Shown: one piece after another, positions 1 through 21,689 of the stretch
Layout: every line of letters begins with the position of its first letter
Position numbering within the stretch: the stretch's first letter is position 1
Source: an uncultured Solobacterium sp.
GTDB lineage: Bacteria; Bacillota_I; Bacilli_A; Erysipelotrichales; Erysipelotrichaceae
Direction of reading: 5' to 3'
Length of the DNA: 21,689 nt
Assembly (NCBI GenBank): GCA_900552125.1
Contig: URYK01000044.1
Span: forward strand, 1 to 21,689
Program-made: the position numbers and the translations under genes
Notes under the pieces: model-generated
Seen by the model: the letters and a program-made list of their open reading frames with translations, nothing else
What the model was told of the DNA's origin: nothing
Databases searched by the model: none

Positions 1-22
1 GTGCCCGCTGCGTTTGGGAAGG

Positions 23-44
23 GGCGAGGTCTTTAGACTTCGCC
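23..44. other. GC-rich hairpin at the left edge, unidentified
   Basis: Bases 23-32 pair with 35-44 (GGCGAGGTCT against AGACTTCGCC, one G-U pair when read as plus-strand RNA). The first 45 bases are far richer in G+C than the AT-rich sequence around them, as is usual for structured RNA in such genomes. It could be the end of a structured RNA or a leader running off the window. I could not match it to tRNA, rRNA, tmRNA, RNase P or a riboswitch. Confidence 0.35.
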
Positions 45-63
45 TATTTCACTAAATTTATCT

Positions 64-90
64 TAAGAAAGGAGGAATACTCCTTTCTTA
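64..90 (-). terminator. Hairpin after etfA, probable terminator
   Basis: A perfect 11-bp inverted repeat (TAAGAAAGGAG, five-base loop, CTCCTTTCTTA) lies 12 bases past the etfA stop codon. On the minus strand it is followed by AGATAAATTT rather than a clean T run, so it may be a weak terminator or a 3'-end stabilising stem. Confidence 0.55.
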
Positions 91-101
91 TAAATCAGCT
101 T

Positions 102-1130
102 TTACCCTTTTTTAGCTGCAATAATTTCGTCTTTTAATAAAGGCAGGATTTCTTTAACATCACCGATGAATCCCATGTTTGCAATACTGAAGATTTCAGC
201 CTGAGGATCACGGTTAATAGCGATAATCATATCGGATTTTTCCATACCTGCAACATGCTGACATGCACCAGAAATACCGCAAGCGATATATAAGCTTGGA
301 CGAACTGTTTTACCAGTCTGACCTACCTGAATTGCTTTATCAGCAAATCCATCATCAACTACAGCACGAGAAGCACACATTTCTCCACCTAGTTCTTCAG
401 CAACAGCTTTTACCATATCTAAGCAGTCTTCAGCACCACGGCCTGCACCTACTAAGATATCAGCTTTTGTAATGTCAATGCCTTCTTCTACTTTAGCGAT
501 AACTTCTTTTACGATTACTTTTGGATCAGTATCTGTCCAAACTGGTGCAAATTCAACAACTTCACCAGTTCTAGAAGCATCTGGTGCATCCATAGAGAAT
601 ACATTTGGACGAATAGTAGCCATCTGTGGACGAGTGTCTGGACAGATGATCGTACCAAATAAGTTACCACCGAATGTAGGACGAGTAACTAATAATAATG
701 CTTCTCCATCTTTTGCTTTTTCAAGATCAATTTCAATTTTAGTAGCATCTGCTGTTAGTCCTGCATTTAAACGAGCAGCAACACGTGGTGCTAAGTCACG
801 ACCTAATACAGTTGCTCCTGTTAAGAAGCTATCTGGTTTAAAGTTATTGATAACCTGTGTCAATGCATCAGCATAGAACTGAGTAGAATATCCTTCTAAT
901 AAAGCATCATCTACAACAATTACTTTATCTGCGCCATGAGCAATTACTTCATTTGCTTTATCTTTGATGTTGTATCCTAATAGTACCCCAACAACTTTGA
1001 AATCCATATGAGGAATAGAAGCAACCAGCTTTCTAGCTTCTGAAATCAATTCGTATCCAACATTTGCGATTACGCCATTTTTCTGTTCTACGAATACGTA
1101 AATATCTTTATATCCTTCAAATTTAGCCAT
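102..1130 (-). CDS. etfA: Electron transfer flavoprotein, alpha subunit
   Basis: 342 residues, the usual EtfA length. EtfA and EtfB form the FAD-carrying heterodimer that exchanges electrons with Bcd in the cytoplasm; in anaerobes this complex can bifurcate electrons from NADH to crotonyl-CoA and ferredoxin. The C-terminal FAD domain shows the family signatures: a Ser-Arg at 254-255, VGQTGKTVRP at 269-278, GISGACQH at 285-292 and INRDPQAEIF at 305-314. The start is supported by AGGAGGAGAAGG just upstream of ATG. It is the last gene of bcd-etfB-etfA, 14 bases after etfB. Whether this Etf bifurcates is inferred from its Bcd partner, not proven by sequence. Confidence 0.96.
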   Translation of the reverse strand: MAKFEGYKDIYVFVEQKNGVIANVGYELISEARKLVASIPHMDFKVVGVLLGYNIKDKANEVIAHGADKVIVVDDALLEGYSTQFYADALTQVINNFKPDSFLTGATVLGRDLAPRVAARLNAGLTADATKIEIDLEKAKDGEALLLVTRPTFGGNLFGTIICPDTRPQMATIRPNVFSMDAPDASRTGEVVEFAPVWTDTDPKVIVKEVIAKVEEGIDITKADILVGAGRGAEDCLDMVKAVAEELGGEMCASRAVVDDGFADKAIQVGQTGKTVRPSLYIACGISGACQHVAGMEKSDMIIAINRDPQAEIFSIANMGFIGDVKEILPLLKDEIIAAKKG

Positions 1131-1144
1131 TGTCCCTTCTCCTC

Positions 1145-1933
1145 CTATTTTGTAATAATCTGTTTTTCTTTCAATGTTTTAGCAATCAATTTTGCAGCTT
1201 CTGCAGCTGGAAGATCGAATGTTTCAGTTTCAGCAGAAACTTCTTTTGTAAATGTTGCATGTACCTTAGTTGGAGAACCAGCAAGACCTACTTTGCTTTC
1301 TTCGATTCCTAAATCATCGAATGTTAAAACTTTAACTTCTTTAGAGAAAGAATCAACGATGTCATTACAGTTCATATAACGAGGTTCGTTCATTCCGCTT
1401 AATGTAGTTAATACACAAGGCAATTTAGCCTCAATAATTTCTTCGCTGTCTTCCAATGATTTTTTAACAACAACTTTAGAATCACTAAGTTCAATAATAT
1501 CGTCAACATAAGTAACCTGAGGAATACCTAAACGTTCTGCTGTCTGAGGTCCAACCTGAGCAGTATCCCCATCAATTGCCTGACGACCAGCAATAATTAA
1601 ATCATAACCTGTTTTTTCAAGTGCAGCAGCTAGTGTACTTGATGTTGCACATGTATCTGCACCAGCAAATTTACGGTCACTAATCAAGATACATTCATCA
1701 ACGCCACGAGCATATAATTCTTTCAACATACCTGTTGCCTGAGCAGGTCCCATTGAAATGATTGTAACTGTAGCTCCATATTTTTCTTTTAACTGTAATG
1801 CAGCTTCTACCCCAGCTAAATCATCTGGATTGATGATACTAGGAACACCAGCACGAATCAATGTGCCAGTCACTTTATCAACACGGATTTCAGTTGAATC
1901 CGGTACCTGTTTTACAAGAACGATAATTTTCAT
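1145..1933 (-). CDS. etfB: Electron transfer flavoprotein, beta subunit
   Basis: 262 residues, full length for EtfB. It begins with the typical MKIIVLVKQVPDS and carries SMGP (60-63) and the nucleotide-binding signature GRQAIDGDTAQVGPQ (116-130). In bifurcating complexes the beta subunit binds NADH and the bifurcating FAD, while alpha carries the electron-transferring FAD. It lies 31 bases after bcd and 14 bases before etfA, so the three genes are almost certainly co-transcribed. An AAAGGA site precedes the ATG. No anomalies seen. Confidence 0.96.
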   Translation of the reverse strand: MKIIVLVKQVPDSTEIRVDKVTGTLIRAGVPSIINPDDLAGVEAALQLKEKYGATVTIISMGPAQATGMLKELYARGVDECILISDRKFAGADTCATSSTLAAALEKTGYDLIIAGRQAIDGDTAQVGPQTAERLGIPQVTYVDDIIELSDSKVVVKKSLEDSEEIIEAKLPCVLTTLSGMNEPRYMNCNDIVDSFSKEVKVLTFDDLGIEESKVGLAGSPTKVHATFTKEVSAETETFDLPAAEAAKLIAKTLKEKQIITK

Positions 1934-1964
1934 AGTCTAACGTGTCCTTTCTTTTATTTCCGTA

Positions 1965-3104
1965 TTATTTAAGCATTGCTCCACTGATTACCATACGCTG
2001 TACTTCAGAAGTTCCTTCATAGATTTCAGTAATCTTAGCATCACGGAACATTCTTTCAACTGGATAATCACGAGTATAACCATATCCACCCATTAACTGG
2101 ATAGCTTTTGTAGTTACTTCCATAGCTACTTCAGATGCAAATAATTTAGCTTTAGCAGCTTCAACAGAATAAGGAAGTCCTTTTTCTTTCTTCATTGCTG
2201 CATCATATACTAACCATCTAGCTGCATCTACTTTTGTCTGCATATCAGCTAATTGGAACTGAGTGTTCTGGAATTTAGCAATAGAGCGTCCAAACTGTTT
2301 ACGTGCTTTTACATAAGGAACTGTTTCATCGATAGCACCCTGTGCGATACCAAGTGCCTGAGCAGCGATACCGATACGACCACCATCTAATGTCATCATG
2401 GCAATTTTGAAACCTTTACCTTCCTGACCTAGTAAATGATCTTTACTTAAGCGAACATTGTTGAAAATCAATTCGCTTGTAGCACTACCACGAATACCTA
2501 ATTTCTTTTCATGCTGACCAACAGTGAATCCTGGCATTCCTTTTTCAACGATAAATGCAGAAATACCATGAGTACCTTTAGATTTATCAGTCATAGCAAA
2601 GATGATATATACATCAGCTTCACCAGCATTTGTAATGAAGATCTTAGTACCATTTAAGATATAATCATCTCCATCTTTTACTGCAGTAGTCTGCTGTCCA
2701 GCAGCATCTGTACCAGCATTTGGTTCAGTTAAACCGAATGCAGCTAATTTTTTACCTGTACATAAATCTGGTAAATATTTATTTTTCTGTTCTTCTGTAC
2801 CAAACTGTACAATTGGCCATGTACCTAATGAAGTATGAGCAGATAAAACAACACCTGTTGTACCACATTTCTTACTCAATTCTTCAACAGCTAAGATATA
2901 GCATAAATAATCTGCACCAGCTCCGCCATATTCTCTGCTGTAAGGAATTCCCATCATTTTGCAGGCTTTCATTTTTTCTACATTTTCTCTTGGGAAACGT
3001 TCTTCTTCGTCAATTTCTGCTGCAAGAGGTTTTACTTCTTTTTCAGCAAACTCAGCGAAAAGTTTCTTCATCATCTCTTGTTGTTCTGTTAACATGAAGT
3101 CCAT
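1965..3104 (-). CDS. bcd: Butyryl-CoA (short-chain acyl-CoA) dehydrogenase
   Basis: 379 residues, matching short-chain acyl-CoA dehydrogenases. The FAD-linked enzyme reduces crotonyl-CoA to butyryl-CoA with electrons from EtfAB. Visible signatures are the FAD/substrate segment AFGLTEPNAGTDA, the middle-domain GIRGSATSELIFNNV, and the C-terminal ITEIYEGTSEVQR, in which Glu363 is the expected catalytic base. The start has GGAGAGGAG upstream. First gene of the bcd-etfBA operon; its own promoter (3216-3244) and a Rex-like box lie upstream. Neighbouring thiolases support a butyrate-forming role, but the chain-length preference is inferred. Confidence 0.93.
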   Translation of the reverse strand: MDFMLTEQQEMMKKLFAEFAEKEVKPLAAEIDEEERFPRENVEKMKACKMMGIPYSREYGGAGADYLCYILAVEELSKKCGTTGVVLSAHTSLGTWPIVQFGTEEQKNKYLPDLCTGKKLAAFGLTEPNAGTDAAGQQTTAVKDGDDYILNGTKIFITNAGEADVYIIFAMTDKSKGTHGISAFIVEKGMPGFTVGQHEKKLGIRGSATSELIFNNVRLSKDHLLGQEGKGFKIAMMTLDGGRIGIAAQALGIAQGAIDETVPYVKARKQFGRSIAKFQNTQFQLADMQTKVDAARWLVYDAAMKKEKGLPYSVEAAKAKLFASEVAMEVTTKAIQLMGGYGYTRDYPVERMFRDAKITEIYEGTSEVQRMVISGAMLK

Positions 3105-3152
3105 AAATGTTCTCCTCTCCTTGATTTACTTGAACTTAGGATTGTTGCGTAC

Positions 3153-3175
3153 GCCTATATAAATATAGTATAGGC
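3153..3175 (-). other. Small hairpin in the bcd leader
   Basis: GCCTATA (3153-3159) and TATAGGC (3169-3175) form a 7-bp stem with a nine-base loop in the predicted bcd 5' untranslated region. A second 5-bp stem (3184-3188 with 3195-3199) lies just upstream in the transcript. They may stabilise the leader or regulate; no known riboswitch is recognised. Confidence 0.35.
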
Positions 3176-3215
3176 AGCCTCTTTTCCGATTGTCCGGAAT
3201 ACATAATCCATTTAC

Positions 3216-3244
3216 ATTCTAGACCTCTTTTTTACTTTCGTCAA
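3216..3244 (-). promoter_or_regulatory. Promoter of bcd-etfBA
   Basis: On the minus strand a -35 TTGACG (3239-3244) and a -10 TAGAAT (3216-3221) are separated by 17 bases, five of six matches to consensus in each box. Transcription should start near 3209, giving a leader of roughly 105 bases. The Rex-like box at 3250-3267 sits five bases upstream of this -35. Confidence 0.7.
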
Positions 3245-3249
3245 TACAT

Positions 3250-3267
3250 TTGTTAAAATTTTAACAA
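3250..3267. promoter_or_regulatory. Rex operator, perfect match (bcd side)
   Basis: TTGTTAAAATTTTAACAA is a perfect 18-bp palindrome. It equals the Firmicute Rex consensus TTGTTAANNNNTTAACAA at all 14 defined positions. Rex is the NADH/NAD+-sensing repressor known to control bcd-etf and thl genes in clostridia. The box sits five bases upstream of the bcd -35. No rex gene is in the window. Confidence 0.8.
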
Positions 3268-3271
3268 GTTT

Positions 3272-3289
3272 TTGTTATTAAATTAACAA
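3272..3289. promoter_or_regulatory. Rex operator, second copy
   Basis: TTGTTATTAAATTAACAA matches the Rex consensus at 13 of 14 defined positions. It starts 22 bases after the first box, about two helical turns, so dimers on the two boxes would lie on nearly the same DNA face. Confidence 0.68.
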
Positions 3290-3326
3290 GTATAAAGAAA
3301 TCTCTTGAAATCATTACAAATTCTAT

Positions 3327-3344
3327 TTGTTATTTTTTTAACAA
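3327..3344. promoter_or_regulatory. Rex operator, third copy (thiolase side)
   Basis: TTGTTATTTTTTTAACAA matches the Rex consensus at 13 of 14 defined positions and ends five bases before the -35 of the first thiolase promoter. This mirrors the position of the first box relative to the bcd promoter. Confidence 0.68.
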
Positions 3345-3349
3345 GTTTC

Positions 3350-3378
3350 TTGACAAACTGTTTTTCTTTCGTTACCAT
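3350..3378 (+). promoter_or_regulatory. Promoter of the first thiolase
   Basis: A perfect -35 TTGACA (3350-3355) and a -10 TACCAT (3373-3378, four of six) are 17 bases apart, with a predicted start near 3385. Its -35 context resembles that of the second thiolase promoter, suggesting common ancestry. Confidence 0.65.
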
Positions 3379-3429
3379 AACCTTGTCAGGAAGATAATCT
3401 TCCATACAAAGAAAGTTGAGGTAAGAAAG

Positions 3430-4638
3430 ATGAGAAAAGCATATGTAGTTGCAGCTAAACGTAGTGCCATTGGTAGTTTCATGGGTGGCTTAACAAACCT
3501 ACCTTTGGTTGATTTAGGGGCTGCAGTTTTAAAAGAAACCATTGCTGTTTCAGGTGTTGATCCTAGCAAAATTGATGAAGTAATCGTAGGTAATGTCATT
3601 GCGGCAGGACTTGGACAAAACATTGGCCGTCAGGTCAGCATAAAAGCAGGAATTCCTGTTGAAGTATGTGCACAGTCATTAAATATGCTATGTGGTTCAG
3701 GATTAAAAGCTGTTATGGAGGCAACAATGCGTATCCAATGCGGCTTTGGAGATATCTATGTAGCTGGTGGTGTAGAATCTATGACGAATGCTCCATATCT
3801 AGTTCCTAGCAAAGTTCGTAATGGAGTAAAAATGGGAGATATGAAAATGGTTGATTCTATGCTGCATGATGGATTAACTGATGGTATGTATAACATTCAT
3901 ATGGGTGTAACAGCTGACAATATCGCGAAAAAATATAACATTTCACGTGAAGATCAGGATGCTTTTGCTTATGCATCTCAGCAAAAAGCTATTGCGGCAA
4001 TTGATTCTGGACGCTTTAAAGATGAAATCGTTCCAGTAGAAGTTCCTGGAAGAAAAGGTACAGTTACTGTATTTGATACTGATGAACATCCAAATCGTAC
4101 ATCTAATCCAGAAAAACTTGCAAAACTTCGTCCAGCATTTACTGCTGATGGAACTGTTACTGCAGGTAATGCTTCTGGTATCAATGATGGCGCAAGCTTT
4201 ACAATCATCGCAAGCGAAGATGCTGTTAAAAAATATAATTTAACTCCATTAGCAGAAATCATCGGTATGGGACAAGGCGGAGTTGATCCTCGTGTTATGG
4301 GATTAGGCCCTACCCCAGCAATACTTAATGCCTTGAAATATGCAGATCTAACATTAGATGACATGGAATTAGTAGAATTAAACGAAGCATTTGCTGCCCA
4401 GTCTTTAGGTGTAATTCATGAATTACATGAAGCATGTGGTATGGATGTTGATGCCTTCATGAAAAAGACAAACGTAAATGGTGGTGCCATTGCATTAGGA
4501 CATCCAGTAGGTGCAAGTGGAAACCGTATCTTAGTTACTTTACTACATGAAATGCAGAAACGTGATCTTCATGTAGGACTAGCATCATTATGTATCGGTG
4601 GTGGACAAGGTGCTGCTGTAATTATCAAACGTGTTTAA
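3430..4638 (+). CDS. thl: Acetyl-CoA acetyltransferase (thiolase), copy 1
   Basis: 402 residues, a normal biosynthetic thiolase length. It condenses two acetyl-CoA into acetoacetyl-CoA, the entry step to butyrate, in the cytoplasm. The catalytic residues are in place: nucleophile Cys88 in NMLCGSG, His358 in GHPVGASG and Cys388 in CIGGGQG; NEAFAAQ is also intact. GAGGT lies eight bases before the ATG. It is divergent from bcd-etfBA and followed by its own terminator, so it is probably monocistronic. It is a paralogue of the next gene: by my count 60 of the first 100 residues are identical, with higher similarity in the C-terminal third. Confidence 0.94.
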   Translation: MRKAYVVAAKRSAIGSFMGGLTNLPLVDLGAAVLKETIAVSGVDPSKIDEVIVGNVIAAGLGQNIGRQVSIKAGIPVEVCAQSLNMLCGSGLKAVMEATMRIQCGFGDIYVAGGVESMTNAPYLVPSKVRNGVKMGDMKMVDSMLHDGLTDGMYNIHMGVTADNIAKKYNISREDQDAFAYASQQKAIAAIDSGRFKDEIVPVEVPGRKGTVTVFDTDEHPNRTSNPEKLAKLRPAFTADGTVTAGNASGINDGASFTIIASEDAVKKYNLTPLAEIIGMGQGGVDPRVMGLGPTPAILNALKYADLTLDDMELVELNEAFAAQSLGVIHELHEACGMDVDAFMKKTNVNGGAIALGHPVGASGNRILVTLLHEMQKRDLHVGLASLCIGGGQGAAVIIKRV

Positions 4639-4640
4639 AT

Positions 4641-4667
4641 AAACAAGCTCTTTTGAGCTTGTTTTCC
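4641..4667 (+). terminator. Terminator after thiolase copy 1
   Basis: AAACAAGCTC (4641-4650), loop TTTT and GAGCTTGTTT (4655-4664) form a 10-bp stem ending in a short T run, two bases after the stop codon. It separates the two thiolase transcripts. Confidence 0.7.
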
Positions 4668-4693
4668 TAAACTTAAACAAATATAAACATCAC

Positions 4694-4711
4694 TTACGAA
4701 TTTTTTCACAA
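4694..4711. promoter_or_regulatory. Degenerate Rex-like box before thiolase copy 2
   Basis: TTACGAATTTTTTCACAA matches the Rex consensus at only 10 of 14 defined positions. It ends four bases before the -35 of this promoter, nearly the same geometry as the third Rex box before copy 1. It looks like a decayed or weak copy. Confidence 0.3.
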
Positions 4712-4715
4712 GTTA

Positions 4716-4744
4716 TTGACAAACTATAAAATTTTAGTTACTAT
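4716..4744 (+). promoter_or_regulatory. Promoter of the second thiolase
   Basis: A perfect -35 TTGACA (4716-4721) and a -10 TACTAT (4739-4744) are 17 bases apart. The predicted leader carries a 5-bp hairpin, GTGCC/GGCAC, at 4756-4772. Confidence 0.65.
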
Positions 4745-4806
4745 GTAGATATGACGTGCCCTATAAAGGCACCAAGGAAAAAGGAAAGAAAGACAGGTAG
4801 AGAAAA

Positions 4807-6012
4807 ATGAGAAAAACTTATGTTGTTAGTGCAAAACGTAGTGCAATTGGTAGTTTTTTAGGCTCCTTAACTACCGTAAAACCAGTGGATTTAGGGGCTA
4901 CAGTGGTAAAAGCATTATTAGAAGATGCTAAGGTTGCTCCTGAAAACGTTGATGAATTACTTTGTGGTAATGTATTAAGCGCTGGCTTAGGACAGAACAT
5001 TGCTCGTCAGGTTGCTTTAGCAGCTGGAATTCCTGAAACAGTATGTTCACATTCAGTAAACATGGTATGTGGTTCAGGTCTTCGTACAGTAATGGAAGGG
5101 GTTATGTCTATTCAGACAGGTTTCAATGAAATCGTTGTTGCTGGTGGTGTTGAATCTATGTCTGGCGCTCCTTATCTAATTCCTGCTAATTCACGTACAG
5201 GAAATAAAATGGGAGATTTCAAATGTGTTGACCACATGATCTATGATGCATTGACAGATGCTATGAACGGTGTTCACATGGGTGTTACTGCTGAAAACAT
5301 CGCTAAAAAATATAACATCACTCGTGAAATGCAGGATGAATTCGGTTATGCTTCTCAGCAGAAAGCTATTGCTGCTGTAGATTCTGGTAGATTCAAAGAT
5401 GAAATCGTTCCAGTTGAAGTTAAACTAAGAAAAGAAACAATCGTATTCGATACTGACGAACATCCAAATCGTAAATCTACTCCAGAAAAAATGGCTAAAC
5501 TTCGCCCAGCATTTATCAAAGATGGAACAGTTACTGCAGGTAACGCATCTGGTATCAACGATGGTGCATCTTTCGTACTATTAGCTAGTGAAGATGCAGT
5601 TGAAAAATACAATTTAACTCCACTATGTGAGATCGTTGGTATTGGACAAGGTGGTGTAGATCCTCTAACAATGGGATTAGGTCCAACTCCAGCTATCCGT
5701 AATGCATTGAAATATGCAGATATGAAATTAGATGACATCGAATTAGTAGAATTAAACGAAGCATTCGCTGCTCAGTCTCTAGGTGTTATCCATGAATTAG
5801 TAGAAGAACACGGAATTGATCGTGAAGCATTCATGGCAAAAACAAACGTTAATGGTGGTGCTATCGCATTAGGTCATCCAGTTGGTGCTTCTGGTAACCG
5901 TATCCTAGTTACCCTAATTCATGAAATGATCAAACGTGACGCAAAAACTGGTCTTGCTTCTCTATGTATCGGAGGCGGACAAGGTACTGCAGTTATCGTA
6001 AAAAGACCATAA
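4807..6012 (+). CDS. thl: Acetyl-CoA acetyltransferase (thiolase), copy 2
   Basis: 401 residues with the full thiolase set: Cys88 in NMVCGSG, His357 in GHPVGASG and Cys387 in CIGGGQG. Same predicted reaction as copy 1 (acetoacetyl-CoA formation). The ribosome-binding site is weak (AGGT, about nine bases before ATG). It differs from copy 1 mostly in the N-terminal third, including VAPENVDELLCGN in place of VDPSKIDEVIVGN, while the catalytic C-terminal part is nearly unchanged. It has its own promoter and terminator. The pair probably arose by tandem duplication including the promoter; different substrate range or expression may explain why both remain. Confidence 0.93.
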   Translation: MRKTYVVSAKRSAIGSFLGSLTTVKPVDLGATVVKALLEDAKVAPENVDELLCGNVLSAGLGQNIARQVALAAGIPETVCSHSVNMVCGSGLRTVMEGVMSIQTGFNEIVVAGGVESMSGAPYLIPANSRTGNKMGDFKCVDHMIYDALTDAMNGVHMGVTAENIAKKYNITREMQDEFGYASQQKAIAAVDSGRFKDEIVPVEVKLRKETIVFDTDEHPNRKSTPEKMAKLRPAFIKDGTVTAGNASGINDGASFVLLASEDAVEKYNLTPLCEIVGIGQGGVDPLTMGLGPTPAIRNALKYADMKLDDIELVELNEAFAAQSLGVIHELVEEHGIDREAFMAKTNVNGGAIALGHPVGASGNRILVTLIHEMIKRDAKTGLASLCIGGGQGTAVIVKRP

Positions 6013-6025
6013 CAAAAACAATTAA

Positions 6026-6069
6026 GAAGCGTAAAATGGATTATCCATTCTATCGCTTCTTTTTTTTTT
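6026..6069. terminator. Terminator shared by thiolase copy 2 and feoB
   Basis: GAAGCG (6026-6031) pairs with CGCTTC (6054-6059) around an inner AATGGAT/ATCCATT stem, and a run of ten T (6060-6069) follows on the plus strand. The genes converge here and the feoB stop codon is at 6068-6070. The minus-strand side is also T-rich past the stem, so it may work in both directions. Confidence 0.8.
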
Positions 6070-8176
6070 ATACAAAAAATACATGTGCTAATAGATTTAT
6101 TGCCATACAAAGTAAAATCCCAATAAAAGTAGGAAGCAAAAAACTAATCAATGTCCACTTCCAACTCTTTGTTTCTTTACGTATCGTTAATAATGTAGTT
6201 GCACATGGAAAATGCACTAGTGAAAACAATAATGTACAAATCGCTGTAACCCAAGTCCAACCATTGTTTATAAATAAATCTCTTAAGGCAGTCAAATCTG
6301 TTATATCCATCATATATCCGCTAGACATATATCCCATGATCATAATCGGTACAACAATTTCATTTGCTGGAAATCCTAATAGAAAAGCTAATAGAATCAC
6401 ACCATCCAATCCCATCAGTTTAGCGAAAGGATCCAAATAAGAAGAAATAATAGATAAAAGTGTTACATCCTGCATTTGTATATTAGCTAGTAGCCATATA
6501 ATAGCTCCTGCTGGTATTGCTACACTTATAGCTCTTCCTAAGACAAACAAAGTTCGATCAAAGATAGAACGAATAATCACTTTCGTAATTTGAGGCTTTC
6601 GATAAGGAGGTAGCTCTAAAGTGAAACTGCTTGTTACTCCTCTTAAGATTGTTTTTGATAATAAATACGATATAAACAATGTTAAGCAGACACTAAAGAC
6701 AATAATTCCGGTTAGCATTAAAGTCTGTATTAGAGAATCTGCAGGCTGCATGAACATACCTGAGAAAAACATAGTGATAATACTTATTAAAATCGGAAAA
6801 CGTCCATTACATGGTACAAAGGTATTTGTAATAATCGCAATTAATCGTTCTCTTGGACTATCAATAATACGAGCTCCACTTACCCCAACTGCATTGCACC
6901 CAAATCCCATGCACATCGTCAATGCTTGTTTTCCGCATGTCTGAGCCTTATGAAAAAATCCATCTAAATGAAAGGCAATTCTCGGTAGATAACCAAAATC
7001 CTCCAACAATGTAAATAAAGGAAAAAAGATAGCCATTGGCGGAAGCATAACAGAAATCACCCATCCGCATGTTCGAACAATTCCATCCACAACAAAAGAT
7101 ATAACACCTGCATTCATATTCCAAGATAGAAATAAAGTGCGCAAATACGTCTGTAAGTATTCTGATAAAGAGGCCAGATATGCACTAGGAATATTAGCAC
7201 CTGATATCGTTATCCAAAATATAATACTTAATAGCACAAGCATACAGAGTGTTCCAATATATTTATTCGTTAAGATCCGATCAAAAAATAATTCCTTTTC
7301 CTGATAGGAAGATTCATGATAGGTCATAGCTTGCTTACTAATAGCTTTAGCTTTTACTTCAATTGTACTAACTATTTCTTCTTCAAACCGTGAATAGATT
7401 CCCTTTTCTTCTAATCGATTTATTTCAATATTTAAAAACTTCTGAACGATATCAGCATTATCCAGGTGTTTATAAAACTGATTTCTTGTTTTAGGATCTA
7501 ATAATTTAATAGAAATAAATCTTTTATTCAAGCTTGTGTCTTTTAAAATAATCTTACTTTCTATCTGCTTAATTGCTTCTTCTATATCCTTTTGATACTG
7601 TATTGAAAATAACTCCTGTGTTTTATCCCTTGTATATTCAATTGTATCTTTTAATTCCTGAAATCCTATTCCTTTTCTTGCACTCATCTTAACTACTGGT
7701 ACTTTTAAGATATTTTCTAAAATATCTGCTTTTACTTCTATCTGCTTTTTCTCTGCTTCATCGATTAAATTTAAAATCACAATTACTTGATTTGTAATTT
7801 CCAATGTTTGTATAACCAGATTAAGATTTCTTTCTAAAGCAGTAGCATCACATACAATAAGACATAAATCACAGGATTGAAGATATATATAGTCACGGGT
7901 AATATCCTCTTCACTAGAATGAGCTAATAAAGAGTACGTTCCAGGTAAATCAATAACCTGATGTTTTCGGTTTTTAAAAATAAAGAATCCGCTTGCCAGT
8001 TCAACCGTCTTCCCTGCCCAGTTGCCTGTATGCTGATGCTTTTTACATAATGCATTAAAGACAGTGCTTTTTCCTACATTTGGGTTTCCTAATAAAGCAA
8101 TCGTATATCCTTTCTGAATAGGCTCATACAGTTCATTAATTGCATCATTTGCCCTAATCAGCTTATCAAACAGCAT
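6068..8176 (-). CDS. feoB: Ferrous iron transporter FeoB
   Basis: 702 residues, full length. FeoB is the inner-membrane Fe2+ permease with a cytosolic GTPase. N-terminal G domain: G1 GNPNVGKS at 30-37, G3 DLPG at 76-79, G4 NLID at 136-139 and G5 SAR at 165-167. From about residue 300 come multiple membrane spans, including the Cys-containing gate segments GFGCNAVGVSGAR and FVPCNGRFP. The gate sequence differs from the Escherichia coli form and, from memory, resembles clostridial FeoB. It starts two bases after feoA, so the pair is translated as an operon. No separate FeoC is seen. Confidence 0.95.
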   Translation of the reverse strand: MLFDKLIRANDAINELYEPIQKGYTIALLGNPNVGKSTVFNALCKKHQHTGNWAGKTVELASGFFIFKNRKHQVIDLPGTYSLLAHSSEEDITRDYIYLQSCDLCLIVCDATALERNLNLVIQTLEITNQVIVILNLIDEAEKKQIEVKADILENILKVPVVKMSARKGIGFQELKDTIEYTRDKTQELFSIQYQKDIEEAIKQIESKIILKDTSLNKRFISIKLLDPKTRNQFYKHLDNADIVQKFLNIEINRLEEKGIYSRFEEEIVSTIEVKAKAISKQAMTYHESSYQEKELFFDRILTNKYIGTLCMLVLLSIIFWITISGANIPSAYLASLSEYLQTYLRTLFLSWNMNAGVISFVVDGIVRTCGWVISVMLPPMAIFFPLFTLLEDFGYLPRIAFHLDGFFHKAQTCGKQALTMCMGFGCNAVGVSGARIIDSPRERLIAIITNTFVPCNGRFPILISIITMFFSGMFMQPADSLIQTLMLTGIIVFSVCLTLFISYLLSKTILRGVTSSFTLELPPYRKPQITKVIIRSIFDRTLFVLGRAISVAIPAGAIIWLLANIQMQDVTLLSIISSYLDPFAKLMGLDGVILLAFLLGFPANEIVVPIMIMGYMSSGYMMDITDLTALRDLFINNGWTWVTAICTLLFSLVHFPCATTLLTIRKETKSWKWTLISFLLPTFIGILLCMAINLLAHVFFV

Positions 8177-8178
8177 AG

Positions 8179-8409
8179 TTATTCCCTTTCCTTTACTAGA
8201 ATGTATTGACTATCTTCTTTGCGTAATGCTATTTTGCAGCCTTTAATTAAATATGCACGCATATTTCTACCTGGATTTTCTAATATAGGTATAACTTCTA
8301 CCCCATTCACAAAACCAAGATCCATTAATCTTCTTTTCATATGCGTTTTTTGCTGAATAGAGTCAACATATACTTTTTCATATAGCTTTACTTCATTTAA
8401 TGTATTCAT
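8179..8409 (-). CDS. feoA: FeoA iron transport accessory protein
   Basis: 76 residues, a small SH3-like cytosolic protein that supports FeoB. The family signature is visible in MKRRLMDLGFVNGVEV (a conserved Leu-x-x-x-Gly-hydrophobic pattern) and in the closing ALRKEDSQYILV strand. GGGAGGATCAGG precedes the ATG. It lies immediately upstream of feoB. I found no convincing Fur box in the short upstream spacer and no clear -35/-10 pair. Confidence 0.92.
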   Translation of the reverse strand: MNTLNEVKLYEKVYVDSIQQKTHMKRRLMDLGFVNGVEVIPILENPGRNMRAYLIKGCKIALRKEDSQYILVKERE

Positions 8410-8470
8410 CCTGATCCTCCCTTACATGTATACTATCCATATAAACATAAGTTCGCATCAGCAATCGCCT

Positions 8471-8507
8471 ACAAAAAACAAGTGTCATATAAAATAACAC
8501 TTGTTTT
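8471..8507 (-). terminator. Terminator after the aldo/keto reductase
   Basis: An 11-bp stem, AAAACAAGTGT (8475-8485) with ACACTTGTTTT (8497-8507), has an 11-base loop; on the minus strand it is followed by TTTTTTGT. It separates the reductase from feoAB. Confidence 0.8.
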
Positions 8508-8513
8508 ACTTAT

Positions 8514-9635
8514 TTATAACTGTTTCATATCCTCACTCATGCGTTTTAAATCATCACGAATGGATAGATGCTGAGGACATAATGTTTCACACTTACCACA
8601 GGATTTGCATTGACTGCTGCGCTGCTCTTCCTGCATTTCTTTAAAATAGCGTCGTTTAGTAACTTCTTTATTTCCATATTTTGCTAGTTCATTCCAAATT
8701 TTAAAGTTCTTTGGAATATCCAGACCAAATGGACAAGGCATACAGTACGCACATCCTGTACAGCCGTTCATTGTACGTTTCTTAATCTCAGCTGCTACAT
8801 TTTCAACAAGATCAAGTTCTTCTTTTGATAAAGGCTTAAAATCAGTAAACGTAAAAAGATTATCTTCAACCTGATCCATTGTAGACATACCGCTTAAGAC
8901 AACCTTAACATTTTCCTTACTGGCAACCCAGCGAAGAGCCCAGGAAGAAATACTGCGATCTGGCGCATAAGCCTTAAATCTATCAGCCAGATCATTTGGC
9001 AGCTGTGATAAAGATCCTCCCTTAATAGGTTCCATAATAATAACTGGAATTTGAAGTTTTTCTGCTAAAGCATATCCTTTATCTCCTGCCTGAATATCCG
9101 TATCAACATAATTATATTGAATCTGACAGAAATCCCATTTACGATATGTAATAATTTCTTCAAATACTTCATAATCATCATGGAAAGAGAAACCAAAATT
9201 ACGGATTTTTCCTTGTTCCTTCAATTCTTCACAATAAGCAACAATACCTAAATTCTTTGCCTTCTCCCATTTTTCTTTATCTAAAGCATGCAATAGATAA
9301 AAATCCACATAATCAACATCCAATCTCTTAAGCTGATTTTCAAACATTTCCTTAGCATCTTCTAACGAATTCAATTTCCATATAGGAAGCTTAGTCGTTA
9401 AATAAAAACTATTACGATCATACTTCTTTAATACACGTCCAACAAATGGCTCACTGTCTCCATTGTGATAAGGAAAAGCAGTATCAATATAATTTACTCC
9501 ATGATTAATGGCAGTATCCAGCATTTTTTCAGCTTCTGCCTCATCAATATTTCCATTTTCATCAAGTGGAAAGCGCATACACCCAAAACCTAGTAAAGAT
9601 GGCTTATAGTTCTCATTTATACTTCTATACTCCAT
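8514..9635 (-). CDS. Aldo/keto reductase with C-terminal ferredoxin domain
   Basis: 373 residues. An NAD(P)H-dependent aldo/keto reductase barrel (about 1-285) is fused to a ferredoxin-like tail. The catalytic tetrad is present: Asp51 and Tyr56 (YIDTAFPYHNG), Lys82 (TTKLP) and His116 (YLLHA). The tail has eight cysteines, at 292, 295, 298 and 301, and at 343, 346, 349 and 353, enough for two 4Fe-4S clusters. This architecture is common in strict anaerobes; the substrate is unknown and may be a carbonyl or enone reduced with ferredoxin involvement (inference). AAGGGAGG precedes the ATG. Single-gene unit with its own terminator, divergent from the AIM24-like gene. Confidence 0.92.
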   Translation of the reverse strand: MEYRSINENYKPSLLGFGCMRFPLDENGNIDEAEAEKMLDTAINHGVNYIDTAFPYHNGDSEPFVGRVLKKYDRNSFYLTTKLPIWKLNSLEDAKEMFENQLKRLDVDYVDFYLLHALDKEKWEKAKNLGIVAYCEELKEQGKIRNFGFSFHDDYEVFEEIITYRKWDFCQIQYNYVDTDIQAGDKGYALAEKLQIPVIIMEPIKGGSLSQLPNDLADRFKAYAPDRSISSWALRWVASKENVKVVLSGMSTMDQVEDNLFTFTDFKPLSKEELDLVENVAAEIKKRTMNGCTGCAYCMPCPFGLDIPKNFKIWNELAKYGNKEVTKRRYFKEMQEEQRSSQCKSCGKCETLCPQHLSIRDDLKRMSEDMKQL

Positions 9636-9738
9636 GTCTATACCTCCCTTAAACTGCGATAAATCCAGTTCTTTAGATTATCTTTAATAATATTTTAGCT
9701 CAATTAACAAAATTATGGAAGATTAATTTAATCACATA

Positions 9739-9747
9739 TGATAGAAT
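9739..9747 (+). promoter_or_regulatory. Extended -10 promoter of the AIM24-like gene
   Basis: TGATAGAAT contains the TGn extension directly before a five-of-six -10 hexamer (9742-9747). No good -35 is visible, as expected for extended -10 promoters. Predicted start is near 9754, with a short leader carrying GAGGAGA. Confidence 0.55.
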
Positions 9748-9773
9748 ATAAAAAAAGACGAGGAGAGATTTAG

Positions 9774-10457
9774 ATGAAATATGAAATAATTGGCGGTCAG
9801 CTCCCAGTTGTTGTATGTAAATTAAATGAGGGAGAAAAAATGTTTACAGAATCAGGCGGTATGAGCTGGATGGATGAAGGCTTTCATATGGACAGCAATA
9901 CTAGAGGAGGAATCTTAAAAGGTTTAGGACGTGCACTTTCTGGTGAATCTATCTTCCTTACTACCTATACTAGTACTAAAGATGACTCTGAAATTGCATT
10001 CGGTTCTAGTTTCCCTGGTAAAATCTTACCTGTCAAATTAGATGGAGATAAATCATTTATTATTCAAAAAAATGCATTTTTAGCTGCTGAAGATAACATC
10101 CATTTGGATCCATTCTTCCGTAAAAAACTAGGTACTGGTTTCTTTGGTGGAGAAGGATTCATTTTACAGAAAATATCAGGAGAAGGAACTGCATTCTTAG
10201 AAATTGATGGAGATATTGTTGAAAAAGATTTAGCACCAGGAGAAACAATCCAAGTAGATCAAGGATATATTGCCGCATTTGAAGAATCTGTTAGATTTGA
10301 TATCACGACTGTCAAAGGATTAAAAAACAAATTCTTTAGCGGTGAAGGCTTTTTCATGGCTACATTAACTGGACCAGGTAAAATACTCCTTCAAACAATG
10401 CCATTTAGTGTTTTAGCTGATCGTATTATCGCATTAGTGCCAAGTAGTAATCAATAA
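9774..10457 (+). CDS. AIM24/TIGR00266 family protein
   Basis: 227 residues, the normal length for this family (Pfam AIM24, formerly DUF124). No signal peptide or membrane span. Family hallmarks are the N-terminal FTESGGMSWMDEG, the GGEGF turn and the C-terminal GEGFFMATLTGPGKILLQTMPF. The fold is a beta-rich double barrel; its biochemical role in bacteria is not established. GAGGAGA lies seven bases before the ATG. It stands alone between a divergent reductase gene and a tRNA, with its own terminator. Confidence 0.88.
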   Translation: MKYEIIGGQLPVVVCKLNEGEKMFTESGGMSWMDEGFHMDSNTRGGILKGLGRALSGESIFLTTYTSTKDDSEIAFGSSFPGKILPVKLDGDKSFIIQKNAFLAAEDNIHLDPFFRKKLGTGFFGGEGFILQKISGEGTAFLEIDGDIVEKDLAPGETIQVDQGYIAAFEESVRFDITTVKGLKNKFFSGEGFFMATLTGPGKILLQTMPFSVLADRIIALVPSSNQ

Positions 10458-10464
10458 TTGTAAT

Positions 10465-10498
10465 GCAAGTAAAAAAATTAAATTTTTACTTGCTTTTT
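10465..10498 (+). terminator. Terminator after the AIM24-like gene
   Basis: GCAAGTAAAAA (10465-10475) pairs perfectly with TTTTTACTTGC (10483-10493), followed by TTTTT. Confidence 0.85.
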
Positions 10499-10537
10499 AT
10501 TATATTATAGTGTATATTATAAGGGCAGTTAAGAAAT

Positions 10538-10611
10538 GCGGATGTAGTTCAATGGTAGAACTTCAGCCTTCCAAGCTGACTACGTGAGTTCGATTCTCAT
10601 CATCCGCTCCA
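10538..10611 (+). tRNA. tRNA-Gly(UCC)
   Basis: 74 bases with a full cloverleaf. Acceptor GCGGATG pairs with CATCCGC. The D arm is GTTCAATGGTAGAAC. Anticodon stem TCAGC/GCTGA encloses loop CTTCCAA with anticodon TCC at 10570-10572. The T arm contains TTCGATT. Discriminator T and encoded CCA end at 10611. It reads GGA and GGG glycine codons. It is a single tRNA with a terminator 12 bases downstream. Confidence 0.96.
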
Positions 10612-10623
10612 TTGTAAAATATG

Positions 10624-10648
10624 CTCACACAAATGTGTGAGTTTTTTT
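10624..10648. terminator. Terminator after tRNA-Gly
   Basis: CTCACAC (10624-10630), loop AAAT, GTGTGAG (10635-10641) and seven T. On the minus strand the same stem lies after the deoxyribosyltransferase-like gene and is followed by a T-rich stretch, so it may serve both. Confidence 0.8.
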
Positions 10649-10667
10649 ATTTCTATTTCTTATCAAC

Positions 10668-11064
10668 CTACAATATTATGAAATTCTTTATTATTTTTAT
10701 ATTTTCATCAGCTGTCCCTACTAAATGAGTTATATTCGGTAATTCATAAAATACCACAGTATTTTCAACACTAAATTCTTCTTCCGTTAAAGAACATAAA
10801 TATACTTTTTTATTTAGAGCTAATGCCATACCTAGTTCAATATGCGTACCTCTTCCAGCCGGTAATAAAATAATAACAACATCAGAATCAATAATTCCCT
10901 GAAACTCTGATTTAGCATATTCCACCAAGTTTTTTTTTAGTAATCTCTTTATTTACATTATCCGTCCAGTTATATGTATGTTTCCATCCAATTTCCTTTA
11001 ATGCCTTTACATAATAATTCACTAATATTCTATTTTTCATCCCTGATCCAATATAAAACTTCAT
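10668..11064 (-). pseudogene. Frameshifted nucleoside 2-deoxyribosyltransferase-like gene
   Basis: Two overlapping frames together make one protein of about 131 residues. The upstream part starts at ATG 11062-11064 behind GGGAGG and reads MKFYIGSGMKNRILVNYY..., then runs out of frame to a stop at 10912. The downstream part is in the +1 frame, from about 10928 to 10668, and holds the conserved DSDVVIILLPAGRGTHIELG and NKKVYL. The switch falls at nine A (minus strand; T at 10930-10938). Eight A would restore one frame (...EITKKNLVEYAK...). From memory, intact Bacillus homologues run through this point. The family cleaves or senses nucleoside-like ligands; function here is unknown. It could be a sequencing error, a phase-variable tract or true decay. 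Confidence 0.75.
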
Positions 11065-11091
11065 TATAATCCTCCCAAAATATATACTGTT

Positions 11092-11268
11092 TTATTTTTT
11101 TATTAACGAGCCTATTCCCATACCAATACTTATTCCAAAACATATACAAAGAGGAATATTATCTGTAAAAATTCCTATCATTACACCTATCCCAACTCTA
11201 ATACACATTCCAATTGACATTCTCTCTGCCGTATAAGTTTTAGATTCATTATTCTTTTTTCTTTCCAT
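11092..11268 (-). CDS. Small Gly-rich membrane protein (58 residues)
   Basis: A 58-residue reading frame with a strong ribosome-binding site (AAGGAGAGAG, seven bases before ATG). A charged N-terminus (MERKKNNESKTYTAERM) is followed by two hydrophobic, glycine-spaced segments at about 19-34 and 39-55, rich in GxxxG-like spacing (IGMCIRVGIGVMIG; ICFGISIGMGIG), and a KK end. It resembles glycine-zipper membrane proteins that form helical hairpins. It lies 27 bases upstream of the deoxyribosyltransferase-like gene and probably shares its transcript. Function unknown. Confidence 0.7.
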   Translation of the reverse strand: MERKKNNESKTYTAERMSIGMCIRVGIGVMIGIFTDNIPLCICFGISIGMGIGSLIKK

Positions 11269-11362
11269 CTTTAAACTCTCTCCTTTTTTCCTTTCACTAA
11301 CATCTTAAATTCTATTATTACCAATTATTATTTCTCACTAAAGATTATTCATTGTTTAACTA

Positions 11363-11371
11363 ATTATATCA
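11363..11371 (-). promoter_or_regulatory. Extended -10 promoter of the small membrane protein operon
   Basis: On the minus strand TGATATAAT is a perfect extended -10, with the hexamer TATAAT at 11363-11368. The start would be near 11356, giving an 88-base leader to the 58-residue gene. A good -35 is not visible. Confidence 0.55.
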
Positions 11372-11420
11372 TTCAAACAAAAATCAATCTACGTCTAATA
11401 TTTTTTCTTACTCTTCTTTA

Positions 11421-11429
11421 TGGTAAAAT
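11421..11429 (+). promoter_or_regulatory. Extended -10 promoter of the nuclease gene
   Basis: TGGTAAAAT has the TGn extension and a five-of-six -10 (11424-11429). The predicted leader then contains the inverted repeat at 11454-11469. Confidence 0.45.
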
Positions 11430-11453
11430 ATGCAGGTAGATATTATCACTTAC

Positions 11454-11469
11454 ATAATGTTTACATTAT
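11454..11469. repeat. Inverted repeat next to the nuclease ribosome-binding site
   Basis: ATAATGT-TT-ACATTAT is a near-perfect 16-bp palindrome one base before AAGGAGG. It could be an operator for an unidentified dimeric regulator. As an RNA hairpin, the two-base loop would have to open. Confidence 0.4.
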
Positions 11470-11482
11470 TAAGGAGGCAATT

Positions 11483-12355
11483 ATGCGAAAACTACGTATT
11501 CTTTTATTATTATTTCTATCATTCATTTGGATCAGCGGCTGTTCACAAACAGAACCTGTTTCTAGAGCAAATACAAATGAAACAATACAAACTTCTGATA
11601 TACCTGAATACACAGGTCAGCCTTATGTAGAAATAAACAACAATATCCCAACCTTTACAGATGAAGAAAAAACAGTAGAATCCTTTGAATTTTATAGTGA
11701 ATTAGATGAATTAGGCAGATGTGGTTATGCCATAGCAAATATCAGTAAAGATATAATGCCTACAACAAAAAGAGAATCTATTGGGATGATCAAACCATCT
11801 GGCTGGAAAACAGTACGATATGATGATCTAGTGGACGGAAAATATCTATACAATCGCTGTCATTTGATAGGCTATCAGCTAGCTGGAGAAAATGCAAATG
11901 AGAAAAACTTAATTACTGGTACACGGTATATGAATGTAGAAGGTATGTTACCTTTTGAAAATGAGGTTGATGATTATGTTGATGAAACTGGTAATCATGT
12001 GTTATACAGAGTAACACCAATTTTTGAAGGTGATAATTTAATTGCCTCTGGTGTTCATATGGAAGCTTATTCTGTGGAAGATGCTGGTGAAGGTGTTTCC
12101 TTCAATGTATATGTATACAATGTTCAGCCCGGCATTACAATTGATTATGCAACTGGTGATAGTCATCGTAATACAGAAACTTCCACTTCTAATGCATCTA
12201 ATGAAGAAGTTGAAATAAGAGGTAATAAATCTTCAAAAATATATCACTGCCCTGGTCAAGCAGCTTATGATGACATGGAAGATTCTAAAAACCTTGTTAT
12301 TTTCCATAGTGAGGAAGAAGCACAGAAAGCAGGTTATCGAAAAGCTAAGAGATAA
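11483..12355 (+). CDS. Secreted DNA/RNA non-specific endonuclease (lipoprotein)
   Basis: 290 residues from the ATG at 11483, chosen because AAGGAGG lies five bases upstream and the product then begins with a lipoprotein signal (lipobox ISGC, Cys20). A longer frame opens at 11420 but would bury the signal. The nuclease core has NRCHLIG (His127, the DRGH-type general base position), then GENANEKNLITGTRYMN and GMLPFENEVDDYV, typical of Firmicute beta-beta-alpha-metal nucleases (EndA/NucA-like). The tail, about 252-288 (KIYHCPGQAAY...HSEEEAQKAGYRKAK), is a short Cys/His module often found at the end of this family. Likely degrades extracellular DNA; a role in uptake with the pilus operon is possible but unproven. 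Confidence 0.9.
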   Translation: MRKLRILLLLFLSFIWISGCSQTEPVSRANTNETIQTSDIPEYTGQPYVEINNNIPTFTDEEKTVESFEFYSELDELGRCGYAIANISKDIMPTTKRESIGMIKPSGWKTVRYDDLVDGKYLYNRCHLIGYQLAGENANEKNLITGTRYMNVEGMLPFENEVDDYVDETGNHVLYRVTPIFEGDNLIASGVHMEAYSVEDAGEGVSFNVYVYNVQPGITIDYATGDSHRNTETSTSNASNEEVEIRGNKSSKIYHCPGQAAYDDMEDSKNLVIFHSEEEAQKAGYRKAKR

Positions 12356-12393
12356 AAATTTTAAAATTATATTTAACACAATATTATAAATAT

Positions 12394-12422
12394 AAAAAGT
12401 CCAAGTATATTTAGACTTTTTT
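12394..12422 (+). terminator. Terminator after the nuclease gene
   Basis: AAAAAGTC (12394-12401) pairs with GACTTTTT (12414-12421) around a 12-base loop, ending in a T run. Confidence 0.7.
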
Positions 12423-12477
12423 CATCAATTTTTCTAAAAAAGTGTCATAATTATAGTAGGAAAAGTAAGGTGATATT

Positions 12478-13629
12478 ATGAAGAGAAAAATAATCTACTG
12501 TATACTTCTAATGTTGATAATCATAGCAGTTTCACTATATCTCTATTTATTTCTACCAGCTAAGGTTTCTTTAAAACGACAAAATCTTACTTTTGAATAT
12601 GGTCAACAAATACAACTTCAAGCCAGTGATTTTTTAGATACGACAGATGAAAATATATTATCTTCTTTTAAAATTGATACTATCGCTAATGAAAAAAATA
12701 AATCCTATCCTGCTGTTGGTGAATACCCATTGCATCTGGAATATCGCTCATTATGGAAACATTATAATGAAATAGTTAACATTTTTGTAAAAGATACTAT
12801 AAAACCAGTTATTGAAGCAAAAGAAAAAGAATTGCATATTACAGAAGGAGAAAAAACATTTAATTATAAAGATAACTTTAAAATTAAAGATTTAAGTTCC
12901 TGTAATATAAAATTTGATACTAATGAGATTGATTTATCTACACCTGGTAAATATAAACTACATGTTACCGCAATCGATACCAGCAAAAATAAAGCTACAT
13001 TAAGCATTGATGTTATTGTAGATGAAAAAGTAGTCGAATCTTCTACTAGTATAAAACAAAGTCAGAATTCAACATCAAATTCAGATACTGGATCATCTCC
13101 GGTTCACCCTTCAGAAATAACCTATGTGCAAGGAACAATAGTGGTAAACAAAAAGCACCCATTGCCAGCATCTTATGCTCCACAGGAAAACCCAGAAGCC
13201 AAATATCAGCTAATGCAGATGATTACAGAAATGCAGAATCTTGGCTTTAATGTTAGCTCACAATATAGCGGATATCGCAGTTATGCATATCAGCAATCTC
13301 TTTATAATTCATATGTTGCAATGTACGGTCAAGCACAGGCTGATACATTCTCTGCTCGCGCAGGCTACTCTGAACATCAGACAGGTTTAGCATTTGATTT
13401 ATTATCTCCTAATGGTACCCTATTGGAAACTGTACCAGAAGTGAACTGGGTTGCGCAAAATGCACATCGCTATGGCTTTATAGTTCGTTATCAGACTGGA
13501 AAGGAAAATATTACAGGTTATATTGCAGAACCGTGGCATTTGAGATATATCGGTCAAATGGCAAGTGACATCTATGTCTCAGGCCTTACTTTAGAAGAAT
13601 ATTTAGGAGTAGAAGGCGGCAGTTATTAA
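12478..13629 (+). CDS. VanY-type D-alanyl-D-alanine carboxypeptidase with Ig-like domains
   Basis: 383 residues. A membrane anchor (about 5-26) leads to beta-rich Ig-like repeats (about 28-105 and 108-184, the second like DUF5011: TPGKYKLHVTAIDTSKNKA), a Ser/Thr/Asn-rich linker (186-212), then an M15B peptidase domain. Zinc and catalytic residues are visible: SEHQTGLAFD (His300, Asp307) and EPWHLRYIG (Glu351, His354), plus GYRSY with Arg267. It would trim the terminal D-Ala of peptidoglycan stems outside the cell. AAGGTG precedes the ATG. No van regulatory or ligase genes are nearby, so this looks like housekeeping wall remodelling, not glycopeptide resistance. Confidence 0.92.
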   Translation: MKRKIIYCILLMLIIIAVSLYLYLFLPAKVSLKRQNLTFEYGQQIQLQASDFLDTTDENILSSFKIDTIANEKNKSYPAVGEYPLHLEYRSLWKHYNEIVNIFVKDTIKPVIEAKEKELHITEGEKTFNYKDNFKIKDLSSCNIKFDTNEIDLSTPGKYKLHVTAIDTSKNKATLSIDVIVDEKVVESSTSIKQSQNSTSNSDTGSSPVHPSEITYVQGTIVVNKKHPLPASYAPQENPEAKYQLMQMITEMQNLGFNVSSQYSGYRSYAYQQSLYNSYVAMYGQAQADTFSARAGYSEHQTGLAFDLLSPNGTLLETVPEVNWVAQNAHRYGFIVRYQTGKENITGYIAEPWHLRYIGQMASDIYVSGLTLEEYLGVEGGSY

Positions 13630-13633
13630 TATT

Positions 13634-13670
13634 AAAACTGGGTAAAACTTAAATAATACCCAGTTTTTTT
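13634..13670. terminator. Terminator after vanY-like gene, overlapping the pilT end
   Basis: AAAACTGGGTA (13634-13644) pairs perfectly with TACCCAGTTTT (13657-13667), with T to 13670. The pilT stop codon (13649-13651) lies in the loop and its last codons form one arm, so one hairpin serves both converging genes. Confidence 0.8.
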
Positions 13671-14716
13671 CGCATTCGTTCCTGATTGCTTGCATACAAC
13701 AATGTTGTATCTTTATCAATTTTTCCTGCTTCATATAACTTTAATAGACTTTCATCCATTGTAATCATTCCCTGATTCTTACCAGCAATGATAGAATTTT
13801 CTAACTGATGAATTTTACCTTCTCGAATCTGTGTTCGTATAGCTGGATTGACAATCATGATTTCAAAAACCGGAATGATTGATCCATCAATTGCAGGCAC
13901 CAATTGTTCACTTACAACTGCATGCAACGTCATAGACAGTTGTACTCGAATCTGCTGCTGCTGTTCACTTGGAAATACATCAATCATACGATCAATGGTA
14001 TTTACAGCCCCTAATGTATGTAGTGTTGATAAAATCAGATGGCCTGTTTCTGCCGCTGTAACTGCTGTATTGATCGTTTCCAAATCACGCATTTCTCCTA
14101 CAAGAATAACTTCTGGAGCCTCTCTTAAGGCAGCACGTAGAGCACTTAAATAATCTTTTGTATCATGAAAAACTTCACGCTGAGAAACTATACTTTTTTT
14201 ATGTGTGTGAAGGTATTCAATAGGATCTTCAATCGTTATAATATGTGTATTTCGCTGTTCATTAATTTTATCGATAATACAGGCAAGAGTCGTAGATTTC
14301 CCGCTTCCTGCTGGACCACTAATCAAAATCAATCCTTTTTTCGCATTGGATAAAGATGTCACAACTTCAGGAATTTGCATTTCTTTGGGATCAGGCAAAC
14401 GGAAGCTTACTACACGAAGCACCGCAGCAGGTGAATTTCTTTGTAGATAGATATTACAACGAAATCTTCCTACATTAGGAATGGAAAAAGAAAAATCATC
14501 ATCTTTCTTCTTTAAAAATTCCTCATAGGTGTTCTGCCCCACATACTGATAAATTTCTTTGATCAGCCTTTCTGTATCCATTGGCATTAATCGTATATCA
14601 TCTCTTGCATGGATCTCCCCATTGATTTTTAGAGCACAGGGATGTCCTGCAACAATAAAAATATCAGAGGCATGTTTTTCAATTGCTTCTTTCAATATCT
14701 GTTCAATGTCCAGCAT
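13649..14716 (-). CDS. pilT: PilT-type type IV pilus ATPase
   Basis: 355 residues, typical of PilT. Motifs in order: Walker A GPAGSGKS (134-141), Asp box TIEDPIEY (161-168), Walker B ILVGEM (204-209), His box between His226 and His233, and AIRTQIREGK (292-301), matching the AIRNLIRE segment of retraction ATPases. A hexameric cytoplasmic motor that depolymerises pili. The start is supported by GGAGAGG lying inside the preceding gene, which it overlaps by 14 bases. No PilB-type extension ATPase is in the window, so either it is elsewhere or this motor acts alone. Confidence 0.93.
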   Translation of the reverse strand: MLDIEQILKEAIEKHASDIFIVAGHPCALKINGEIHARDDIRLMPMDTERLIKEIYQYVGQNTYEEFLKKKDDDFSFSIPNVGRFRCNIYLQRNSPAAVLRVVSFRLPDPKEMQIPEVVTSLSNAKKGLILISGPAGSGKSTTLACIIDKINEQRNTHIITIEDPIEYLHTHKKSIVSQREVFHDTKDYLSALRAALREAPEVILVGEMRDLETINTAVTAAETGHLILSTLHTLGAVNTIDRMIDVFPSEQQQQIRVQLSMTLHAVVSEQLVPAIDGSIIPVFEIMIVNPAIRTQIREGKIHQLENSIIAGKNQGMITMDESLLKLYEAGKIDKDTTLLYASNQERMRKKLGII

Positions 14717-15137
14717 CTACATCCTCTCCTTTCACTATTGTTTTCCATTCTGTAGTATTTATGTTATTTCCTTCTATTTCAAATGATACTTTAAGGTATT
14801 GAGTATTTAATATAGGAATCAGTACTGTACATTCATTTTCATTCTTTGCTATTTCCATATTATAATTTTCAATTAACTCATTAATGGAAGAAAAGTTCGT
14901 TATATCTTCAAAGGAATTGAATTCATTACTTATTATTTCATCTTGTAATTCAGAAGCTGCAGCTTCACTTCTCATGATTGCTTCTTGAAACAAGCGTTCT
15001 CTCTCTGCTATCTTCTCATTTTGTGAAGCTCTTGTATAAGATAATACAGATAAGATCGTCATACATAAAATAACAAAGATCATAAAAATACTAGTAGCAC
15101 CTAACCCAATCTGAACACTTTGTTTTCTTTTTTTCAT
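14703..15137 (-). CDS. Pilin-like membrane protein, PilT-associated
   Basis: 144 residues. A basic N-terminus (MKKRKQSVQIG) leads into one hydrophobic helix (about 13-33) and an alpha-helical, charged segment, then a small beta-rich C-terminal part. It has the pilin-like body plan but lacks an obvious Gly-x-x-x-x-Glu prepilin cleavage site. From memory, similar proteins (GLGATSIFMIFVILCMT motif) sit next to pilus genes in many gut Firmicutes. It overlaps the previous gene by four bases and pilT by 14, showing translational coupling. Probably a minor pseudopilin or envelope partner; function not shown. Confidence 0.72.
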   Translation of the reverse strand: MKKRKQSVQIGLGATSIFMIFVILCMTILSVLSYTRASQNEKIAERERLFQEAIMRSEAAASELQDEIISNEFNSFEDITNFSSINELIENYNMEIAKNENECTVLIPILNTQYLKVSFEIEGNNINTTEWKTIVKGEDVDAGH

Positions 15138-15535
15138 GAATCAATACCTCCTTTCAATGGAAAAAGGAGTTCACTCAGCAGTTCTTCATCATAATAAATC
15201 TGCATTGTACATAAAGCATTACCTACTTGATTCACTTCTTCATTTTGAATAATAACTATTCGAAAATAAGCATCATCTGATGAAACAATCTTCCCATTTT
15301 CATCTAGATATAAAGATCCTGTCTGTAGCTTTTCTTGTACAGTTTTATCATCTTTCTGTGCTATTAAGCTTTCTCCATAAAGAACTGCCTGACGCATATT
15401 TTCAGCCCGATCATTTTTTTCTTTGGCATTACTAAAAACTAGTACGCTAATGCTGCTGGCAATCGTAAAGAAGAAAATAACAATGATGACTTCCATTAAA
15501 AATGAAATGGATTTATTTGTAACATGATCTTTCAT
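15134..15535 (-). CDS. Pilin-like membrane protein, possible minor pseudopilin
   Basis: 133 residues. One hydrophobic helix (about 11-34, SFLMEVIIVIFFFTIAS) contains a single Glu15 near its start, reminiscent of the conserved Glu5 of pilins, though no leader-cleavage Gly precedes it. A helical stretch and a beta-rich C-terminal half follow. It lies 11 bases after the preceding pilin-like gene and overlaps the next by four bases. Likely a minor pseudopilin of the pilus-like machine encoded here. Confidence 0.7.
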   Translation of the reverse strand: MKDHVTNKSISFLMEVIIVIFFFTIASSISVLVFSNAKEKNDRAENMRQAVLYGESLIAQKDDKTVQEKLQTGSLYLDENGKIVSSDDAYFRIVIIQNEEVNQVGNALCTMQIYYDEELLSELLFPLKGGIDS

Positions 15536-15546
15536 CTTTTCCCTCC

Positions 15547-16008
15547 TTACGTTGTATGTAACGTTAATACAATTTGATTTCGTTCTCCGGATGCATTTTC
15601 TACAGAAACATATAACTGTTTCTCTTTTTGTTCTACTTCAAATTCTTTGATATCAAATAAAGGCGTACCAGCTTCTAACAAAGGCTCCACTTCTTCACTG
15701 ACATAAAGCTCCATTAAGTTATCTTCATATTCATAAATATATGTAATTGTTTCTTCTTCTATATTTTCTATCTCAATAACAGGTAAACCGTTTAATTCAG
15801 TGACATGTATACTATCTGATACATCATTACTGCGAATTTTCTCTCTTATATAAGCTAATGGTGTATGAAGATTTTCTATTCTCTCACCCTGTTCAATTAT
15901 CGAACGATAGCTTTGTGCCTGAAATAATAAGACTAGAAATGAACAGATTACAAAAACAGTAAATATAGATAATGAAAATATTATATCAATAGAATGTCTT
16001 TGTTTCAT
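15547..16008 (-). CDS. DUF4860-like pilin-associated protein
   Basis: 153 residues with a single N-terminal membrane helix (about 8-29) and a soluble, acidic, beta-rich domain. Sequence and context resemble DUF4860 proteins, which accompany pilus/type II secretion genes in Firmicutes (recalled, not searched). The start codon overlaps the stop of the upstream gene (ATGA, 16005-16008). Probably a structural pseudopilin. Exact role unknown. Confidence 0.68.
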   Translation of the reverse strand: MKQRHSIDIIFSLSIFTVFVICSFLVLLFQAQSYRSIIEQGERIENLHTPLAYIREKIRSNDVSDSIHVTELNGLPVIEIENIEEETITYIYEYEDNLMELYVSEEVEPLLEAGTPLFDIKEFEVEQKEKQLYVSVENASGERNQIVLTLHTT

Positions 16009-16310
16009 GGTCGATCACTCCTTGGATATACATCAGTATCTGGCATAATGTTAGATCCGATATAATGATATCGAATGCGATACAAATCTTCTTGTATATA
16101 CAAACCATAATTTTCAACTAAATAATCTAATGATTCTGGATACGCACCTTCAATACTGTAGCATTCCAGTGCTGCTTTCTGAATTGCTTCTTTGGCACGT
16201 TGACGATCTTCTTCATCCAGCCCTTGATCTGTATTTTGAAATCCATACAATATGATGCCAAGCATTCCAACAAACATCAACAGCTGTATCCAAATACTTT
16301 TTTTATTCAT
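16005..16310 (-). CDS. Small pilin-like protein
   Basis: 101 residues: a membrane helix (about 8-24) followed by a short soluble domain. The segment AKEAIQKAALECYSIEGAYPESLDYL resembles the alpha-helix/loop region of type II/IV pseudopilins, where AYP and GxYP motifs are common. No classic prepilin peptidase site is evident. It begins two bases after the platform-protein gene and overlaps the next gene by four bases. Likely a pilus-like fibre subunit or minor pilin. Confidence 0.7.
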   Translation of the reverse strand: MNKKSIWIQLLMFVGMLGIILYGFQNTDQGLDEEDRQRAKEAIQKAALECYSIEGAYPESLDYLVENYGLYIQEDLYRIRYHYIGSNIMPDTDVYPRSDRP

Positions 16311-16312
16311 AA

Positions 16313-17350
16313 TTAAATAGTTGACATGATACTCATCAGCGGCAGCATAACTGATAATAATATAATTCCTACGATTACGGATAAGAATATCACAATAATA
16401 GGTTCAATCGTATTTAAGAAAGATGAAATGCTATGATCTACTTCTTTTTCATATAAACTACTCACTTTCTGCATAACTTCATCGCTTTTTCCACTATGAA
16501 ATCCAGCCGCAATCATACTTGCATATACACCATCGTATAAATTGGTTTTTTGTAGACAATGGATAAAGCTTTCATCATGTTTCATTCCTTCTCTACAATT
16601 ATTGATTTTTTCATTAACTTCCTGATCATCCACAACTTCATTGACATATTCCAATGCTTCTTCCATCTCATATCCGCTAGTAATGAATAGAGACAATGCA
16701 TATGTCATCTTTGCCATAACCATATTATGATAAAGCTTCTTAGTCAGAAATACTTTAGACAATAAATTACGACTTCCTTGTTTGCGATAATTTAAAATAA
16801 TGATAATTACGATGATACATAGAAGTGTCAAGATTATAAATGAAATCCATGCGAAAATCGTCCCAAACTCCATCATGGAAAAAGACCCGCTTTGAAAGGA
16901 AGTTCCCATTGTATGAAGTACTTTTTCAAAGATCGGCAATACTTTCCAAACAATGATACCTACTACGACCCACATCATTACTAATAAGATGGAAGGATAT
17001 GTCAAGGCATCCTTTAAGGATTGTTTTAAATCAGCATTACGTTCATAATAAACCGCAAGCTCCTGCATAACTCCATCTAAGTGTCCACTAATTTCTCCAA
17101 TCTCCACCATTTTCTTTGTGTAGGAATCAAAGTAGTCTGAATCTTTCATCGCTGCAGTAATAGATCCCTCTTCTGAATGTTTAATAAGCAAATCACTACA
17201 AGCATCTTGAATTCTAGTATTCACACTATCTTTTTGTATAATTTCTAAGCCATCTTCTACAGATAAGCCACCCGCAAGAATCATGGACATCTGCGTACAG
17301 AAATCAAACATTTCATCCGCATGTAATATTGTATTTCGGCTAGATTTCAT
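16313..17350 (-). CDS. pilC: PilC/GspF inner-membrane platform protein
   Basis: 345 residues, with two T2SSF domains each ahead of a membrane part: spans at about 118-140, 163-187 and 318-342. Features include MSMILAGGLSVEDGL, the repeat MVEIGEISGHLDGVM and its echo MIAAGFHSGKSDEVM, and YPSILL before the first span. It anchors the pilus assembly motor in the membrane. Somewhat shorter than Gram-negative PilC (around 400), as usual in Firmicutes. AAGGAAG precedes the ATG; it lies 31 bases after the transglutaminase gene and two bases before the next. Confidence 0.92.
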   Translation of the reverse strand: MKSSRNTILHADEMFDFCTQMSMILAGGLSVEDGLEIIQKDSVNTRIQDACSDLLIKHSEEGSITAAMKDSDYFDSYTKKMVEIGEISGHLDGVMQELAVYYERNADLKQSLKDALTYPSILLVMMWVVVGIIVWKVLPIFEKVLHTMGTSFQSGSFSMMEFGTIFAWISFIILTLLCIIVIIIILNYRKQGSRNLLSKVFLTKKLYHNMVMAKMTYALSLFITSGYEMEEALEYVNEVVDDQEVNEKINNCREGMKHDESFIHCLQKTNLYDGVYASMIAAGFHSGKSDEVMQKVSSLYEKEVDHSISSFLNTIEPIIVIFLSVIVGIILLSVMLPLMSIMSTI

Positions 17351-17381
17351 ATTATCATCTTCCTTTCCATTAACTCATCAA

Positions 17382-18293
17382 TTAGTAATAATATTTATTT
17401 TCATATTCATCCTGATAATCTACATCACTGGAATCAAATGTTGGATCCATTCGACTCCATTCTTTTGAATTTAACAATATTTCTGGATTAATCCATCCTT
17501 TTCCCTCTATATATACCTCAATCCAGGCATGATATTCAATTGTTGTATTCCCTGTAATTAATCGTGTAGGTATATTCTGACTCCTTAACATGGCAGTAAG
17601 CAAAGCCGCATAGTCAAAGCAGATTCCTGTTCCGCTTTCTAATGTTTCATCAATAATCGGCAACACATATATATCCTGAACTTCTTCTGCCTTATTGGAA
17701 TCATATGTAATATTATCAACAACATAATTATATAAAGTCGCAATTCGTTTTAAGACTGTATCATCATTTTTTGTAAGCTCAAAAGCCTTCTGAATTGCTT
17801 TACTATCAGCTGTATAATCAATAATCTGATTTGGATATAGGAATGCAATCTGTTCATTCTCTAACTGTACCTCAACATTCATTGATAATGTAATCGCATA
17901 AGTTTTTCCCGATTTATTTTCTAATACTTTAATTAAATACGTTCCACTTCCCTGATCAAAAGGAAAAGTTTCATATTCTCCTACTTTTGTAAAATCATAT
18001 GCAATATTTCCTACACCATCTTTTGTGATAGATAAACGCATTCTTTTTTCAGGTTCACGAAGCAGTTTGGCTTGAATATATCCTTGTGATGTATTACTAT
18101 AATCAATCTGCACATAACCACTAGCATCCTGAATAACCTGTTCACCTGGACTTTCAGGTAAATGAAGCTGTTCAATTGTTGGGCTTGGCGAGACTTCATA
18201 CTCTGTTGGATATTCATTGCTATTATCTTGTTTTGAACAACCTGTTAATAGGAATAGAATTATTAGAAAGCACAGGAAAACTCTGTACTTCAT
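17382..18293 (-). CDS. Transglutaminase-like lipoprotein
   Basis: 303 residues. A lipoprotein signal peptide ends in lipobox LTGC (Cys19), followed by a Ser/Pro/Glu-rich linker, a beta-rich region (about 58-145) and a transglutaminase-like cysteine protease core. The catalytic triad is visible: Cys225 (GTGICFDYA), His255 (YHAW) and Asp283 (MDPTFD). Bacterial members act as proteases or cross-linkers outside the cell. It is first in the pilus-like operon, which suggests but does not prove a link to pilin maturation or surface attachment. GGTGGAG precedes the ATG. Confidence 0.88.
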   Translation of the reverse strand: MKYRVFLCFLIILFLLTGCSKQDNSNEYPTEYEVSPSPTIEQLHLPESPGEQVIQDASGYVQIDYSNTSQGYIQAKLLREPEKRMRLSITKDGVGNIAYDFTKVGEYETFPFDQGSGTYLIKVLENKSGKTYAITLSMNVEVQLENEQIAFLYPNQIIDYTADSKAIQKAFELTKNDDTVLKRIATLYNYVVDNITYDSNKAEEVQDIYVLPIIDETLESGTGICFDYAALLTAMLRSQNIPTRLITGNTTIEYHAWIEVYIEGKGWINPEILLNSKEWSRMDPTFDSSDVDYQDEYENKYYY

Positions 18294-18323
18294 AGCTCCA
18301 CCTACTTTCTCCTTATTTTCTTT

Positions 18324-18332
18324 ATTATACCA
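18324..18332 (-). promoter_or_regulatory. Extended -10 promoter of the pilus-like operon
   Basis: On the minus strand TGGTATAAT is a perfect extended -10 (TATAAT at 18324-18329), with TTTTCT 17 bases upstream as a weak -35. The start would be near 18317, leaving a leader of about 24 bases before the transglutaminase ATG. Confidence 0.65.
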
Positions 18333-18602
18333 TTCTTTCTATTTATAGAAAATACCGATGAAGATTCTTTCAAAGGCTTTTTAGAAATAAACGATATAAA
18401 CACTTAGATATTTTTACTCCTACATCACAATCTAAAAATGAAAATAATGAATTACCTTATACAAGCAAGCAATTGCATAGCATTTATCGCCTTTTTTGAT
18501 TATTCTTAGTAAAATAATTATCTTTTATACCCACATAAAACAATGTATCTTTAAATCTCTTGTTTTTTATCGTCTGAAATTGAAAGACATACAGTATATA
18601 AG
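18333..18602. other. Spacer without recognisable genes
   Basis: About 270 bases, part of a 335-base gap between the transglutaminase and HipA-like genes. It is AT-rich, with no convincing start/ribosome-binding-site pair on either strand and no tRNA, repeat array or insertion-sequence end that I can see. It may be degenerate former coding DNA. Confidence 0.5.
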
Positions 18603-18624
18603 AAAAAACGTTACATCTGTAGCG
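18603..18624 (-). terminator. Possible terminator after the HipA-like gene
   Basis: On the minus strand an imperfect short stem (CGCTACA/TGTAACG, one mismatch, tiny loop) is followed by six T. Weak, but well placed four bases past the stop codon. Confidence 0.35.
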
Positions 18625-18628
18625 ATAC

Positions 18629-19783
18629 TTAATTTAATTCTTTTTTCCTTTTAGCTATCTTTTTAATTCTTAGGCTTATTTGCTGAGAAATTGCTTTGAT
18701 TCTTATTTCATCCATAAATGGATTTATTTTTAAAATATCTTCTACTTCCTTTTCAAAACCATCAAGTTTTGTAATATCAAGCCAAGATAAGTCATCTACA
18801 AGTTCTAATTGTTCTTCTGGTGAAAGTTTAAAGGGTTTACTCAAATAGGTATTTCCAATAGATAATGTCGGCTGAGTTGCCCATAATGAGCTTCCGCTGT
18901 CAAAGATAGGTGCAATCCCAATCCATTCTAATGTAACAGAATTTCTGATAGCACCAAAGTTACGATAATGTCGATCATAATTAGCGATAATATAATCACA
19001 AACAAGCATCTTATCAATACATAATTTAGCGTTTGGAATATGAAGTGTATCACATGCTTCTAAGAAATGCTTATACAAAGAATCGTTTCCTCTCTGTTCT
19101 ATCATTCGATCAATATAATAGGCTGAAAGAAGTTCTTCGTCAGGACTAACCATTGTTGGACATGCAGAATAAAACATATCATTTTCTTGAAGCAATTCAT
19201 AGGACACATAATCTTCTTTATTCAGAATTCTTTCATATAATTTTGTCGCAATCAATTCATTAAATGGTTCCTGATTATCGAAACTATTTCCTCCCTTAAA
19301 AAGATAGCGAGTACCATTTATTATCTTCCACTTTTTTCTAAGATTTCCATCACTTGAATTATCAGGGCTAAAGATATCCAAATCCTCACTATAGTTAATC
19401 TACCCCATCAACAATTTCCCCATATCCTCACTAAAATCATTCTCAAAGAAATTAATATCTTTCCAGTTAATATCTAAATTTTCTTCCTTAACCCAATATA
19501 AATCGCTTAAGCTAAGACCAAAACATCTTTCTAGTAATTCAACAGAAGAATTTAAATCCATCTCTTCCATTACTTCTTTAAATCTACTTCTAGAAGAAGG
19601 AATAGAACGATCTTTCCACCAATTATTTAAAGCTTTTCGAGTTATCCCAGTTTTATATTCCATAATTCCTAAAGGAGCATATTCAGGATGTATAAGATTA
19701 ATGATTTTTGTAACTGTATGGGTTTCTTTATCATAAGAGAATTCTAATACTTCTATGTTTTTATTCATTAATTTATAATTCAT
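18629..19783 (-). pseudogene. HipA-like kinase gene split by an in-frame amber codon
   Basis: One reading frame of 385 codons interrupted by a single TAG at 19400-19402. The first part (127 residues from the ATG at 19783, with AAGGAG upstream) ends DFSEDMGKLLMG. The second continues in the same frame as INYSEDLDIFSPDNSSDG and holds the kinase core: YLFKGG (ATP Lys), NYDRHYRNFG (catalytic loop) and PIFDSGSSL (metal-binding Asp). From memory, gut Firmicute homologues are single proteins of this total length, joined at ...LLMGQ..., so CAG to TAG is the likely lesion. A TTG at 19381 behind GTGAGG might allow re-initiation, giving a 250-residue kinase part. No HipB antitoxin is adjacent. Confidence 0.78.
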
Positions 19784-19828
19784 TTCACCAGCTCCTTTCT
19801 TCATTCATCATATTACTTTTCTGCAAAT

Positions 19829-19837
19829 ATTATAGCA
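19829..19837 (-). promoter_or_regulatory. Extended -10 promoter of the HipA-like gene
   Basis: On the minus strand TGCTATAAT is a perfect extended -10 (TATAAT at 19829-19834), predicting a start near 19822 and a leader of roughly 40 bases. The promoter is intact even though the gene is interrupted. Confidence 0.6.
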
Positions 19838-19995
19838 TACTAATACCATTCATTCTCATATTATAATGTCGAATCTCATAATAATTTTACTAAAGCATCA
19901 ATTTTCCAACAATCTACAAAATTATATAAAGTGATGAAATCCCCTATGCATTTATTAAAGTATTTCATATTCTGAAAGAGAAAGGAGATTATAAG

Positions 19996-20676
19996 ATGGC
20001 TAAAGTTATTGTATATAATGTTTATACACAAGCACTAGAAACCTTTTATTTAGAAGAAACAGATCCTATGCCTTATGTATATGATCGAACCATGCTTGTT
20101 GGTGAATTCCGTGGTTCTTCTAACTCTAGTGTATTATGGACAACAAATGCTGCAATGGAATCATGGAATGCGACACGAAGAGCCTATGGTGCACCTATTC
20201 CTTTCCGTTATGCTTTTAAGCGTATCTGGGAAGGTGGACACGGTCGACAGTCTCAGCATTATGCAGGCGTAGCATTCGATGTAGGACAAGCATTATCACA
20301 AAGAGAACGAAATGAAATCTGGAATATTGCCAATGATTTAGGTGTATGGGTTTATGTGGAACCTATTTCTTTAACACCTACATGGGTACACTTCGACAAA
20401 CGCTATGGTAATCCAGCATGTAGTGCTGGCTATCCAGTTGTACGTAGTGGAAGTCGAGGAGTTTATGTTCTCATACTACAGGATGCATTAAATGCTTTAG
20501 GCTATACAACTTACACCTTAGATGGAATATTTGGCAATAATACAAGGAATGCTCTTATGACTTTTCAAAGAGAAAATGGACTAACCGCAGATGGCATTAG
20601 TGGCTGTCGCACTTGGACAAGACTTGTTAATGAGGTTGTAGGAATAGGTAGAACACCTACTGTTATTGATCCATAA
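19996..20676 (+). CDS. M15-type peptidoglycan peptidase with binding domain
   Basis: 226 residues. An N-terminal peptidase domain (about 1-138) shows the zinc-peptidase pattern SQHYAGVAFD (His88, Asp95) and WVHFD (His132), fitting M15 D-Ala-D-Ala or L-Ala-D-Glu peptidases. A C-terminal PG_binding_1 domain (about 146-212: GSRGVYVLILQDALNALGY, DGIFGNNTRNALMTFQRENGL) follows. There is no signal peptide, so it may leave by an endolysin-like or spore-related route; this architecture is seen in phage lysins and spore wall enzymes. No holin or phage gene is near. AAAGGAG is seven bases before ATG. Confidence 0.85.
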   Translation: MAKVIVYNVYTQALETFYLEETDPMPYVYDRTMLVGEFRGSSNSSVLWTTNAAMESWNATRRAYGAPIPFRYAFKRIWEGGHGRQSQHYAGVAFDVGQALSQRERNEIWNIANDLGVWVYVEPISLTPTWVHFDKRYGNPACSAGYPVVRSGSRGVYVLILQDALNALGYTTYTLDGIFGNNTRNALMTFQRENGLTADGISGCRTWTRLVNEVVGIGRTPTVIDP

Positions 20677-20678
20677 AT

Positions 20679-20719
20679 GGAAGAAAGAGTACAGATGATA
20701 AATCCGCACTCTTTTTTTC
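20679..20719. terminator. Terminator between the peptidase gene and murB
   Basis: Bases 20679-20690 (GGAAGAAAGAGT) pair with 20708-20719 (ACTCTTTTTTTC) with two G-U pairs and a 17-base loop. It lies between converging genes and ends five bases before the murB stop codon. Confidence 0.7.
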
Positions 20720-20723
20720 CACA

Positions 20724-21629
20724 TTATTTCATAATCTGTACTTCACACTCTAGCTCATAACCACTATGTTCTTTTACACGATGTTGCACTAATTGTATCA
20801 AATCTAAAAAGTCACGGCTTGTGGCGTTATTTCGATTAATTAGAAATCCAGCATGTTTTTCTGAAACCTGTGCATCATTTACCATAACTCCTTTAAGGCC
20901 AGCATCCTGAATCAATGCCGATGCATAATTTCCTTGTGGTCGTTTAAATGTAGACCCTGCACTATAGGAATCTAATGGCTGCCTGCTTCTTCTCTTTCGC
21001 ATGAGTTCTTCCATTAACAATAAGATTTCTTCCTTATTTCCTTCCTGCATCTGTATTTCTACCTCTAAAACTATTCCTTTATTATCCATAAATACACTAT
21101 GGCGATAAGCTAAGGCTAAGTCTTCTTTATTACTTTTTTGAATTCTTCCATTTTGGTCCAACCATATAACTGATTGAACCAAATCTTTCATTTCTCCTCC
21201 ATAAGCACCTGCATTCATATAAACTGCACCGCCTACACTACCAGGTATTCCACAGGCAAATTCCATACCTGTTAAACTATGTCGCATACAAAAAGCACTT
21301 AATGCCTTTAAAGAAGCTCCACTTTCTACACGTACTTTATTATTATTGACTATCATATGATGAAAATGAGTAGATAACACTATAACTAAGCCATCGTATC
21401 CCTCATCCAATACCAAAACATTACTTCCATTTCCTAAGATAAAATATGGTAATTGATAAGACTTGCAAATCTCTATACATGTCTGTACTTCTTCTATATT
21501 ACTTGGTTCAGATAAAAGTTTTGCATTACCACCAATATGGAGTGTCGTATAGTTTTTTAAAGATACCTCTTCTCTTACTTGTATTCCATGATTTTTTAAT
21601 ATTTGAAGTATCGTCTGAATTTTTTTCAT
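20724..21629 (-). CDS. murB: UDP-N-acetylenolpyruvoylglucosamine reductase
   Basis: 301 residues, full length. This FAD enzyme uses NADPH to make UDP-N-acetylmuramate in the cytoplasm, an early step of peptidoglycan synthesis. FAD-domain signatures: YFILGNGSNVLVLDEGYDG and FACGIPGSVGGAVYMNAGAYGGEM (124-147). Catalytic residues by family analogy: Arg176 (AYRHS), Ser226 (SAGSTFKRP) and Glu296 (ECEVQ). It lacks the extra loop of the E. coli type, as expected for type II enzymes of Firmicutes. GAGGAGG precedes the ATG. Single gene in this window; its promoter is probably beyond the right edge. Confidence 0.95.
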   Translation of the reverse strand: MKKIQTILQILKNHGIQVREEVSLKNYTTLHIGGNAKLLSEPSNIEEVQTCIEICKSYQLPYFILGNGSNVLVLDEGYDGLVIVLSTHFHHMIVNNNKVRVESGASLKALSAFCMRHSLTGMEFACGIPGSVGGAVYMNAGAYGGEMKDLVQSVIWLDQNGRIQKSNKEDLALAYRHSVFMDNKGIVLEVEIQMQEGNKEEILLLMEELMRKRRSRQPLDSYSAGSTFKRPQGNYASALIQDAGLKGVMVNDAQVSEKHAGFLINRNNATSRDFLDLIQLVQHRVKEHSGYELECEVQIMK

Positions 21630-21648
21630 TTGACTTCCTCCTCTGTGT

Positions 21649-21664
21649 GCGCACGTTCTTGCGC
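21649..21664. repeat. GC hairpin in the murB leader
   Basis: GCGCA (21649-21653) and TGCGC (21660-21664) form a 5-bp stem with a six-base loop just upstream of the murB ribosome-binding site. The overlapping GTGCGCAC (21647-21654) is also palindromic. It stands out in AT-rich surroundings; role unknown. Confidence 0.3.
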
Positions 21665-21689
21665 TTAATATATATTTCTTTAGAAATCA

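What the first reader, a model, noticed from the sequence alone, without database searches (positions are those of the whole stretch)
3250..3344. Three Rex boxes placed symmetrically between divergent bcd and thiolase promoters
Three 18-bp sites match TTGTTAANNNNTTAACAA at 14, 13 and 13 of 14 defined positions. The outer two each end exactly five bases upstream of a -35 element, one facing bcd and one facing the thiolase. The first two are 22 bases apart, about two helical turns. Rex control of bcd and thl is known in clostridia. The mirrored triple array, with boxes outside rather than over the core promoters, is less usual and could mean looping, cooperative repression or even activation.
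Basis: partly seen in the sequence, partly recalled or inferred. Interest (0 to 1): 0.72.

Follow-up and report, generated by a model that had tools for sequence, protein, structure and literature searches.

The report
Rex operators abutting butyrate-pathway promoters
Probable binding sites for the NADH-sensing repressor Rex sit a fixed four to six bases upstream of the promoters of butyrate-pathway genes in a gut bacterium and most relatives compared, pointing to ordinary redox repression with an unusually constrained geometry.

Summary
In detail: three Rex boxes at 3250-3267, 3272-3289 and 3327-3344 (0, 1 and 1 mismatches), the outer two ending 5 bp upstream of the bcd and first-thiolase -35 elements. 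The conserved feature is the box-to-promoter distance, not the triple array. In the window plus 20 relative bcd loci, 19 of 21 have a box 4-6 bp upstream of a TTGAC promoter, although -35-to-start distance runs from 97 to 310 bp. Thiolase promoters show it at 12 of 17 relative loci plus both window copies. Simulated sequence gave 0 of 1507. The Rex domain occurs in 19 of 19 relative genomes searched; the window's own genome is not held. Inter-box distance (22-271 bp) and the third box are not conserved, so looping is unsupported. Best reading: NADH-releasable repression by Rex lying against the -35 (centre near -49.5). Activation is neither shown nor excluded. Rex control of bcd and thl is already reported in clostridia; the rigid geometry is the modest novelty.

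The parts
3250..3267 (.). Rex box 1, bcd-proximal (TTGTTAAAATTTTAACAA, 0 mismatches); centre about -49.5 from inferred bcd start
   Evidence: box at gap 4-6 in the window plus 18 of 20 relative bcd loci
3272..3289 (.). Rex box 2, middle (1 mismatch), 22 bp from box 1; centre -71.5 for bcd, -104.5 for thl1
   Evidence: a further box with <=1 mismatch in 3 of 11 loci examined
3327..3344 (.). Rex box 3, thl1-proximal (1 mismatch); centre -49.5 from inferred thl1 start
   Evidence: thl-side box at gap 4-6 in 12 of 17 relative thl loci
4694..4711 (.).
   Evidence: near-identical box TTACGAATTATTTCACAA at the same gap in L007
3239..3244 (-). bcd promoter -35 TTGACG
   Evidence: a TTGAC -35 behind a box in 18 of 20 relative loci
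3216..3221 (-). bcd promoter -10 TAGAAT, 17-bp spacer; inferred start about 3209, leader about 105 nt
3350..3355 (+). thl1 promoter -35 TTGACA
3373..3378 (+). thl1 promoter -10 TACCAT, 17-bp spacer
4716..4721 (+). thl2 promoter -35 TTGACA
4739..4744 (+). thl2 promoter -10 TACTAT, 17-bp spacer
1965..3104 (-). bcd, acyl-CoA (butyryl-CoA type) dehydrogenase, 379 aa
   Evidence: best NCBIfam model acryloyl-CoA reductase NF042972 (550 bits, below its cut-off 640)
1145..1933 (-). etfB, electron transfer flavoprotein beta
   Evidence: 322 bits, below cut-off 445
102..1130 (-). etfA, electron transfer flavoprotein alpha
   Evidence: best model 319 bits, below its cut-off 600
3430..4638 (+). thl1, acetyl-CoA C-acetyltransferase
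   Evidence: TIGR01930 above cut-off
4807..6012 (+). thl2, tandem thiolase paralogue, 74% identical to thl1
   Evidence: (TIGR01930 above cut-off)

Best explanation
The boxes are operators of the NADH/NAD+ sensor Rex controlling three sigma-A-type promoters: bcd-etfBA, thl1 and thl2. When NADH is low, NAD+-bound Rex sits with its palindrome at about -58 to -41 (centre -49.5; about -48.5 at thl2), against the -35 hexamer and over the stretch used by the RNA polymerase alpha C-terminal domain, lowering transcription. When NADH rises, Rex leaves and the TTGAC-17-TANNNT promoters fire; the acetyl-CoA to butyryl-CoA route then reoxidises NADH. The box-to-promoter distance is the functional constraint. 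The middle box probably adds binding strength in this strain. Shown: the sites, their position relative to predicted promoters, conservation, the Rex domain in relatives. Inferred: Rex binding here, repression, the contact with polymerase, start sites.
For: Sites and promoters. Box variants among relatives include TTGTGAA and TTCACAA halves, as in the published consensus TTGTGAANNNNTTCACAA (PMC6391272). Rex N-terminal domain over cut-off in 19 of 19 relative genomes; 3 of 3 ORFs scanned exceed the curated cut-off of Rex model NF003989. Gap 5 in 15, 6 in 3 and 4 in 1 of 19 bcd promoters, with 97-310 bp to the start codon and variable gap sequence. A scan of 145 genomes of the family, gap 2-12 allowed, gave 22 matches in 21 genomes against 1 for the reversed-pattern control: gap 4 in 2, 5 in 15, 6 in 4, 9 in 1; 18 of 22 precede a bcd-type gene, judged from the protein start. 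thl: 12 of 17 relatives, including L011 and L014 where other ORFs separate thl from bcd. Simulation 0 of 1507. rex has another geometry: the right half TTCACA of its box stands as a -35, 16-17 bp before a -10, in L082, L086, L090, L093, L094 and L095 (read from sequences; scored for G010 and G014). E. coli FNR represses ndh and pdhR from -50.5 (PMC3688515). Rex footprints of 23-29 nt on full sites (PMC5355995) would come up to, or within about 3 bp of, the -35. In C. bescii a class V aminotransferase operon with a Rex-bound site rises 0.57-0.63 log2 in a rex deletion (PMC6391272).
Against: No expression, footprint or start-site data for this lineage. The window's own rex was not seen. The Rex domain search also rang in 7 of 14 control genomes (6 over cut-off), E. 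coli among them, so the domain alone does not prove Rex; I confirmed 3 ORFs. In the same C. bescii table, several other Rex-bound operons fall in the rex deletion (for example -1.46, -1.42, -0.83 for Athe_0942 and -0.43, -0.80, -1.13 for the Ech operon), so Rex binding does not always go with derepression. FNR-repressing sites are also listed at many other places, including -43.5 and -59.5. Exceptions: L003 and L020 on the bcd side (L020 has a 2-mismatch box 6 bp before TTGACA but no good -10); L024, a Holdemania MAG left out of the 20, shows no box with <=3 mismatches; 5 of 17 thl loci (L003, L009, L017, L018, L020). The strict pattern is absent from 124 of 145 family genomes; it allows no mismatch, and I did not test how many lack bcd. 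11 of the 21 matching genomes also supplied loci, so the two tests overlap. Of 17 rex ORFs found, 8 showed no box with <=2 mismatches in up to 160 bp (L089 had 94 bp); 2 of 19 were not found by my script. A fixed distance fits activation as well as repression.
Confidence: 0.68

Rival explanations
1. Rex (NAD+-bound) activates bcd and thl from the fixed position by touching sigma region 4 or alpha-CTD, so that the genes fall when NADH rises.
For: A rigid distance to the -35 is typical of activators (general knowledge). Rex-dependent positive effects with in vitro binding are reported for S. mutans, though the authors say the activator site seems different from the repressor box (PMC3441419). 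Several Rex-bound C. bescii operons fall in a rex deletion (PMC6391272 table).
Against: The promoters have near-consensus -35 elements and mostly 17-bp spacers and should not need an activator. FNR-activated sites cluster at -41.5 (19 of 23) with one at -60.5, while two -50.5 sites are repressed (analogy only). The direction would oppose NADH reoxidation by the pathway.
Confidence: 0.1
2. The three boxes act together: Rex dimers on the outer boxes loop the DNA or spread cooperatively through the middle box, coupling both promoters.
For: Boxes 1 and 2 are 22 bp apart; 22 also separates the bcd and thl boxes in L002 and the inner and thl boxes in L005 and L006, and spacings of 22 and 23 occur at paired boxes in G172 and G030. 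Inter-box distances show weak helical phasing: Rayleigh p 0.008-0.045 for 11 loci, 0.034-0.141 after collapsing two close pairs, depending on the period assumed.
Against: Distances range from 22 to 271 bp and an extra box with <=1 mismatch is present in 3 of 11 loci. thl keeps its box where it is not next to bcd (L011, L014). Related genomes are not independent, so the phasing p values are optimistic.
Confidence: 0.12
3. Another regulator with a similar palindrome (CRP/FNR family), or AT-rich UP elements alone, explains the sequences.
For: The Rex palindrome contains TGTGA-N6-TCACA spacing also used by CRP-type proteins (recalled). The boxes lie where UP elements lie (recalled).
Against: Intact palindromy with the TTGTTAA/TTAACAA variant, described as the Clostridiaceae Rex motif (PMC9600882); Rex domain in 19 of 19 relative genomes searched; Rex-like boxes (<=2 mismatches) before rex itself in 9 of the 17 rex ORFs found.
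Confidence: 0.06

Closest known systems
Rex regulon of Clostridium (thl, crt-bcd-etfBA-hbd; C. pasteurianum, C. acetobutylicum)
   Same: Same motif TTGTTAANNNNTTAACAA, same pathway genes; predicted sites in C. pasteurianum, with control in C. acetobutylicum cited there (PMC5367854).
   Different: There bcd lies in a crt-bcd-etf-hbd operon; here bcd-etfBA is divergent from a tandem thl pair, and the boxes keep 4-5 bp to the -35. The geometry of the Clostridium sites was not examined here.
S. aureus Rex targets ldh1, pflB, adhE
   Same: Rex sites within, or a few bp up- or downstream of, sigma-A promoters, with repression (PMC2883068). ldh1 has two sites, the distal reported at -218 and the start at -167 from the ATG (PMC3544828), so near -50; whether -218 is an edge or the centre is not stated in the passages read.
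   Different: ldh1 also has a box over the start site; a fixed geometry across a family was not seen in the passages read.
E. coli FNR repression of ndh and pdhR from -50.5
   Same: A redox regulator bound near -50 that lowers transcription (PMC3688515 table).
   Different: Unrelated protein and signal; functional analogy only. Other FNR-repressed promoters have sites elsewhere.
Rex autoregulation in the same family and in S. avermitilis and S. mutans
   Same: Rex box at the promoter.
   Different: There a box overlaps the -35 (in six relative rex loci read here); at bcd and thl it lies outside it.

Membership tests
Rex operator / Rex regulon | 18-bp palindrome TTGTKAA-N4-TTMACAA | tested here: met
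   Boxes 1-3 have 0-1 mismatches; box 4 has 2
Rex operator / Rex regulon | Lies at a promoter of an NADH-linked fermentation or energy gene | tested here: met
   bcd-etfBA and thiolases; predicted promoters
Rex operator / Rex regulon | Conserved at orthologous genes in relatives | tested here: met
   18 of 20 relative bcd loci; 12 of 17 relative thl loci
Rex operator / Rex regulon | rex gene in the same genome | not testable with these tools
   Window genome not held; 19 of 19 relative genomes have PF06971 over cut-off, but so do 6 of 14 controls
Rex operator / Rex regulon | NADH-sensitive binding of Rex | not testable with these tools
   Needs mobility shift or footprinting
Rex operator / Rex regulon | Derepression in a rex mutant or at high NADH | not testable with these tools
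   Needs expression data
DNA-looping operator pair | Conserved, helically phased distance between operators | tested here: inconclusive
   Distances 22-271 bp; weak phasing only
Class I/II activator site | Centre near -41.5 or -61.5 | tested here: not met
   Centre -49.5 from inferred starts; starts not mapped

The most novel reading that the evidence does not exclude
Rex operators come in two position-locked classes: over the -35 (as at rex) and abutting it at -49.5 (as at bcd and thl, and at the promoters of glycine-riboswitch/T-box leaders, one with serC read downstream, in Clostridia). In the abutting class Rex makes a defined contact with RNA polymerase, by alpha-CTD or sigma region 4, giving graded rather than on/off redox control.
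Probability: 0.3. Interest if true: 0.6.

Novelty: new variant of a known kind. Interest (0 to 1): 0.42.

Why it matters
Redox control of the butyrate pathway is understood mainly from Clostridium. Here a different gut lineage keeps Rex operators at a fixed distance from bcd and thiolase promoters while the surrounding sequence drifts. That makes operator geometry a testable variable: does Rex at -49.5 exclude polymerase, cap the alpha-CTD site or tune output? It also gives a usable search rule (box, 4-6 bp, TTGAC) for candidate Rex-controlled promoters in unannotated genomes.

Tried and rejected
Looping by a conserved triple array: rejected as the conserved feature, because inter-box distance and the third box vary. 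Boxes over promoters: the predicted bcd and thl promoters are clear of the boxes, unlike the six rex loci read. CRP/FNR-type site: judged less likely. Rex regulon by single boxes: TTGTKAANNNNTTMACAA with one mismatch gave 78 places in 10 genomes against 81 for the reversed-pattern control, so single boxes are not evidence by themselves. I fetched 60 regions covering 61 of the 78 places (known bcd boxes, two repeats in G011, two in G018 and three in G017 left out); 26 of 60 lay inside long ORFs, and among the others 4 had a promoter-like pair at gap 4-6 in the up to three best printed (L172, L173, L187, L210; the last two are thl). Tandem boxes: 4 of 315 genomes of the order and 1 of 348 of the Clostridia-side phylum sample, too few for a spacing rule. 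The 60 bcd loci beyond L020 were scanned for boxes only at <=3 mismatches, where chance matches are common; their geometry was not tested. My thiolase search used an N-terminal pattern and misses other thiolases, for example one upstream of bcd in L015.

Papers: passages only were read of PMC2883068, PMC3441419, PMC3544828, PMC3688515, PMC5355995, PMC5367854, PMC5886521, PMC6391272, PMC9600882 and PMC10580903. I saw no paper on Rex at bcd or thl in Erysipelotrichia in the listings. Some of those listings were partial (30 of 72 papers, 20 of 85, 10 of 18) and the library lacks most subscription journals, so this is not proof of absence. On rechecking I lowered the repression reading from 0.72 to 0.68 and raised activation from 0.08 to 0.10, because the C. 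bescii table also lists Rex-bound operons that fall in a rex deletion.

Full report
Observation. The intergenic region between bcd (1965-3104, minus) and a thiolase (3430-4638, plus) holds three Rex boxes with 0, 1 and 1 mismatches to TTGTTAANNNNTTAACAA at 3250, 3272 and 3327. The outer two each end 5 bp before a -35 element, TTGACG-17-TAGAAT for bcd and TTGACA-17-TACCAT for the thiolase. Chance is very small at this stringency, though at <=3 mismatches the count is near background (9 against 5.16 expected). The outer boxes mirror each other (centres -49.5 from each inferred start); the middle box does not sit midway.

A fourth site was missed. The second thiolase (4807-6012), 74% identical to the first, has its own TTGACA-17-TACTAT promoter with a degenerate box, TTACGAATTTTTTCACAA, 4 bp upstream at 4694-4711. 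A near-identical box lies at the same gap before the thl of Amedibacillus dolichus (L007). Of the four TTGACN-16/18-TANNNT matches in the window, three carry a box at gap 4-5. In 300 simulated sequences with intergenic dinucleotide content, 0 of 1507 such promoters had a box with <=2 mismatches at gap 4-6.

Where it comes from. The Bcd protein is 96% identical to that of Merdibacter massiliensis, family Erysipelotrichaceae. The window's genome is not held. I submitted 20 loci for a rex search (L001-L015, L017-L020, L024); L015 was not held, and all 19 genomes searched have the Rex N-terminal domain above cut-off. The same search rang in 7 of 14 control genomes, 6 over the cut-off, E. coli among them, so the domain alone is not proof. 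Three ORFs scanned (of 17 found by script) all exceed the curated cut-off of a Rex model.

Conservation. I compared the window with L001-L020, the 20 loci most like the query of the 80 kept (80% identity or more). In 19 of 21 (window included) the best box with <=2 mismatches lies 4-6 bp upstream of a TTGAC promoter: 5 bp in 15, 6 in 3, 4 in 1. Distance from -35 to start codon varies from 97 to 310 bp, and the bases in the gap vary too, so the box follows the promoter, not the gene. Exceptions are L003 (none) and L020 (a 2-mismatch box 6 bp before TTGACA, without a good -10). A further relative outside the 20, the Holdemania MAG L024, shows no box. For thiolase, 12 of 17 relative loci with a thl ORF have a box (1-3 mismatches) at gap 4-6; L003, L009, L017, L018 and L020 do not. 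In L011 and L014 thl lies about 3.6 and 1.4 kb from bcd, with other ORFs between, yet keeps the box at gap 6. An adjacent second thl matching my search pattern was seen only in the window among these 21 loci; several loci are cut by contig ends.

Genome-wide. Scanning 145 genomes of the family for box, 2-12 bp, TTGAC, 17-19 bp, TANNNT gave 22 matches in 21 genomes against 1 match for the reversed pattern. Gaps were 4 (2), 5 (15), 6 (4) and 9 (1); 18 of 22 precede a bcd-type gene by the start of the protein, two contigs end first, one precedes a transposase-like ORF and one, the gap-9 case, another gene. Eleven of the 21 genomes also supplied loci to the comparison above, so the two tests overlap. 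In 348 genomes from the phylum of a Clostridia relative, with gaps 0-25 allowed, there were 12 rows at 11 places in 11 genomes, against 1 for the reversed pattern; 9 of the 11 places have gap 5-6, the others 13 and 20. Three of those nine were scanned with Rfam: all three have a glycine riboswitch and two also a T-box in the leader, and one (L217) reads into a phosphoserine aminotransferase-like protein (my reading of the sequence). In C. bescii, Rex binds upstream of a class V aminotransferase-phosphoglycerate dehydrogenase operon, which rises 0.57-0.63 log2 in a rex deletion; other Rex-bound operons in the same table fall (PMC6391272). Whether the C. bescii site has the same geometry was not tested.

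Two geometries. At rex itself the box overlaps the promoter in six loci (L082, L086, L090, L093, L094, L095): its right half TTCACA stands 16-17 bp before a -10-like hexamer (read from the printed sequences; two of these genomes scored). At bcd and thl it stands outside the -35. Of 19 rex loci, 9 showed a box with <=2 mismatches within 160 bp, 8 did not (one of them with only 94 bp held), and in 2 my script found no ORF.

Mechanism. The published action of Rex is NAD+-favoured binding, NADH-caused release and repression (PMC2883068; PMC5355995). A footprint of 23-29 nt on full sites, if centred on an 18-bp box that ends 5 bp before the -35, would come up to the -35 or within about 3 bp of it and cover the alpha-CTD/UP-element stretch (recalled location, -40 to -60). 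E. coli FNR represses ndh and pdhR from -50.5, whereas 19 of 23 FNR-activated promoters have the site at -41.5 +/- 4 and one at -60.5; FNR-repressing sites are listed at many other positions too (PMC3688515). I therefore favour repression with release at high NADH, which suits a pathway that reoxidises NADH. Activation cannot be excluded: S. mutans Rex has reported positive effects, at sites said to differ from the repressor box (PMC3441419), and some C. bescii targets fall without Rex.

What the triple array adds. One search found 14 loci with a divergent thl (window included); the 11 with a thl-side box went into (L003, L009 and L017 dropped). A further box with <=1 mismatch is present in 3 of 11, and the bcd-thl box distance runs from 22 to 271 bp. 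Helical phasing of that distance is weak and not robust to collapsing close relatives. A 22-23 bp spacing recurs in L002, L005 and L006 and in G172 and G030, so cooperative pairs are possible. Looping is not supported.

Judgement. Rex control of thl and bcd in clostridia is already reported or predicted (PMC5367854; PMC9600882). What is new here, as far as the partial listings of searches show, is the lineage and the rigid -49.5 geometry, with a second geometry at rex. Two comparative or experimental Rex papers I looked for are not held, so prior description cannot be ruled out.

Noticed in passing
L217, L219, L223 (Clostridia-side genomes G481, G417, G556): A Rex-like box 5-6 bp upstream of a TTGACA-TATAAT promoter is followed by a glycine riboswitch (3 of 3 scanned, of 9 such loci) and a T-box (2 of 3), with a serC-like ORF in L217: possibly three stacked inputs on serine synthesis.
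   Followed up: partly
window 3430-6012: Tandem thiolase paralogues, 74% identical, each with its own box-promoter unit; an adjacent second copy was seen only in the window among 21 loci compared. A hairpin follows thl1 near 4640-4665 (by eye; not flagged by the terminator scan).
   Followed up: partly
L113 and L129 (genome G011): The same bcd promoter-box sequence occurs twice, about 2.2 kb apart; one copy precedes bcd, the other a transposase-like ORF, as if an insertion came with a duplication of the promoter.
   Followed up: no
L150, L158, L193, L204: Rex-like boxes upstream of old-yellow-enzyme-like reductases in four genomes, judged from the start of the protein; may be a recurrent Rex target.
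   Followed up: no
L151 (G030): rex-like gene preceded by two Rex boxes 23 bp apart.
   Followed up: no
L153 (G312) and L226 (G594): Pairs of Rex boxes 45 and 38 bp apart upstream of NuoE-like ORFs (family judged by eye).
   Followed up: no
window 3153-3175: Palindrome GCCTATATAAATATAGTATAGGC in the predicted bcd leader, flagged as terminator-like on the plus strand; role unknown.
   Followed up: no
window 13649-17350: Run of minus-strand ORFs that look like a type IV pilus or competence cluster (PilT-like ATPase, GspF-like membrane protein, small pilin-like proteins), judged from the translations only.
   Followed up: no
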